DNA of 57,100 bases from a virus, in IMG/VR virus record IMGVR_UViG_3300043540_000139, positions 1 through 57,100 of that record, one strand, 5' to 3'. The translations under genes were made by a program, and so were the position numbers. Shown piece after piece: positions 1-57,100 of the stretch. The notes beneath the pieces are model-generated. The model had not been told where the DNA came from, did not search any database, and was given only the letters and a program-made list of their open reading frames with translations. The stretch's first letter is position 1. The number at the start of each line of letters is the position of its first letter.

Positions 1-78
1 ATGTGGGTTAGAATTAAAGAATTCAAAAAAAGGTTAAATCTTTCAAATCAAACTTTTTATGAAAGAAAACAAAATTAA
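1..78 (+). CDS. Short ORF or 3' end of a gene cut by the window edge
   Basis: An open frame runs from the first base to a TAA at 76-78 and encodes about 25 residues ending LSNQTFYERKQN. The basic, helix-prone end could be the tail of a helix-turn-helix protein. It cannot be told whether the ATG at position 1 is the start or an internal codon. A stretch inside it (13-31) recurs downstream of the next gene. Confidence 0.3.
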   Translation: MWVRIKEFKKRLNLSNQTFYERKQN

Positions 79-80
79 TA

Positions 81-96
81 AAGTTTTTATTTCTTA
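81..96. repeat. 16-nt direct repeat, copy 1, upstream of the methyltransferase
   Basis: AAGTTTTTATTTCTTA occurs here and again at 1190-1205, so identical copies flank the methyltransferase gene. A second shared stretch, TTAAAGAATTCAAA, lies at 15-28 and 1175-1188 and carries a GAATTC at 19-24 and 1179-1184. The repeat could be a shared promoter element or the edge of an inserted cassette. Confidence 0.5.
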
Positions 97-118
97 CAGA
101 TAAAAGGTGTAATAAATT

Positions 119-1141
119 GTGAAAAATAAAATATCAAATAAAGATTTAAGTGCTGCCAGAGTAAATAAAAAGGATGAGTTTTATACTCAACTTTCTGATA
201 TTGAAAAGGAGATAAAGTATTACAAAGAGCATTTTAGAGATAAAATTGTTTATTGTAATTGTGATGACCCTAGAGTAAGCAACTTCTTTCATTATTTTTC
301 TTATAATTTTGAAAAACTTGGATTAAAGAAACTAATTACGACTTGTTATAAAAATCAAGATATGGATCTATTTAGTCAGAATAATTCTGAACGAGCCATT
401 TATTTAGAATATACTGGAGACAAAAACAATAATAATATTCCGGACAAAGTAGAAATTGGTATTAACTACTTAAAAGGAGATGGTGATTTTAGAAGTAAAA
501 AATGTATTGAACTCTTGAAACAGGCTGACATTGTTGTTACAAACCCACCTTTTTCATTATTTAGAGAATATGTTGCACAACTCATTGAATATGATAAAAA
601 ATTCCTGATAATTGGTAATATCAATGCTGTTTCATATAAAGAAATATTTAAACTTTTTAAAGAAAATAAAATATGGTTAGGTGCAAGCATTCATAGCGGA
701 GATAGAGAATTTGGTGTTCCCTCTTATTACCCTTTAAATGCAGCCGGTGTCCGAGTAGATGAAAAAGGCAATAAATTTATTAGAGTTAAAGGAGTAAGAT
801 GGTTTACTAATTTGGATTATAAAGAACGGCATGAAAACTTAATACTTTACAAAAAATATAATCCAAAAGACTATCCGAAATACGACAATTATGATGCGAT
901 TAATGTGGATAAGACTTCTGATATACCAATGGATTATGAAGGGGCTATGGGTGTTCCAATAACTTTTTTAGATAAGTATAATCCTGACCAGTTTGAAATA
1001 CTAAGTTCAAATGATATAAGATTAAACGAAAATGTTCCATACAAAGAACATGGTCTTATAAAAGACAAAGAAGGGGCAATAAACGGCAAACCGAAATATG
1101 TTAGAATCGTCATTAGAAATAAAAATGTTTTAAAGGGCTGA
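119..1141 (+). CDS. EcoRI-type adenine-specific DNA methyltransferase
   Basis: The 340-residue product resembles the EcoRI modification methylase family. Those enzymes transfer a methyl group from S-adenosylmethionine to adenine N6 in duplex DNA. Visible landmarks are KDEFYTQL near residue 19, a CDDP segment near 48-51, and the adenine-methylase motif IV as NPPF at 142-145, followed by SLFREY. The GTG start at 119 is the only one that keeps the N-terminal block. No partner nuclease gene lies in the window, so it probably protects phage DNA from host restriction. Family membership is fairly certain; a GAATTC specificity is inference only. Confidence 0.8.
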   Translation: MKNKISNKDLSAARVNKKDEFYTQLSDIEKEIKYYKEHFRDKIVYCNCDDPRVSNFFHYFSYNFEKLGLKKLITTCYKNQDMDLFSQNNSERAIYLEYTGDKNNNNIPDKVEIGINYLKGDGDFRSKKCIELLKQADIVVTNPPFSLFREYVAQLIEYDKKFLIIGNINAVSYKEIFKLFKENKIWLGASIHSGDREFGVPSYYPLNAAGVRVDEKGNKFIRVKGVRWFTNLDYKERHENLILYKKYNPKDYPKYDNYDAINVDKTSDIPMDYEGAMGVPITFLDKYNPDQFEILSSNDIRLNENVPYKEHGLIKDKEGAINGKPKYVRIVIRNKNVLKG

Positions 1142-1145
1142 TGTT

Positions 1146-1223
1146 ATGAAAATAGAACTCAAAGAAATAACGGTTAAAGAATTCAAAGAAAGTTTTTATT
1201 TCTTATATTGGATTGTAAAATAA
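1146..1223 (+). CDS. Possible 25-residue peptide
   Basis: A short frame begins just after the methyltransferase stop and reads KEITVKEFKESFYFLYWIVK. The DNA overlaps the second copy of the flanking direct repeats (GAATTC-containing stretch and 1190-1205), and its KEFK segment echoes the fragment at the start of the window. It may be a gene remnant carried by the repeat rather than a working gene. Confidence 0.2.
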   Translation: MKIELKEITVKEFKESFYFLYWIVK

Positions 1224-1249
1224 AATTAATTAAAACTAACATATAAAAA

Positions 1250-3193
1250 ATGTCACAGCAAAATTTGTTTTCAAATGTAGCAAATCCTAATCAAAAAAGG
1301 ATTACCGAACTTGAAAAGATTATCAAAAAGGCAAAAGTCGCTTACTATATAGATAGTAAACCAATTATGTCTGATGATGATTTTGATTTATTAAGAGATG
1401 AATTAAAAATTCTGGACCCCAACAACAGAATACTTGCTTTAACAGGAACAGATGTTAAAGATAAAAAGGGTTGGGCTTCCAAAAAACTTTCCGAACCAAT
1501 GGGTTCTCTTGAAAAAGTAAATTCAATGAAAGAATTTAATGATTGGGCAGAACAACACAAAGGAAAGAAAATGGTTTATAATCCCAAAGGTGATGGTGGA
1601 AGTATTGAATTGACTTACCTTAAAGGTAAACTCGTTTCTGCTATAACCAGAGGTGATGGATATGAAGGATTTGATATTCTTTCCAATGTCCTTAAAATGA
1701 AAAACGTAAAACCTACCATTAAAACAACTGCCGATGTTGTTATTCTTCAAGGTGAAATTTTAATTTACTATACTGATTTTCTTGCACTGAAAAAACTTGT
1801 AAATGACCCTGAGAAATATAAAAATCCCAGAAATACTGCCAATGGTTTAGCCAAATCACAAAGCAATAGTGATTACTGCAAATTCCTTACTATATTATAT
1901 TGGGGTGCTTCTATTCGTGGTAACAAAGTTCTTCCAGATGATTTTGAAGGTGTTTGTAAACACTATGGTGTTAAATCAATTGGAACATATCAGATAAAAC
2001 ATCTTCAGGAATATTATGATAAACTTGGAAAGGATCCAGACAAGAGAGAAGAAATAATGAGAAAGATTTATAATTTTGATATTGATGGTTTCGTTGTTAA
2101 GTGTAATGAACCACCACAAATGCGAGGTAATACACCTGTCAATTATATTGCCGTTAAATTTCCAGCACCTGCCGCAGTAACAAAGATATCAGAAATTCTT
2201 TTAGATAAAGGAAAATCTGGACAGATAACTCCTGTTGCGAAATTTGACCCACCTGTAAATCTTATGGGTGCTACAATAACAAAAGCAAGTATTGGTTCGT
2301 GGAGTTTGATGCAACAGAAAGGATTATTTCCGGGAGCAATCGTAAAGGTTATCAGAGCCAATGATGTTATCCCGAAAATAGAAGAAGTTGTAACTCCTGC
2401 TACTGTAAAATTTACACTTGCAGATGCACAAAAAATAATGGGTGATACGAATGTTGTTGTTCGGGGTGCTCATTTATTTACAACAACCAGAGATACTCAA
2501 ACGGTAATTTACGAAATTGTAAATATGTTTAAGATACTTGAAATACAGAATGTTGCTGAATCTACAATAGAAGCAATTGTAAATCATTTTAATATCAAGC
2601 ATGCTTATGAAATATTTGATGTTGATTTTGATAAAATGAAAACTGTTGCTGGTTTTGGTGATAGCAAAATTGATAATCTGAAGTTACAAATTCAAGCAAA
2701 ATCCAGAGTAAGTTTTAAAATATTTATGGATTGTCTTAATGTAAATAATATGGGAACTTCCAGAATAGTTGAAATTGTCAATACTTTTGGTTTGAAAAAT
2801 GTAAATGATTTATATAAATTAAAAGAACAAGACTTTCTGAAAGTAAATGCTTTTTCAGATGTTCTTGCTAAATCTGTTTATGATGGATTGCAGGCAAAGA
2901 AAGATTTCGCTTATCAACTTGTTAACAGACTAATTATAGATGATGATATTGGTAAACCTGTTTCAAATAAACTTGGTGGTAAAAAATTCTGTATTACAGG
3001 AAGAACAAGTATGAAAAGAAGTGATATGGAAAAACTGATTGAAGCCAATGGTGGCAAGAATAGTTCAATCGGTAGTTGTGATTATCTGATAAATAATGAT
3101 TCGGATTCCACCTCTTCCAAGAATAAAAAAGCAGCAGAAAAAGGAATTCCTGTAATAAGTGAAAAACAATTCTTTAAAACATTTGGATTATGA
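1250..3193 (+). CDS. ligA: NAD-dependent DNA ligase (LigA type)
   Basis: This 647-residue protein has the LigA domain order. An N-terminal Ia-like helical region is followed by the adenylation domain with the nucleotidyl lysine at K113 in KGDG, then an OB fold, helix-hairpin-helix repeats (about 460-570) and a C-terminal BRCT domain (about 575-647, LGGKKFCITGRTS). It seals nicks in phage DNA using NAD+. The segment where bacterial LigA carries a four-cysteine zinc finger (about 385-430) has no cysteines, so that finger appears lost. The frame is intact; the ATG at 1250 gives a normal N terminus. Confidence 0.93.
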   Translation: MSQQNLFSNVANPNQKRITELEKIIKKAKVAYYIDSKPIMSDDDFDLLRDELKILDPNNRILALTGTDVKDKKGWASKKLSEPMGSLEKVNSMKEFNDWAEQHKGKKMVYNPKGDGGSIELTYLKGKLVSAITRGDGYEGFDILSNVLKMKNVKPTIKTTADVVILQGEILIYYTDFLALKKLVNDPEKYKNPRNTANGLAKSQSNSDYCKFLTILYWGASIRGNKVLPDDFEGVCKHYGVKSIGTYQIKHLQEYYDKLGKDPDKREEIMRKIYNFDIDGFVVKCNEPPQMRGNTPVNYIAVKFPAPAAVTKISEILLDKGKSGQITPVAKFDPPVNLMGATITKASIGSWSLMQQKGLFPGAIVKVIRANDVIPKIEEVVTPATVKFTLADAQKIMGDTNVVVRGAHLFTTTRDTQTVIYEIVNMFKILEIQNVAESTIEAIVNHFNIKHAYEIFDVDFDKMKTVAGFGDSKIDNLKLQIQAKSRVSFKIFMDCLNVNNMGTSRIVEIVNTFGLKNVNDLYKLKEQDFLKVNAFSDVLAKSVYDGLQAKKDFAYQLVNRLIIDDDIGKPVSNKLGGKKFCITGRTSMKRSDMEKLIEANGGKNSSIGSCDYLINNDSDSTSSKNKKAAEKGIPVISEKQFFKTFGL

Positions 3194-3333
3194 AAATGAC
3201 ATTTGATAGAGTTTATCAAATGCTGGGAATACAAGGATTTGAAAAAAAGGTAGAAAGTTTTAAGAATAAAACCAAAGAACAATCCGAAAAAAGAAAACAA
3301 ATAAAGAAGAATAAGACTTTATATTGTGAGTAA
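3190..3333 (+). CDS. Small basic hypothetical protein (47 aa)
   Basis: The ATG overlaps the ligase stop as ATGA, suggesting translational coupling. The product begins MKMTFDRVYQMLGIQGFEKK and is rich in Lys, Glu and Gln, probably helical. Its end overlaps the GTG start of the next gene by 8 nt. No family is recognised. Confidence 0.5.
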   Translation: MKMTFDRVYQMLGIQGFEKKVESFKNKTKEQSEKRKQIKKNKTLYCE

Positions 3334-4024
3334 TTTTTGGAAAATATATTACATATCACTGTCAGTGATGTTCTTGTTTTATTTTATAGTATATAAAAGA
3401 AATTTAATTAAAAAATTTTGGGAAACAATTATGTTCAAAAAAAGAAGAGAAAAAATTTTACAGGAACAAAAAAACAATCAATTGGTTATTGATTATATAA
3501 ATGCTACTGTAAAAGATATAAATAGCACTTATAAATATTATCCTTTACATTCTTTTTTATCACAGTTGAATAATCTAATTTTAAACATTCAAAACAAATC
3601 CAATGAAATTCTGAAGTTGTTTTACAAAGAAATTGGTTTAAAGGAATTAGAAACATTAAGAACAAATGCTACTATTAAAACTAATCAGATAAAGAATAAA
3701 TTATCACTTCTGGATAAAATCAATAATTATAATGAAACTATATTTCACGAAAAGGATAAGTTTAATAAACATTGTCAGCAAAGAATAAGTTTTGAAAATA
3801 ATATCTTAAAACATCAGTTGGAACTCATTGAAAAGATAAAAAAAGATTATACGGAATTAGATAACACATTAGAATATGTTCAGAGAATAGCAAAATACAA
3901 TACCAGATTAGAAGATGATGATTTTAATGTTATATCAGAAAAATTAAATTTTATTCAACAAAGGTTAAAAATTATTGCATCAAAAGAACAAAAGGTATTT
4001 TATAACATTGTGAATAATGATTAA
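3326..4024 (+). CDS. Membrane-anchored coiled-coil protein
   Basis: The 232-residue product starts with one hydrophobic segment (about residues 5-24, YYISLSVMFLFYFIVY) followed by basic residues, which fits an N-terminal membrane anchor with the rest in the cytoplasm. The remainder is Lys/Glu/Asn/Leu-rich and predicted helical, in coiled-coil style, with no catalytic motif. GTG is used as start, overlapping the previous gene. Function is unknown. Confidence 0.6.
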   Translation: MSNFWKIYYISLSVMFLFYFIVYKRNLIKKFWETIMFKKRREKILQEQKNNQLVIDYINATVKDINSTYKYYPLHSFLSQLNNLILNIQNKSNEILKLFYKEIGLKELETLRTNATIKTNQIKNKLSLLDKINNYNETIFHEKDKFNKHCQQRISFENNILKHQLELIEKIKKDYTELDNTLEYVQRIAKYNTRLEDDDFNVISEKLNFIQQRLKIIASKEQKVFYNIVNND

Positions 4025-4079
4025 TTATTAACTTTACTTTGAAGAATAAAAATATTATATTTAAAAAAAATAAAATCTC

Positions 4080-4640
4080 ATGACAAAAATATTAGTTGAA
4101 GTTGAAAATATACAACCGACATCACCGGAAACTCCGAACAATTTTATTTTGAAATTAAAAGAAAAAGATGGAACAAGAAATCTTAAAATAATTATTGGAT
4201 TATATGATTCCCAAATAATTGCTTTTGAACTTCAAAAATTAAAATCTGCAAGACCACTTGCCCACGATTTATATAAAACAATTTTAGATAAATTTGATAT
4301 TGAATTAAAATATACTGAAATCACTTCTATGGATTCTGATGAAGGTGTATTTTATGCCAATATAAATCTAAATGATAAAATTTTAGATTGCAGACCTTCG
4401 GATGGTATAATAATGGCATTGAAATTTAATGCACCTATTTATGTCAATGATAATTTATTTAAACTTGTTGGAGATGAAGGATTTAATACATCATTTGCAC
4501 AAAGCACACTTACTACAGATATCCTAATAAAACAAAAAGAAGCACAATTACTTGAAGCATCAGAAAAAGAAGATTATGATTTAGCAGATAAAATCAAAAA
4601 AGAAATTGAAAAATTAAAGAAAAGACAATCTGGTATTTGA
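4080..4640 (+). CDS. Bifunctional-nuclease domain (DUF151) protein with UVR motif
   Basis: Residues 1-135 match the bifunctional nuclease (BFN/DUF151) family, with the typical run IIGLYDSQIIAFELQ, a DGVFYA-like strand (EGVFYAN) and the CRPSDGIIMAL block. Residues about 148-183 form a helical UVR motif of the UvrB/UvrC/ClpC type (KEAQLLEASEKEDYDLADKI). This domain pair is common in bacteria and rarer in phages. The biochemical role of this copy cannot be stated from sequence. It sits upstream of an unknown gene and a ClpP-like gene, which may hint at a link to proteolysis or repair. Confidence 0.8.
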   Translation: MTKILVEVENIQPTSPETPNNFILKLKEKDGTRNLKIIIGLYDSQIIAFELQKLKSARPLAHDLYKTILDKFDIELKYTEITSMDSDEGVFYANINLNDKILDCRPSDGIIMALKFNAPIYVNDNLFKLVGDEGFNTSFAQSTLTTDILIKQKEAQLLEASEKEDYDLADKIKKEIEKLKKRQSGI

Positions 4641-4657
4641 TTGTTGGTTTTGGTTTT

Positions 4658-4665
4658 TATAAATA
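4658..4665 (+). promoter_or_regulatory. T4-late-like promoter box TATAAATA
   Basis: An exact TATAAATA lies 12 nt before the ATG of the gene at 4678, preceded by GTTTTGGTTTT. It matches the T4 late promoter -10 element. The spacing to the start codon is short, as in some phage late transcripts. Support is by pattern only. Confidence 0.4.
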
Positions 4666-4677
4666 GGATTCAAAATA

Positions 4678-5349
4678 ATGACTATGAGTATCAAAAACGA
4701 TTTAATAGTAAGCCCATATAATATGGGTTCTACTAACTTCTTGTTTTTCTATCTAACCAAAACAATAATTCCAAACATAGAAAAATATAAAAACAAAGAA
4801 AATCAAGAATTCAATATTTTATTTTTTTGTGATAATGAAGATACTATGAAATTTACTTTTGGACAATTTGAAGAATTTTTAAAAACGTCTTATAATGGTG
4901 TTTATAATATAGAAATATCCCCAAATGGATTAATTTATTTTGGTAAAGAATCTATAAAATCTGCTGGGGAAATTTCATTTAAAAGACTAAAATCTAATAT
5001 TTATAATGGGATGGTGTTTTCAGTAGATGTAACATTCCTATTGTTTGATGTTAAAAATAAAATCAATAATGTTATAAACAATATTGGTGGAACAAATGTA
5101 ATTATTAGTGTGTTGCATGATTTAAAACATAAAAAAGTAAATAATTTTATTTTAGATTATGTAATTAACAAGTCTTCTTATGTAATTGGAACACATATAA
5201 TTCGTGAAAATTATACTCCGGTTTATGACTATTTATTTGCAAAAGATAATATGTTAGTTAATTTAATTAATCGTGGTTTTAGTATATCATTTTATTCTGA
5301 TGTAATGGCAGTTGAAGAAGAAAAAGAAAATGAAACCATTATATTATAA
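4678..5349 (+). CDS. Hypothetical protein (223 aa)
   Basis: The product has alternating hydrophobic strands and helices (FNILFFCDNED near 45-55, NVIISVLHDLKHK near 140-152), suggesting an alpha/beta fold, and an acidic tail EEEKENETIIL. No P-loop or other catalytic signature is visible. An AGGA ribosome binding site lies about 9 nt before the ATG. It sits between the BFN-UVR gene and the ClpP-like gene; function is not recognised. Confidence 0.55.
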   Translation: MTMSIKNDLIVSPYNMGSTNFLFFYLTKTIIPNIEKYKNKENQEFNILFFCDNEDTMKFTFGQFEEFLKTSYNGVYNIEISPNGLIYFGKESIKSAGEISFKRLKSNIYNGMVFSVDVTFLLFDVKNKINNVINNIGGTNVIISVLHDLKHKKVNNFILDYVINKSSYVIGTHIIRENYTPVYDYLFAKDNMLVNLINRGFSISFYSDVMAVEEEKENETIIL

Positions 5350-5381
5350 ATGTTTCTTATATTCGTATAATATTATGATTA

Positions 5382-5963
5382 ATGTTAAAAGAAAAAGTAA
5401 TCAAAAAACGTAGTTATGAAGATGACTCATTATTATTTCCACTCTTACCACCTCCAATACCAAAAGCAAGAATTATTCAAATATCTGGGCTTATTGATGA
5501 AGAATTACACCAGAGAGTGGTTGCTGATTTGGTAAATTTTGAACAAGAGAACAAAGACCCAATCTTTTTACATATAAATTCTTATGGCGGATATGTTTAT
5601 GAAATGCTTGGCATTTTAGATATAGTCCGTTCTTCTCAATGTAAAATTATTACTGTATGCACTGGTAAAGCAATGTCAGCGGCAGTTCCTATTTTAGCAT
5701 CTGGATTAAAGGGTGAAAGGAAAATTGGTAAGTATTCAACTATAATGTTGCATGAAGTTTCGTCATTCACTTATGGAAAATTATTTGAATTAAAAAACGA
5801 AACTGAAGAAACTGAAAGGTTGCAGAAACTATATATAGATATATTAGGCAATTTAACAGGGAAATCAAGTAAAGTTTTCCAACAAATATATGATACACAT
5901 AGAGATACTTATCTCACTCCAAAAGAGGTTATAAAATTGGGTATTGCTGATAAGATTTTATAA
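5382..5963 (+). CDS. clpP: ClpP-like serine protease
   Basis: The 193-residue protein has the ClpP fold signatures and full catalytic triad. The serine is at about S99 in GKAMSAAVPILASG, the histidine at H124 in MLHEV and the aspartate at about D175 in THRDTYLTP, preceded by the oxyanion-strand block HINSYGGYVYEMLGILD. Length matches the ClpP family. ClpP-like enzymes form barrel oligomers that degrade or process proteins. No ClpX/ClpA partner is in the window, so it may act alone or recruit the host ATPase. A role in phage protein maturation is possible but inferred. Confidence 0.88.
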   Translation: MLKEKVIKKRSYEDDSLLFPLLPPPIPKARIIQISGLIDEELHQRVVADLVNFEQENKDPIFLHINSYGGYVYEMLGILDIVRSSQCKIITVCTGKAMSAAVPILASGLKGERKIGKYSTIMLHEVSSFTYGKLFELKNETEETERLQKLYIDILGNLTGKSSKVFQQIYDTHRDTYLTPKEVIKLGIADKIL

Positions 5964-6094
5964 TCTAATTTTCTACAAAAATTTTCTTAAAATTCCCAAT
6001 TTACGTGCAGTTCAAAAATATTTATAGTAGATAATTTTGATACTACATTCAGTTAAATTTTTCAATTTTAATATAAATAATTTGGAGACTTGAT
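5964..6094. other. Intergenic region before the homing endonuclease
   Basis: This AT-rich 131-nt gap has no coding frame. It contains a TATAAATA box at 6072-6079 and a TTGGAGAC ribosome binding site directly before the endonuclease ATG. No clear terminator hairpin is seen after the ClpP-like gene. Confidence 0.4.
6072..6079 (+). promoter_or_regulatory. T4-late-like promoter box TATAAATA
   Basis: An exact TATAAATA lies 15 nt before the ATG of the free-standing endonuclease at 6095. Homing endonuclease genes in T4-like phages often have their own late promoters, which fits this position. Confidence 0.45.
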
Positions 6095-6766
6095 ATGGCA
6101 TTTGATATTGAATCAATCATCAAGAAAAATGAATGGTCAAGAAAATATTCTCTAAACGAGAATTATTTTGACGAAATTGATACTGAAGAAAAAGCATATA
6201 TTTTAGGATTTTTATATGCGGATGGCAACGTCTCCAAAAAAAAATATACCATTCAAATATCCCAAAGTATAAAAGATGGAGATATATTAGATAAAATTAG
6301 TTCAAACTCATCAACTCCTATAAAAATTTATAAAAATTCATTTAAAAGAAATTATAAATTATTTAGTATAAATTCTAAACACATGGTTTTAAAATTAAGG
6401 GAATTAGGATTAAACCCAGCTAAAACATTTACTATTACCTATCCTAAATGGATAAAATTAAATTTACAAAGACATTTTATTCGTGGTTATTTTGATGGTG
6501 ATGGCTGTATATATTATAACAATAAAAGGTTGGAATTTATATTAGTTGGAAGATTAAATTTTATTCAAAACATTCAAAATATTCTTATGAAAGAATGCGA
6601 TTTAAAACAAATAAAAATTAGGAAAGAAAGAAATGTTTATAGGTTGAATTATTGTGGGAATATTCAATGTTTAAGAATTTTTGATTGGTTATACAAAAAT
6701 TCCAATATTTATTTAGAAAGAAAATATAATAAATTTTTGGAAGCAAAATTATGTTTAAAAAAATAA
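6095..6766 (+). CDS. Free-standing LAGLIDADG homing endonuclease
   Basis: The 223-residue product carries two LAGLIDADG-type motifs, AYILGFLYADG (about 34-44) and HFIRGYFDGDG (about 128-138). Both keep the acidic residue needed for metal binding, so the enzyme could be active. It is not embedded in another gene. It sits between the ClpP-like gene and the sheath gene with its own ribosome binding site (GGAGA) and late-type promoter box. Such enzymes cut alleles lacking the insertion and spread by repair; the target is unknown. Confidence 0.88.
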   Translation: MAFDIESIIKKNEWSRKYSLNENYFDEIDTEEKAYILGFLYADGNVSKKKYTIQISQSIKDGDILDKISSNSSTPIKIYKNSFKRNYKLFSINSKHMVLKLRELGLNPAKTFTITYPKWIKLNLQRHFIRGYFDGDGCIYYNNKRLEFILVGRLNFIQNIQNILMKECDLKQIKIRKERNVYRLNYCGNIQCLRIFDWLYKNSNIYLERKYNKFLEAKLCLKK

Positions 6767-6795
6767 GTTTCATTTCATTTTAATAGGGAAAAACA

Positions 6796-9177
6796 ATGGC
6801 AAATTTTGATATATTCGTAAGTCCGGGTGTCTTCACCAAAGAAATTGATATTACTTTTGTTCCAGCTGGGGCAGCAAGTATTGTAGGAACTGTTATCGGA
6901 ATGACAATGAAAGGACCAGCATATATACCTGTAAGAGTTCAGGGATATTCTGATTTCGTTGCACGGTTCGGACCAACCAATCCTAATTTATATGCTCCTT
7001 ATGCTGTAAAAAGTTATTTGAGAAACGCATCTTCTGTTTATGTAATTAGAATTTTAGGAACAGATAATGTTACTTTGGGTAAGGCAGCACAAATTGCATT
7101 TCCGAGTTCAGGGATAGCCGACAACTCAACTGTTGCTTCTTCGGCGGCATCTACGAATACTGTGTTTGCAATTTTAAGACAGAGACCAAATTCAAAGACA
7201 ACATTTTTGTCTTACACTGGTAATTATTCTTCTGTCACAATTTCTGCTGAAGGAAAAGCAGTAGTGGTTTCTTTTGATCCCAATCAAGAAACTTATATAA
7301 GAAAAGTTTTAGGAACAGATTCAACAACAGCATATTTAGGTGATGCTTTAACCGGAGTATATGTTGATGCTGTATTTGATTATGCTTCAGCAACAGGTTC
7401 TATCACAGGTTCAGGAACAGCACAATTAATAAGCACAAATGCTTTTGAACCAACTTATTACAAAAGTATTGCTGGTGGTTATACAACCGCAGGAACACCA
7501 ATTATAGTTTCACAAAACTATAGTGGCAGTGTTTATAATCTTTTCAAATTCTATACTTTAAGTGATGGTGATGCTTCCAATTACGATATAAAAGTTTCTA
7601 TTCTTAATGTTGAAACATTAGATTCAAATGGTAATCCAATTGAATTCCCAAAATTTGATGTTGTAGTAAGAGGATTTACTGATACAGATAGAAAATCAGT
7701 AGTATATGAAACATTCGCAAGAGTTACATTAGACCCAACTGATAAAAACTTTATTGCAAGAGTAATTGGTGATAGATATTATACTGCCGACTTAACTCAA
7801 AATCCACCAGAAGTAATTGAAAGAGGTGAATTTGACAATAAGAGTAAATACATCAGAGTTGAAGTTTATGATGGATATCCAGCAAGTGCAAGACCTTCTG
7901 GATTTAAAGGAATTCCGAAAGGACAATCTCCTAAACTTATTCCAGCAATTCCTTATAAAACCAATCATCTTGATGCCAATAATGATTTAAGTGAAAATGT
8001 ATTTATGGGTGTTGATTTTAGTGAAGATGGAATAATTTCCAGATTGAAACCAACTGTAACACAAATAGCAGAAACTAATTCTCCATATACTTCTTCAAGT
8101 GATAGTGGCTTCTTATTAATTTCAACTCCATTTGAAATAGGTTCTTCTGCAAACTTAAGCAGTTCATATACAATCACAAACATTTCAGTGACAAGTGGGA
8201 ATTGGAATCAAGGTGTAATTCAATTCACAGTTCCGACATACGGTGGTTTCAATGGTTATTCACAAGAATATCCAGAAAAGACATTACAATGCAATGGTTC
8301 TTTAACTGCTGGATATATTAATGCAGCAAAAATTATTTCTAACACAAGGGAATTTGATACTAACTTGGTTGTAACTCCGGGTGTAAATTCTTCAACTCCG
8401 GGAAATGTTGTTGGTAGAATGTTAGAAGTAATTGAAGGCAGAAATGATTGTTTCTATATTATTGATGTTGCAGCAACTTCTGATGTTGATAGTGGATTAG
8501 ATACTTCAATTGCAAGTGCAATTGAAGAAGCAGCAAAGTATGATTCTTCTTATGCAGCAACATATTACCCTTGGTTGAAAATTCAAGATGTTGATAATGA
8601 TAAATATGTATGGGTCCCACCTTCTGTTGAAGTATTTGGTGCTTATGCTTACAATGATAGAGTTGCACAACCTTGGAGTGCAGTAGCAGGATTTACCAGA
8701 GCAGGATTAAGTAATGTAAAATCAGTCAGAAAGAGAATTACTCAATCACAATCTAACACTTTGTATAATGGAAAGATTAACCCAATCGTTTCATTTGCAA
8801 ATGAAGGTATCGTAATCTTCGGTCAAAAAACTCTTCAAACAAAAACATCTGCACTTGATAGAGTTAATGTAAGAAGGTTGTTACTTGAAGTTAGAAAAAT
8901 GATTGCATCATTCGCAAAATATTCTGTATTTGAACCTAATGATGCACAAACAAGACAATCTCTTGTAGCAATCATTAGACCATATCTTGCAAGAGTTCAA
9001 GAATTAAGAGGTTTGTATGACTTCAGAATTCAAATTGACAATACAACTACAACACCTGATTTAATTGATAGAAATATCCTTTATGGTAAAATATTCTTGA
9101 AACCAACAAGAACAGCAGAATTTATTGCTCTTGATTTTATACTTACACAAACTGGTGCTAACTTTGATGAAATGTAA
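6796..9177 (+). CDS. gp18: Contractile tail sheath protein (gp18-like)
   Basis: The N terminus (SPGVFTKEIDITFV, then a small-residue-rich strand and FVARFGPTNPN) has the layout of T4-like sheath proteins. The C-terminal about 130 residues (FEPNDAQTRQSLVAIIRPYL to GKIFLKPTRTAEFIALDFIL) match the conserved sheath core domain. At 793 residues it is longer than T4 gp18 (about 659), so it has extra surface domains in the middle. It polymerises around the tail tube and contracts on infection. The ATG has an AGGG ribosome binding site. Confidence 0.9.
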   Translation: MANFDIFVSPGVFTKEIDITFVPAGAASIVGTVIGMTMKGPAYIPVRVQGYSDFVARFGPTNPNLYAPYAVKSYLRNASSVYVIRILGTDNVTLGKAAQIAFPSSGIADNSTVASSAASTNTVFAILRQRPNSKTTFLSYTGNYSSVTISAEGKAVVVSFDPNQETYIRKVLGTDSTTAYLGDALTGVYVDAVFDYASATGSITGSGTAQLISTNAFEPTYYKSIAGGYTTAGTPIIVSQNYSGSVYNLFKFYTLSDGDASNYDIKVSILNVETLDSNGNPIEFPKFDVVVRGFTDTDRKSVVYETFARVTLDPTDKNFIARVIGDRYYTADLTQNPPEVIERGEFDNKSKYIRVEVYDGYPASARPSGFKGIPKGQSPKLIPAIPYKTNHLDANNDLSENVFMGVDFSEDGIISRLKPTVTQIAETNSPYTSSSDSGFLLISTPFEIGSSANLSSSYTITNISVTSGNWNQGVIQFTVPTYGGFNGYSQEYPEKTLQCNGSLTAGYINAAKIISNTREFDTNLVVTPGVNSSTPGNVVGRMLEVIEGRNDCFYIIDVAATSDVDSGLDTSIASAIEEAAKYDSSYAATYYPWLKIQDVDNDKYVWVPPSVEVFGAYAYNDRVAQPWSAVAGFTRAGLSNVKSVRKRITQSQSNTLYNGKINPIVSFANEGIVIFGQKTLQTKTSALDRVNVRRLLLEVRKMIASFAKYSVFEPNDAQTRQSLVAIIRPYLARVQELRGLYDFRIQIDNTTTTPDLIDRNILYGKIFLKPTRTAEFIALDFILTQTGANFDEM

Positions 9178-9192
9178 TACTTATATTATATG

Positions 9193-9220
9193 AAAGGGGA
9201 ATTAAAACCAATTCCCCTTT
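9193..9220 (+). terminator. Rho-independent terminator after the sheath gene
   Basis: A perfect 11-bp inverted repeat pairs AAAGGGGAATT (9193-9203) with AATTCCCCTTT (9210-9220) around a 6-nt loop, and the 3' arm ends in a short T run. It lies 16 nt after the sheath stop codon and is the most convincing terminator hairpin in the window. Confidence 0.85.
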
Positions 9221-9317
9221 TCGTATAAAAACATCATAATCACAATAAACACAAAACACATAATCAAATTACAGTAAAGGTTTTTTATAAAAAAATAATG
9301 ATAAGGAATTTAATATT

Positions 9318-9809
9318 ATGGGACAATTTTATGCTGACGATCAAGTAGCATTATCTTTTTCAACAACAGCGGCAAGTGATGGAAGATATTATACCAATGG
9401 ATTTGTTGCTTGTGGTTCACCAAGTTGGTCATTTACTATTGTAAATCTTCCAAGTTCAGCAGATGCTTTTGGTTTAAGAGTAGAGTGCAATAATTCTAGA
9501 CATAATGTTCCGGGAAATCAAGGAATAATTAATCCATTAATAAATTCTTTAATGAGCACAAATTATAATCCACATTCAATTTCTGCAATGAAAGATGCTA
9601 ATTTTGATAATAACTGGGTTCCATACAAGCCAGAATCAGAATTTTATATTACTTCTTTCACAGCTGGAAGTAAGGCAGTTTGTGGATCTGATACCGGAGT
9701 ATTTCCAATTCAGGGAGCAGTAAGATATTTAAGATTAAGTATGACAGCACAACCAACAACAGCAACAACTGCTTTCTTCTTTGATTCAGTTAATATATTA
9801 AGGGGGTAA
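9318..9809 (+). CDS. Hypothetical beta-rich protein, probably in the virion
   Basis: The 163-residue product is rich in Ser, Thr, Gly and aromatic residues and looks all-beta. It has a conserved-looking segment RVECNNSRHNVPGNQG (about 55-70) and a repeated strand pattern to the end (YLRLSMTAQPTTATTAFFFDS). An AAGGA box lies 13 nt before the ATG. It occupies the position after gp18 where gp19 is found in T4-like phages and has the same length, but no gp19 signature is recognisable. Receptor-binding or decoration roles are equally possible. Confidence 0.5.
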   Translation: MGQFYADDQVALSFSTTAASDGRYYTNGFVACGSPSWSFTIVNLPSSADAFGLRVECNNSRHNVPGNQGIINPLINSLMSTNYNPHSISAMKDANFDNNWVPYKPESEFYITSFTAGSKAVCGSDTGVFPIQGAVRYLRLSMTAQPTTATTAFFFDSVNILRG

Positions 9810-9815
9810 ATATCA

Positions 9816-10481
9816 ATGAAATTTAATTTTCTAACAGATAGGAAGAAGGTTAATGCAATTAATGCAATTGTTAATAAAGTAACTCACAAATATAATAAAG
9901 CAATTATAAAAGCAGCTAATTTAGTAAGAACAGCACACAAAAATAACAAATCATTTTGGTTAGCGGGTTATCTTGCACAAAACAGAAGAACAATTGAAGG
10001 TGAAGCAAGAGATGAAATTGAGAAATTAGAATTAACCTATCCAGAAAAAGCAGATGCAGGATTACAAGTATTAAGAAATTTAGATGATATTGATAAGAAA
10101 TATTTTGGTCATCCACAAATTCCTAATATGTGGGACTGGGTAAATGGTAATAATAATTGGAAAAAACTTTTAGGAGAAAATAAAATTATAAAAATAACCA
10201 AATCACAACTTAAAGAAATTATTAGGGAAGTAATATTAAAAGAAAATAATGATAAATATGATATGTAATTATATTTTGTAAAAGGTGATAAGACAGTAAC
10301 AAATATCAGCCAAAACTTTAAAGATGCCGAAAAAGCACTTAAAGGACATAATACTTATACACAGAATAAATTTGGATATGGAAGTTTATATGTTTGTAAT
10401 GTAAAATCAAAAGATTGGAAAGCAAATAAAATAACAAAAGATTTCTTCCAAAATCAGTTAGCATTTCTAATATGCAACTGA
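9816..10481 (+). pseudogene. Leader-type gene interrupted by an in-frame TAA (10266-10268)
   Basis: The first frame (9816-10268, strong AAGGGGG ribosome binding site) encodes 150 mostly helical residues. It ends with a leader-like motif KITKSQLKEIIREVILKE, then TAA. The same frame continues after the stop for 70 codons of good coding character (YFVKGDKTVTNISQNFKDAE onward) to TGA at 10479-10481. So the motif stands at the N-side of a second domain, as leaders do elsewhere here. Either a nonsense mutation cut a fused two-domain protein, or the stop is read through. Confidence 0.6.
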
Positions 10482-10506
10482 ATACTGAAATTGGGATAAT
10501 AAAAGA

Positions 10507-12768
10507 ATGGCAGTTGAATTAAATAATACGGATATACAAGCCCAAAGATTAAAAGAAATTATAAGATACCGCAAAGACCCTATTGCATTTTTAAAAGAAC
10601 AATGCAAAATTAAACATCCACGCAGGGGTATTATACCATTTGAATTATTCCCAGCACAAGAAGATTGTATTAAAAATTTTATAAATCATCGTTTCAATAT
10701 TGTATTAAAATCCAGACAATTGGGTATAACAACTATTGTTGCTGGTTATTGCACTTGGCGTATGGTATTCTTTCCACATCAGGAAATTAGAGTTGTTGCA
10801 ACCAAAAATGAAACAGCACAAATTTCAATTGAAATGGCTAATACAATGGTAGACAACATTGAACCTTGGATATTATCTATGCTTGGTGCAATTAGAGCTA
10901 CTGAAAGAAAACATACAGTAGAATTGTTGAATGGTTCTCGTATGTCAGCATTTGGACAAGCCAGAGGAAGTAATCCCGATACTGGTGTTGGTAGATCATT
11001 ATCTTTATTAGTAGTTGACGAAGCAGCACTTATTCCTAATATGACAGATATTTGGACATCAATTTATCCAACACTTTCACAGGGTGGAAATAGTTGTGAT
11101 GAAAATACAATAATTTTTACCGATAAAGGTTTATATAGAATTTCTGATTTAAATCCAACTCAAAATTTATCAGAAGGATTTTATGATTTAAAAAATATTA
11201 ATGTTATAAATAAAAATAATAAACCAGAAAATGCATTAAGTTATCATATTTCAAAACCTATATTAGGAAATAAAATTTATTTTGATAATGGTAATTTTAT
11301 TATTGTTTCTGATGAACATCCATTATTATGTAATTTTGATAATGAAGAGTTTTGGAAAGAAAGTAAAGATATAAAAATTGGTGATACTATAGTAGGACAA
11401 TATAATCAAAATGTGTTTGGTAGTTTAATAAAATATCCAGAATTTAAAAACTATCACAATATAAGAAAAAATTATGAAATGAATAATATTGATTTTTCTT
11501 ATCTTTGTGGATTGTTTGTTGCAAAAGGAAACTTAATTAAGAAAAACACAAAACCTTATGCAATTAATATTACCAATGGAGACGTTGATATTCAAAATTG
11601 GTTGAGAAACAATAAATTTAAAAAAATTGATGATAGACATTTTAGATTAACAAATTCTTATGCAACCGAAAAATTAATATTTTTAGGTTGCAAAGAATAT
11701 TCCAAAAACAAAACAGTGCCTAACAAAATATTGTCTTCTACAAAAGAAGAACAAATTTCATTCTTACAGGGATTGTTTGACGGTGATGGATGTTCAAGTG
11801 GAAATATGATAAAGTATGATTCTGCATCCGAACAATTAGTTATAGATGTTCATACAATGTTATTGAATTTTGGTATTATATCATCTATAAAGAAAATAAC
11901 CCAGAAACCAACAAAACTTGTAAAAAAATATAATGGAACTGGTTATGAATTAAGGATATACGGTGAAAATACAAGAAAATTTTATGAGATTATAGGATTT
12001 AGATTGCAAAGAAAACAATTAAATTATAATAAAATAAAAGATAATAAAAATTTTAGTTTATATAACATTTCCGACAAAAATAATTTTAAAACAATGGCTC
12101 AAAAAAGCGGATATGTTTTGTATCATTCCAAGAACAATAATAATAAAAAATATTTAAGAGACTATATAAACATAGAAAGATATTTATACACTAAAAATGA
12201 TAATATATCTAAACATTGTGCAAATGTAATTTTGGATATATACGATAAAGATTTAGAAGAACATAAAATATTTAAAGAAGAAGTGTCTAAACAAGAAAAT
12301 AATACCAAACTATATTTAAAAGTTTCGCATATAGAAAGAACAAAAATAGAAAAACCAATGTATGATTTTATTGTTCCGAACACACACTCTTTCGTTGGGA
12401 ATGGAATAATAAACCATAATTGTATCGTTTTAAGCACTCCCAGAGGAACTTCAAACTGGTTTTATGATACTTTCCGTAAAGCAGAAGATAAAGACTATAA
12501 AGAAGGTGAAATTCCATTTCACCCAATAAAACTTATGTGGTGGGAAAATACAGAAAGAATGAATACACCATTAGAACCAGATGAAAGTATTCCCGGTGGA
12601 TATACTAATCAATGGGCAAGGGCAACTTTTGCTAATTTGACATTAAAACAAATTGCACAAGAATATTGTGTTTCAGAAAATACTATGGTTACTATTAGAA
12701 ATAAAGAGAATAATAATATAGAAACAATTTCTATAAAAGAATTGAAAGAGAGGTTAAAAAATGAATAG
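10507..12768 (+). CDS. gp17: Large terminase fragment 1: ATPase domain, cis-intein, and N-half of a split intein
   Basis: Residues 1-196 are the N-terminal TerL ATPase. They have a deviant Walker A, KSRQLGITT at 68-76 (the lysine sits at the front and the usual GK lysine is Ile), and a Walker B, LLVVDEAA at 167-174. A contiguous intein fills 197-638. Residues 639-720 resume TerL (STPRGTSNWFYDTF, the coupling motif, to KQIAQEY). At 721 an intein-type Cys begins a 33-residue N-intein half that ends at a stop. TerL packages DNA into the prohead. The gene lacks the nuclease domain, which is encoded in two further genes downstream. Confidence 0.93.
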   Translation: MAVELNNTDIQAQRLKEIIRYRKDPIAFLKEQCKIKHPRRGIIPFELFPAQEDCIKNFINHRFNIVLKSRQLGITTIVAGYCTWRMVFFPHQEIRVVATKNETAQISIEMANTMVDNIEPWILSMLGAIRATERKHTVELLNGSRMSAFGQARGSNPDTGVGRSLSLLVVDEAALIPNMTDIWTSIYPTLSQGGNSCDENTIIFTDKGLYRISDLNPTQNLSEGFYDLKNINVINKNNKPENALSYHISKPILGNKIYFDNGNFIIVSDEHPLLCNFDNEEFWKESKDIKIGDTIVGQYNQNVFGSLIKYPEFKNYHNIRKNYEMNNIDFSYLCGLFVAKGNLIKKNTKPYAINITNGDVDIQNWLRNNKFKKIDDRHFRLTNSYATEKLIFLGCKEYSKNKTVPNKILSSTKEEQISFLQGLFDGDGCSSGNMIKYDSASEQLVIDVHTMLLNFGIISSIKKITQKPTKLVKKYNGTGYELRIYGENTRKFYEIIGFRLQRKQLNYNKIKDNKNFSLYNISDKNNFKTMAQKSGYVLYHSKNNNNKKYLRDYINIERYLYTKNDNISKHCANVILDIYDKDLEEHKIFKEEVSKQENNTKLYLKVSHIERTKIEKPMYDFIVPNTHSFVGNGIINHNCIVLSTPRGTSNWFYDTFRKAEDKDYKEGEIPFHPIKLMWWENTERMNTPLEPDESIPGGYTNQWARATFANLTLKQIAQEYCVSENTMVTIRNKENNNIETISIKELKERLKNE
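11095..12420 (+). other. Intein 1 of the terminase (442 aa, LAGLIDADG type)
   Basis: The intein starts with Cys after GGNS and ends INHN before Cys (CIVLSTPRG), giving standard Cys1, terminal His-Asn and Cys+1 splice residues. Removing it joins SQGGNS to CIVLSTPRG, the TerL segment between Walker B and the coupling motif. Two endonuclease motifs are visible. LCGLFVAKG has Lys where the acidic residue should be and LQGLFDGDG is intact, so cutting activity may be lost while splicing residues remain complete. Confidence 0.92.
12667..12765 (+). other. Split intein 2, N-terminal half (33 aa)
   Basis: It begins CVSENTMVTI after the terminase residues QIAQEY and carries only intein block A plus a basic/acidic tail before the stop. 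The very short N-half is the layout known from atypically split inteins such as AceL-TerL, also found in a phage terminase. Its partner is encoded in the next gene, whose ATG overlaps this stop by 8 nt. Confidence 0.88.
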
Positions 12769-13279
12769 TGTATTAAAAGGATACAATACTATTAATAAAA
12801 CATTAAATGAAAATGATTTATTTGAATTACAAGAAACTATTGATATACTTAATAGAAATAATTTTTGGAAAAATACAAAATATGAAGTGTTAACTCCGAA
12901 TGGATATTTACCTTTTGATGGATTAAAACAAGTAAAATCAGATTTGTATAAATTTTATTTAGAAGATGGTAAAGTTTTAGAAGCTACATTAGACCATATT
13001 GTAGAAACAAAACAAGGAGATTTATCTATTATTGATTGTTATAATAATAATTTAGAATTAAAAACTTTAGAAGGTTTTACAAAAATAAACAAAATAGAAA
13101 AAATAGGATTAGATTATGTATATGATTTAGTTAATGTAAAAGATATACATAAATATTACACAAATAATATTGTATCTCATAATTGTTGTGTTTCTGGTGA
13201 TACTTTTGTTCAAATACAAACCAAAGATGGAGTAGTTTTCAAAACCAGAATTGATGAATTAGAAAGATTTATTTTATAA
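12761..13279 (+). CDS. Terminase fragment 2: C-intein half, one extein cysteine, N-intein half
   Basis: This 172-residue product is almost pure intein. Residues 1-141 are a C-terminal intein half (block F-like YDLVNVKDIHKYYTNN, ending IVSHN). Residue 142 is a single Cys that is terminase sequence. Residues 143-172 begin again with an intein Cys (CVSGDTFVQI) and form the N-half of another split intein. After two trans-splicing reactions only Cys142 would remain, giving QEY-C-C-NF, which matches the QE(H/Y)-x-C-x-F motif of T4-like TerLs. Its start overlaps the previous gene. Confidence 0.9.
   Translation: MNSVLKGYNTINKTLNENDLFELQETIDILNRNNFWKNTKYEVLTPNGYLPFDGLKQVKSDLYKFYLEDGKVLEATLDHIVETKQGDLSIIDCYNNNLELKTLEGFTKINKIEKIGLDYVYDLVNVKDIHKYYTNNIVSHNCCVSGDTFVQIQTKDGVVFKTRIDELERFIL
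13187..13276 (+). other. Split intein 3, N-terminal half (30 aa)
   Basis: It starts at the second of two adjacent Cys codons and reads CVSGDTFVQI, then a turn and ELERFIL before the stop. It is closely similar in pattern to split intein 2 N-half and to the AceL-TerL N-half. The partner C-half lies 1.1 kb downstream at 14426-14779, with small genes between. Confidence 0.88.
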
Positions 13280-13532
13280 TACCAAATCCAGAAAAATATA
13301 ATATGTATTTTAATAATAATCCGATGATTATGGAACTAGAAGTTGAATCAAAAAACACATAAAGTATAAAAAAATATTAATTGATGTTTATAATCATAGT
13401 TTGTTTATATATGGAGACAATTCTTCTTATGTTGGGAAAGTAACTAAAATAGTTTTTAAAGATAAAAAGACTAATCAAATAGTTATGACATTTAAAAAAA
13501 GGGATAATGAATCCCTAATGGAGGACATAAAT
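13280..13532 (+). pseudogene. Remnant coding sequence between split intein halves
   Basis: No intact gene is present. Two frames show coding-like residues: IPNPEKYNMYFNNNPMIM then stop (about 13283-13362), and, after a shift at an A-rich run, KYKKILIDVYNHSLFIYGDN continuing to KKRDNES (about 13363-13507). Together they read as one protein broken by a frameshift, perhaps debris of an element that once filled the gap. A GGAGG ribosome binding site for the next gene is at about 13520-13524. Confidence 0.4.
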
Positions 13533-13934
13533 ATGACAGTTAAAATTAAAAAATCCGAATTGAAAAAACTTATTAAAGAAGAACTTGGGAAAATGATGTC
13601 TCTTCCAACATTTAGTTTATTGGGTGGTGCAAAATCAAAAGTATGGGAACAATCAGCAACTCCAGATGAAGTGGCAGAAATAGAAAAAGAACTTCCAAAA
13701 TTACCTTTAAATCATATCGCTGGAATAATTAAACAAGATTGGAAAAATGTATGGTTTGGTGCAAAACCATATTTAGATGCTTTGTTTTCATTAAATAGTA
13801 TTAAAGATAATTATGGATCAGACAGTGGTTTAAGTATAGTTGCATATTTTCTTTCTAATGCAGCACAATGGAAGGGTCCGGTAGCAAAGATTGTAAAAAA
13901 AGAATTAAAAAAAAGATTAAAGAATGGTAGATAA
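13533..13934 (+). CDS. Leader-bearing small protein inside the terminase fracture
   Basis: The ATG at 13533 is chosen over upstream starts because a GGAGG box lies 8 nt before it and the product then begins with the leader KIKKSELKKLIKEELGKMM. The leader ends in I-K-E, a (L/I)-x-E cleavage-type site. The remaining about 110 residues are unfamiliar, helical at the end, with a GIIKQDWKNVWFG segment. It lies between the halves of split intein 3. A virion-internal role is inferred from the leader only. Confidence 0.65.
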   Translation: MTVKIKKSELKKLIKEELGKMMSLPTFSLLGGAKSKVWEQSATPDEVAEIEKELPKLPLNHIAGIIKQDWKNVWFGAKPYLDALFSLNSIKDNYGSDSGLSIVAYFLSNAAQWKGPVAKIVKKELKKRLKNGR

Positions 13935-14082
13935 ACTCGTTCATATCATTGAAGTAATAGTTGTAATTTTGGGAATTGCGAGTTTAGTTTCTTTTGTAGT
14001 AGTATTAATTTGGTGGTTTGTAGAATTAAAAATAGATGATAATGAAAACATTAATTCAAACATTAAAAGAAGTAAAAAGTAA
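13924..14082 (+). CDS. Small single-pass membrane protein (52 aa)
   Basis: The start codon overlaps the end of the previous gene in another frame. The product has one strong hydrophobic stretch (about residues 8-33, IEVIVVILGIASLVSFVVVL then IWWFV) followed by a polar tail (KIDDNENINSN). It overlaps the next gene by 41 nt. The compact overlap and clear membrane helix support a real gene, possibly holin-like or a membrane-associated early protein, but no family is recognised. Confidence 0.5.
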   Translation: MVDKLVHIIEVIVVILGIASLVSFVVVLIWWFVELKIDDNENINSNIKRSKK

Positions 14083-14314
14083 ATTTGCTTCAGATGAAGT
14101 TAAGATTGAAGAAGACTTAACTAAATTTTGGGTTACTTTTATTTGGCAAAATGGATGGGAAACAATATCAAGACATAGATTTAGAAAAGATGCAGAAGAA
14201 ATTAAAGAATTAATATTAAAAAACAAAACACCTTTGGAAATAAAAAATGTTATAGATAAACAAAATAAGACTAGGTTTTCCAAATGGGTTGCTCCATATT
14301 GGGTAAATTGGTAA
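14042..14314 (+). CDS. Small leader-type protein (90 aa)
   Basis: The product starts MKTLIQTLKEVKSKF, a class II leader with L-K-E, followed by an alpha/beta-looking segment EEDLTKFWVTFIWQNGWET and a Lys/Glu-rich helix. The ATG at 14042 is preferred to 14036 because it puts MKTL at the N terminus as in the other leader proteins. It lies inside the terminase fracture. Function is unknown. Confidence 0.55.
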   Translation: MKTLIQTLKEVKSKFASDEVKIEEDLTKFWVTFIWQNGWETISRHRFRKDAEEIKELILKNKTPLEIKNVIDKQNKTRFSKWVAPYWVNW

Positions 14315-14318
14315 AACA

Positions 14319-14425
14319 ATGAAAATAAAAAAATCAGAATTGAAGAAAGTAATTAAAGAAATCTTGTTTAAGTTGGCAAAGATATAGCTTCTATGAAGAA
14401 AGAATTAATTAAAGATAGAAAATAA
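14319..14425 (+). pseudogene. Frameshifted leader gene just before the last terminase fragment
   Basis: The frame opens MKIKKSELKKVIKEILFKLAK and stops at 14385-14387. In the neighbouring frame coding continues as VGKDIASMKKELIKDRK to TAA at 14423-14425, so one indel near 14370 broke the gene. The leader is nearly identical to those at 13533 and 35141. The TAA abuts the ATG of terminase fragment 3. Confidence 0.55.
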
Positions 14426-14779
14426 ATGATACAAGAAAAATTCATAAAGAATAATAAAAAAGTAAAAGTATTAACACAGGATGGTTATAAAGACTTTTCT
14501 GGTGTAAGGAGTTTATATAAAAAAGTTTTATATGTAATTACTTTTACCGATAATACCGAAATAAAAATAACTGATAATCATATATTATTCTTACCAGATG
14601 ATAAAGAAATATCTGCAAAAGAATTGATGATTGGAGACCAATTAAAATCTAAAAATGGTTTGAAAACAATTTCTTCAATAACAGTTTCAGGTAATCTTGT
14701 ATCTGGTTTTAAAGTGTTTGATTTGGTAGATGTAAAAGATGTAAATACATATTATACCAATGATGTTTTATCACATAAT
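14426..14779 (+). other. Split intein 3, C-terminal half (118 aa)
   Basis: It has its own ATG and shows KVLTQDGYKDFSGVRS near the start, a TEIKITDNHIL block B-like element with the catalytic His, and ends FDLVDVKDVNTYYTNDVL then SHN before Cys+1. Its length (118) and beginning match C-halves of atypically split inteins such as AceL-TerL. The N-half is in the previous terminase gene at 13187-13276. Confidence 0.9.
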
Positions 14780-16885
14780 TGCAATTTTAATTTATCCGGT
14801 GAAACTGCACTTGAACCCGAAAAACTTAACTTTATTAGGGAAAATTATACCAAAGAACCGATTGCAAAAGAAGGACCTAATCAGGAATTGTGGATATGGC
14901 GTTATCCAGAAACAAATAAAAATTATATTTGTTTACCAAGAGGGGAAAAAATTCTAACAAATTCTGGTTTAAAAAACATTGAAGAGGTTACCAATCAAGA
15001 AAAATTATATGATATAAATGGTAATATAACAGATATTGTTGAAATCAAGAAAAGAAATTACGATGGTGATATTTATGAAATATTTTTACACACACACTTT
15101 AGAAGCAATAAATTTACAGATGAACATCCTGTTTATGCGAGTAAAGAAAACAAATTATTTAGAAATTATAAAACAAATCACGATAAATATAAATTTAATG
15201 AAAGATATAGAATATTTTCTTTTAAGTATATTGAAAGTAAATATTTAAAAATTGGGGATTGGGTAAAATATCCTAATATATATAAGAACAATATTTTGAA
15301 TGAAAAACAAATTTTACAAAAATTTGACAAATATTCGGAAATTGGTAGAACTGATTTTAAAATTAAAGATAAAAATTTTATTTTGGATAAAGATTTTTGG
15401 TGGTTAGTTGGTTTATGGTTAGCAGAAGGTTGGATTGAAAACGGATATAATAATGACAAATCTATTCTTTTTGGTTTGAATATAAATGAAACAGAATATT
15501 CAAAAAAAATATCTATTATTGTTAATAAATTATTTGGTAGAAAATTAACAATAACATCAAAACCCATAAACAATAGTATGATTTGTAAATTTAATTCTAA
15601 ACAATTAGCAATGTTTTTGTTTGACAATTTCGGTAAATATGCAAAAAACAAAGCAATACCAGAATGGGTTAAGTTTTTACCCAATGAATTAAAATTAAAT
15701 TTGATATATGGATATTATAATGGAGATGGATATTTAAAAAATAAATCAATTCCAAACAAACCACATACAGTTAATTTTGTCAGTGCTTCTTTAAATTTAT
15801 TGGAAGGAATTCAGGATATTTTATTTTCTTTGGGGATAATAAGTTCTTTACAAAAAATAACAAATGGTGGTATTGGTTTTATAAAAGACAGAAAGGTTAA
15901 TATTTCTGATAAATATAGTCTTGATCTTGGTGTATTTGATACCAATAAATTTTTAAAATTAAACAATGATATTCAATATTTAAATGACATTTTTTATAAA
16001 AGAAGAATTAGATATTGTTATTTTAGTGAAGATGAAAATTATATTTATTTTAAAATAAAAGGCATAAAAAAACATCAATATAATGGTGATGTATATAATT
16101 TTGAAACAACAGCACATTCATTTTTAGTAAGAGGTTTAGTTACACACAATTGTGGAGTAGACGTTGCAAAGGGTGATGGTTCTGACTTTTCTGCAGCACA
16201 AATTATATGTATGGAAACCTTTGAACAAGTTGCAGAATTTAAAGCAATGATAGATAAAGAAAGATTTGGACAATTGTTGTGCAAATGGGGGATGGATTAT
16301 AATGGAGCATTATTGGTAATTGAAGATAACTATGGCGAAAGAACAATTCAAAAAGTAATTGATTTACATTATCCAAATTTATTCTGGATGGATACAAAAT
16401 TCAAAGGATTAATATTTGATAATTTAGAAAAAGTAAAAATAAACAAAAGAAGTCCGGGTTGGCATACAACAGCCAAAACCAGACCTTTAATTCTTGAAAA
16501 TATTTTGAAACAATTGAGGGATTCCGTAGATGATGAATCTGGATTGGGTGGTATCACAGTTAGAAGCACCAGATTGTGTTCTGAACTTGAAACTTGGGGA
16601 TATTATGGTGGTAGATTAGACCACGCATCCGGGAAACATGATGACTTGATATTTGCAATGGCAATCGCTGCGTTTATCCAGACAGTTTATTCCAAAATAA
16701 CTGAAAGAGAAAATAGGGATGCTGTTGAATTCATGAAACATTTTAGTAATTCTGGAAAATTAGTTGATATGAATTTCGGTGTTTATGGAACAAATACAAG
16801 AAGTAGAAATATTATCAATCAATATGATGTGGATGGTGTTGATATTTCTTGGTTGCTAAAAGATAAACCTGATGAGGAGAAATAA
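14426..16885 (+). CDS. gp17: Large terminase fragment 3: C-half of split intein, cis-intein, nuclease domain
   Basis: Residues 1-118 are the C-half of split intein 3, ending LSHN. Residues 119-168 (CNFNLSGETALEPEKLNF to NKNYI) resume TerL, then a contiguous intein fills 169-575. Residues 576-819 are the TerL RNase-H-fold nuclease, with the metal-binding Asp in GVDVAKGDGSDFS, an acidic VIEDNYGE strand and the C-terminal HDDLIFAMAIA. Adding the extein parts of all three genes gives 573 residues, close to T4 gp17 (610). The start abuts the stop of a leader pseudogene and has no strong ribosome binding site. Confidence 0.93.
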   Translation: MIQEKFIKNNKKVKVLTQDGYKDFSGVRSLYKKVLYVITFTDNTEIKITDNHILFLPDDKEISAKELMIGDQLKSKNGLKTISSITVSGNLVSGFKVFDLVDVKDVNTYYTNDVLSHNCNFNLSGETALEPEKLNFIRENYTKEPIAKEGPNQELWIWRYPETNKNYICLPRGEKILTNSGLKNIEEVTNQEKLYDINGNITDIVEIKKRNYDGDIYEIFLHTHFRSNKFTDEHPVYASKENKLFRNYKTNHDKYKFNERYRIFSFKYIESKYLKIGDWVKYPNIYKNNILNEKQILQKFDKYSEIGRTDFKIKDKNFILDKDFWWLVGLWLAEGWIENGYNNDKSILFGLNINETEYSKKISIIVNKLFGRKLTITSKPINNSMICKFNSKQLAMFLFDNFGKYAKNKAIPEWVKFLPNELKLNLIYGYYNGDGYLKNKSIPNKPHTVNFVSASLNLLEGIQDILFSLGIISSLQKITNGGIGFIKDRKVNISDKYSLDLGVFDTNKFLKLNNDIQYLNDIFYKRRIRYCYFSEDENYIYFKIKGIKKHQYNGDVYNFETTAHSFLVRGLVTHNCGVDVAKGDGSDFSAAQIICMETFEQVAEFKAMIDKERFGQLLCKWGMDYNGALLVIEDNYGERTIQKVIDLHYPNLFWMDTKFKGLIFDNLEKVKINKRSPGWHTTAKTRPLILENILKQLRDSVDDESGLGGITVRSTRLCSELETWGYYGGRLDHASGKHDDLIFAMAIAAFIQTVYSKITERENRDAVEFMKHFSNSGKLVDMNFGVYGTNTRSRNIINQYDVDGVDISWLLKDKPDEEK
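14930..16150 (+). other. Intein 4 of the terminase (407 aa, LAGLIDADG type)
   Basis: The intein begins CLPRGEKILTNSG and ends GLVTHN before Cys+1 of CGVDVAKG. It therefore interrupts TerL three residues before the first catalytic aspartate of the nuclease. Both endonuclease motifs look intact (WLVGLWLAEG and LIYGYYNGDG), so homing activity is plausible. Confidence 0.92.
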
Positions 16886-16889
16886 TAAA

Positions 16890-17037
16890 ATGAAAATAAA
16901 AATTGGTTCAATAATTGAAATTGATGGCGAACAATGACAATTTAAAATTTATGAATTGTCTGGAAATAACGAGTGTGGGTGGAAGTAAAACAGATATTAT
17001 TTGGATTAAATCAGATAAGTTATATGGTAAAAAATAA
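16890..17037 (+). pseudogene. Broken small gene after the terminase
   Basis: An ATG at 16890 opens MKIKIGSIIEIDGEQ and meets TGA at 16935-16937. An overlapping frame from ATG 16924 runs 37 codons (NCLEITSVGGSKTDIIWIKS onward) to TAA at 17035-17037. Either two tiny overlapping peptides or one small protein split by a frameshift is present; the second explanation looks better because both frames have coding character only on their own side. Confidence 0.35.
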
Positions 17038-17066
17038 GGTTTCTTAAAAACTAAAATTTTTTAATT

Positions 17067-17303
17067 ATGAAAAACAATAAGCATTTAAAAGAGATTTATT
17101 TAAAGAATTCGTTATCAGAACCACTTGAAGAAAGATTAGGATGTTTATTCAGGGTAAATGATAAAGTTTCAATTGGTTATTTGTTCAATGATGATATAGC
17201 GAAGAAACCGGGAATGTTCTGTTCGGAAGAAAAACAGATTGATAAGAAGCATTGGAAATATTTTCGTTCATTTGCAGATAACAATATTTATGAGATAATA
17301 TAA
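17067..17303 (+). CDS. Small leader-type protein (78 aa)
   Basis: The product starts NKHLKEIYLKNSLSEPLEER, a class II leader ending L-S-E. The rest (VNDKVSIGYLFNDDIAKKPG, HWKYFRSF) is not recognised. It ends by overlapping the ATG of the next gene (TAATG), indicating coupled translation. Position between terminase and portal fits a virion-related role, inferred only. Confidence 0.5.
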   Translation: MKNNKHLKEIYLKNSLSEPLEERLGCLFRVNDKVSIGYLFNDDIAKKPGMFCSEEKQIDKKHWKYFRSFADNNIYEII

Positions 17304-18085
17304 TGGATATAACAAAAGCAAAAATAATAGGGAAACTTAAAACAAAACCATTGCCAATGTTGGATGTAAATAACAATAAAGAATTTACAGTTCCAGCAAC
17401 CGAATATGATATCATTCAGGTAAATGATTTTGGAGCAAAAGGGAAAATCTATGTTACTAATAAATGGTATAAACCCGGAGTTCCTGTTATTATTGCTGAA
17501 CCATTAGTAGATAGTTATAAGGAAGTCAAGAATGAACAATTAACAAAAGTTTATCCAATGATTGCACAATTTACAACCAAAGATGAATTAAAGATGAACA
17601 ATATTGAAAAGTATGCAAATCAAAATAATGGAATGAGAATGATATATGATAGGAAACCAGATGGAAGTTATTTGATAAAAATTTATCAATGGGGAAAACT
17701 AAATCCAGAAGCACATAAGAAAGTAAAAGAATTGATATTAAAAGAAGAATATATTCAAGAACTAAAAAAACAAGAATCGGTTAAACAACAGATAAAGAAT
17801 GTTATAAGAAAGCAATTAATATCAGAAGATATAAAATTAATTCCCAAACCGAATTATAGGGTTGGTTCAATTGTTTTGGTAAGATTACCAGCAAGTGGAA
17901 GTAGAACTATTAAGGTAAAGGTAACCAAAAAATCAAAAGACATAGATGATACAGGGTCACCGAGATTTGATGGAATAGAATTAAATTCTTCCAATCAAAT
18001 TGTGTATAGAAATTTAGGTGGGAAGAAAATTCCAAATACAGTTTGGACTTATGAAGACCAAATAATAAAAGTAGAAAAGTTTTAA
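17303..18085 (+). CDS. Hypothetical two-domain protein with internal leader-like segment
   Basis: The 260-residue product has an N-terminal beta-rich domain (FTVPATEYDIIQVNDFG, GKIYVTNKWYKPGVPVI). A helical linker QQIKNVIRKQLISED follows around residues 162-176 and resembles the class II leaders (L-I-S-E). A second beta domain then reads YRVGSIVLVRLPASGSRTI and resembles small barrel folds. It could be a fusion of two smaller proteins. Function is unknown. Confidence 0.5.
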   Translation: MDITKAKIIGKLKTKPLPMLDVNNNKEFTVPATEYDIIQVNDFGAKGKIYVTNKWYKPGVPVIIAEPLVDSYKEVKNEQLTKVYPMIAQFTTKDELKMNNIEKYANQNNGMRMIYDRKPDGSYLIKIYQWGKLNPEAHKKVKELILKEEYIQELKKQESVKQQIKNVIRKQLISEDIKLIPKPNYRVGSIVLVRLPASGSRTIKVKVTKKSKDIDDTGSPRFDGIELNSSNQIVYRNLGGKKIPNTVWTYEDQIIKVEKF

Positions 18086-18087
18086 AA

Positions 18088-18121
18088 ATAGGTTTCATAT
18101 CTTTTTATGTAATATAAGGAA
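18088..18121 (+). promoter_or_regulatory. Possible promoter before the portal gene
   Basis: The gap contains TAGGTTTCATATCTTTTTATGTAATATAAGG, with a GGTTT element and an AT-rich TAATATAAGG just upstream of the AAGGA ribosome binding site. Similar GGTTTTAT...TATATAA strings stand before the genes at 34161, 36446 and 53341. A shared late promoter is likely but not demonstrated. Confidence 0.3.
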
Positions 18122-18130
18122 AAATAATTT

Positions 18131-21100
18131 ATGGCAAATTTTTGGGATAGACTAAATAATTTAGTTAGACGTAAAATTACCAGACGTAGAGTTCCAACAT
18201 CTGTTCCTTACGGGCAGACAGGTCCGGGATTTTATTCATCTCAGGTATTCGGTTCAAAATTGGCAACAAGTATTTATGAACATAATCTTCAATCAACAGC
18301 AGATAGATTGGCAAGAATTAGGGATTATGATGCAATGGATACCACACCAATAGTTTCAACAGCATTAAATGTTTATTGTTTAAGAAGGGGAACAAAAATA
18401 CCATTGTTAAATGGTAGTGTTGTAAAAATAGAAGAATTATTAAAGTTATCTAACGAAGAGTTAGATGGTGTATATGTTTATTCATATGACATTGGAAATA
18501 GAAAAATTACAAGTGGAAAACTTCTTAATGCAATGCAGACAGGAAAAAATGTAGAAATATGGAAACTAACATTAGATGATAATACTATTGTAGAAACAAC
18601 GCCAGAACATAAATTTATGTTAAGGGATGGTTCTTATAAAATGCTTAAGGACTTAAAAGAAAATGATTTTTTAATGCCATTTTATACTAAATTAAGCAAA
18701 AAAGAAGATGTAAAACACAACAACCATAAAGTAAAGAAAATAGAATTTTCTTGTTACGATGATGTATATGATTTAACAGTAGAAAAATATAGTAATTTTG
18801 CAATTGTTACTGATGATAAAAGAAACGGTATATTTGTTCATAATTCTGATGATGCTTCTTCTTATGGGGAAGATGGACAAGTTTTAACAATCAGTTGTAA
18901 TAATCAAAAAATGTTAGAAGATTTAGAATATCTATTCTACGATATTCTTAATGTTGATTTTAACATTTATCACCAAATTAGAACACTTTGTAAATATGGT
19001 GATAAATTTGAATTGCTTTCAATTGAAAAAGGTAAAGGTGTAACTGGAACGATTGCATTACCGACAGCAGAAATTGAAAGGGAAGAAGCGTATGATGGTG
19101 ATCCCACAAGTGTAAGATTCAGATGGGTTGCACAAATAGGTGCGGCTTATAATGAATTTCAGGTTGCACATTTTAGATTGATGGGTGATGATAATTTTTT
19201 GCCTTATGGAAGATGTTTAAAATGGGATTCTTATATTGAAACACCAACTGGATTTAAAATGATTAAAGACATTAAAATTGGTGATGAAGTTTATTCTTTT
19301 GATACAAAAACTGAAAAGAAAATTATTACAACAGTGAAAAATACTGTTTGTTCAGGTAAAAAACAAATATATAAAATAAAATCAAAAAATAATGAATTGG
19401 AACTATCAAAAGAACATAATATAATGATTTGGGATGAAATAGAAAATAAATTTAATTACAAAAATATTTATGATTTAAAAATTGGGGATAAAATAGTAAT
19501 AAATAAACAAACAATAACCGATAATGAAATTAAGCAATGTAAAAAATACGACAAATCAAATAGATTAACTGATGAATATATTTTAACACCTATAATTTCA
19601 ATTGAAAAAACAGATGATTTTGAAGACGTATATGATATATATATTGACGAACAAAATCATAATTTTTTTGCAAATGGTATTGTGGTTCATAATTCCGTAT
19701 TGGAATCTGGAAGAGGTATCTGGAAGAAATTGCAATTGCTTGAAGATGCTATGTTGATTTATAGAATCAGTAGGGCAGCAGAAAAAAGAGTGTTCCAAAT
19801 TGAAGTAGGTAATATTCCATTTGACCAGATTGAAAATTATATTGAACAACAAAGAAGTAAAATTAAAACAGAAACAATTATTAATCCTTCAACTGGAGAA
19901 ATTGATTTAAGGTATAGGGTTAGTGCTTTAACAGATGATTATTGGTTAGCAAAACGTGGTGATATGATGTCTACAATTGAAACATTACCAGGTGGATGTC
20001 TTGCTTTAAATACAAAAATTGCATTGCTTGACGGAAGAAATTTGGAATTACAAGAAATTATAAAAGAATATGAACAAGGAAAACAAAATTGGGTTTATTC
20101 TTGTAATCCAAAAACAGGTGAACCTTGTGTTGCACCAATTTCGTGGGCTGGAATTACAAAAAGAAATACACAAGTTTTGAAATTAACATTGGATAACAAT
20201 TCGGAACTGATAGTTACACCAGAACATAAAATGTTAAAAAGAAGTGGAGAATTCATATCTGCTGAAAAATTAAAGGTTGGTGATTCTCTTATGCCATTTG
20301 TTAGAAAAATAAATTCAGACAATACTTGGTTAGACGGATATGAAAAACTGTATGATAATAATTCAAATAAATGGGTATTTACGCACAGACTTGTGAAAGA
20401 ACAATTTAAGAATAATTTGATTAAGGAATTTGTGTTTGAGTCTAAATATCAAAATGCAATCAAGAATGTTATTCATCATAAAGATTTCAATAAAAGAAAT
20501 AATAATCCAAGTAATTTGGTAATGATGAATAATTTTGACCATTTAAAATTACATCAAGAATATTGTAGAAATCCATTTAGAAGAAAAGCAATCTCTTCCT
20601 CTTTGAAATATTTTTGGAAAAATCAACCAGATGAATATAAAACAGAAAAGAAAAATCAATTGGTAAATGGATTACAAAACAAATTTAAACAAAACCCAGA
20701 ATTCAAGAAAAAATGGTATGAAAAAGCAGGTAAAACTCAATCTTTTACAAAGAAAAACAACAAAGAAGTAAATGATAAAATAATTGAAAATAATAAACTG
20801 ATGTGGAGAAATGATGAATATAAAAATAAAATGATAAACAATAATTCAACAAGATGGAACAATCCAGAATTTAGAAAAAATACAAGTAAGAAATTTTCTG
20901 AAATAAAAAAATATAAATATGATTCTGTAATTCATAAATATATTGTGGATGCTTATAAAAATGGAAACGATGATGGCGACAAATTAGCAAAATGGATGAA
21001 TGAATCCGAAGAATTTAAAAACAAATTTTATGAATTAAATCCAATTGCAAAACATTATACAAAAGAATTCAAAAGAGGATTGGTAAGAAAAATTATTTGT

Positions 21101-22111
21101 GATTTAGGTTATGATGGGTTTAGAGATTTTAAAGAAAAAGTTCCAATGTTTAATCATAAAGTAATTAAAATTGAATGGTTGGAAGAAAAAATTGATGTTG
21201 GAACAATTACTGTTGATGGGGATGAAATATATACAAACAATCATACATTTGCTTTAAGTGATGCTTTAAATGGCTGTGCTATTTACGTTAAAAATAGCAA
21301 CCTTAATGATATTGAAGATGTTGAATATGTAAAACAACAATTGATTACATCTTTGGGTGTTCCAAAAGCGTTCTTGCAATTTGAAGATGATTTAGAAGGC
21401 AAATCATCTGCGTCCAAAGTTGATATGAGGTTTGCAAGAACTATACAAAGAATACAAAAGATTATGATTTCTGAATTTACCAAGATTGCAATTTTGCATT
21501 TGTTCGCAAAAGAAAAATATGATGAAAATGAAATTTTTAATTTTGAATTAAAGATGCATAATCCTTCAGCAATTATGGAATTAGGTAAATTGGAAATTAT
21601 GGAGAAAAGATTTGATATTTATAATAAAGCAGTAAACGATTCTAAGGCAATCAGTATGACAAAAGCCAAAAAAGAAATCTTGAATATGACTGATGAAGAA
21701 TTGAAAGATGAACAAAAGCAATTGGAAGTAGATGCTAAATTCAGTGCCAAAGTTCAGAAGTTAGCCGATCCTACCCAACAAGAAAGTGGTGAACAACCAA
21801 CTGGTGGAAGTTCAACTGAAAGTAGTGGTGGAGAAGAACAGGACAAATTATCTGATATGTTAGATAGTTTAGAAGCAGATAGTTTAGGTGGAGAAGCAAA
21901 CCCATCAATTAAACAATCTGATAAAGGAGAGTTAAAAACTGGTTCTGATTATGATTTGGCTGGTGATTCATTAAACGGTAGTATTCAACCTAATCCCGAT
22001 AAAGATGTTTTATTTGAAAACATTTTTTCAAAGAACGGGAAATTAAAACTGGTTGATTTTTTGAAGCAAACCAAATTAGATAATGGAGATAATTCAGATG
22101 AGCAAGAGTAA
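18131..22111 (+). CDS. gp20: Portal protein (gp20-like) carrying three inteins
   Basis: Extein residues total about 577 (T4 gp20 has 524). Landmarks are DYDAMDTTPIVSTALNVY, LEDLEYLFYDIL, RWVAQIGAAYNEFQVAHFRLM, SGRGIWKKLQLLEDAMLIYR, TDDYWLAKRGDMMSTIETLPGG and LNDIEDVEYVKQQLITSLGVP. The portal is the dodecameric ring at the head vertex through which DNA is packaged and ejected. Inteins occupy residues 83-238, 362-521 and 623-1055; all lie at conserved sites. The tail is acidic and Ser/Gly-rich. An AAGGA site precedes the ATG. Confidence 0.95.
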   Translation: MANFWDRLNNLVRRKITRRRVPTSVPYGQTGPGFYSSQVFGSKLATSIYEHNLQSTADRLARIRDYDAMDTTPIVSTALNVYCLRRGTKIPLLNGSVVKIEELLKLSNEELDGVYVYSYDIGNRKITSGKLLNAMQTGKNVEIWKLTLDDNTIVETTPEHKFMLRDGSYKMLKDLKENDFLMPFYTKLSKKEDVKHNNHKVKKIEFSCYDDVYDLTVEKYSNFAIVTDDKRNGIFVHNSDDASSYGEDGQVLTISCNNQKMLEDLEYLFYDILNVDFNIYHQIRTLCKYGDKFELLSIEKGKGVTGTIALPTAEIEREEAYDGDPTSVRFRWVAQIGAAYNEFQVAHFRLMGDDNFLPYGRCLKWDSYIETPTGFKMIKDIKIGDEVYSFDTKTEKKIITTVKNTVCSGKKQIYKIKSKNNELELSKEHNIMIWDEIENKFNYKNIYDLKIGDKIVINKQTITDNEIKQCKKYDKSNRLTDEYILTPIISIEKTDDFEDVYDIYIDEQNHNFFANGIVVHNSVLESGRGIWKKLQLLEDAMLIYRISRAAEKRVFQIEVGNIPFDQIENYIEQQRSKIKTETIINPSTGEIDLRYRVSALTDDYWLAKRGDMMSTIETLPGGCLALNTKIALLDGRNLELQEIIKEYEQGKQNWVYSCNPKTGEPCVAPISWAGITKRNTQVLKLTLDNNSELIVTPEHKMLKRSGEFISAEKLKVGDSLMPFVRKINSDNTWLDGYEKLYDNNSNKWVFTHRLVKEQFKNNLIKEFVFESKYQNAIKNVIHHKDFNKRNNNPSNLVMMNNFDHLKLHQEYCRNPFRRKAISSSLKYFWKNQPDEYKTEKKNQLVNGLQNKFKQNPEFKKKWYEKAGKTQSFTKKNNKEVNDKIIENNKLMWRNDEYKNKMINNNSTRWNNPEFRKNTSKKFSEIKKYKYDSVIHKYIVDAYKNGNDDGDKLAKWMNESEEFKNKFYELNPIAKHYTKEFKRGLVRKIICDLGYDGFRDFKEKVPMFNHKVIKIEWLEEKIDVGTITVDGDEIYTNNHTFALSDALNGCAIYVKNSNLNDIEDVEYVKQQLITSLGVPKAFLQFEDDLEGKSSASKVDMRFARTIQRIQKIMISEFTKIAILHLFAKEKYDENEIFNFELKMHNPSAIMELGKLEIMEKRFDIYNKAVNDSKAISMTKAKKEILNMTDEELKDEQKQLEVDAKFSAKVQKLADPTQQESGEQPTGGSSTESSGGEEQDKLSDMLDSLEADSLGGEANPSIKQSDKGELKTGSDYDLAGDSLNGSIQPNPDKDVLFENIFSKNGKLKLVDFLKQTKLDNGDNSDEQE
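18377..18844 (+). other. Portal intein A (156 aa mini-intein)
   Basis: It begins CLRRGTKIPLLNG after ALNVY and ends GIFVHN before Ser+1 (SDDASSYGEDG). Block B is visible as TLDDNTIVETTPEHKFML. The size leaves no room for an endonuclease domain, so it is a pure splicing element. Confidence 0.92.
19214..19693 (+). other. Portal intein B (160 aa mini-intein)
   Basis: It begins CLKWDSYIETPTG after LPYGR and ends GIVVHN before Ser+1 (SVLESGRG). The block ELELSKEHNIMIWD holds the block B histidine, and VYDIYIDEQNHNFFANG is block F. No endonuclease domain is present. Confidence 0.92.
19997..21295 (+). other. Portal intein C (433 aa) with HNH-type endonuclease
   Basis: It begins CLALNTKIALLDG after LPGG and ends AIYVKN before Ser+1. 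Block B is visible as SELIVTPEHKML. The middle holds an HNH-like core (VIHHKDFNKRNNNPSNLVMM, then FDHLKLHQEYC) and two W-x-N-x-x-E/P repeats typical of DNA-binding NUMOD-like modules (MWRNDEYK, RWNNPEFR). The penultimate intein residue is Lys instead of the usual His, a rarer but known variant; splicing efficiency could differ. Confidence 0.88.
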
Positions 22112-23276
22112 TCTTGATATATTGAAAGAACTAACAAATCAGTTAGTTGAGAAAGATACTGAATTAAAAAAATCACAATTGAAATATTTTGAGATGTTTA
22201 ATTCGGTTGCCCATCCGATGATATTAATTGACAAAGAAACTACACAACCATTAGAAGTAAATGAAGAAGCGGTTGATGTTTATGGATACTCTAAAGAAGA
22301 GTTTATGAATATCACCAAAGGTCAAATTGTTGTTGATTTTGAAAATTTCCTTGATATTATAAAGAACAATAAACCTTATAGGATTGGATATGACAAAACA
22401 AAAGATGGTCATAAAATTCCAGTTGAAGTATATTATAGTTATTATAATTTAGATGGTAAAGATGTAGTAATTTGTTCAGTGATTGACATTAGTGATAAAA
22501 TTAATATCATTAGAGATTTAACTTTGAAAAATGAGTTATATAAAGGAATGATAGAAAATACGAATGAATTGATTGTTAGATCAGATATGCAGCAAAGAAT
22601 GACATTTATGAACGAAGCATTTTGTAAGTTGTATGGGATAAAAGTAGAAGATTATTTGGGAAAATCATTTATTTCGTTTGTTCATCCAGATGATTTACCA
22701 TTAACCAAAGCAAACATTGAAAAATTGAAACAACCACCACATAGAGTTCGTTATTCCCAAAGAGAAATGACAGTCAAAGGGTGGAGAGAAATTGAATGGG
22801 AAGTAACACTTATTTATGATTATGATAAACAACCATGTGAATTGCAGGCAGTAGGAAGAGATATAACAGATTATCTTGAAACAAGAAGAGAATTGTTGGC
22901 AAGGGAAGAAGAATTGCATATCAAAAATGAATATTTTGAGAAGTTATTGAAACTGTTCTGTTTCCCGGCATTTGTAACTGATTTGAATCATAAAATATTA
23001 GCATATAATTCCGAAGCTAAAAGATTTATTAATATTGAAAATCCTACTGGTGAATATTCCTATAAATTAATGATTCACAAAGAAGATAGAGAAAAATTTA
23101 AAGAAGATATAAAACAACATTATATAGATAAAGAAGAAGATTTAAAGAATAATTTGTTTGAAGGGTATTATAAAATGATAAATTCGGAAATAGGTCACAT
23201 CAAGATTACATCAGTTAGAAATTTGAAAAAAGAATTAGTGGCGTTAATTGGGACTGTTTCTTTTGGAGGAATTTAA
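22098..23276 (+). CDS. Triple-PAS-domain protein
   Basis: The product (392 residues from ATG 22098, chosen for its TGGAGAT site) has a coiled N terminus and three PAS domains at about 26-130 (HPMILIDKETTQPLEVNEEA), 140-260 (SDMQQRMTFMNEAFCKLYG to AVGRDITDY) and 280-390 (FPAFVTDLNHKILAYNSEA). No kinase, cyclase or response-regulator domain follows. PAS domains sense ligands or mediate dimerisation; sensory PAS proteins are uncommon among phage morphogenesis genes. It overlaps the portal stop and is followed directly by a small membrane protein. Role is unknown. Confidence 0.85.
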   Translation: MSKSNLDILKELTNQLVEKDTELKKSQLKYFEMFNSVAHPMILIDKETTQPLEVNEEAVDVYGYSKEEFMNITKGQIVVDFENFLDIIKNNKPYRIGYDKTKDGHKIPVEVYYSYYNLDGKDVVICSVIDISDKINIIRDLTLKNELYKGMIENTNELIVRSDMQQRMTFMNEAFCKLYGIKVEDYLGKSFISFVHPDDLPLTKANIEKLKQPPHRVRYSQREMTVKGWREIEWEVTLIYDYDKQPCELQAVGRDITDYLETRRELLAREEELHIKNEYFEKLLKLFCFPAFVTDLNHKILAYNSEAKRFINIENPTGEYSYKLMIHKEDREKFKEDIKQHYIDKEEDLKNNLFEGYYKMINSEIGHIKITSVRNLKKELVALIGTVSFGGI

Positions 23277-23277
23277 G

Positions 23278-23514
23278 ATGCAAGACAGTGGAAATAAAAC
23301 AACAAACGGGTGGAATGAATGGAGTAAATATGTTCTCAAAGAACTTGAAAGATTAAACGACAATTACGAGGCTTTACAGAAAGATTTTACTCAACAGATT
23401 CAAGAAGTGAAAATTGAAATTGCAACTCTTAAAGTCAAGGCAGGTGTTTGGGGTTTGATAGCTGGAGCAATTCCGGTTGCTATTGCATTAATAATTTATA
23501 TTCTTAAATTGTAG
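23278..23514 (+). CDS. Small coiled-coil protein with C-terminal membrane helix
   Basis: The ATG at 23278 follows a TTGGAGGA ribosome binding site and sits 1 nt after the PAS gene stop. The 78-residue product has a coiled-coil middle (KELERLNDNYEALQKDFTQQ to EIATLKVKAG) and a terminal hydrophobic helix WGLIAGAIPVAIALIIYIL. The arrangement resembles XhlA-like phage membrane proteins of unknown or lysis-related function. Identity beyond that is uncertain. Confidence 0.6.
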   Translation: MQDSGNKTTNGWNEWSKYVLKELERLNDNYEALQKDFTQQIQEVKIEIATLKVKAGVWGLIAGAIPVAIALIIYILKL

Positions 23515-23560
23515 TAACAAAAATAGTTTCTTAAAACAATATAAACAAGAGGATAAAATA

Positions 23561-24418
23561 ATGAAACACAGTAAATTTTTGAATTCCGGTCTTATTGATT
23601 ATGCTTACCAAAAACAATTGATTAGTGAAATTATTGCTGGTAGTGATTATAAGCCAATGATTACAGGTTATATCGCCGCATTGAAGAAACTAAATTTGGT
23701 AAAAGAAGAAATTGATATCTTCAATCAATTAACGGATACTTATATTACTGATAAAAATTTAACTTATAAATTCATATCAGAAATAAAAGGTGATATCAAA
23801 AATAAATTAAAAGACGCTGATTCATTAAACAAACAAAGACAAATGTTTTATGAAGAAGTCAGAAAGATTATGCCTAATATTCAGAAAGCACTTAATGATG
23901 ATATTCCAAGATATAAATTCTATGCTTCCATTAAGAATTTTGTTGATGACTCTTTATTGTCAACTTTGAATGCCAAAGAAAGAACTATAATTAGTGAAAA
24001 CATTTCTGAAAATCTTATGAAGAATACACAATTGGTTGAAAATGTAAGGGATATGAGAGATGCTAATGATATGCCGAAACAAGCAGATCCATTGGTTGTT
24101 AGTGTTATGATTAAAGAATTCTGTAACAAATGGAAAAAAACTCTTTCTCCAACACAATACAAATATCTTGTTGAATATACGACAAACGGAAGAACCATTA
24201 ATAAGGATTGGTTAGAAAAACTTAAAAGAGAATTTAAATCAATTAACTATAAACTTATTAAGGATAGTGCTTCCAGAAAGAAAGTTGCTCATTTCTTAAC
24301 AGTATTGAATAACAAGAAGACTGCCATTGCAGAAGACATATTACAGTATGCTGAAGTATTAGATACCATTAATGAGGTTACAATTCCGGAAGGATCAAAG
24401 CCAGAAGTCATTAAATAA
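23561..24418 (+). CDS. Hypothetical helical protein (285 aa)
   Basis: The product is mostly helical, Lys/Asn/Asp-rich, without visible motifs (segments KPMITGYIAALKKLNLVKEE and SPTQYKYLVEYTTNGRTIN). An AGAGGA site precedes the ATG. Its place between portal and protease suggests a head or scaffold-related role, but no gp67, gp68 or gp22 signature can be recognised. Confidence 0.55.
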   Translation: MKHSKFLNSGLIDYAYQKQLISEIIAGSDYKPMITGYIAALKKLNLVKEEIDIFNQLTDTYITDKNLTYKFISEIKGDIKNKLKDADSLNKQRQMFYEEVRKIMPNIQKALNDDIPRYKFYASIKNFVDDSLLSTLNAKERTIISENISENLMKNTQLVENVRDMRDANDMPKQADPLVVSVMIKEFCNKWKKTLSPTQYKYLVEYTTNGRTINKDWLEKLKREFKSINYKLIKDSASRKKVAHFLTVLNNKKTAIAEDILQYAEVLDTINEVTIPEGSKPEVIK

Positions 24419-24419
24419 G

Positions 24420-24603
24420 ATGATGAAATCTTTGATTGAAATATTGTTTGAAGATGAACTTACTCCCCAAGAGAAGCAGAAAAAAAACAGTTGAGTCAAT
24501 ATAACAAAATTATAATGAAACAACCGAAAACAGCTCATCATTGGGAAATTATGATGAAAAAATATGCAGTAAAAAAAGGTTATAATTTTTATTATGGTAG
24601 ATA
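24420..24603 (+). pseudogene. Leader gene with a frameshift at an A8 run
   Basis: The frame opens MMKSLIEILFEDELTPQEKQ and ends at TGA 24493-24495. Shifting -1 at the run AAAAAAAAC near 24479-24487 restores a frame reading QLSQYNKIIMKQPKTAHHWE and ending KKGYNFYYGR at TAA 24601-24603. The run forms a perfect A-AAA-AAC slippery heptamer in the zero frame, so programmed -1 frameshifting, decay or a homopolymer error are all possible. Confidence 0.5.
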
Positions 24604-24618
24604 AATGGAGACAAATAA

Positions 24619-25029
24619 ATGAATACTTTAGTTGATTTTTTTAAAGACAAAAATATAAACGAAGATGATGAATATTGGAAAGAAGAATTCTTTCCAGAAG
24701 ACAAAGACGATGATGATGATGATGATGATAAAAAAAACGAATGTGATGAATGTATTGAAACATTGGATAGATCTGTGATTGAACAGAATACCACAACATC
24801 TGCTGGTTCATTTGGGTATATGATGCCGTTTGGTGCAAAAAGACCAGGTGTAACCGATTATATGGAAAAATATGATTTATTAGATGACCCAGAAGAAAAA
24901 GAAAAGATAAAGAATTTGGATAAAGGACCTAACCCTGATAGAACATATAAAAAACTTGATTGGGATAAGTTGGATAAGAAACACAATGAAAATGCAATTA
25001 TTTCTTTGAAATTACATAATATGTTTTAA
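24619..25029 (+). CDS. Acidic hypothetical protein with poly-Asp tract
   Basis: The 136-residue product starts NTLVDFFKDKNINEDDEY, then has a run of eight Asp and a CDEC pair near residues 41-44. Further on it has FGYMMPFGAKRPGVTDYME and KGPNPDRTYKKLDW. The last peptide recurs in the protein at 26146. A GGAG ribosome binding site lies 9 nt before the ATG. Function is unknown. Confidence 0.5.
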   Translation: MNTLVDFFKDKNINEDDEYWKEEFFPEDKDDDDDDDDKKNECDECIETLDRSVIEQNTTTSAGSFGYMMPFGAKRPGVTDYMEKYDLLDDPEEKEKIKNLDKGPNPDRTYKKLDWDKLDKKHNENAIISLKLHNMF

Positions 25030-25048
25030 TAATAATATTTTGAGGAAT

Positions 25049-25882
25049 ATGAAAATTATAACCGAAGCAGCTATTCCGCAACCAGCAAGAATTATGTTGG
25101 TAAAAAATAGAGTAACCAAAGCCGGTAAAATGGCAATGGAAGAACTGTTTCCAGAAAGTTTTAAAACACATAAAGATGCAACTAAAAGGGCAAAGGAATA
25201 TGTTAAGACCAGAACACAAACAGATTACAGAACTGATACGAAACAAATTGATACTGAAAACTATGGAAGATTGATAATTGTATTCACACAGTTTTATTGG
25301 TATAAAGGAGATAGTCCTGAAATTACAACCTTATCTTTTACATTGAAGGGAAGTGATGTTATTGATGTTTATGATTATATAGTTGATACAAAAGTCTTTT
25401 CACAAGAAATGACTTCAAAATATAAAATCAAAGTTAAACCAAAAGTATCAATTCCTATTTCATCCAACAACACAGAAGAACAAAAAAAATACCCAAGACT
25501 TGTTGAAATTGGAAAAATAGCAAGTAATTATTTTCGTAGTCTTCCGGTTATAGAAGACGAACCACCACAGGGATATGGCAATTCAATGTCATATTTGACT
25601 TCTAAAGCAGACCAAGAAAGGTTATATGATTATCAGTTTTTTGAATGGAATCAATTTTTTGAAGCAGAACATTTTGCAAAAAAATATTTTATTCAAGGAT
25701 ATGATGTGTATATTGGAAAAACATCATTGAAAAGCAATTCGGTTATGTTGTATGTATTGAAAGCATTAAAACCAGAACCTATTCCTATTTTTAAGAAAAA
25801 ATATTTCTTTATGCCAAGTATTCCAATTCCTGTTTGGGGTAAAGAAGATATTGGTAAAGTAGGTTATATTAACGGAGAATAA
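25049..25882 (+). CDS. Leader-type protein (277 aa), unknown
   Basis: Starting at ATG 25049, which follows TGAGGA, the product begins MKIITEAAIPQP. The I-T-E then Ala-Ala resembles the T4 internal-protein leader end (FIAEA). The body has beta strands (GRLIIVFTQFYWYKG, TLSFTLKGSDVIDVYDYIVD) and a Pro-rich end (KPEPIPIFKKKYFFMPSIPI). No family is recognised. A virion-internal role is inferred from the leader. Confidence 0.5.
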   Translation: MKIITEAAIPQPARIMLVKNRVTKAGKMAMEELFPESFKTHKDATKRAKEYVKTRTQTDYRTDTKQIDTENYGRLIIVFTQFYWYKGDSPEITTLSFTLKGSDVIDVYDYIVDTKVFSQEMTSKYKIKVKPKVSIPISSNNTEEQKKYPRLVEIGKIASNYFRSLPVIEDEPPQGYGNSMSYLTSKADQERLYDYQFFEWNQFFEAEHFAKKYFIQGYDVYIGKTSLKSNSVMLYVLKALKPEPIPIFKKKYFFMPSIPIPVWGKEDIGKVGYINGE

Positions 25883-25888
25883 TAAAAT

Positions 25889-25951
25889 ATGGAAACATTA
25901 ATATCAATATATAATAAAATCATAAATGAGGGTGATACCAAATTAAAATAA
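25889..25951 (+). CDS. Leader-only peptide (20 aa)
   Basis: METLISIYNKIINEGDTKLK is followed at once by TAA. It is a class II leader (I-N-E) without a body. A homing-endonuclease fragment lies directly downstream, so the leader was probably separated from its gene by that insertion or by loss of the body. Confidence 0.4.
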   Translation: METLISIYNKIINEGDTKLK

Positions 25952-25952
25952 C

Positions 25953-26162
25953 TTGCAAAAACAATGTATTTCAATTGGACATTTTGGAAGAAAACATACT
26001 GCTGAAACAAAATTAATAATAAAATTAAAAACTATAGGACATAAACGAAATTTGGGAAACAATCATTCAGAAGAAACAAAGCAAAAGATGAGATTGGTAA
26101 AAATTGGTTATATTCCTTGGAATAAAGGTTTAAAAATGAAAAAACGTGCAATCACTAATTAA
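25953..26162 (+). pseudogene. NUMOD3-type homing endonuclease fragment
   Basis: The 69-residue frame shows repeated NUMOD3 signatures: GHFGRKHTAETKLIIKLK, then NNHSEETKQKMRLVKIG and a terminal WNKGLKMKK. These DNA-binding repeats belong to GIY-YIG and HNH homing endonucleases, but no nuclease core is present. It reads as the remnant of an invasion next to an orphan leader. Confidence 0.55.
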
Positions 26163-26595
26163 TATAATAAAAGAAATTAAACAGAAATGGGAAGATAGTT
26201 TTATTCCTCCAAAAGACCAAAAATGGAATAATACAGATAATTCCAAATCAAATAATTATGGTTTTAAATATTGTTCTTATATGAATGACACTCCGCAAAA
26301 TAGAAGTAACATGGATTTTTTATTAAAACATGGACCAAATCCAGATAGAACTTATGATGATTATAAATTTCCTTGGGAAGATGATGAAGAAAAAAATGAA
26401 GAAATGGTAATGAAAGAAAAACTGAAGGAAGCAATAATAAAAATGTTAAAAGAAGAAATAGTTGTAAAAAGACAACCTAATGATAGATATACTTGTCCAT
26501 ATTGTAATAAAACAGATATATCTAAAAATTCACTTGGTATGCACATATTACATTGTCCGGGAAAGAAAAATTCTATTGCAAAAAAAATAAATTAA
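26146..26595 (+). CDS. Leader-type protein with C-terminal zinc finger
   Basis: A GTG start gives MQSLINIIKEIKQKW, a leader with I-K-E. The middle has KHGPNPDRTYDDYKFPWEDD, sharing GPNPDRTY with the protein at 24619. The end carries a C2H2-like zinc finger, YTCPYCNKTDI...MHILHCPG. The frame stops at an A8 run, and coding continues in the -1 frame as the next entry, so the two may be one protein. Confidence 0.55.
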   Translation: MQSLINIIKEIKQKWEDSFIPPKDQKWNNTDNSKSNNYGFKYCSYMNDTPQNRSNMDFLLKHGPNPDRTYDDYKFPWEDDEEKNEEMVMKEKLKEAIIKMLKEEIVVKRQPNDRYTCPYCNKTDISKNSLGMHILHCPGKKNSIAKKIN

Positions 26596-26831
26596 AAACA
26601 GTATCAAAACAAACCAAACCTATAAAAGTTGCAAAAGTAGGTAAATCTGGAACATATACTGAAGGATTTAAAGTAGGTGAAACAGTAATGGTTAATTTAG
26701 ATGATAATTCAAAACAAAAAAAAGGTGTTATCATTTCTTTTGATCCAGAAGATGATGTTGCTGGATATATTAGTATTGGAGGTGTTGAATATAAAACAAA
26801 CTTTTCTTGGGTTGAAAAAATAAAAAAGTAA
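26596..26831 (+). CDS. SH3-like small domain, probably the frameshifted end of the previous gene
   Basis: No good start is present. The frame can be opened at TTG 26553, but coding character begins after the A8 run near 26580 and reads KTVSKQTKPIKVAKVGKSG, then FKVGETVMVNLDDNSKQKKG and YISIGGVEYKTNFSWVEKIK. A small barrel fold is likely. Restoring frame by -1 at the A8 run joins it to the zinc-finger protein upstream. Confidence 0.45.
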
Positions 26832-26886
26832 GATATAACTAAAAATTACGAATTTTTGAATAATATTTATGTATAGAAGAATGTTT

Positions 26887-26910
26887 TGTTGTTTTATTAT
26901 AAAAACAACA
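26887..26910 (+). promoter_or_regulatory. 9-bp perfect hairpin in the gap before 26930
   Basis: TGTTGTTTT (26887-26895) pairs with AAAACAACA (26902-26910) around ATTATA. It may be a weak terminator or an RNA hairpin in the leader of the next gene; the loop side also looks like a -10 box (TTATAAAA), as before the gene at 53341. Confidence 0.4.
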
Positions 26911-26929
26911 GTTTCTATAAGGATAAATT

Positions 26930-27250
26930 ATGAAAATATTGATAAACAATATAAAGAATCATAAATATTTTGATTTAAAATATATAAATAACTTGTGTGT
27001 AGAAGTCAATAAGAATACCAAACTTATTGAATTTTCTCCCGTCAAAGTTGATAGTTCTGAATATGGTTTAAGATATGTTACCATTAGAACAAAATATAAA
27101 GATTCCAAAAATAATTCTTCTTGTAAACTTATTTTATCTGAAAACAGTAAAGGTGAACTTAAAGTCTATTCAAGAAAAGGATTTATAATTTCCTTTATTC
27201 CAGATATTGAATTGTTTCAAAGAATATTAAATAAAAAGGTAGGACAGTAA
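26930..27250 (+). CDS. Hypothetical protein (106 aa)
   Basis: The product starts MKILINNIKNHKYFDLKYIN and contains beta strands (LRYVTIRTKYKDSKNNSSCK, GFIISFIPDIELFQRI). A TAAGGA box precedes the ATG. It is not recognised and has only a weak resemblance to the leader family. Confidence 0.45.
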   Translation: MKILINNIKNHKYFDLKYINNLCVEVNKNTKLIEFSPVKVDSSEYGLRYVTIRTKYKDSKNNSSCKLILSENSKGELKVYSRKGFIISFIPDIELFQRILNKKVGQ

Positions 27251-27256
27251 AATATT

Positions 27257-27370
27257 ATGGTTAAGAAAATAAATAATATCAAAGATAAAAAAGGAAATTT
27301 ATATTTTACTGTTGTTGATGATGGTTCAATAAAACCAAACGTTAATAAAGGAGAACAAAAAAATGATTAA
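27257..27370 (+). CDS. Small hypothetical peptide (37 aa)
   Basis: The product reads VKKINNIKDKKGNLYFTVVD and ends by overlapping the ATG of the next gene by 8 nt. The AAAGGAG site of that next gene lies inside it. Real or not, the overlap suggests coupling. Confidence 0.35.
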   Translation: MVKKINNIKDKKGNLYFTVVDDGSIKPNVNKGEQKND

Positions 27371-27875
27371 ATTAACAAAATCTTATTTAAAACAATTGAT
27401 TAGAGAAGCATTTCACGAAAAAGAAATTGCTGCTAAATACAAATTGGAAAGTAGAAAAGAAATTGCAATTTTTTCTGATAAATTTTATAAAAGATATAAA
27501 TTGAAACTTCATAATCTCAGACCTTTGAAATCAAATTCATTTTTGGATGTTGGTAGGGCTTCATATGATAGTTACTTTACCGAAACATTTAAACCACCAT
27601 TAGAAATAATTTATAAGAATACAAGATATAAAGAAGTAAGAGGTTCTTCTATTATTTTAAATACTAATGTAAATATAAACGGAATTACCGAACCTGATTA
27701 TATTCGCAAAATATACACAATCAGTTATGAATTAAAAGGTATAGTAAAAACAAAGAAACAAACAATTTTACACTTTTTTGATTATGGTAAAACAATAGAT
27801 GAAATATTTAATAAATTTGACAAATTCATAAATGAACAATACAGACCACTTATAGATCATGTTTCAAATTTATAG
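27363..27875 (+). CDS. Class I leader protein (170 aa), unknown body
   Basis: The product starts with the leader IKLTKSYLKQLIREAFHEK (I-R-E), then a mixed alpha/beta body (PLEIIYKNTRYKEVRGSSII, DYIRKIYTISYELKG). A strong AAAGGAG site precedes the ATG. It is the first of a series of near-identical leaders leading through the protease gene region. An ejected or internal-head protein is inferred. Confidence 0.55.
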   Translation: MIKLTKSYLKQLIREAFHEKEIAAKYKLESRKEIAIFSDKFYKRYKLKLHNLRPLKSNSFLDVGRASYDSYFTETFKPPLEIIYKNTRYKEVRGSSIILNTNVNINGITEPDYIRKIYTISYELKGIVKTKKQTILHFFDYGKTIDEIFNKFDKFINEQYRPLIDHVSNL

Positions 27876-27900
27876 AATCTTTGGAAACAAGAGTAGTTAT

Positions 27901-28182
27901 ATGCTTGATGCAAACAAAAAAATAAAAACACATAAAATAAAAGAATGGAGTAACAAAATGAAAGCAAGACAAATGCCAGATGGTTGGAACGAAAAAATAA
28001 GTCAAATATCAAGTAAACCGAAATCAGAAACACACCAAAAAAATATTGGTGTTTCCACAAAAAGGCATTGGCAAGATGATAATTTTAGAAATAAAATTAC
28101 AGAAACAAGAAAGGTTACTGTGAAGAAAAAGTGGAAAAATTTTCCTAACCAATATCAAAAAGGAGAGTTATATGAACAATAA
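27901..28182 (+). pseudogene. Homing-endonuclease DNA-binding remnant upstream of gp21
   Basis: The frame reads MPDGWNEKISQISSKPKSET, then HQKNIGVSTKRHWQDDNFRN and KITETRK. The NUMOD3-like S-E-T-H-Q-K and the KRHWQDDNFR repeat are typical of DNA-binding tails of HNH/GIY-YIG homing endonucleases. No nuclease core is present. It overlaps the start of the prohead protease by 11 nt. Confidence 0.5.
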
Positions 28183-29905
28183 TAATTTAATGCTTTTGAA
28201 AGAATACCGTATTTTGCAAACCAAAAATAATTTTATAGTTGAACATGTAGAAGAAGGATACGAAAAAATAATATTAAAAGGTAAATTGCAAGAAGCAGAA
28301 GCAATGAATCATAATGAAAGATGGTATCCAATGCCTATTCTTGAAAGAGAAATAGAAAATTTCAAACAACTTATTAGGGAAAATAGGTCTCTGGGTGAGT
28401 GTGTTACTCCTGATACAGAAGTGCTTACAATTAACGGTTGGAAACCAATAACTAATGTTGAAGTTGGAGAAAAAATATTTACTTTAAATTTAGATACAAA
28501 CGAAATCCAAATTCAAGAAAATGAAATTGTAACCGAAAGAGAACATAAAGAAGATATGATACATATTTATAATAATTCTTCATTAGATATGATGTTAACT
28601 CCAAAACACCAAGTTGTATTGTGGGATAGATATAATAGAAGTTATATTTTGACAGCACAAGAATTGATGGAAAAAATAAATTCAAATGATTCAAAAGTTA
28701 ATCATTCTTATATCAAAAAAGGTGGCGATTGGATTGGTGAAACACCAAGTGAATTTATAATTCCAAATTCTGAATTTAAAATTAAGCCAGAATTGTGGGT
28801 AGCTTTTCTTGGACTTTATTTGACAGAAGGATATTCTTATGAAACAAATTCAAAAGATTGCAATAAAAAAATAGTTGTTATCACACAAAAAGAACAAGAA
28901 GAAAAAGATATGATAAGAAGTTTGATTGAAGAAATTGGATTTGAATATACTGAATATATAAGAGAAAATGGTGAAACATCGGATTTTTATATTTACCAAG
29001 ATGAACTATATGAATATTTGTTAACACTTGGAAACTCAAAAGAAAAATATATTCCAAATGAAATAAAAAATTGGAATAAAAATTTATTATCAATAATGCT
29101 TGATTGGATGTTGATTGGTGATGGTAGAAATAGGCATAATTATAAAAATGAATCATTAAAAAAATATACAACAATATCAAAAAAACTTGCAGAAGATGTA
29201 TTAGAAATTATGATTAAACTTGGCAATGGTGGTTCTATAAGAACATATCAACCACAAGATAGATATATTGGCGATAGATTAATAGAAGGAACAAATAGCA
29301 ACTTACAATATACAGTATATTATAATACATCAAAAGGAATCTATCTTGATAGTAGGTTTGTAAAAGCAGAATCGGTTCCTTATAATGGAAATGTATATTG
29401 TGTTACAGTTCCGAATAAAACTTGGTTGATGAAATATAATAATAAAATTAATTGGACACATAATTGTGACCATCCGGATAATGCAATAGTCAATCTTGCA
29501 AATGTATCACATATTATTCGTGAATTATGGTGGAAAGGAAAAGAAGTTTGGGGTAGAATTGAATTACTGAATGGTCCAGACCCATACGGAACACCTTCGG
29601 GTAGAATATTAGAATCTTTGGTAAGACGTGGTGTTACACTTGGTATTTCTTCCAGAGGTATTGGAAGCACTAAAACTGACAGCGAAGGTAGAGAAATAGT
29701 GCAACCAGATTATCAACTTATTACTTGGGATTTTGTTTCCAATCCATCTACACATAATGCATTTATGTTGAAAGAAAATAGAACATATAAAACAAGTAGA
29801 AGTTTGACAACCGAAGAAAGAAATAAACTTAAATATGAAAAATTAAATAATGTTCTCAATACAACTTTAAGATATGAAAAAGATACTGGTATTTTTATAT
29901 TTTAA
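28172..29905 (+). CDS. gp21: Prohead maturation protease (gp21-like) carrying an intein
   Basis: The exteins (76 + 146 = 222 residues) match T4 gp21 in size (212). They show ERWYPMPILEREIENFKQLI, the catalytic His in DHPD (H434) and the catalytic Ser in GISSRG (S493 or S494). T4 gp21 sits in the prohead core, cuts scaffold and internal proteins at (L/I)-x-E sites and destroys itself. Here an intein splits the gene exactly between LGE and CDHPD, so activity requires splicing. AAAGGAGAG precedes the ATG. Leader-bearing genes surround it on both sides. Confidence 0.93.
   Translation: MNNNNLMLLKEYRILQTKNNFIVEHVEEGYEKIILKGKLQEAEAMNHNERWYPMPILEREIENFKQLIRENRSLGECVTPDTEVLTINGWKPITNVEVGEKIFTLNLDTNEIQIQENEIVTEREHKEDMIHIYNNSSLDMMLTPKHQVVLWDRYNRSYILTAQELMEKINSNDSKVNHSYIKKGGDWIGETPSEFIIPNSEFKIKPELWVAFLGLYLTEGYSYETNSKDCNKKIVVITQKEQEEKDMIRSLIEEIGFEYTEYIRENGETSDFYIYQDELYEYLLTLGNSKEKYIPNEIKNWNKNLLSIMLDWMLIGDGRNRHNYKNESLKKYTTISKKLAEDVLEIMIKLGNGGSIRTYQPQDRYIGDRLIEGTNSNLQYTVYYNTSKGIYLDSRFVKAESVPYNGNVYCVTVPNKTWLMKYNNKINWTHNCDHPDNAIVNLANVSHIIRELWWKGKEVWGRIELLNGPDPYGTPSGRILESLVRRGVTLGISSRGIGSTKTDSEGREIVQPDYQLITWDFVSNPSTHNAFMLKENRTYKTSRSLTTEERNKLKYEKLNNVLNTTLRYEKDTGIFIF
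28400..29464 (+). other. Intein in the prohead protease (355 aa, LAGLIDADG type)
   Basis: It begins CVTPDTEVLTINGW and ends NWTHN before Cys+1 of CDHPD. Block B is SLDMMLTPKHQVVLW, and the endonuclease motifs are FLGLYLTEG and LDWMLIGDG, both with acidic residues. The insertion is two residues before the catalytic histidine. Confidence 0.92.
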
Positions 29906-29925
29906 AATAATTGGAAAAAGATAAA

Positions 29926-30111
29926 ATGAAATTAACAGATAAATATTTGAAGCAATTGATAATTGAAGTAATCAATGAAGAAAAGGAAAATGGAAAGATT
30001 ACTATTGATAAAAACCACAATATTTTTATTGATGGTAAATTAGTTTATAAAGCAATTTCTGTAAATGCGAAAGGAGATAAAACAGAAATTAATTATCAAA
30101 AGGTAGGATAA
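29926..30111 (+). CDS. Class I leader protein (61 aa)
   Basis: The product starts MKLTDKYLKQLIIEVINEEK, followed by a small beta unit ITIDKNHNIFIDGKLVYKAI. The ATG at 29926 puts the leader at the N terminus. Function is unknown. Confidence 0.5.
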   Translation: MKLTDKYLKQLIIEVINEEKENGKITIDKNHNIFIDGKLVYKAISVNAKGDKTEINYQKVG

Positions 30112-30115
30112 AAAT

Positions 30116-30793
30116 ATGAAAAAATCAACAATTATTAATGAAGGAATTTGGTCAAGAATAACTAGTTGGGTTACTGATAAAATCGGTGGTAAACTTGACG
30201 AAAAGAAATTTGCTGATGGTTTGGCAGATTTACTTTTACAAGCATATAAATATAACCCAGCAGCATTTGTTTATTATAATCCTTATGATATCACTTTTTA
30301 TCCAACAGAAGGAACAACAGGAAGTTATGCAGTAGTTAAATTACCAGATAAAAGAAAATATTATGTTGCAAATCCGAAGAAGGGAATTAGTATTGAAATT
30401 CCTATATATAACAAACTTGATAATGTTATGAAATATATTTGTTATCTTGAAAAGAACAAAATAACCCCAGAAGAATTAAAGACACAAATGAATTTCAAAA
30501 AATCACAACACGGAAAAATAAAACAAGCATTAAAAACAAATATGAATATTACTCCGGCTATGCAAGAAAATTTCAAACTAACAAAATCATATTTAAAGCA
30601 ACTCATAAAAGAAGTTATTGAAGAAACCAGAAAAGATAGTGGTAAGTGTCCCGAAGATGGTTGTGTTCAAAAAAAACCTAATGGTAAATGGGGTGTTATA
30701 TCAAACAAAACAGGGAAGTTCTGGGATGCTGATTATGATACAAAGGCAGATGCAGAGGCAGGATTACGTGCTTATCATGTTCATAAAGGATAA
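30116..30793 (+). CDS. Two-leader fusion protein
   Basis: The N terminus (KKSTIINEGIWSRITSWV) holds a leader-like I-N-E then Gly. A helical body follows, then a second, complete class I leader KLTKSYLKQLIKEVIEE at about residues 154-170. A C-terminal domain follows with CPEDGC and KWGVISNKTGKFWDADYDT up to LRAYHVHKG. It reads as two leader genes fused end to end. If the leaders are cleavage sites, one polypeptide would yield two internal proteins. Confidence 0.6.
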   Translation: MKKSTIINEGIWSRITSWVTDKIGGKLDEKKFADGLADLLLQAYKYNPAAFVYYNPYDITFYPTEGTTGSYAVVKLPDKRKYYVANPKKGISIEIPIYNKLDNVMKYICYLEKNKITPEELKTQMNFKKSQHGKIKQALKTNMNITPAMQENFKLTKSYLKQLIKEVIEETRKDSGKCPEDGCVQKKPNGKWGVISNKTGKFWDADYDTKADAEAGLRAYHVHKG

Positions 30794-30798
30794 AACAA

Positions 30799-31143
30799 AT
30801 GACAAAATTAACCAAATCATATTTGAAGCAATTGATTAAAGAAGAACTCAAGTATTACAATAGTCATGGTTATACAATGACTTGGAAACATATGAAAGAA
30901 CTTGAAGTTTATGAAAGAGGAAATTATAAACCAGAAGAGGTGAAGCAATGGGAAAAGAAGTATAATATCAAAGATACTGATAAATGTATTTGGGTTACAA
31001 AAAATAAACGTGATGTTAAAAGATATTTAGAATATGACAATGACAGTAGTAACAATCCGATTTCATTTGAAAGAAAACAAGGATTCATTATTCCAGAAAG
31101 CAATGATGGAGATGGTGGTTTTCTGTTTGTATTAAAAAAATAA
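30799..31143 (+). CDS. Class I leader protein (114 aa)
   Basis: The product starts TKLTKSYLKQLIKEELKYYN and the body is charged and mixed alpha/beta (DTDKCIWVTKNKRDVKRYLE, GFIIPESNDGDGGFLFVLKK). The W-V-T-x-N-x-x-x-V-x-R-Y arrangement recalls small toxin-like domains, but no catalytic set is clear. Confidence 0.5.
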   Translation: MTKLTKSYLKQLIKEELKYYNSHGYTMTWKHMKELEVYERGNYKPEEVKQWEKKYNIKDTDKCIWVTKNKRDVKRYLEYDNDSSNNPISFERKQGFIIPESNDGDGGFLFVLKK

Positions 31144-31154
31144 GGATAAACAAA

Positions 31155-31574
31155 ATGATTAAATTAACAAAATCTTATTTGAAACAATTAATTAGAGAGT
31201 GCTTAAATGAAACACCGATTGCAGGATATGTTCCTGATAGCACAGTTGACAGAAGATTATATAATCAAGGTTTAAAGCAAGGTCATACTTTATATGAACC
31301 AACTTTTGCTGAAGAACAACACGAAAGAATGAGAATGGAATCATTATTATTCCATTCACCAAATCCACAGCAATATTATTTGAGATTGACAAAGATTACC
31401 AAACCTCAAAAAATGTATGGTGCTTATCTTATGTTATCCAATACTTATGCAAGAGAAGGACATGCACAAAAGAAACAATTGTTATGGAAAGCAATTCAGA
31501 TTGCTGTAAAATATTTAATGAAAAACGGTTACGGTGCTTATGTCAAACCAAATGATAGAAGAATATTTGGATAA
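31155..31574 (+). CDS. Class I leader protein (139 aa)
   Basis: The product starts IKLTKSYLKQLIRECLNET. The body includes EEQHERMRMESLLFHSPNP and a helical repeat-like end (YLMLSNTYAREGHAQKKQLL). The HSPNP segment loosely recalls GPNPDRTY of two other proteins here. Function is unknown. Confidence 0.5.
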   Translation: MIKLTKSYLKQLIRECLNETPIAGYVPDSTVDRRLYNQGLKQGHTLYEPTFAEEQHERMRMESLLFHSPNPQQYYLRLTKITKPQKMYGAYLMLSNTYAREGHAQKKQLLWKAIQIAVKYLMKNGYGAYVKPNDRRIFG

Positions 31575-31582
31575 TAAATATT

Positions 31583-32092
31583 ATGGAAAATAATAATAAT
31601 AACAATCAATTGATTGAACAATATTTGAGAAAACTTATTTCTGAGGAATTGACAAAGAAGAATAGAGATAGTTTTATAAGTCAAGTATTGAGAATGGGTA
31701 AACAACTTGGAATTAGTCTAAACTCAAATCTTATAATTTTAAGAGATGTTTTATTGGCATTAGTTCCAAAACTTGTAACAGATTACCCATATAGCAAACC
31801 AGAAAGGGATAAGATAGTTAGGGCTATAAATCAAATATTTATTGGAAACATTGAAAGTCCCGGAACAACTTTGCAACCAAAATGGGAAAATGAACAACAA
31901 ATGATGACATATATAAATTCTGAATTTCCAAATGGTATGGTAGGTTCTATAATTCAGGATTATGCTGGATATAAATATAAGGTTTGGAAATTTAATAAAC
32001 CAGCAATGTATATACATGTTCAATCTCTTGATGATGGCAAAGTTTATTGGGTTGATACTGAAGAAATGTTGAAAGGTTTCATTAAATTATAA
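31583..32092 (+). CDS. Leader-type protein (169 aa)
   Basis: After a poly-Asn start the leader reads QLIEQYLRKLISEELTKK (I-S-E). The body is alpha/beta and ends YIHVQSLDDGKVYWVDTEEM, suggesting a small SH3-like or WYL-like strand pair. Function is unknown. Confidence 0.5.
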   Translation: MENNNNNNQLIEQYLRKLISEELTKKNRDSFISQVLRMGKQLGISLNSNLIILRDVLLALVPKLVTDYPYSKPERDKIVRAINQIFIGNIESPGTTLQPKWENEQQMMTYINSEFPNGMVGSIIQDYAGYKYKVWKFNKPAMYIHVQSLDDGKVYWVDTEEMLKGFIKL

Positions 32093-32107
32093 CAAAATAT
32101 ATTATAG

Positions 32108-32464
32108 GTGAATAATGATATGAAAAATGAAATTGATAAAAGTTTGGAAATAATACTTAAAAAAAGTATTAACGCATATCTAAACGAACAGCAATTTGAA
32201 AGTGAATTTGAAAAAATTCAGAATCAACCACCTGAATACAATGTTTATGCTATGATGAAATTATTGAATAGACATAGAGAATTGAAAAAAGAATTTATGA
32301 ACTATAAACAATTATATGGAAGAAGAAACAGTAACATCAAAGCAAGTGAAATTATATTCAGAAATTATATTTTAAATGACCCTGCATTTGAAAGAGAATA
32401 TAGGAAAATATTAGATGATTTTCAGGGTAAAACAACTGAAAAATTACCACCAATTCGTAAATAA
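32108..32464 (+). CDS. Helical leader-type protein (about 115 aa)
   Basis: The product starts near EIDKSLEIILKKSINAYLNE (L-N-E) and is helical throughout (NRHRELKKEFMNYKQLYGRR). GTG 32108 or ATG 32120 may be the start. Not recognised. Confidence 0.45.
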   Translation: MNNDMKNEIDKSLEIILKKSINAYLNEQQFESEFEKIQNQPPEYNVYAMMKLLNRHRELKKEFMNYKQLYGRRNSNIKASEIIFRNYILNDPAFEREYRKILDDFQGKTTEKLPPIRK

Positions 32465-32476
32465 AAAGATACAAAA

Positions 32477-32698
32477 ATGAAACTAACAAATAAATATTTG
32501 AAACAATTGATTAAAGAAGTAATTAATGAAAGTAAATTAAGGATAAATTTTTGTAGCGAATGTTTCTTTGTTGACCATTCTGGAAGTTTCATTCTGGGTG
32601 CAGATTGGAATAAATGAATAATTCCTTATAAGGATGTTGTTGAAGGTGGTAGAACATATCATATTCCAAAAGAAATTCCTAAATGGTGTCCGTTATAA
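32477..32698 (+). pseudogene. Leader gene with in-frame TGA
   Basis: The frame opens KLTNKYLKQLIKEVINESKL and reads CSECFFVDHSGSFILGADWN before TGA at 32615-32617. The same frame continues IIPYKDVVEGGRTYHIPKEI then PKWCPL to TAA at 32696-32698. CSEC and the late Cys could bind a metal if the whole frame were made. The TGA is a nonsense change, or a readthrough site. Confidence 0.55.
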
Positions 32699-32701
32699 AT
32701 A
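32694..32701 (+). promoter_or_regulatory. T4-late-like promoter box TATAAATA
   Basis: An exact TATAAATA overlaps the end of the previous frame, 43 nt before the ATG at 32745, and is followed by AATAGTTTTCTTAAAA, a string repeated in other gaps (17040, 23522). Confidence 0.35.
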
Positions 32702-32744
32702 AAAATAGTTTTCTTAAAAAACTTCTTAAAAATATTTTTAGATT

Positions 32745-33182
32745 ATGAAAATTAATAAGCAACAATTTAAAGCACTTGTAAAAGAATGTCTGGTTGAAAT
32801 AATAAGCGAAGGTGGATTGGAATTAATACCTAAAACTTATGAAATTAGAATGAATGGAACAACTACCCAACAATCACCTTTTATGAAAAAGATGAATGAA
32901 ACAATATACAAACAACCAGCAGCAAAGTCAAAACCGAAAACTATTACAGGTGATCCGTATTTAGATAGTTTAATTGCAAATGCAGAAGATGGTGAAGCAA
33001 AAATGTATCCCGGAGGACAAAGTTTTGGAGCAAATCCAAATCCAGTTATGACAGAACAAACAAGGATACAATCAGATACCAATGTATATCAAATGGACCA
33101 TGTAGATTATTCAAAATTTTCCGATATATTTGATGATGATAAAAAATTTAAAAAGGCACAAAGCAATGTTAAACCAACCTAA
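32745..33182 (+). CDS. Leader-type protein (145 aa), low complexity
   Basis: The product starts KINKQQFKALVKECLVEIIS followed by EGG, giving V-K-E and I-S-E sites. The body is Pro/Gln/Asn-rich (KQPAAKSKPKTITGDPYLDS, GGQSFGANPNPVMTEQTRIQ) and probably extended or disordered. Unknown function. Confidence 0.5.
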   Translation: MKINKQQFKALVKECLVEIISEGGLELIPKTYEIRMNGTTTQQSPFMKKMNETIYKQPAAKSKPKTITGDPYLDSLIANAEDGEAKMYPGGQSFGANPNPVMTEQTRIQSDTNVYQMDHVDYSKFSDIFDDDKKFKKAQSNVKPT

Positions 33183-33720
33183 AAAATATAACAGCAAGTC
33201 CTTTGAAATGAAATTGATTATCAAAGAAGATGATGCTAAAAAAAGAAAGAACTATTTGGATAAAACTTTTGGTTCAGAAGCACCAGAAATTGGATTTAAA
33301 GACCCGTTTGGTGGAGATGGAATAAATGCTGGGGAAGGAAATCCAGATTTTCCTCAATTAACAGAAATGTATTATTATTACAGTAATTCATTGGTATTCA
33401 AATTAAATGATACTTATGGTGTAATGCACGGAACAGATGATATGTTAATTAAATTTCCAGCAAAATGTAAAGTCAATTTTAATTGGGATAAATATTTGGA
33501 ACCAATATCTTATAATGCTTGTATTAGAAGTTTAGCAACAAAAGGTATTTGTGCTCCATTCCAAAATAAATATTTATTGTTTAAATTAAACCAAGATACT
33601 ATTGATGTTCAAGAAATTCCTTTTGAACAATCTACTGATTATTTCAAACTTCCTGATAAATGGATGGACTTTTTAGAAATTATTCAAGAAAAGCCAATGA
33701 TTGTTTCTGATTCTAAATAA
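33166..33720 (+). CDS. Leader-type protein (184 aa)
   Basis: From ATG 33166 the product reads KSFEMKLIIKEDDAKKRKNY, then FGSEAPEIGFKDPFGGDG and a folded alpha/beta part (LVFKLNDTYGVMHGTDD, FQNKYLLFKLNQDTIDVQEI). The start overlaps the previous gene. An internal ATG at 33208 would put MKLIIKED at the N terminus. Function is unknown. Confidence 0.45.
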   Translation: MLNQPKKYNSKSFEMKLIIKEDDAKKRKNYLDKTFGSEAPEIGFKDPFGGDGINAGEGNPDFPQLTEMYYYYSNSLVFKLNDTYGVMHGTDDMLIKFPAKCKVNFNWDKYLEPISYNACIRSLATKGICAPFQNKYLLFKLNQDTIDVQEIPFEQSTDYFKLPDKWMDFLEIIQEKPMIVSDSK

Positions 33721-33737
33721 TAAAGGAATTATATAAT

Positions 33738-33857
33738 TTGACAGGGTGGAGTAAAGTTTTAGGGATTGATACCAAACCATTTACTCAAGGTCCTTTTATT
33801 GAAGATATAAAATGGAAAAAAGCAATTAAAGAAAAATTAAAAGAAATATATAAATAA
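33738..33857 (+). CDS. Small hypothetical protein (39 aa)
   Basis: A TTG start is preceded by AAAGGAATT. The product reads TGWSKVLGIDTKPFTQGPFI then EDIKWKKAIKEKLKEIYK, compact and charged. No family is recognised. Confidence 0.4.
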   Translation: MTGWSKVLGIDTKPFTQGPFIEDIKWKKAIKEKLKEIYK

Positions 33858-33865
33858 TAGAATAT

Positions 33866-34111
33866 ATGAAAGAACAAACAAAAGTAGTTTTGAAATTAAT
33901 GAATTTCATAACAGATAGTGTGGAAGTTATGGTAAACCCATATAATAAAGAATTTCCGAGAAGTAAATTATTTCAAAGAAAAATTGAAAGGGATATGAAA
34001 ACCATCAAAAAATATTTATTGACTTTGAATAATGAACTGGAAAGATTTGATTATGAAAAATTAAAAAAGAAAAAAGCAGAAGAATTGAAATTGAAAAGAA
34101 CGAACAAATAA
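33866..34111 (+). CDS. Small helical basic protein (81 aa)
   Basis: The product is KEQTKVVLKLMNFITDSVEV onward, ending in a Lys/Glu-rich coil (KLKKKKAEELKLKRTNK). It is probably a helical hairpin. Function is unknown. Confidence 0.45.
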   Translation: MKEQTKVVLKLMNFITDSVEVMVNPYNKEFPRSKLFQRKIERDMKTIKKYLLTLNNELERFDYEKLKKKKAEELKLKRTNK

Positions 34112-34119
34112 ATAATCAA

Positions 34120-34152
34120 ATGGTTTTATATTCTTTATATATAACATAAGGA
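34120..34152 (+). promoter_or_regulatory. Possible promoter before 34161
   Basis: The gap reads TGGTTTTATATTCTTTATATATAACATAAGG. It has a GGTTTTAT element, a TATATAA box 14 nt later, and an AAGGA ribosome binding site. The same layout is at 18088, 36403 and 53304. Confidence 0.35.
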
Positions 34153-34160
34153 AAAATAAG

Positions 34161-34511
34161 ATGGCACAAAAATTAAATGAAATCCAATTAAGGGGTTTAA
34201 TCAAAAAAATGATTGAAGAACAAAATAAACCAAAAGAAACACCAAAACCAAATGCAACACCAAAAAAAACCAGAACAACTTCAAAAGTTGTAAAGGAACA
34301 ATTACCTGATACTCCTAAAGCAGAAGGTCCTCAGTCTTGGTTTTCGGTTGTAAATATCACAAGAATTCTTCAAAACAAATTAGGTAGAGAATTAGCAAAC
34401 AATAAAGATGTAAGAGCAGAATTGTCTGGTGTGTTAGCAGAATTAATTAAGAAAAGATATACATATCCAGAAGTTCAAGCATTAATGTCTTTCATTGAAA
34501 AATATAAATAA
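34161..34511 (+). CDS. Leader-type protein with Pro/Lys linker (116 aa)
   Basis: The product starts AQKLNEIQLRGLIKKMIEEQ, a leader variant with I-E-E. A Pro/Thr/Lys-rich linker follows, then a helical domain GPQSWFSVVNITRILQNKLG ending TYPEVQALMSFIEKYK. Function is unknown. Confidence 0.5.
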   Translation: MAQKLNEIQLRGLIKKMIEEQNKPKETPKPNATPKKTRTTSKVVKEQLPDTPKAEGPQSWFSVVNITRILQNKLGRELANNKDVRAELSGVLAELIKKRYTYPEVQALMSFIEKYK

Positions 34512-35136
34512 TGAACAGAAGAAGGAAACTAAAGTAAAAGTAAAGATTGGTTTGGATATCAAGATTATTGTAGATTTGAATGAAAACGAATTTAGAAGTG
34601 GTGTAGATAAAAGGATATTGATTGAGAAATATGTTAAATGTGGAATTTGTGAAGGGTCTGGTTCTTTGTTGAAGAAAGAATCTTGAAATATATGCAAAGA
34701 ATGTTTCGGTGTTGGTGTTGGTTGCAAAAGTTGTAAAGATGCTGGTGTAGTTATGGATAAACCCTGCAATGTATGTGGTGGTGAAGGAAAAATGGAAAAG
34801 AAAGTGATGGAAAGAATCGTTATTCCAGCAAATGCAAGGAAAGGTCAAAAATATATTTATAGAAACAAAGGAGACCAAGGGGTAAGAAACCATAAGTCTG
34901 GAAGTTTAATAATTGAAATTGGTGGATTATCCAAAACCAATTTTGATATTTATAAAAATGATATTATGATGTATAAGACGATTGATATTGAAGTAAATAA
35001 TATGGAAAAAATATTTAAGGTAAATGTAAAACCTGGAATTAAATCTGGTGATATATATAAGATTGATAAGATGGGTATGGTAAATGAAAACAAAAAGGTT
35101 ATTGGTGACTATTATATTAAATTTAAGGTGGTATAA
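34495..35136 (+). pseudogene. DnaJ-like zinc-finger and C-terminal domain protein with in-frame TGA
   Basis: The frame begins in the previous gene (TTG 34495) and shows the DnaJ substrate-binding start DIKIIVDLNENEFRSGVDKR. Four CxxCxGxG-type zinc repeats follow: CGICEGSG, CKECFGVG, CKSCKDAG and CNVCGGEG. The C-terminal chaperone strand block comes last (RIVIPANARKGQKYIYRNKG, KPGIKSGD). There is no J domain. TGA at 34684-34686 lies between repeats 1 and 2. Without readthrough only the second part (from about 34753) could be made. A DnaJ-derived co-chaperone remnant is likely. Confidence 0.7.
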
Positions 35137-35140
35137 TATT

Positions 35141-35386
35141 ATGAAAATCAAAAAGTCAGAATTGAAGCAAATTATAAAAGAAGTATTACTTAATGAAGAA
35201 TTTGCAGATATGGCAGAATTTAAAGTCGGTTGTGAAAGGGCTGGAAATGGCTATCATAATGTTCAAATGATGATTCATGGTAAAGTAATAGCAAGTGTAA
35301 AAGTAAAAGATAATGTAAATAAATTATATGAAAAATTATTTGATTATTGCAAAAATGCCATTAACAAAACCAAACCAGCAATTTAG
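35141..35386 (+). CDS. Class I leader protein (81 aa)
   Basis: Starting at ATG 35141 the product is KIKKSELKQIIKEVLLNEEF, then a small alpha/beta unit (NGYHNVQMMIHGKVIASVKV). It ends at TAG 35384-35386. In the next frame coding continues immediately, so this gene may have lost its C-terminal zinc-ribbon part by an indel. Confidence 0.55.
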   Translation: MKIKKSELKQIIKEVLLNEEFADMAEFKVGCERAGNGYHNVQMMIHGKVIASVKVKDNVNKLYEKLFDYCKNAINKTKPAI

Positions 35387-35570
35387 ACCCAAAGGCAGTA
35401 AAGTTTATAGAAACATTGCACGGAAAATTTGAACCAAAAGGAATTGAATGTCCTGATTGTCATAAGAAAGAATATGTTGCATATAAAAGAGTTCCGAAAG
35501 GGGAAGAATTAGTTTATGTATATTACAAATGTTTAAATTGTGGTTCAAAAGATGTAGAACCTATTGATTA
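35376..35570 (+). pseudogene. Zinc-ribbon segment without a proper start
   Basis: The frame reads SNLDPKAVKFIETLHGKFEP, then GIECPDCHKKEYVAYKR and YYKCLNCGSKDVEPID to TAA. Two CxxC pairs form a zinc ribbon. The only start inside is TTG before HGKFEPKG. It is best read as the frameshifted end of the preceding leader gene, though a separate 52-residue protein is possible. Confidence 0.5.
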
Positions 35571-35588
35571 AAATAAGGGACAAATAAA

Positions 35589-35993
35589 ATGAAAAACGGA
35601 TTTAAATTTAATAGTGATGAAGATAAATACTATATCTATTTTGATGATATAGGAAAAAAGGTATTAGTATATAATACCCCGAAACCTTTTATATTAAGAA
35701 TTGGTGGGAAAGGTCCTCAGAGTGCAACAGATACAACACCAACAATTCCTCCACAATTATATTCAGTATTAAAAGTATTAGTGGAACATCCAGGAAGAGT
35801 ATTTACCAGAGATGAAATTGCAACACATTTGATTGGGACTTCTAATAAAGATTTTATTAAACAAGGTGGATATGCACAACAAGAACAATATGTAAATGTA
35901 AGGATGTCTAATTTAAGAAAAAAATTGGGTCCTATAATGGGAAATCAAATAATGACTACAAAAGGTGGTTATGTTTACGAAGAAAAAATATAA
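35589..35993 (+). CDS. OmpR/PhoB-type winged-helix protein without a receiver domain
   Basis: Residues about 55-134 match the Trans_reg_C winged helix: PPQLYSVLKVLVEHPGRVFT with DEIATHLIG, the recognition-helix region VNVRMSNLRKKLG and the wing TTKGGYVYE. The first 50 residues form a short beta unit (KYYIYFDDIGKKVLVYNTPK) and not a phosphoacceptor receiver. It may regulate phage or host promoters. A GGGACA box precedes the ATG. Confidence 0.78.
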   Translation: MKNGFKFNSDEDKYYIYFDDIGKKVLVYNTPKPFILRIGGKGPQSATDTTPTIPPQLYSVLKVLVEHPGRVFTRDEIATHLIGTSNKDFIKQGGYAQQEQYVNVRMSNLRKKLGPIMGNQIMTTKGGYVYEEKI

Positions 35994-36011
35994 ATTTTAT
36001 TTTATATTGTT

Positions 36012-36377
36012 ATGGTAAAGAAAAGAAAAAAAGATGTTGATGAAGTTGAAGTTAAAAAATCCACTTCAAAATTTATTTCAAAATGGTTAGAACACCATTT
36101 CCCTGAAATTCAAAAAGTTTATACTGATAAGAAAAAAGTAATTGAGATTTTAGGTGAATTAAAATTTGATAATGAAGTTGATAAAAGATGGTATCAGAAT
36201 TTTATGATAGGAGTTAAGAAAAGAAAAGATGTAGAACTATTGACATATTTGTATGATATATTCTTATCTGGAGAAGGTTTAGTTGTAGATAGTCCAGAAG
36301 GAGAAACATACGAAACAAATTGGAAGAAAAGATATAAGAATAAGTTTAAAGATAATAACAATTATAATAAGGAATGA
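36012..36377 (+). CDS. Hypothetical helical protein (121 aa)
   Basis: The product starts with basic residues (VKKRKKDVDEVEVKK), then FISKWLEHHFPEIQKVYTDK and DKRWYQNFMIGVKKRKDVEL, and ends Lys/Asn-rich. It looks like a small nucleic-acid-binding or structural helix bundle. No family is recognised. Confidence 0.45.
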   Translation: MVKKRKKDVDEVEVKKSTSKFISKWLEHHFPEIQKVYTDKKKVIEILGELKFDNEVDKRWYQNFMIGVKKRKDVELLTYLYDIFLSGEGLVVDSPEGETYETNWKKRYKNKFKDNNNYNKE

Positions 36378-36402
36378 TAATATTTATATGTGTATAATAC
36401 AA

Positions 36403-36425
36403 GGGTTTTATTTTTGGTAATATAA
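36403..36425 (+). promoter_or_regulatory. Possible promoter before 36446
   Basis: AGGGTTTTATTTTTGGTAATATAAAATC combines the GGTTTTAT element with a TAATATAAAA box and leads into ATAGGAAGAAA, the ribosome binding region. Confidence 0.3.
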
Positions 36426-36445
36426 AATCATAGGAAGAAAATAAA

Positions 36446-37150
36446 ATGATAACCAAGAAAACAATTGAACAAATTATCAAAGAAGAAGTATATAGAAAAA
36501 AGGCATGGGATATTGTCAAAAAACATAAAAAGTTATTTGAACAAGATGCACCTCCTTCTCCTTTGACACAAACAGCACCGGCATCAGATAACCCTAAATA
36601 TAAAACCAATGCTGAAGCAAAAGCCGCATTGGAACAATATTGGCAAAACCAAAAAGAAATTGAACAGTTATATGCTTTGATTAAACCTACATTGGATATC
36701 ATTGGCGAAAAAGAAGTTGGTGGTGCTCAAATATTAAAAGGTGTTGAAGCATATATGAGGGATTATAATAAATCTACTCTTAAAACATCTGCATTAATTG
36801 CTAAAATAACTGTTAAAGAAAGCACCAAAAAAGAAAACCCAAAATACAAAGAATTGTTTGAAAAGGCATTGACATACTGTAATGATGCTGTTCAAAAATC
36901 TTTGAATGATATGAAAGAAGCAATGAAGAAAGTAACTATCATTAAAGATAAAGTATTTTCCGTAGAACCTCTTGTTGAAGGAAAGAAAATTGACGAAGGT
37001 ATAGTAAAAGACTTTTTAAATATTATTAAAAATATTTACAAAAAGTTGATTGAATACGGAAAGTTATTCTTGAATGGATTTAAGAATATGACAAAAGAAA
37101 ATGATAAACTTAATTCAGCAGCAGAAAAATATCTTAAATCTTTGGGATAA
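36446..37150 (+). CDS. Leader-type helical protein (234 aa)
   Basis: The leader ITKKTIEQIIKEEVYRKK has an I-K-E site. The body is Ala/Lys/Glu-rich and helical (EAKAALEQYWQNQKEIEQLY, YCNDAVQKSLNDMKEAMKKV). A second L-V-E / I-D-E region lies near residue 172-183. Size and helicity resemble T4 internal proteins; that comparison is inference. Confidence 0.5.
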   Translation: MITKKTIEQIIKEEVYRKKAWDIVKKHKKLFEQDAPPSPLTQTAPASDNPKYKTNAEAKAALEQYWQNQKEIEQLYALIKPTLDIIGEKEVGGAQILKGVEAYMRDYNKSTLKTSALIAKITVKESTKKENPKYKELFEKALTYCNDAVQKSLNDMKEAMKKVTIIKDKVFSVEPLVEGKKIDEGIVKDFLNIIKNIYKKLIEYGKLFLNGFKNMTKENDKLNSAAEKYLKSLG

Positions 37151-37173
37151 TAATTTATTTTATTATATAAAAT

Positions 37174-37764
37174 ATGGATTATAAAACATACAATTTGGTG
37201 GTTGTAGACATTCAACCCGAATACCAAAAATTTTTTGGATTTAGTGTTTACAACTTTATTAAATGGGTAAATAATACCCAATTCAAATCTATTCATTGGT
37301 TTTTTAATGGTCCTGATTTGGGTTATGGTTCTGAAATGGAATTACAAAATTGGTTAACTGATGTTTGTGGATTAGAACAAGACAAATTGTATGATATAAA
37401 TTTTTATGATAAGGGTTATGCTTTCTTTCGTTCTTGTATAGATAGACATATTAGTGATAAAGAAATAATTCATCTTATTCGTTTTATGTTGGCAAAAGGT
37501 GTTGATGATTCAAGGGATATGGATAAAGACTTCTGGGATGATTTTGAAAAACAGTATAATTATTTCCAAAGTTCAATTAGAAGATTATTGGATAAAGCAG
37601 ATGATTTGGTAAATATTCCAGAATTGTTAGGTTATATAAAGAACAGAATATCTGGGAATAGTTTATTGGTTGGTGGTGCAAAAACAGAATGTTTAAAAGA
37701 AGTTGAATTATGTTTCAGAATACTTGGTAAAACTTATAAAAAGGAACCAAAATGGATTTATTGA
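37174..37764 (+). CDS. Isochorismatase-fold-like hydrolase (tentative)
   Basis: The 196-residue product begins YNLVVVDIQPEYQK, a strand ending in Asp as in cysteine-hydrolase (isochorismatase) folds. It has SIHWFFNGPDLGYG and ends SLLVGGAKTECLKEVELCFR, where GG..EC matches the nucleophile-elbow position. Residual identity is weak, so the family is tentative. Its 3' end has been copied twice downstream as part of a tandem duplication. Confidence 0.5.
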   Translation: MDYKTYNLVVVDIQPEYQKFFGFSVYNFIKWVNNTQFKSIHWFFNGPDLGYGSEMELQNWLTDVCGLEQDKLYDINFYDKGYAFFRSCIDRHISDKEIIHLIRFMLAKGVDDSRDMDKDFWDDFEKQYNYFQSSIRRLLDKADDLVNIPELLGYIKNRISGNSLLVGGAKTECLKEVELCFRILGKTYKKEPKWIY

Positions 37765-38288
37765 AAAAAAATACTAGGAAAACAATCAATGAAGTAAATT
37801 ATTTGGATTTAGCAAAAAAGAAAATGAATTTTACTAAACCTTGTCCTTCTTCACAAGAAGCATGGAGATTTGCAAGTAAATTAGCAAAAATTCTTGGTGA
37901 TGAGGCAGAAATTGCTACTTCCACCAGAATGGGAGGATATTTACAGAAGATATCTGGGGATACTGATCACGGAACTTTTAATTGGTATTATGATGCTAGA
38001 CATAAAACAGTTACAATTGATTTTAAAGATGCAGTTGGAACGCATAAACCAAAGTATGTTTATCCGAGATACGGATACAGAGAATTTATTGCTCAAATTT
38101 ATACTAATGAAAGGACTGGTGAAGTTGAAGTAAAATATACTGCTAATAAAAATGAAGCGTATGCAATTGAAAATAATGATAAAGCAATAGAAAGGTTTAG
38201 AAAATATATTGATAGAATAGAATATGATGGCAAAGATATGAATTTTGAAGATTTTACAAACAAACCCAAAAAGGTTTATAAAATATAA
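37752..38288 (+). CDS. Tandem paralog 1 (178 aa), leader-type
   Basis: The product starts DLLKKNTRKTINEVNYLDLA (I-N-E). The body has EAWRFASKLAKILGDEAEIA, HGTFNWYYDARHKTVTIDFK, a conserved VGTHKPKYVYP and NKNEAYAIENNDKAIERFRK, ending DFTNKPKKVYKI. It overlaps the gene before it by 13 nt. An alpha/beta fold is likely; no enzyme family is recognised. Confidence 0.6.
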   Translation: MDLLKKNTRKTINEVNYLDLAKKKMNFTKPCPSSQEAWRFASKLAKILGDEAEIATSTRMGGYLQKISGDTDHGTFNWYYDARHKTVTIDFKDAVGTHKPKYVYPRYGYREFIAQIYTNERTGEVEVKYTANKNEAYAIENNDKAIERFRKYIDRIEYDGKDMNFEDFTNKPKKVYKI

Positions 38289-38344
38289 AAGAAGTTGAAA
38301 TATGTTTCAGAATACTTTATAAAACTTAAAAAAAAGGAACCAAA

Positions 38345-38911
38345 ATGGATTTGTTGAAAAATACTAGGAAAACAATCAATGAAGTAAATTATTTGGATTT
38401 AGCAAAAAAGAGAATAAATTTTATTAAACCTTGTTATTCTTCAGAAGAAGCATTGAAATTTGCAAGTAAATTAGCAAATGCTTTGGGTGATGAGGCAAAT
38501 AGTTCTACTGTCACTAGATGGGGAATATCTCATAAACAGGGAAGTTCTAGAACGGGAAGATATTTAGATTCTAGATCTGGGGGAACTATGCACGGAACTT
38601 TTACTTGGTATTATGATCCTGAATATAAAAGAGTTTCAATTGATTTTAAAGATGCAGTTGGAACGCATAAACCAAAGTATGTTTATCCGAAACAGGGATT
38701 AATACATTTTATTGCTCAAATTTATACTAATGAAAGGACTGGTGAAATTGAAGTAAAATATACTACTAATAAAAATGAAGCGTATGCAATTGAAAATAAT
38801 GATAAAGCAATAGAAAGATTTAAAGACTATATGGATAGTATAGGACATGAAGGCAAAGATCTGTATTTTGAAGATTTTTCAAACAGACCTAGAAAGGTTT
38901 ATAAAATATAA
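38345..38911 (+). CDS. Tandem paralog 2 (188 aa), leader-type
   Basis: It shares most of its sequence with paralog 1, including the TINEV leader end and VGTHKPKYVYP. It has a 10-residue extra segment (SHKQGSSRTGRYLDSRSGGT) in the middle. Divergence is concentrated in that central loop, which suggests selection for variation there. Confidence 0.6.
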   Translation: MDLLKNTRKTINEVNYLDLAKKRINFIKPCYSSEEALKFASKLANALGDEANSSTVTRWGISHKQGSSRTGRYLDSRSGGTMHGTFTWYYDPEYKRVSIDFKDAVGTHKPKYVYPKQGLIHFIAQIYTNERTGEIEVKYTTNKNEAYAIENNDKAIERFKDYMDSIGHEGKDLYFEDFSNRPRKVYKI

Positions 38912-38966
38912 AAGAAGTTGAAATATGTTTCAGAATACTTGATAAAACTTATAAAAAGGAACCAAA

Positions 38967-39512
38967 ATGGATTTATTGAAAAACATTTCCGAGAAAACAA
39001 TCAATGAAGTAAATTATTTGGATTTAGCAAAAAAGAGAATAGATTTTACTAAACCTTGTCCTTCTTCAGAAGAAGCATATAGATTTGCAAGTAAATTAGC
39101 AAAAATTCTTGGTGATGAGGTAAATAGTTCTACTGTCACTAGATTTGGAAGATATTTAGATTCTAGGTCTGGGGAAACTGTGCACGGAACTTTTCAATGG
39201 CATTATGATGCCAACCAAAAAACAATTGATATTTATTTTGAAAATTCAACTGGAATGCATGAACCAAAGTATGTTTATCCGAAACACGAATTCAAAGATT
39301 TTATTGGTAAAATTTATACGAATGAAAGGACTGGTGAAGTTGATGTAAGTTATACTACTAATAAAAATGAAGCGTATGCAATTGAAAATAATGAAAAAGC
39401 AATAAAAAGATTTAGAGAATATATGGATAGAACAGGACATAACGGCAAAGATATGTATTTTGAAGATTTTACAAACAAACCCAAAAAGGTTTATAAAATA
39501 GCAGGAGTATGA
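38967..39512 (+). CDS. Tandem paralog 3 (181 aa), leader-type
   Basis: It is the most diverged of the three (KNISEKTINEVNYLDLAKKR, QWHYDANQKTIDIYFENSTG) and has a changed C terminus ending KIAGV. It overlaps the next gene by 4 nt. Fold and function are as for the other copies, unknown. Confidence 0.6.
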   Translation: MDLLKNISEKTINEVNYLDLAKKRIDFTKPCPSSEEAYRFASKLAKILGDEVNSSTVTRFGRYLDSRSGETVHGTFQWHYDANQKTIDIYFENSTGMHEPKYVYPKHEFKDFIGKIYTNERTGEVDVSYTTNKNEAYAIENNEKAIKRFREYMDRTGHNGKDMYFEDFTNKPKKVYKIAGV

Positions 39513-39745
39513 AAAGACTAACTGAAATAGTCGCTGACGTTTTGAAAGAAAGTCATTATTATTATATTACTGATTTAGGACATTATTTCAGTAGCACAAT
39601 GGGTAATGCTCCTAAACCTAAAAGATTTACTGTTTGGGATAGTAATACTAACCAACCTATTGAATCATCAAATGATATTGGATATTTGATGAATAAATAT
39701 CAAATCCAAAAAGTTTATGCTTACAACAACAACAAAGCGACTTAA
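39509..39745 (+). CDS. Leader-type protein (78 aa)
   Basis: The start ATGA overlaps the previous stop. The product is KRLTEIVADVLKESHYYYIT (L-K-E), then KRFTVWDSNTNQPIESSNDI and KYQIQKVYAYNN. A small beta unit seems likely. Function is unknown. Confidence 0.5.
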   Translation: MKRLTEIVADVLKESHYYYITDLGHYFSSTMGNAPKPKRFTVWDSNTNQPIESSNDIGYLMNKYQIQKVYAYNNNKAT

Positions 39746-39773
39746 ATATAAAATAACATAGAGAGGATTATCA

Positions 39774-40526
39774 ATGCCAGTTACCCAAGTAAGAGGATAT
39801 AATGTAGTTCCGGGTGTTATTGATAATGCCTCTATGTTGATATTAACAAGTAATTGGATTTATTATCCAGAATCTGCTTCTGCTTGGAATTTCACTGTAG
39901 GCAATCAATTTATTTCTCAAACTACAACTGCTGCACCATTTGTTGTAAGTTCAACAAGTTTAGTAACTAATTTGAACGCACAATATATCAATGGTGTTTC
40001 TTTGTCATCTATTACGGCACAATCAACTTGGGGACAAATTTCTGGAACATTATCGGCACAATCAGATTTGTGGATTCAACTACAAGCCAGAAGTTTAACA
40101 TCTCACACACATACTTCATTCAGTAATAACATATCTATTATTGGTAACTTATCAGCAAATAATATTTATACTAATGGACAATTTATAAGTAGTGTTTCTG
40201 ATGGAACTGCCCCATTGGTAATAAGTTCTACAAGTGTTGTAAACAATTTAAATGCAAAATATCTTGATGGTTATTCAATTTCATCTTTGTTGTCACAATT
40301 TGTAAGATTAGAAAAACCAAGTGGATTAGTCAATGGAATTAATTTCACTTATACAATTACAGGTGGAACATTATTGACTTCCACAGAAACAGTTTATTAT
40401 AATGGTATTGCATTAGATCCAAATGATGACTATTCAATATCCGGACAAGTCATTACGCTTTTATTAGCAAGAGCACCCAACAATGGTGATAAAGTTCGTG
40501 TTAGTTATTTTAAACAGGTAACATAA
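39774..40526 (+). CDS. Fibre-like virion protein (250 aa)
   Basis: The Ser/Thr/Asn-rich product repeats a fibre motif: AAPFVVSSTSLVTNLNAQYI near 60 and APLVISSTSVVNNLNAKYLD near 147, of the type seen in tail-fibre shafts. The end is a compact beta domain (TYTITGGTLLTSTETVYYNG, LLLARAPNNGDKVRVSYFKQ). AGAGGA precedes the ATG. It probably forms part of a tail fibre or baseplate appendage. Confidence 0.7.
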   Translation: MPVTQVRGYNVVPGVIDNASMLILTSNWIYYPESASAWNFTVGNQFISQTTTAAPFVVSSTSLVTNLNAQYINGVSLSSITAQSTWGQISGTLSAQSDLWIQLQARSLTSHTHTSFSNNISIIGNLSANNIYTNGQFISSVSDGTAPLVISSTSVVNNLNAKYLDGYSISSLLSQFVRLEKPSGLVNGINFTYTITGGTLLTSTETVYYNGIALDPNDDYSISGQVITLLLARAPNNGDKVRVSYFKQVT

Positions 40527-40529
40527 TAA

Positions 40530-41192
40530 ATGCCAACAAAAATTACACAACAACAAATTGGTGACCAACAAATCACAAAATCCAACTTAAACTTAACAGG
40601 AGTAGGAGAATCTGTTATTACAAGTTTAAGTGCTGGTTCTGGAATTGCTATTACTTATACCGGTGCTGATTATGGCACTGGTTTAGTTACTGTATCTGTT
40701 ACTTCAAATTATTCTGGTATTAGTGGATATTCTGGATTAAGTGGATATTCTGGATTAAGTGGACAAGGTTATTCTGGTTATAGTGGCTTATCTGGTGCTT
40801 CTGGATTTAGTGGAACTTCTGGAATAAGTGGTTTTAGTGGACAGTCAGGATATTCTGGTTATTCTGGTTATAGTGGAGAAATTGGTGCTGGTATTCAATA
40901 TTGGGATAGATTGTCTTCTACTGCAACAACATTAAGTAATACTGCTGATTATGTTGGTGTTGGTATAATAAATCCAACAGATAAGTTTCATGTTTGGGGA
41001 AACGATACATCCCCAACATATCCTTCAAACGCTCCACAAAAAAATAGTATAATAATTGATGGACCTACTGCTGCTGATAAAAATTTTGTTATTAACGATG
41101 ATGGCTCTGGTAAATGGGCAATGCAAACATATAGAGATGAATCCGGACAATATTTTTATTTATATAATTTTGAAACAGAAAAAGAAGTTTAA
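40530..41192 (+). CDS. Tail fibre with GYSG repeats, first part (ends at in-frame TAA)
   Basis: After a short head (TKITQQQIGDQQITKSNLNL) the protein carries about 20 GxSG units (SGYSGLSG, GFSGTSGISG) from about residue 62 to 117, a flexible shaft common in phage fibres. It then enters a globular part (DKFHVWGNDTSPTYP). At 41190-41192 a TAA interrupts EKEV/VWSQNG and the same frame stays open afterwards. So it and the next entry were one gene, or are joined by readthrough. Confidence 0.75.
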   Translation: MPTKITQQQIGDQQITKSNLNLTGVGESVITSLSAGSGIAITYTGADYGTGLVTVSVTSNYSGISGYSGLSGYSGLSGQGYSGYSGLSGASGFSGTSGISGFSGQSGYSGYSGYSGEIGAGIQYWDRLSSTATTLSNTADYVGVGIINPTDKFHVWGNDTSPTYPSNAPQKNSIIIDGPTAADKNFVINDDGSGKWAMQTYRDESGQYFYLYNFETEKEV

Positions 41193-41405
41193 GTATGGTC
41201 ACAAAATGGAAGACAGGGAATAAATAAACAAAGTAATATTTTAAATTATCATAATAATTATTTAGGTATTGTTGATATTGGTTTAGATGATTTACATGTT
41301 GGTGGAATATTTACAGGACCAAAACAAATATTATATGAAATTCAAATAACATCAGTTACTGGAACAAATGATAAATTCCAATGGAGAAAATCTATAGATA
41401 ATGGT

Positions 41406-43817
41406 TTGTCTTGGAGTAATTATTCTTCTGAATTTTCTGTTGGAAATTTATATAACCCAATTGCAATTGATTATGGTGTTGAAGTATCTTGGGAAAGTAT
41501 AACCGGACATGATACGTCTAATGTTTGGCAATTTACAGCGTTCCCACAATTACCACAAGGAACATTAACAATTGCTCCTCCTTTGTTTGATGAGGTTCAA
41601 ATGACATCAGATTATTCATTGATATCAGCAGATTTTAGAGATTTAACTTATACTTTAAATTCTACAACAATTGATGGAGAATTTTTCCCAACCGGAACTT
41701 TGGGAGCAATTTATATTGCAAGTAATCGTATGTTCCGTTCTACCTTTGTTGTATTGGAATCTGCTGGTGTTGGTTTTACTTTGGTAGCAGAATATTGGAA
41801 TGGTTCATTTTGGACTACTTTGAATGTTTTTGATGAAACAAATAATTTTTCAAAGTCTGGAAATATTACTTGGGATCCCCCTTCTGATTGGGTTAAAAAT
41901 GTTCCAGATGGAATGGACCCAAATTATTACTATTATTGGATAAGATATAGAACTTCAACTAATGTTACAGTATCACCAATCATTAATGCTTTTATACCAA
42001 ATGGTAGTTATAGATTTGCAGTTTATTCTGCACACTTTGATACACATCCTTCATTTTTAATTTCTCCAGATGGCAAAATGAAACAATATGGAAAATTTCA
42101 ATATATTGATGGGACACAAGGATTAAATAAAGTATTAGTTTCAGATACCGAAGGTGTTGCTTCTTGGCAATCTATATCAGGTATTAGTGGATATAGTGGA
42201 ACGAGTGGTATTTCTGGTTATTCTGGTTATTCGGGAGTTTCTGGATTTAGTGGAACGAGTGGTATTTCTGGTTATTCTGGTTATTCGGGAGTTTCTGGAT
42301 TTAGTGGAACATCTGGTATTTCAGGTTATAGTGGAACAAGTGGGTTTTCTGGAACAAGTGGAATCTCTGGTTATTCTGGAACATCTGGTTGGAGTGGGGT
42401 TTCTGGATTTAGTTCTGTTTCAACAACTGCTGGAAATTTTGGAATAACAATTGATGGTGCTGGAAGTGCAATTACTACCGGAGCAAAAGGTTGGATACAA
42501 ATTCCTTATAATGCAACCATTACTTCTTGGTATTTATTTGGAGACCAAACAGGAAGTATTGTTATTGATGTTTGGAAAAATACTTATTGTGTAGATACAG
42601 AAACAGAAGCGTTAACAAAAAATGGGTGGAAGAATTATAAAAATTTGATAATTGGTGAAGAAATTTTAACATATAATGTTGAATCTAAAAAAACAGAATG
42701 GAAAAAAATAGAACAAATTAATATATTTAATTATAATGGTGTTATGTATAAACTTGGTGGGAAACAATTTGGAGCATTAGTTACACCAAATCACAGATGG
42801 TTAGTTGAAACTTTGCATGGTAGAAAAAATACAAAAGTATCGTATAGTATAATAGAAACAAAAGATTTATCAAAATCTTCTTCACAATCTTTAATTATTG
42901 GTAGTGAATATGATGCACCAATAACTAAAAAATATTCCGATGAGTTTGTAAGAATATGTGCTTGGTATTATACCAAAGGTTCTTTAAAATCAAAAGAAAA
43001 ATCAATAATTATTACACAAAGTTTTAAAGAAAATTTAAAATATTGTTTGGAAATTGAAGAAAATTTAAAATTAATTGGTTGTAAAGAAATAGAAAATAGA
43101 AAAGACAGTGTTGTTACAAAAAGAATAGGGAAACGAGGTAGTGTAAGAAGAAAAAATTTATGGTTTAGAAAAGAAGTGAAAATAAAATCTAATTGTTTTA
43201 ATTGGGTTATAACTGGCGAAGATGTTGATTTAATAACAAATTGTATAAAAGGAGAGAAAAGAATTCCAACTATGGAATTTTTACTGAACTTAACCAAAGA
43301 ACAACTTGATATTTTTATTGAAATTTCTATTATTGGAGATGGTATTGATAATACTGGAATGTTTACACAATGTAATCAAGACAGAATGGATATGTTTCAG
43401 ATAGCAAGAATTTTGGCTGGGTATTCTCCAAAATTAGATAAAAACAAAAATTGTTGTTTAAGAAGACGTAGAAATAAAAATATAAAAAAACTAAACAAAA
43501 TATATTTGAACAGTTTAGATAAAAAAATTGTAAATTATACTGGGGATGTATGGTGTCCAACCGTTGAAAATAGTTTGTGGATGGCAAGAAGAAATGGTAA
43601 AACTTTTATTACTGGTAATTCAAATTATCCTCCAACTGTTACTGATACAATTTGTGGAACACAAAAACCAACATTAAGTTCAGCAACAAAAAATAGTAAT
43701 ACATCATTAACATCTTGGACAACTTCAATTGCTTCTGGTGATATTATAAAATTCAATGTTGATAGTTGTAATGTTATAACAAAAGCGACATTATGTATTA
43801 ATGTTATAAAAACATAA
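41406..43817 (+). CDS. Tail fibre, second part, with second GYSG repeat region and an intein
   Basis: The frame is open from 41193 (VWSQNGRQGINKQSNILNYH), in phase with the previous entry; the first plausible restart is TTG 41406. It contains a beta domain (GEFFPTGTLGAIYIASNRMF) and a second GxSG shaft (about 41406+775 to +1000, roughly 42180-42415). An intein at residues 395-738 and a short C-terminal fibre tip (SNYPPTVTDTICGTQKPTLS) follow. Adhesin or host-range functions are typical of such genes. Confidence 0.75.
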   Translation: MSWSNYSSEFSVGNLYNPIAIDYGVEVSWESITGHDTSNVWQFTAFPQLPQGTLTIAPPLFDEVQMTSDYSLISADFRDLTYTLNSTTIDGEFFPTGTLGAIYIASNRMFRSTFVVLESAGVGFTLVAEYWNGSFWTTLNVFDETNNFSKSGNITWDPPSDWVKNVPDGMDPNYYYYWIRYRTSTNVTVSPIINAFIPNGSYRFAVYSAHFDTHPSFLISPDGKMKQYGKFQYIDGTQGLNKVLVSDTEGVASWQSISGISGYSGTSGISGYSGYSGVSGFSGTSGISGYSGYSGVSGFSGTSGISGYSGTSGFSGTSGISGYSGTSGWSGVSGFSSVSTTAGNFGITIDGAGSAITTGAKGWIQIPYNATITSWYLFGDQTGSIVIDVWKNTYCVDTETEALTKNGWKNYKNLIIGEEILTYNVESKKTEWKKIEQINIFNYNGVMYKLGGKQFGALVTPNHRWLVETLHGRKNTKVSYSIIETKDLSKSSSQSLIIGSEYDAPITKKYSDEFVRICAWYYTKGSLKSKEKSIIITQSFKENLKYCLEIEENLKLIGCKEIENRKDSVVTKRIGKRGSVRRKNLWFRKEVKIKSNCFNWVITGEDVDLITNCIKGEKRIPTMEFLLNLTKEQLDIFIEISIIGDGIDNTGMFTQCNQDRMDMFQIARILAGYSPKLDKNKNCCLRRRRNKNIKKLNKIYLNSLDKKIVNYTGDVWCPTVENSLWMARRNGKTFITGNSNYPPTVTDTICGTQKPTLSSATKNSNTSLTSWTTSIASGDIIKFNVDSCNVITKATLCINVIKT
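42198..42305 (+). repeat. Perfect 54-nt tandem repeat in the fibre shaft
   Basis: Two identical 54-nt units (42198-42251 and 42252-42305) encode GTSGISGYSGYSGVSGFS twice. DNA identity, not just protein periodicity, points to recent unit duplication and likely copy-number variation. Confidence 0.85.
42588..43619 (+). other. Intein in the tail fibre (344 aa)
   Basis: It begins CVDTETEALTKNGW after WKNTY and ends KTFITGN before Ser+1 (SNYPPTV). The end pattern VWCPTVENSLWMARRNGK...TGN is typical of phage inteins, with Gly instead of the usual penultimate His. Endonuclease motifs look worn (ICAWYYTKG and ISIIGDG), so homing may be lost. The splice-site residues Cys1, Asn-end and Ser+1 are all present. 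Confidence 0.88.
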
Positions 43818-43850
43818 TATTTATTATATATAATAAAGGAGATTTAAAAA

Positions 43851-46010
43851 ATGGCAAAAAGAGTAGCAGAATATTTGTTTACTGGTTCAACAACATCTTA
43901 TTCGGTAAGTGGTGTTGGTTATAATTCAGCAGTAACAAATATGGGAAATTTAATACAACAATTTACTGGTATAACACCAACAGATAATTGGGCTGGTCCA
44001 TTGCCAGTTTCGGTAGGAAGACCGATGGAAGCATCAACTGCAATTCCTGTAATGTATCCGATGGCTATAAGATGGAGTTCAACTTTGGATTGGGTATTCT
44101 TTATAGAAAACTCTACAGCAGCATCTGCTTCAAGAAGAATTGTTTTATATACTTATAATAGAACTAATGGAGCATTTACTTGGATTGGATTTATTACTGC
44201 AACTTTGCCAACTGCAACAGCACATACAATTCGTGGATTTAGAGTAACTTATGATACATACTCTACTGGAACTGTTGGAACAGGTGGAACACCATCAACA
44301 ACAATTACCGGAACAGGAACATTATGGGTTGATAATAGAATTAGTGTTGGTTCAAGAATTGGATTTGGCTCAACAAACCCCACAGAAATTTCAGCATCAA
44401 ACTGGTTTATAATTTCTGCTGTTTCTGCCAATGGAACTATTACAATTACTAACCCTGCTACTGTTGCAAACGGAACTTCTTATGTCATTGAAGAATTGAG
44501 AACCATTATTGTTACTACAAATGCAACTGCTGGTAATGGTGGAATGTTTATTGTTAAAGGATTAAATTATTCAGACTTTACAGTTGGTGGAACTACAATT
44601 TCTGCAGCAACAACAACAGATAAACTAAAAGCATGTTATTGGATGCGTGATGCTGCAACATTATCAAATACTGCTGCGTGTGGTTTAGCAATGGAACCTA
44701 AAAGTAGTTTATCAACACAACTTGTATATATAATTGATGGAACAGCATCTCCAAAAGTTTATAAATATAATATTAGAGATAGTTTAACAGGATTATCTTC
44801 TGGTGGAACTTCTGCTGGTTTTTGGTTTGCAACAGGAACACAATTAGCAACAGGAACATTATCACAGGTTAATAACGGAAGATTTGGTTCTGTGAATCAT
44901 GGACCTTGGGCAACTTCTGCTGGATTATGGTTTGCAACAACAACAAGAATATATTTCGCTTTAACCGGAAATATTACTGCTGGTAATAATTCATGGTTTT
45001 CTGGTTCTATGGTTGAAATACCACCATCGGGAACTGCTACAATTCAAGCGGGTTCTGTTATGAATAGTGTAGAAATTTCAGATAGTATTGATAGATTAGT
45101 TGTAATGACAACTGGTGCTGGTGGTGTTAGAAGTTATATTACACAATTTAATACTTCTTCAAATCCATTTGACCATATATTTTTAAATGATGATAAACAA
45201 CTTGATCAATCAACAGGTTCAACAGGAACACCATTACATGCAAGTATTCAAGCATCTACATTTTCTGTTTGGGCAGAAGGAGGTATTTTATATCTTGCAA
45301 GAAACCAAACAACAGCAAACCAAAATCAAATATATACAATTCCAATTGGAGCACATTGGACTTATGCTGGTGCTACTGGTAATTTACAAAGATTAATTAC
45401 CGCAGAAATTTTAACACCGAATTGTAATAAATATTATAGGGTTTATGTAAATTCAGCAAAATATATTGGTGATGATACGTTAGGATTACAACCAGAACCA
45501 TTTAAAACATATTATAGGACTGCCGGAATAAGTGATGATACTGGTTCTTGGACATTAATAAATAATGCTGGAGATATTTCTGGAGTGGCTGGTGCATCAT
45601 CAATTCAATTTATGTTTGAATTCAAAACAATTGGGACTTATTGTATTCCAGCAAGAATTTATGGTATATCAGTTATATATGAAGACCAAACAACTGATAG
45701 TCATTTCCAACCTTCGGTTGGACAGTCAAGCACAACAAATAAAATATTTGCTTGGAGATTTAGCACAGCATTTGGAAGCACAGTTCCTACTTTATATATA
45801 AAATTATATGATGCTGTAACAAATGGAGTTTTATTAACTGATGATACTGTAAGTTCTAGTAGTGGTATTTGGGAAAAATCTACTGATGGTGGAATCAATT
45901 GGACAACCACAGGTTTAACAGCAGATAAGACAAATAATACAACATATATAAGATATACACCAACAACTCTTGGTGATAATATTAGAGTTCGTGCTTTATT
46001 AACTCAATAA
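43851..46010 (+). CDS. Large beta-rich virion or adhesin protein (719 aa)
   Basis: The product is Ser/Thr/Gly/Ala-rich with repeated W/F-containing strands (SAGFWFATGTQLATGTLSQV, HGPWATSAGLWFATTTRIYF), suggesting a beta-propeller or fibre domain. The end (PTLYIKLYDAVTNGVLLTDD to GDNIRVRALLTQ) resembles Ig-like or fibre-tip domains. A strong AAAGGAG site precedes the ATG. It follows the fibre gene and likely contributes to receptor binding. Confidence 0.65.
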   Translation: MAKRVAEYLFTGSTTSYSVSGVGYNSAVTNMGNLIQQFTGITPTDNWAGPLPVSVGRPMEASTAIPVMYPMAIRWSSTLDWVFFIENSTAASASRRIVLYTYNRTNGAFTWIGFITATLPTATAHTIRGFRVTYDTYSTGTVGTGGTPSTTITGTGTLWVDNRISVGSRIGFGSTNPTEISASNWFIISAVSANGTITITNPATVANGTSYVIEELRTIIVTTNATAGNGGMFIVKGLNYSDFTVGGTTISAATTTDKLKACYWMRDAATLSNTAACGLAMEPKSSLSTQLVYIIDGTASPKVYKYNIRDSLTGLSSGGTSAGFWFATGTQLATGTLSQVNNGRFGSVNHGPWATSAGLWFATTTRIYFALTGNITAGNNSWFSGSMVEIPPSGTATIQAGSVMNSVEISDSIDRLVVMTTGAGGVRSYITQFNTSSNPFDHIFLNDDKQLDQSTGSTGTPLHASIQASTFSVWAEGGILYLARNQTTANQNQIYTIPIGAHWTYAGATGNLQRLITAEILTPNCNKYYRVYVNSAKYIGDDTLGLQPEPFKTYYRTAGISDDTGSWTLINNAGDISGVAGASSIQFMFEFKTIGTYCIPARIYGISVIYEDQTTDSHFQPSVGQSSTTNKIFAWRFSTAFGSTVPTLYIKLYDAVTNGVLLTDDTVSSSSGIWEKSTDGGINWTTTGLTADKTNNTTYIRYTPTTLGDNIRVRALLTQ

Positions 46011-46036
46011 AATAAAAAAGAAAGGATTATTATATT

Positions 46037-46216
46037 ATGGCAATTCATTTGGAAAAAGGACAACCTTTAAAGGAACATAATGACTTAATAGTATTTCTTT
46101 CAGGTGATTATGAAGAGAATGATTTAGTTTTAGTTGCAAATATTAAAAACCCAGAAGAAGCAATTTGTCAATATGAAGCAAAATATATTGCTTATGGGAA
46201 CGAGGTATATCAATAA
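46037..46216 (+). CDS. Small hypothetical protein (59 aa)
   Basis: The product is AIHLEKGQPLKEHNDLIVFL, then GDYEENDLVLVANIKNPEEA. It overlaps the next gene (TAATG) and follows AAAGGATT. A compact beta unit is likely; it may be a chaperone or cap of the fibre, but that is a guess. Confidence 0.5.
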   Translation: MAIHLEKGQPLKEHNDLIVFLSGDYEENDLVLVANIKNPEEAICQYEAKYIAYGNEVYQ

Positions 46217-46401
46217 TGGCATTAGATGATGTAAATTTCAATGAAGGAGATGGACAAGATTTTATTGTTGAAATTCCAACCGAAACTTCACATTCTGCCT
46301 TGGATATTTTATTTGAAACTGATGGTGCTTGTTTAATTCTTGAAACACCATTAATTACTCCGGGTGCTGGTGGTGAAACCAGTCACGTTTTCGTATCTTA
46401 A
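46216..46401 (+). CDS. Small hypothetical protein (61 aa)
   Basis: The product reads ALDDVNFNEGDGQDFIVEIP, ending ITPGAGGETSHVFVS. Similar short proteins accompany fibre genes in other phages. Translation is coupled to the previous gene. Confidence 0.5.
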   Translation: MALDDVNFNEGDGQDFIVEIPTETSHSALDILFETDGACLILETPLITPGAGGETSHVFVS

Positions 46402-46419
46402 TTTATATTATAATTTTTA

Positions 46420-46868
46420 TAATAAAAGTAAATGAACAAATAAGTGAAAATTTTGCAGCATATAATTTTGCAACAGAACCCCCAGAAAGAATATCTGGGT
46501 TAAATTTTACATATAATATTTTTGTGAATGGTTTAACATCAAATGTTCCAGTTGTTATTCAAGAAACAACAGTAACAGGAGTATATTCAATTACATTTAC
46601 GCCAAGTTCAACTGGTGTTTGGTTTGTAGAGATGACAAGTTCTTCGGCAGTAATGAACGCAGAATATTTTGTAGTAAGTAATGATATATCAGATTTTGTT
46701 GCATTATTGACAGACATTTATGATTCCAATTTTGGTAAATGGGAAATGACAAATAATCAACTTAAAATGTATAGAACTGGTGATAATTCTGTATTACAGA
46801 CATTCAACTTATTTGATATTAATGGTAATCCATCATTAACAGGAGTTACCAGAAGGATTCCGGTATGA
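46420..46868 (+). CDS. Ig-like-fold hypothetical protein
   Basis: Coding character begins before the first standard start (GTG 46524): VNEQISENFAAYNFATEPPE and RISGLNFTYNIFVNGLTS are in frame from about 46425. The body (VPVVIQETTVTGVYSITFTP, GVWFVEMTSSSAVMNAEYFV) looks like an Ig-like beta sandwich. The true start may be non-standard (ATA or ATT) or lost. It overlaps the next gene by 4 nt. Confidence 0.5.
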
Positions 46869-47224
46869 GTATTATAACTTATGGTTTAGATCCAACGATT
46901 AATAGCAAATTAGTTACATTGGGATATGGTCTTGAAATTTCCGTAGAAGTTATAATCACAGAAATTCCTCATGTTGGTGGTGGTAGAACTTTCAGACCAA
47001 AAAGAAAAAAGATTACAATGAAGTTCAGAGCACCCGGAGAAGAAGATTATCAATTTGTAAGTTTTTTTGAAGATGAAGATGAAGATTTAATGGAAAAAGA
47101 TGAATTGAAATTATTATTCACAAATGTTAGAAGTAAGGAAGATTTAAAAATATTTATTGTAGATAACATTAAAAAGAAACCTAATGGTTTTAAATTCACT
47201 ATTAAAGATGGGGAATTTAAATGA
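46865..47224 (+). CDS. Hypothetical protein (119 aa)
   Basis: Starts by overlapping the previous stop. It reads SIITYGLDPTINSKLVTLGY, then VEVIITEIPHVGGGRTFRPK and an acidic FEDEDEDLMEKDELKLLFTN. It overlaps the next gene by 4 nt. The chain of 4-nt overlaps from 46216 to 47823 indicates a tight operon. Confidence 0.5.
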   Translation: MSIITYGLDPTINSKLVTLGYGLEISVEVIITEIPHVGGGRTFRPKRKKITMKFRAPGEEDYQFVSFFEDEDEDLMEKDELKLLFTNVRSKEDLKIFIVDNIKKKPNGFKFTIKDGEFK

Positions 47225-47823
47225 AACTTGATATCAGTGAAAAACAATTAGTTGAATTTGACATTGAAATTGAAGGTGCGGATTCAAAAGAAATAAAGCC
47301 AAGACTTATGTTACACGATAAAAATTATACTTTATGTTTTGAAGGTGTATTGAAAAACAAAAAATGTATTTTCAATATTCCTAAATTGTATAATATTGTA
47401 AAAAATGAATCTGTCGCATCTGATATTGAAGTAATTTATAATGGGAAGTTTTATAAACCTTGGAGTGCTACAATTGATATTGAAAAACCAGTTGTATTCA
47501 ATGTTAAAGAAAACAATGAACCTAAAATCAAAACAGAAGCAACTCCATTCAAAGTAAATAAAAGTGCTGTAAAAATATCAAAAATACCAAAGGGTTTAAT
47601 CAAAGAAGAAGCAAATGAAAAAGCAAAACAATTAGTAAGAGAATTTATTAAGATGTGGAAAGGATATAAAGTTAATGAACAAAAGAAAATGATGAAAGTA
47701 TTAAATCAAAACATTTCTGAAAAATGGATTAAATGGGGTAAGCAAGTATTTGAAGATATTAATAATCCAAAAGCAAAGTTTATATTGTCAGCATTATCAA
47801 CATTAAATAATACCGTAAAATAA
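47221..47823 (+). CDS. Hypothetical two-domain protein, possible head-core component
   Basis: The first about 100 residues form a beta domain (KQLVEFDIEIEGADSKEIKP, YNGKFYKPWSATIDIEKPVV). The second is a helical Lys-rich part (EEANEKAKQLVREFIKMWKG to KWIKWGKQVFEDINNPKAKF). Proteins with this layout occur in marine T4-like phages; a scaffold or head-core role is conceivable but I cannot confirm it. Confidence 0.5.
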   Translation: MKLDISEKQLVEFDIEIEGADSKEIKPRLMLHDKNYTLCFEGVLKNKKCIFNIPKLYNIVKNESVASDIEVIYNGKFYKPWSATIDIEKPVVFNVKENNEPKIKTEATPFKVNKSAVKISKIPKGLIKEEANEKAKQLVREFIKMWKGYKVNEQKKMMKVLNQNISEKWIKWGKQVFEDINNPKAKFILSALSTLNNTVK

Positions 47824-48383
47824 TGAACAATCTTAAATCAATTGCATTGAATATATTGAACGAAACACCAGATTATGTTTATGTTCGGGGTTCAAAAAAA
47901 GGATTGGAATATACTGATCGTGATGCTTATACTTTTGGTTATAGATTTGAATTCAAACCAGAAAATTTTAAGATGGAAAACAAATCAACCCATTGGGATA
48001 TATTTCATACCGAAAGAGTTCCTTATTCAGGTAGGTTATGGAAGAATTCAAAATTAATTACTTTTTGGAGTTATCCGGAAACAACTGAAATATTAAGACA
48101 GATTATAAAGGATATTAATATGTATGCTTTGGAACATAAAATGATGCTTACAGTAACTTCATCTTGGCGAATAGAAGAAGTGGTTGAAAGATTAACTGGT
48201 AAAGTGATAACTCCATTCAATAGGGACAATTATCCAATAGATATTATTAAGATATCACAAAATATGCGTTATGGTAATTATTATTCATTAACAACCAATC
48301 CTGAATATAGACATTCTGAATATAGATTAGAAGTAGTTCCTATTAATGATTATTTAAAACCATTCAAAGGGGAATGGGAATAA
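47823..48383 (+). CDS. Class II leader protein (186 aa)
   Basis: The leader NNLKSIALNILNETPDYVYV has L-N-E at residues 12-14. The body has aromatic beta strands (AYTFGYRFEFKPENFKMENK, KLITFWSYPETTEILRQIIK). It starts inside the previous stop (TAATG). Function is unknown. Confidence 0.55.
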   Translation: MNNLKSIALNILNETPDYVYVRGSKKGLEYTDRDAYTFGYRFEFKPENFKMENKSTHWDIFHTERVPYSGRLWKNSKLITFWSYPETTEILRQIIKDINMYALEHKMMLTVTSSWRIEEVVERLTGKVITPFNRDNYPIDIIKISQNMRYGNYYSLTTNPEYRHSEYRLEVVPINDYLKPFKGEWE

Positions 48384-48417
48384 ACAAATAAGGATAAAAG
48401 AAAAAGTGTAACATAAT

Positions 48418-48960
48418 ATGAATTCCCTTAAACAAATATATTATCAAATTCTAATTGAACAAAGAGTTTCAGATTTGGAAAAGGCAGAACAGATTGCACT
48501 ACAAACACATTTTTGGCAATTTAGAAAATCAGGACAATCTTATTTAAATCATTTAATGAGAATTGTAAGAAGATGTAAAGCATTGGGTTATAACGAATAT
48601 ATTCAGGTTATAGCATTATTACATGATACTTTAGAAGACAGTAAATTTCCTCAAAAAACAAGGGAACTGATAAAGAAAAACTTTACTAATGGGAACGAAA
48701 TATTAAGACAAATAGAATATTTAACTCGTGATTATAATACAGACTATAATGAATTTGTTTTGAATATTTGGAAGAAAAGTCCCAATGTCGCTTTTAAAAT
48801 AAAGATGTTGGATATGTTAGATAATTTAATTGATAATCCCGAACCAGCACAAGAACAAAAATATAGGGAATCAATATTAAATTTATTAAACAATAAAGTT
48901 CCTATTGATTTGATACCAAAACAGATTTTAAATAAACTTCAAATACATAAAGGAATATAA
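48418..48960 (+). CDS. SpoT/MESH1-like HD hydrolase with class II leader
   Basis: Residues 1-16 are a leader (NSLKQIYYQILIEQ, L-I-E). The rest matches the ppGpp-hydrolase HD family: H31 after AEQIALQTH, then RKSGQSYLNHL with H45, the HD pair at 69-70 in ALLHDTLED with ED at 73-74, and a later DNLIDN aspartate region. The synthetase domain of RelA/SpoT is absent, as in MESH1. It may lower the host alarmone (p)ppGpp at infection. Delivery with DNA is inferred from the leader. Confidence 0.78.
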   Translation: MNSLKQIYYQILIEQRVSDLEKAEQIALQTHFWQFRKSGQSYLNHLMRIVRRCKALGYNEYIQVIALLHDTLEDSKFPQKTRELIKKNFTNGNEILRQIEYLTRDYNTDYNEFVLNIWKKSPNVAFKIKMLDMLDNLIDNPEPAQEQKYRESILNLLNNKVPIDLIPKQILNKLQIHKGI

Positions 48961-49296
48961 ATGAATACATTGAAAAATATAGCAAAAAAAGTTATATTAA
49001 AACAAGCAATCGGAACTGATAATTGAAGTGTTTGCTTATTTCAAAAATTATGATGAACAACCTTCAGCAAAGAAATTAAAAGAAAAATATCTATTCCTTA
49101 CAGATTTTAAAATTAAGGAATTACAAGAAAAATATCATTTGATTTGGAATTTTACATTACCTAATTCAAAAGGGTATAAATCCAAAGAAGAATTGAGTAG
49201 TAGATTTAGGTAAAATTATCCTTATCAACAGGTGAAAAGGATTGGCATTATTTCAGAATTAGTTTAAAAAATAAATTAGAAGAAGTATTATGGTAG
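48961..49296 (+). pseudogene. Frameshifted leader gene
   Basis: The first frame NTLKNIAKKVILKQAIGTDN stops at 49023-49025. Coding continues in another frame as ELIIEVFAYFKNYDEQPSAK to SSRFR (TAA at 49211-49213), then shifts again to VKLSLSTGEKDWHYFRISLK ending LEEVLW at TAG 49294-49296. Two indels, neither at a long homopolymer, broke one protein of about 105 residues. Confidence 0.6.
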
Positions 49297-49499
49297 TATT
49301 ATTAGTGATAGTGACTTTTGTGATAGCAGTTGTAATTGATGTTATTTTCTTTAATATTAAAGAAAATAAGAAAGAAAAAGTATTAGTTCCTCAAACTAAA
49401 CCAGAATTTTTTTACACACCAGAATTGGGAATAACAATGACTGATGGTGGCGAACTTATCAAAGATGAAGATAAAAAAAAATTGAAAAAGGAACAATAA
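49290..49499 (+). CDS. Small single-pass membrane protein (69 aa)
   Basis: Residues 2-22 form a strong hydrophobic helix (VVLLVIVTFVIAVVIDVIFF), followed by a charged tail rich in Lys and Glu. The ATG overlaps the end of the preceding pseudogene. It could be a holin-like or membrane-docking protein; not recognised. Confidence 0.5.
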   Translation: MVVLLVIVTFVIAVVIDVIFFNIKENKKEKVLVPQTKPEFFYTPELGITMTDGGELIKDEDKKKLKKEQ

Positions 49500-49506
49500 C
49501 AACAAA

Positions 49507-50961
49507 TTGCAAACTTTAAAAAATATATTATTTCAGAAAATAATTTCAGAAGGCAAAAAAGAAGATTTGATATTAGAATTATTGAAGTCCATTATCAAGG
49601 GAACTAAATTTGACCATAAAGTATATATTGCTGGTGGATTTGTTCGTGATGAAATTATAGGTGAGCCTTCTAAAGATATTGACATTGTAGTTGAACTTCC
49701 CGGTGGGGGAATTGAACTTGCGGAGTTTATTGCAAAAAAACTGGGAATATATAAACCCGGAACAAACCCAGTTGTATATGAAAGGTTTGGAACAGCAATG
49801 TTGTATTTAGATAATGTCATATATAAAAATGTAAAACTTGATGGTATAGAAGTAGAATTCGTTGCTTCTAGAAAAGAACAATATCATCAAGATAGCAGGA
49901 AACCAGAAGTATCGTATGGGAGTCTTAAAGATGATGTTTATCGTAGAGATTTAACTGTGAATTCATTACTTAAATCTTTGACTACCGGAGAAATACTGGA
50001 TTTAACTGGATATGGGAAAGCAGATATTGCAAAAGGTATTGTAAGAACCCCTTTAGACCCAGACATTACTTTTAAAGATGACCCATTAAGAATGTTAAGA
50101 GTTATAAGATTTACTGTCAAATATGGTTGGCATTTACCGAAATGGATGATTGATGGCATTAAAAGAAATGCCTATAGATTGAATATAATTTCCAAAGAAA
50201 GAATAAAAGATGAATTGAGCAAAATACTGGTATCACCTAATCCTGTAACTGGAATAAGATTGTTACAATTGACAGGACTAACTAAATATATAATACCAGA
50301 ACTTGATGATTTGGTAGGGATGAAACAAAACAAATATCATAAAGATGATGCTTTCAAACATACAATGGAAGTATTGAAAAATGTTCCACCAAATTTGGTT
50401 TCAAGACTGGCTGCCTTAATGCATGATATTGGCAAAGTAAAAACGAAAGAAGTCATAAATAATGAAGTTCATTTTTATAAACATGAAGATGTTGGTGCTG
50501 AAATGGCAAGGGAAATAATGCAACAATTGAAATTTCCAAATGATATAATTGATGCGGTTTGTCTTCAAATCAAAAACCATATGAGATTGAAAAACTCTGG
50601 TAAAGAAGGAACTGATATTTCAGATAAGGCACTGCGTAAATTGAGAAATGATATTGGTCCTCATTTAGAAGGTTTGTTTGATTTGATACATGCTGACAAC
50701 ATAAGTCATACTGATGATGCGTCAATGCCCTTGCAAATTCCCAGAATAAGAAAAAGAATGAAAGATTTGCAAGATATTCCAGTTCAACAGCATGTAAAAT
50801 TACCATTGTCAGGAGAAGAAATAATGCAACTAACCGGGCTTAAACCCAGCAAACAACTGGGAGATTTGAAAAGAGCGCTGGAAGATAAGTATTTTGAAAA
50901 CCCAAAAATGAGTAAAGAAGAAGCAAAAGAATTTGTATTAAAAGTTTTTAGGAAGATGTAA
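49507..50961 (+). CDS. cca: CCA-adding tRNA nucleotidyltransferase with class II leader
   Basis: The leader is QTLKNILFQKIISEG (I-S-E). The enzyme then shows the class II nucleotidyltransferase head GGFVRDEIIGEPSKDIDIVV (catalytic aspartates 57 and 59), RRDLTVNSLL, DPLRMLRVIRF and RLNIISKERIKDELSKIL. A C-terminal HD domain (LAALMHDIGKV, KHEDVG) follows. It restores or adds the 3' CCA end of tRNA. The reading frame is intact, 484 residues, TTG start with AAAGGAAC upstream. No tRNA genes are in the window. Confidence 0.9.
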   Translation: MQTLKNILFQKIISEGKKEDLILELLKSIIKGTKFDHKVYIAGGFVRDEIIGEPSKDIDIVVELPGGGIELAEFIAKKLGIYKPGTNPVVYERFGTAMLYLDNVIYKNVKLDGIEVEFVASRKEQYHQDSRKPEVSYGSLKDDVYRRDLTVNSLLKSLTTGEILDLTGYGKADIAKGIVRTPLDPDITFKDDPLRMLRVIRFTVKYGWHLPKWMIDGIKRNAYRLNIISKERIKDELSKILVSPNPVTGIRLLQLTGLTKYIIPELDDLVGMKQNKYHKDDAFKHTMEVLKNVPPNLVSRLAALMHDIGKVKTKEVINNEVHFYKHEDVGAEMAREIMQQLKFPNDIIDAVCLQIKNHMRLKNSGKEGTDISDKALRKLRNDIGPHLEGLFDLIHADNISHTDDASMPLQIPRIRKRMKDLQDIPVQQHVKLPLSGEEIMQLTGLKPSKQLGDLKRALEDKYFENPKMSKEEAKEFVLKVFRKM

Positions 50962-51000
50962 AATAACTATATCTTCCGTATTACTACTATTTATGTGTAT

Positions 51001-52473
51001 ATGAAAACTTTGAAAAATATATATTTTGATATTTTATCAGAATCTGAAGCATCTGAAAAAGCCAAGAAGATGGGATTACATCATGTTGGTTTTGGTAATT
51101 ATCAAACTAAATCTGGGAAAGTTACCTATAGATATGATGACCAGCAAAATAAATTTATTAAAGTAGGACAAAGTGATAATATTGACGACACTGAAGATAC
51201 GATTAAGAAAAGTGATATTGGGAATATAAAGTCTTTTAAAAGAAGTATTGTAGCAAAAACAGACCCCAGAAAAGAAGAATATAGAATGAATCAAAAGTTA
51301 TATGAAGATAAAAATTATCCTTTCTATATTGATAAAAATAAATTGAGTAAAGAACAATTTATTTTAAAAAAAGATGTTCCTTTCAAATCGGAAAAACATA
51401 AAAACATTCTTCAACATAATGCCAGAAAATTAATTTCTCAAGTATCAACCAATCTTGATTCTGGTGAAATAAATTTATTATATGAATATTCTGCAAAGTT
51501 TTCTGAAAATTGTGTTAATGCTGGAATAAGTGTAAACAATGCTACAAAGTTATTTAATGATAATATTGGTAAGTTATTATATCAGGAAGAAGAAAGCAGG
51601 GGAAGACAGTTTGGTGATCATGGAATTAGACATGTTATAGGTGATATTCTTTATGCCGATAAATTTGTAACAGAATTGAATAAACTATTACCAGAAGAAA
51701 AGAAATTATCCAATAGAAGAAGATTATTAATGGACGTAGTATTATTAAATCACGATATGGGATATACTGTGAAAGATGTTAGAGAAGACCCCACATTTAA
51801 AAATTCAATATCACACCCGGCAATAAGTATGAAAATGTTTGTTCATGATTTATCAAATGGTAAATATAATTCACTGCATTTAAAACAAGACGAAGTAAAT
51901 TTCATAAAAGCAGCAATCACAACACATGATAATAAAACTATTGATTGGAATAAACAACCAGAATTATCTGCTATTAGGTTGTCTGATAATATGGGATTAT
52001 TCCAAAAAGAAAAATTACCATATTTGTTTTCAAAAGTAGAAGGTTCTCAAAAAATATTGGAAGATTTGCATAAAGACTGTAAAGAAAACAAAGGAAATAA
52101 CAGAAACAAATTGATTAAACAATTAATGTTTGGTGTTACAAAAACAAATTTGCCTAATCAAACAAAACATTCATTATTAAGGGCAGCAAGGGAAACCAAT
52201 TGTTTTACAGCAAAAGTTACACTTGGTATGTGGGCTGGGGAAATTGATACTGTGAAATTTGATAAGAATGAAAATGGGAAAATATATGCTGATATAAAAA
52301 TAAAACATAATCAATACAATAAAAAATTACAAGAAGCAGGTTTTAATTTGGGTGGAGATAAATTTAAAAAATTTGCTGAAACATTAGGTGTAACAAATCT
52401 TCAATCTTCAAACCATTTGGAACTTAAAGATGATATGGGGAATGTGGTTTTAAAATCTGATGTTATTGAATGA
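51001..52473 (+). CDS. HD-domain phosphohydrolase-like protein with class II leader
   Basis: ATG 51001 puts KTLKNIYFDILSESEASEKA at the N terminus (L-S-E). Residues 20-55 contain a small domain (GLHHVGFGNYQTKSGKVTYR). The central part carries an HD pattern: DHGIRHVIGDILYADKF with paired His, LLNHDMGYTVKD, a late THDNK and a SDN aspartate. The substrate is unknown; such domains often hydrolyse nucleotides. The C terminus (VTLGMWAGEIDTVKFDKNEN) is not recognised. Confidence 0.7.
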   Translation: MKTLKNIYFDILSESEASEKAKKMGLHHVGFGNYQTKSGKVTYRYDDQQNKFIKVGQSDNIDDTEDTIKKSDIGNIKSFKRSIVAKTDPRKEEYRMNQKLYEDKNYPFYIDKNKLSKEQFILKKDVPFKSEKHKNILQHNARKLISQVSTNLDSGEINLLYEYSAKFSENCVNAGISVNNATKLFNDNIGKLLYQEEESRGRQFGDHGIRHVIGDILYADKFVTELNKLLPEEKKLSNRRRLLMDVVLLNHDMGYTVKDVREDPTFKNSISHPAISMKMFVHDLSNGKYNSLHLKQDEVNFIKAAITTHDNKTIDWNKQPELSAIRLSDNMGLFQKEKLPYLFSKVEGSQKILEDLHKDCKENKGNNRNKLIKQLMFGVTKTNLPNQTKHSLLRAARETNCFTAKVTLGMWAGEIDTVKFDKNENGKIYADIKIKHNQYNKKLQEAGFNLGGDKFKKFAETLGVTNLQSSNHLELKDDMGNVVLKSDVIE

Positions 52474-52482
52474 TAAATAAAT

Positions 52483-53286
52483 ATGATTGTTAATGAAACT
52501 AAATCAAAACAGAATATAGAACATTTATTGTTTGAATTTTATATTGACAAAGATGAATATATAGATTATAAAACAATAAACCTTAACGACGAATTTGACC
52601 AATTAAACAGACTACTCTTTAACAACAAAATAATAAGAAACATACCATTAAAATTTGAATCAAATAAAAAACGATTAGGTTGGTTAAAATATAATACACA
52701 ACGATATTGGAAAGACGAATCAAAAAGAATATTTGCAATTAAAAAAAATCCATTATCATTGGGAATAAGTAATACTTTTAAACAAACCTATAAAACATTT
52801 TTAAATACATTAGCACACGAAATGATACATCTTTATTTAATGCAAAATAATTTAGATGAAAAAGACGACCACGGACCAGCATTTTTAAAGATAGCAAATG
52901 AAATTAATGGCAAAGGGTTGGGTTTTAATATAACAATAAAAAATGATGAAGGATTAACTGTAAAAAACATTCCGAAACAACCTTTCGGAATAATAATGAT
53001 AAAAATTGAAAGGTTTAGTGCTAATAGTGTAAGACATTGTGATTTATTCTGGTCTGCGATAAAAAATATAAAGGAAATTGTAGATAGCAGAGAAAGGATA
53101 TTTAATTTTTGGAATCAATATTCAGGCAATAAAGCCAAAGTATTTATTGTAGAAAGTAGAGACCCAAGAGCAGCATTATATCTGCATAGGTCAATTAAAA
53201 CCAAACAGAAATATCAAAGAGTTTTAAAAGAAGAAATTTTTGACGAAGTTTTGCGAACAAGTAGAATTCTATATAAGAACTATTAA
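52483..53286 (+). CDS. SprT-like zinc metallopeptidase
   Basis: The 267-residue protein has the SprT-type order: a FDQLNRLLFNNKIIRNIPLK N-terminal block, GWLKY, then the zinc motif HEMIH at 112-116, with the third ligand H130 in DDHGPAF. SprT/Spartan proteins act on DNA-bound proteins or as proteases of unknown targets. The C terminus (VFIVESRDPRAALYLHRSIK) is unrecognised. It is the only enzyme gene in the cluster without a clear leader. Confidence 0.8.
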   Translation: MIVNETKSKQNIEHLLFEFYIDKDEYIDYKTINLNDEFDQLNRLLFNNKIIRNIPLKFESNKKRLGWLKYNTQRYWKDESKRIFAIKKNPLSLGISNTFKQTYKTFLNTLAHEMIHLYLMQNNLDEKDDHGPAFLKIANEINGKGLGFNITIKNDEGLTVKNIPKQPFGIIMIKIERFSANSVRHCDLFWSAIKNIKEIVDSRERIFNFWNQYSGNKAKVFIVESRDPRAALYLHRSIKTKQKYQRVLKEEIFDEVLRTSRILYKNY

Positions 53287-53303
53287 TAGATTTTGTAATA
53301 ACA

Positions 53304-53325
53304 ATTTTTGGTTTATTATAAAATT
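53304..53325 (+). promoter_or_regulatory. Possible promoter before 53341
   Basis: TTTTTGGTTTATTATAAAATTTG has the GGTTTA element and a TTATAAAA box like the one at 26893-26904, and is followed by GAAAAGGA, the ribosome binding site. Confidence 0.3.
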
Positions 53326-53340
53326 TGAAAAGGAATTCAG

Positions 53341-53751
53341 ATGGAAGCAAAAAATAACTTGCAGATATTAAAGAAAATAACTGAAGAATTAACTGACAAG
53401 GATTATTTGCTTAAAAGGAAAGTAGCTATTTATGAAAAAATTATTCAAACATTAGTCAAAGGTATTTGGATAATTGATAGCAATGAAAAAACTATCTATG
53501 CAGATGAACTTGTAACAAAAATGTTAAAATGTTCTTTAGAAGATATGCAAGACAAATCTGTATATGAATTTATATCTGATATGGATAAGAAGATAACAAG
53601 AAAATATATTAATGATGGTATCAATAAAATCAAGGAAGTAAAATTGATAACCAAAGATGGAAAAACCATCAAAACAAAAATAACGAATATGGTTTCTGAT
53701 GAAGAGTTGAAAGAAGAAGGAATTAAGTTTTTATTGGTAAACCAAAAGTAA
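53341..53751 (+). CDS. Single-PAS-domain protein
   Basis: The first about 35 residues (NNLQILKKITEELTDKDYLL) resemble the start of the triple-PAS protein at 22098 (SNLDILKELTNQLVEKDTEL). A PAS domain follows (GIWIIDSNEKTIYADELVTK, KEVKLITKDGKTIKTKITNM). No output domain is present. The two proteins may interact through the shared coil. Confidence 0.72.
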   Translation: MEAKNNLQILKKITEELTDKDYLLKRKVAIYEKIIQTLVKGIWIIDSNEKTIYADELVTKMLKCSLEDMQDKSVYEFISDMDKKITRKYINDGINKIKEVKLITKDGKTIKTKITNMVSDEELKEEGIKFLLVNQK

Positions 53752-53791
53752 AGTAAAAATAAGAAGAGTAATTCAATGGAAAACAAACCAA

Positions 53792-53938
53792 TTGAAGAAA
53801 GAAGAGAACACTAAATTCAAAATGGATGTTTATAAGTCTTCTATTGATGCCAATGATAAAAAAGAGTTGGTATCTGCATTTATGTCTGATTTAAAAGATT
53901 TGTTATTCAATTATAAACAAATCCAAGGAATATCATAA
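53792..53938 (+). CDS. Small hypothetical protein (48 aa)
   Basis: A TTG-started frame reads KKEENTKFKMDVYKSSIDAN then DKKELVSAFMSDLKDLLFNY. An overlapping frame from ATG 53776 (MENKPIEERREH) stops quickly, so a frameshifted start is possible; the coding part is helical and coherent. Confidence 0.4.
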   Translation: MKKEENTKFKMDVYKSSIDANDKKELVSAFMSDLKDLLFNYKQIQGIS

Positions 53939-53941
53939 TAT

Positions 53942-54094
53942 ATGAAAACATTAATAGAAATGCTAAATGAAGAAATGTTACCAAAAAGGGCAGTGGATTT
54001 TAATAAACTTCCAGAAAAAAATTTGGGATTTGGAAATAGAAGATGTTCAAAGAAAACAACATATCAATCATTCTATAATTGGAAAAAATTTTAA
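53942..54094 (+). CDS. Small leader-type protein (50 aa)
   Basis: The product starts MKTLIEMLNEEMLPKRAVDF (L-N-E) and ends with a basic aromatic tail (TTYQSFYNWKKF). It is among the smallest members of the leader family. Function is unknown. Confidence 0.5.
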   Translation: MKTLIEMLNEEMLPKRAVDFNKLPEKNLGFGNRRCSKKTTYQSFYNWKKF

Positions 54095-54109
54095 AGAAAA
54101 ATAATTGCC

Positions 54110-54538
54110 ATGAAAAGGACTTGGACTAAAATTGCAGCAAAGGATTTTACAGATGGAAATCATCCTAAATATGAACATTTATTTAATAAACTCAAATGGG
54201 AAAAGTGGGAAATTGGTAAATCGCTTCCATTTGTCCCCAGAACTGCTATTAAAATCGCTGTAAAGGAACTAAAAATCCCAAGGGTAACTCACTATGCCAT
54301 AAGCCGAGATATGGTTCCATACAACTTATATGGAATCAGGGGGCTATTTTCCAACGGTATTGTAAAGGCATATATTCTTGATACAGGGGATTCGGCTGTT
54401 GTTTTGGCTACCGATTTCTATCCAAAGGATGAAACTGATAATTTGGATGAAACCACAACTGGTTCAATATTGAAGAAAATGATGAAAGCAGAATCCAAAG
54501 AACTAAAACTTATGAATGTCGTTATGAATTATGAATGA
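54110..54538 (+). CDS. Hypothetical protein (142 aa), slightly different base use
   Basis: The product starts KRTWTKIAAKDFTDGNHPKY and has a beta domain (YLYGIRG-like NLYGIRGLFSNGIVKAYILD, DSAVVLATDFYPKDETDNLD). Local G and C content is somewhat higher than in neighbours (CCCCAGA, CAGGGGGC strings), so it may be a recent arrival. No family is recognised. Confidence 0.5.
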   Translation: MKRTWTKIAAKDFTDGNHPKYEHLFNKLKWEKWEIGKSLPFVPRTAIKIAVKELKIPRVTHYAISRDMVPYNLYGIRGLFSNGIVKAYILDTGDSAVVLATDFYPKDETDNLDETTTGSILKKMMKAESKELKLMNVVMNYE

Positions 54539-55026
54539 AATGACAAACTCCGAACTTTCAATTTTTGATATCAAATCTATGATTTTGGAACTGATTACCA
54601 AAAAGAATATTAATTATCTTATGGATAATTTGAGTGTGATAGTAAAGGGTATTAATAACGATGATGAATGGAATGGCGGGAACAAAAAAGATGATTTAGT
54701 GATAACTTGGAAAAGCAAAGAATCAAGATTTTTTTGGATATGATTTGAGTATAGATGGTGATTGTAATATTGAATGGTTTTGGAAAGGAAGTTATAGAAA
54801 AACCAGAGATAATCTGGTAGAATATCCAGATTTAGAAATAGACAATATTTCTATTTCAAACTTAAAATTTTCTACAGCAAGAGAAAAAGGATATAAGGGA
54901 AGATATACAAATGATTTAGAAAGTGTGCAAATACCAAGTGATGTAAAAAGTTAATTGGAGAAGTGGTTAAAAGATACAATTGAACAGAAAATATATAAAT
55001 CAATATTACATAATGAAACCATATGA
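54531..55026 (+). pseudogene. Gene broken by a T7 frameshift and an in-frame TAA
   Basis: The first frame (NSELSIFDIKSMILELITKK) stops at 54741-54743. Dropping one T from the T7 run near 54729 joins it to SRFFGYDLSIDGDCNIEWFW and continues to SVQIPSDVKS at TAA 54952-54954. After that stop the same frame reads LEKWLKDTIEQKIYKSILHN to TGA 55024-55026. Gln (CAA) would fit naturally at the TAA. One decayed gene of about 160 codons explains all three pieces. Confidence 0.55.
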
Positions 55027-55306
55027 AAACGCACCAAAAGGATTAGTAAACTTTGATGGGGAGATAACAGATATACCATTATTAAACAGTAAATTTCATA
55101 ACACTCTGCAACCAAGAGGATGGAAAAAGTTTAAGAGAGAGAATGATTTCTTCAAAAACTATACTTATTCTTGTCCGGGTATTATGATTTATGGAAATTT
55201 ATATGATAGGAAAATAGTAGTTCAAATAGGACCATCCAGATTTACAATTCAATCTGTAGAAGATTTAAGAAAATATTTCAAAAGCAAATTTAACATAGAT
55301 TTATAA
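55013..55306 (+). CDS. Hypothetical protein (97 aa)
   Basis: The product is KPYENAPKGLVNFDGEITDI, then LQPRGWKKFKRENDFFKNYT and a beta unit IMIYGNLYDRKIVVQIGPSR. TTG 54980 is an alternative start. The fold may be a small alpha/beta barrel; unknown. Confidence 0.45.
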   Translation: MKPYENAPKGLVNFDGEITDIPLLNSKFHNTLQPRGWKKFKRENDFFKNYTYSCPGIMIYGNLYDRKIVVQIGPSRFTIQSVEDLRKYFKSKFNIDL

Positions 55307-55322
55307 AATATTTATATTATAT

Positions 55323-55598
55323 ATGATACCATATACAATTAATGACATTGAATTTATATCAAGTCAATCATATTCAAATTTGAAAACGAAAGATGGAAAG
55401 AAAATTGATAAAAAAATTTCCAAAAGAAGTTTTAATAATTGCAATGAATGATTCTAATTCAAGGGAGTGATAAATCACCAATTAATAAATTAATTAACTA
55501 CATTACAATTCAGTAGAAAACTTGGTGTTCAACCCAAAGCAATACAAGAAGATAAAATGACTTTGATAAATGTTTTATCAAACATTATAAAATAAGGA
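55323..55598 (+). pseudogene. Multiply frameshifted small gene
   Basis: Pieces in successive frames read IPYTINDIEFISSQSYSNLK, then KFPKEVLIIAMNDSNSRE, then SDKSPINKLINYIT and finally LQFSRKLGVQPKAIQEDKMT to LINVLSNIIK. At least three indels separate them. This is a decayed gene with no intact product. Confidence 0.5.
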
Positions 55599-55608
55599 AA
55601 TAACGAAT

Positions 55609-55941
55609 ATGAAAATATGGAAAACTATTTTATGCTTCTTTGGAATTTGCAAGAAAGAAGTTGTGCAATCAGAAGAAGTTAAAAAAATCGTTATCAACCC
55701 AACAGAATCTGGAATTGCAACACCAGAAGAAATTCTTTTTATAGAAACACCAAAAGAAGAAACTATCCCAATTTCAAGTGCAAGTGATGATTCTATGAAA
55801 GAATTAGAAAAAATGATTGTGGAAAGAAAAAAGGAAATAAAACCGAAGAAAACAAGACCTAAATATAAACAATATAAACAAAATGGAAATAGTTGGAATA
55901 GTAAAAAAGGGGGTAATAAGAAAAAAGCAAAATCCAATTAA
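55609..55941 (+). CDS. Hypothetical protein with basic C terminus (110 aa)
   Basis: A hydrophobic N-terminal segment (IWKTILCFFGICKKE) with two Cys is followed by an acidic middle and a Lys/Asn/Tyr-rich tail (RPKYKQYKQNGNSWNSKKGG). AAGGAAA precedes the ATG. A lipid- or membrane-associated start and a nucleic-acid-binding end are possible. Confidence 0.45.
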   Translation: MKIWKTILCFFGICKKEVVQSEEVKKIVINPTESGIATPEEILFIETPKEETIPISSASDDSMKELEKMIVERKKEIKPKKTRPKYKQYKQNGNSWNSKKGGNKKKAKSN

Positions 55942-55993
55942 ATTGTTTAGGTCTGTATAATTCGGTTTTTTTCCCCCTTAAAACAACAACTAT

Positions 55994-57100
55994 ATGGCAA
56001 AGAAAAAAAAGAGAACTATTGAAACAGTGCCAGAAACAACGAAACCTATAACTACAAAAAAGAAAAAAGATGAATATGTAAAGATAAATTTTAAACATAT
56101 AGATTTCAGTAAAAATCAAAATGATTTCATAAAGAAGATTATCAACAATGATGTAACATTTGTATTCGGTCCCGCTGGAAGTTCCAAAGCACAACCATTA
56201 TATAGTAAGATATTGACTAAAAATGGTTGGGTTTATATGAAAGACATTAAAAAAGGTGATTATATAATTGGACAAGATGGGAAAGAAAAAAAAGTAACTG
56301 GTGTATTTCCATTTAAAGAAAAAATGGTTTATAAAGTTTTAATGTCTGATGGCAGTTATACAAAATGTTGTGAAGACCACTTGTGGTTTACTCAAACATT
56401 ACAAGATAGAGAATTTAGAAAAAGAACAAAAGGTAATAGAAAATTAAGATATGTTTCACCAAAATTTGGTAGTGTTAAATCTCTGGGCGAAATTAAAAAT
56501 ACTTTGAAAATCAAAGGAAGATATAATCATTATATACCATTAGTTGAACCAATTGATTTTGCAAAAAAAGAACTTTTGATAAATCCATATATAATGGGAT
56601 TATTACTTGGGGATGGATGTTTTATAAACCCTAAAAAAATAAATGTGGTAACTGCTGATGATGAAATAGCCAATTATGTTTTGGAAGAATTTAAAAACGA
56701 CAATGATTTAAAGGTTTATATAAGTAAAGATAAAAGAAATGGGTTAAAAACGATAAATTTTAGTAAAAATACAAAATGTATAACAAACAAAATTTTTGAT
56801 ATATTTAAAAATTTTGGTTTACACAATAAAAATTTTGATGAAAAGTTTATACCAAATGATTATTTGTTTAGTTCTTTAAATGATAGATTTGAATTATTAT
56901 GCGGATTAATGGACACCGATGGTTATGTATCAAAGTATTCTGTGGCATTTACTACTGCTTCTAATCAATTGATGAAGGATATAACTTTTTTAGTTAATTC
57001 ATTTGGTGGGACTGTAAGTGTAAAAAAATATAATGGTTGTTATAAAAAAAATGGTGTTTTGGTAAACTGTAAATATTATTATGTAATTAATATTAATTTA
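55994..57100 (+). CDS. phoH: PhoH-like P-loop protein with intein (cut by window end)
   Basis: After a Lys-rich start, residues 31-65 match PhoH: FKHIDFSKNQNDFIKKIINN and the P-loop start VFGPAGSSK. The intein begins directly after the P-loop lysine at residue 66 (Ala) and runs off the window, so the rest of PhoH is not visible. PhoH-type ATPases are common in T4-like marine phages and are thought to act on RNA or in phosphate-stress responses. Confidence 0.75.
   Translation, partial: MAKKKKRTIETVPETTKPITTKKKKDEYVKINFKHIDFSKNQNDFIKKIINNDVTFVFGPAGSSKAQPLYSKILTKNGWVYMKDIKKGDYIIGQDGKEKKVTGVFPFKEKMVYKVLMSDGSYTKCCEDHLWFTQTLQDREFRKRTKGNRKLRYVSPKFGSVKSLGEIKNTLKIKGRYNHYIPLVEPIDFAKKELLINPYIMGLLLGDGCFINPKKINVVTADDEIANYVLEEFKNDNDLKVYISKDKRNGLKTINFSKNTKCITNKIFDIFKNFGLHNKNFDEKFIPNDYLFSSLNDRFELLCGLMDTDGYVSKYSVAFTTASNQLMKDITFLVNSFGGTVSVKKYNGCYKKNGVLVNCKYYYVININL
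56189..57100 (+). other. Ala1-type intein in PhoH (partial, LAGLIDADG type)
   Basis: The intein starts AQPLYSKILTKNGW, i.e. with Ala instead of Cys or Ser, as in a known group of P-loop inteins (K-AQPL start). Block B-like SYTKCCEDHLW and two intact endonuclease motifs (IMGLLLGDG and LLCGLMDTDG) are present. The C-terminal splice end is outside the window. Confidence 0.88.

Follow-up and report, generated by a model that had tools for sequence, protein, structure and literature searches.

We report that the terminase (TerL) in the window, that is the whole stretch of DNA analysed here, a 57.1-kb IMG/VR virus record, is encoded by three open reading frames on the plus strand (genes 1 to 3), the exteins of which translate to 278, 1 and 294 amino acids. 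These add up to 573 residues, the total already given in a previous sequence-only reading of this DNA. Gene 1 (positions 10507-12768) encodes the N-extein in two segments (10507-11094 and 12421-12666) on either side of a cis intein of 442 aa with a LAGLIDADG domain (11095-12420, between GGNS and CIVLSTP), and the Pfam matches of this gene are Terminase_6N, Intein_splicing and LAGLIDADG_3. Its C-terminal end reads QIAQEY, followed by a first N-intein half, N1, with the sequence CVSENTMVTIRNKENNNIETISIKELKERLKNE, and a stop codon. N1 (12667-12768; 33 aa plus stop) starts with CVSENT and occupies what we refer to as site a (QEY/x, the slash marking the insertion point).

Gene 2 (12761-13279) comprises 172 codons, of which 171 specify intein. 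Specifically, it consists of a C-intein half, C2 (12761-13183; 141 aa, ending with SHN), a single-codon exon, TGT, encoding Cys (13184-13186), and a second N-intein half, N2 (13187-13279; 30 aa plus stop), which has the sequence CVSGDTFVQIQTKDGVVFKTRIDELERFIL, starts with CVSGDT and corresponds to site b (QExx/CxF). A ribosome-binding-site-like GAGAGG (12748-12753) lies 7 nt before the ATG of gene 2, and sequences of this type precede many other genes of the phage with similar spacing, e.g. at 39774. Gene 3 (14426-16885) opens with a C-intein half of 118 aa, C3 (14426-14779), which also ends with SHN and is directly followed by CNFNLSG of TerL; the C-extein (14780-14929 and 16151-16882) is interrupted by a cis intein of 407 aa with a LAGLIDADG domain (14930-16150, between NYI and CGVDVAKG). 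If N1 pairs with C2 and N2 with C3, the predicted spliced product across the junction would be IAQEYCCNFNLSG (QEY-C-CNF). The sequence-only reading had placed the same intein halves at the end of gene 1, on both sides of one Cys in gene 2 and at the start of gene 3, and translation together with the profile matches described below bears this out for all three genes.

To identify the N-intein halves, we searched all six frames of the window with an HMM whose training set was 20 natural split N-inteins of TerL. It matched N1 (E 9e-9) and N2 (E 3.5e-7), while the next best match had an E-value of 0.045; since a profile of natural N-halves picks exactly these two, they are not chance matches. Their lengths, 33 and 30 aa, can be compared with 27-46 aa (median 31) for natural split N-inteins, and both are short fragments that start with Cys1 at the end of an open reading frame, as in the AceL/Cat type. 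C2 and C3 matched CatC of the solved Cat atypical split intein (6dsl) with E-values of 1.9e-8 and 8.2e-18, respectively, and the sole PDB match of N2 was CatN, weak at E 0.087. According to an alignment of 18 C-halves, C2 keeps, among others, the invariant T45, H79, D122, H140 and N141, and the block B T..H, penultimate His, final Asn and Cys+1 of AceL/Cat-type C-fragments are present. Judged by these features all four halves belong to the atypically split TerL (AceL/Cat-type) inteins, and they are predicted to splice in trans. The AlphaFold model of gene 2 (mean pLDDT 87.6) has a Hint fold with Foldseek matches to gp41-1, NpuDnaE, Cat and VidaL; the fold is intein-like and the N2 strands are confident, and homology alone would yield such a fold.

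Why the middle exon comprises one residue is given by the spacing in TerL. The joined 573 aa sequence covers 88-97% of cultured phage TerLs at 30-35% identity (best matches), and it is collinear with T4-type TerLs once the exteins are joined, with Terminase_6N present. Across the junction, QEYCCNFNLSG aligns without gap with QECDCNFLSSG and similar sequences, as was the case for 82 of the 90 intein-free relatives that were checked; in the other eight the gap is due to an extra upstream residue and the sequences still read QE-CD-CDF. The alignment accordingly shows no additional TerL residues in the middle gene, an outcome that the sequence-only reading had named as refuting. In all homologues examined, QE and the C-x-F position are separated by two residues. 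At site-b loci the N-intein begins after QE plus two residues, whereas N1 in the window begins after QE plus one, and the exteins align only if a single residue stands between QEY and CNF, hence an exon of one residue.

The spacing also bears on whether gene 2 might be a dispensable C-intein/N-intein cassette, with N1 spliced straight to C3. All four halves fall within one superfamily, and the N-fragments of GOS-TerL and AceL-TerL are reported to be interchangeable (PMC11766414), which counts for such a bypass. The product would however be QEYCNF, one residue short, with a spacing absent from every homologue examined, and the middle Cys is therefore needed. Moreover, C2 and N2 retain all splice-critical residues, and C2 shares only 34% identity with C3 and does not group with it. 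We consider a dispensable gene 2 very improbable.

C2 and C3 hold separate positions in a tree, with weak support. Given this and their 34% identity, tandem duplication of one intein was rejected as the origin of the arrangement. Placement of C2 in the Straboviridae site-a lineage was likewise dropped as unsupported (25-30% identity). Among the C-halves nearest to C2 by identity (about 45%) is one in Campylobacter phage NCTC12673 (2989-4320, the C-part of TerL), where an unannotated C-intein half precedes CAFID. The ends of C2 (13118-13185) and C3 (14714-14781) share 68 nt at 79% identity, the rest being far more diverged, and this likeness could reflect a conserved motif or local gene conversion. 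Since the source is a metagenomic contig from IMG/VR, such a stretch also invites the suggestion that two strain variants were joined in assembly, or that TerL is decayed or broken. This we find barely credible, because every junction residue and frame is intact, the exteins together make precisely a full TerL, a single 519-nt open reading frame contains the SHN-C-C-VSGDT junction, and the repeats are too short or too diverged to mislead assembly.

Genes 1 and 2 share 8 nt. Only across 12755-12768 are the two frames open together; this segment holds a run of six A (12757-12762), and one A fewer would join the frames. N1 and C2 would then constitute one cis mini-intein of about 172 aa, in which an error or mutation of a single base has disrupted the frame; TerL would be encoded by two genes, and the one-residue extein would be kept, flanked by a cis intein on one side and a split intein on the other. 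At TerL sites, cis forms whose linkers are short do exist (L099, L109 and L207). We nevertheless regard an indel as unlikely: N1 ends where natural split N-halves do (27-46 aa), gene 2 starts with an ATG of its own, preceded by the ribosome-binding-site-like GAGAGG, and there are 167 A/T runs of at least six inside open reading frames of the contig, yet the annotated structural genes that were inspected are intact. Neither is the overlap odd in itself, since overlapping genes for split-intein halves occur in the cultured phages EniLVp02 (about 31 nt), K469 (about 14 nt) and Serratia 92A1. The break between N2 and C3 is immune to this doubt because 1.1 kb with small open reading frames lies in between.

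Sites a and b, one residue apart, are each independently used elsewhere. Atypical inteins, split or cis, fill site b in dozens of IMG/VR loci, always after QExx, and this site is also occupied in the cultured Vibrio phages Va1, EniLVp02, VP-1 and K469. A pattern search identified site a as occupied in cultured Aeromonas phage PX29 (QEH/CCRF), and it is also used in Serratia 92A1 and Providencia PSTRCR_127 (QEH/CAEF). The PX29 relative Aeh1 is uninterrupted (QEHLCRF), and Aeromonas Ahp1 has QEHCCQF without an intein. In no locus other than the window did we find both sites filled at once. In three loci a Cys at x directly precedes the site-b N-intein (QEYC/CVKGNT in L156; QEHC/CVAGDT in L113 and L176), a pattern that likely represents the situation prior to entry of a second intein at site a.

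Taken together, we think it likely that this T4-type phage TerL is built from three polypeptides by two trans-splicing reactions with a one-residue middle exon. The sequence-only reading had proposed the product QEY-C-C-NF; the spacing, the two sites, the lengths of the halves and the ribosome-binding-site-like sequence of gene 2 speak for it, while the splicing itself we infer. It is also likely, if slightly less so, that gene 2 contributes only this residue and that the same Cys acts as +1 of one intein and -1 of the next in orthogonal reactions. N1 and C2 would pair and join QEY to the single Cys, and N2 and C3 would pair and join that Cys to CNF. By intein chemistry, a thioester would form between Cys1 of N1 and Tyr, the middle Cys would attack and Asn141 of C2 would cyclise, giving QEY-C; for the second pair, the thioester would link Cys1 of N2 to the middle Cys and be attacked by Cys+1 of gene 3, giving C-CNF. 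The +2 residue of the first intein would be Cys in either reaction order, and the -2 residue of the second would be Tyr or Asn, set by that order. As the latter residue varies and the Cat intein is reported to contact an N-extein residue during assembly (PMC11766414), the reaction order may matter.

With respect to its origin, the arrangement would have arisen when atypically split inteins entered each of two adjacent insertion sites in TerL. The first to be invaded was probably site b, in a host with Cys at x (QEYC/CVSGDT...), and a second, distantly related intein would later have entered site a, where the Cys already present could serve as the required +1 nucleophile.

The order C-intein/extein/N-intein in gene 2 is that of SICLOPPS (PDB 5ol6 and 5ol7), which implies that C2 and N2 must be orthogonal. 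SICLOPPS is artificial and its partner halves cyclise the extein, whereas the halves in gene 2 belong to two different inteins. N1 might cross-react with C3, or C2 with N2 inside gene 2; a one-residue ring formed by self-cyclisation of gene 2 is not a plausible product. Mispairing of N1 and C3 would remove one residue from an essential motor, and pairing of C2 with N2 would lock gene 2 up in an unproductive complex. The locus hence lends itself as a natural experiment on orthogonality between two atypically split inteins that belong to one superfamily and occur in one cell.

AceL-TerL, GOS-TerL and the consensus Cat (6dsl; PMC11766414) likewise have an N-fragment of about 25-37 aa and a larger C-fragment and derive from phage TerL; for these one split intein per gene is described, whereas the window has two, one residue apart, and a C-half/Cys/N-half gene. 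PX29 (gp17A/gp17B; L229) shares the split atypical intein at site a and Cys at x, with the product QEHCCRF, but it uses site a only, has two genes and carries a homing-endonuclease-like region before the C-half. The TerLs of Vibrio phages Va1, EniLVp02, K469 and VP-1 share the use of site b, with adjacent or overlapping N and C genes; unlike the window they use only site b of the two and have no C-half/Cys/N-half gene. Three-part TerLs from IMG/VR (L142, and L103 in part) have the same C-intein/exon/N-intein middle gene, although the exon comprises 86-95 aa compared to one in the window. The metagenome search suggested by the sequence-only reading thus recovered the three-part layout, and no other one-residue exon. 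Two other IMG/VR loci (L101 and L185) were considered as split multi-part TerLs and discarded, since their frames run through; each has several cis mini-inteins at known split sites within one open frame.

The searches for a second example were as follows. IMG/VR was scanned with SHN-C-C-V-x3-T and (V/L/I/F/M)-x-HN-C-C-(V/L/I/F/M)-x-G-x-T, and IMG/VR together with GTDB genomes with HN-[CST]-C-V-x-G-D-T, all of which demand particular motifs; pooled over the three patterns, we obtained chance matches and one ordinary cis intein, and no second one-residue exon. Nor did tblastn of 50,697 phage records return one. Two of the candidates considered were rejected: K469, one of the phages with matches over more than 80% of gene 2, has a split gene at site b and owes its alignment to the overlap there, and phage kaaroe (70% coverage of gene 2) has a C-half at another TerL site. 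TerL peptides searched against IMG/VR gave no close relative with which to see conservation of the layout. In the literature on adjacent or tandem inteins we found no one-residue exon; only haloarchaeal MCM (PMC10643990) turned up, a gene that likewise carries several inteins close to one another. These occupy separate sites in a cellular helicase, and the available part of that report describes neither one-residue spacing nor split halves. On the basis of these scans, which are limited by motif and may lack records very close to the window, the locus may be unique. Split TerL inteins, fractured genes and three-part TerLs were known already, and the use of both sites and the one-residue exon appear to be new.

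At one residue, the middle exon may mark the smallest extein possible between inteins. Moreover, the locus would be a clean case of constructive neutral evolution, in which selfish elements tie an essential virus gene to an almost empty one, and it puts a tandem split-intein pair on offer for three-segment protein ligation.

Dassa et al. reportedly described, in 2009, a fractured gene with a homing endonuclease gene between its halves. Here, nothing lies between N1 and C2, and three small open reading frames on the plus strand lie between N2 and C3 (13485-13934, 13924-14082 and 14036-14314), the first of which corresponds to phrog_13953 of unknown function. Comparison of homing endonuclease families with the frames in 13485-14314 gave no match, so neither split has an identifiable endonuclease between its halves. 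Past the N2 stop, short stretches of the segment 13280-13484 are open in two other frames (e.g. YFIIPNPEKYNMYFNNNPMIMELEVESKNT); these may be what is left of a gene once inserted here, for instance an endonuclease since lost. A sequence coding for IKKSELKK(L/V)IKE is repeated at 13536-13580 and 14316-14360, at the starts of small open reading frames between the TerL pieces, and a similar motif closes the 9816-10268 open reading frame. Downstream, the T4-type portal gene (18131-22111) has three inteins, which brings the total for TerL and portal to seven, and the prohead protease gene (28172-29905) also has an intein, with a LAGLIDADG-like domain.
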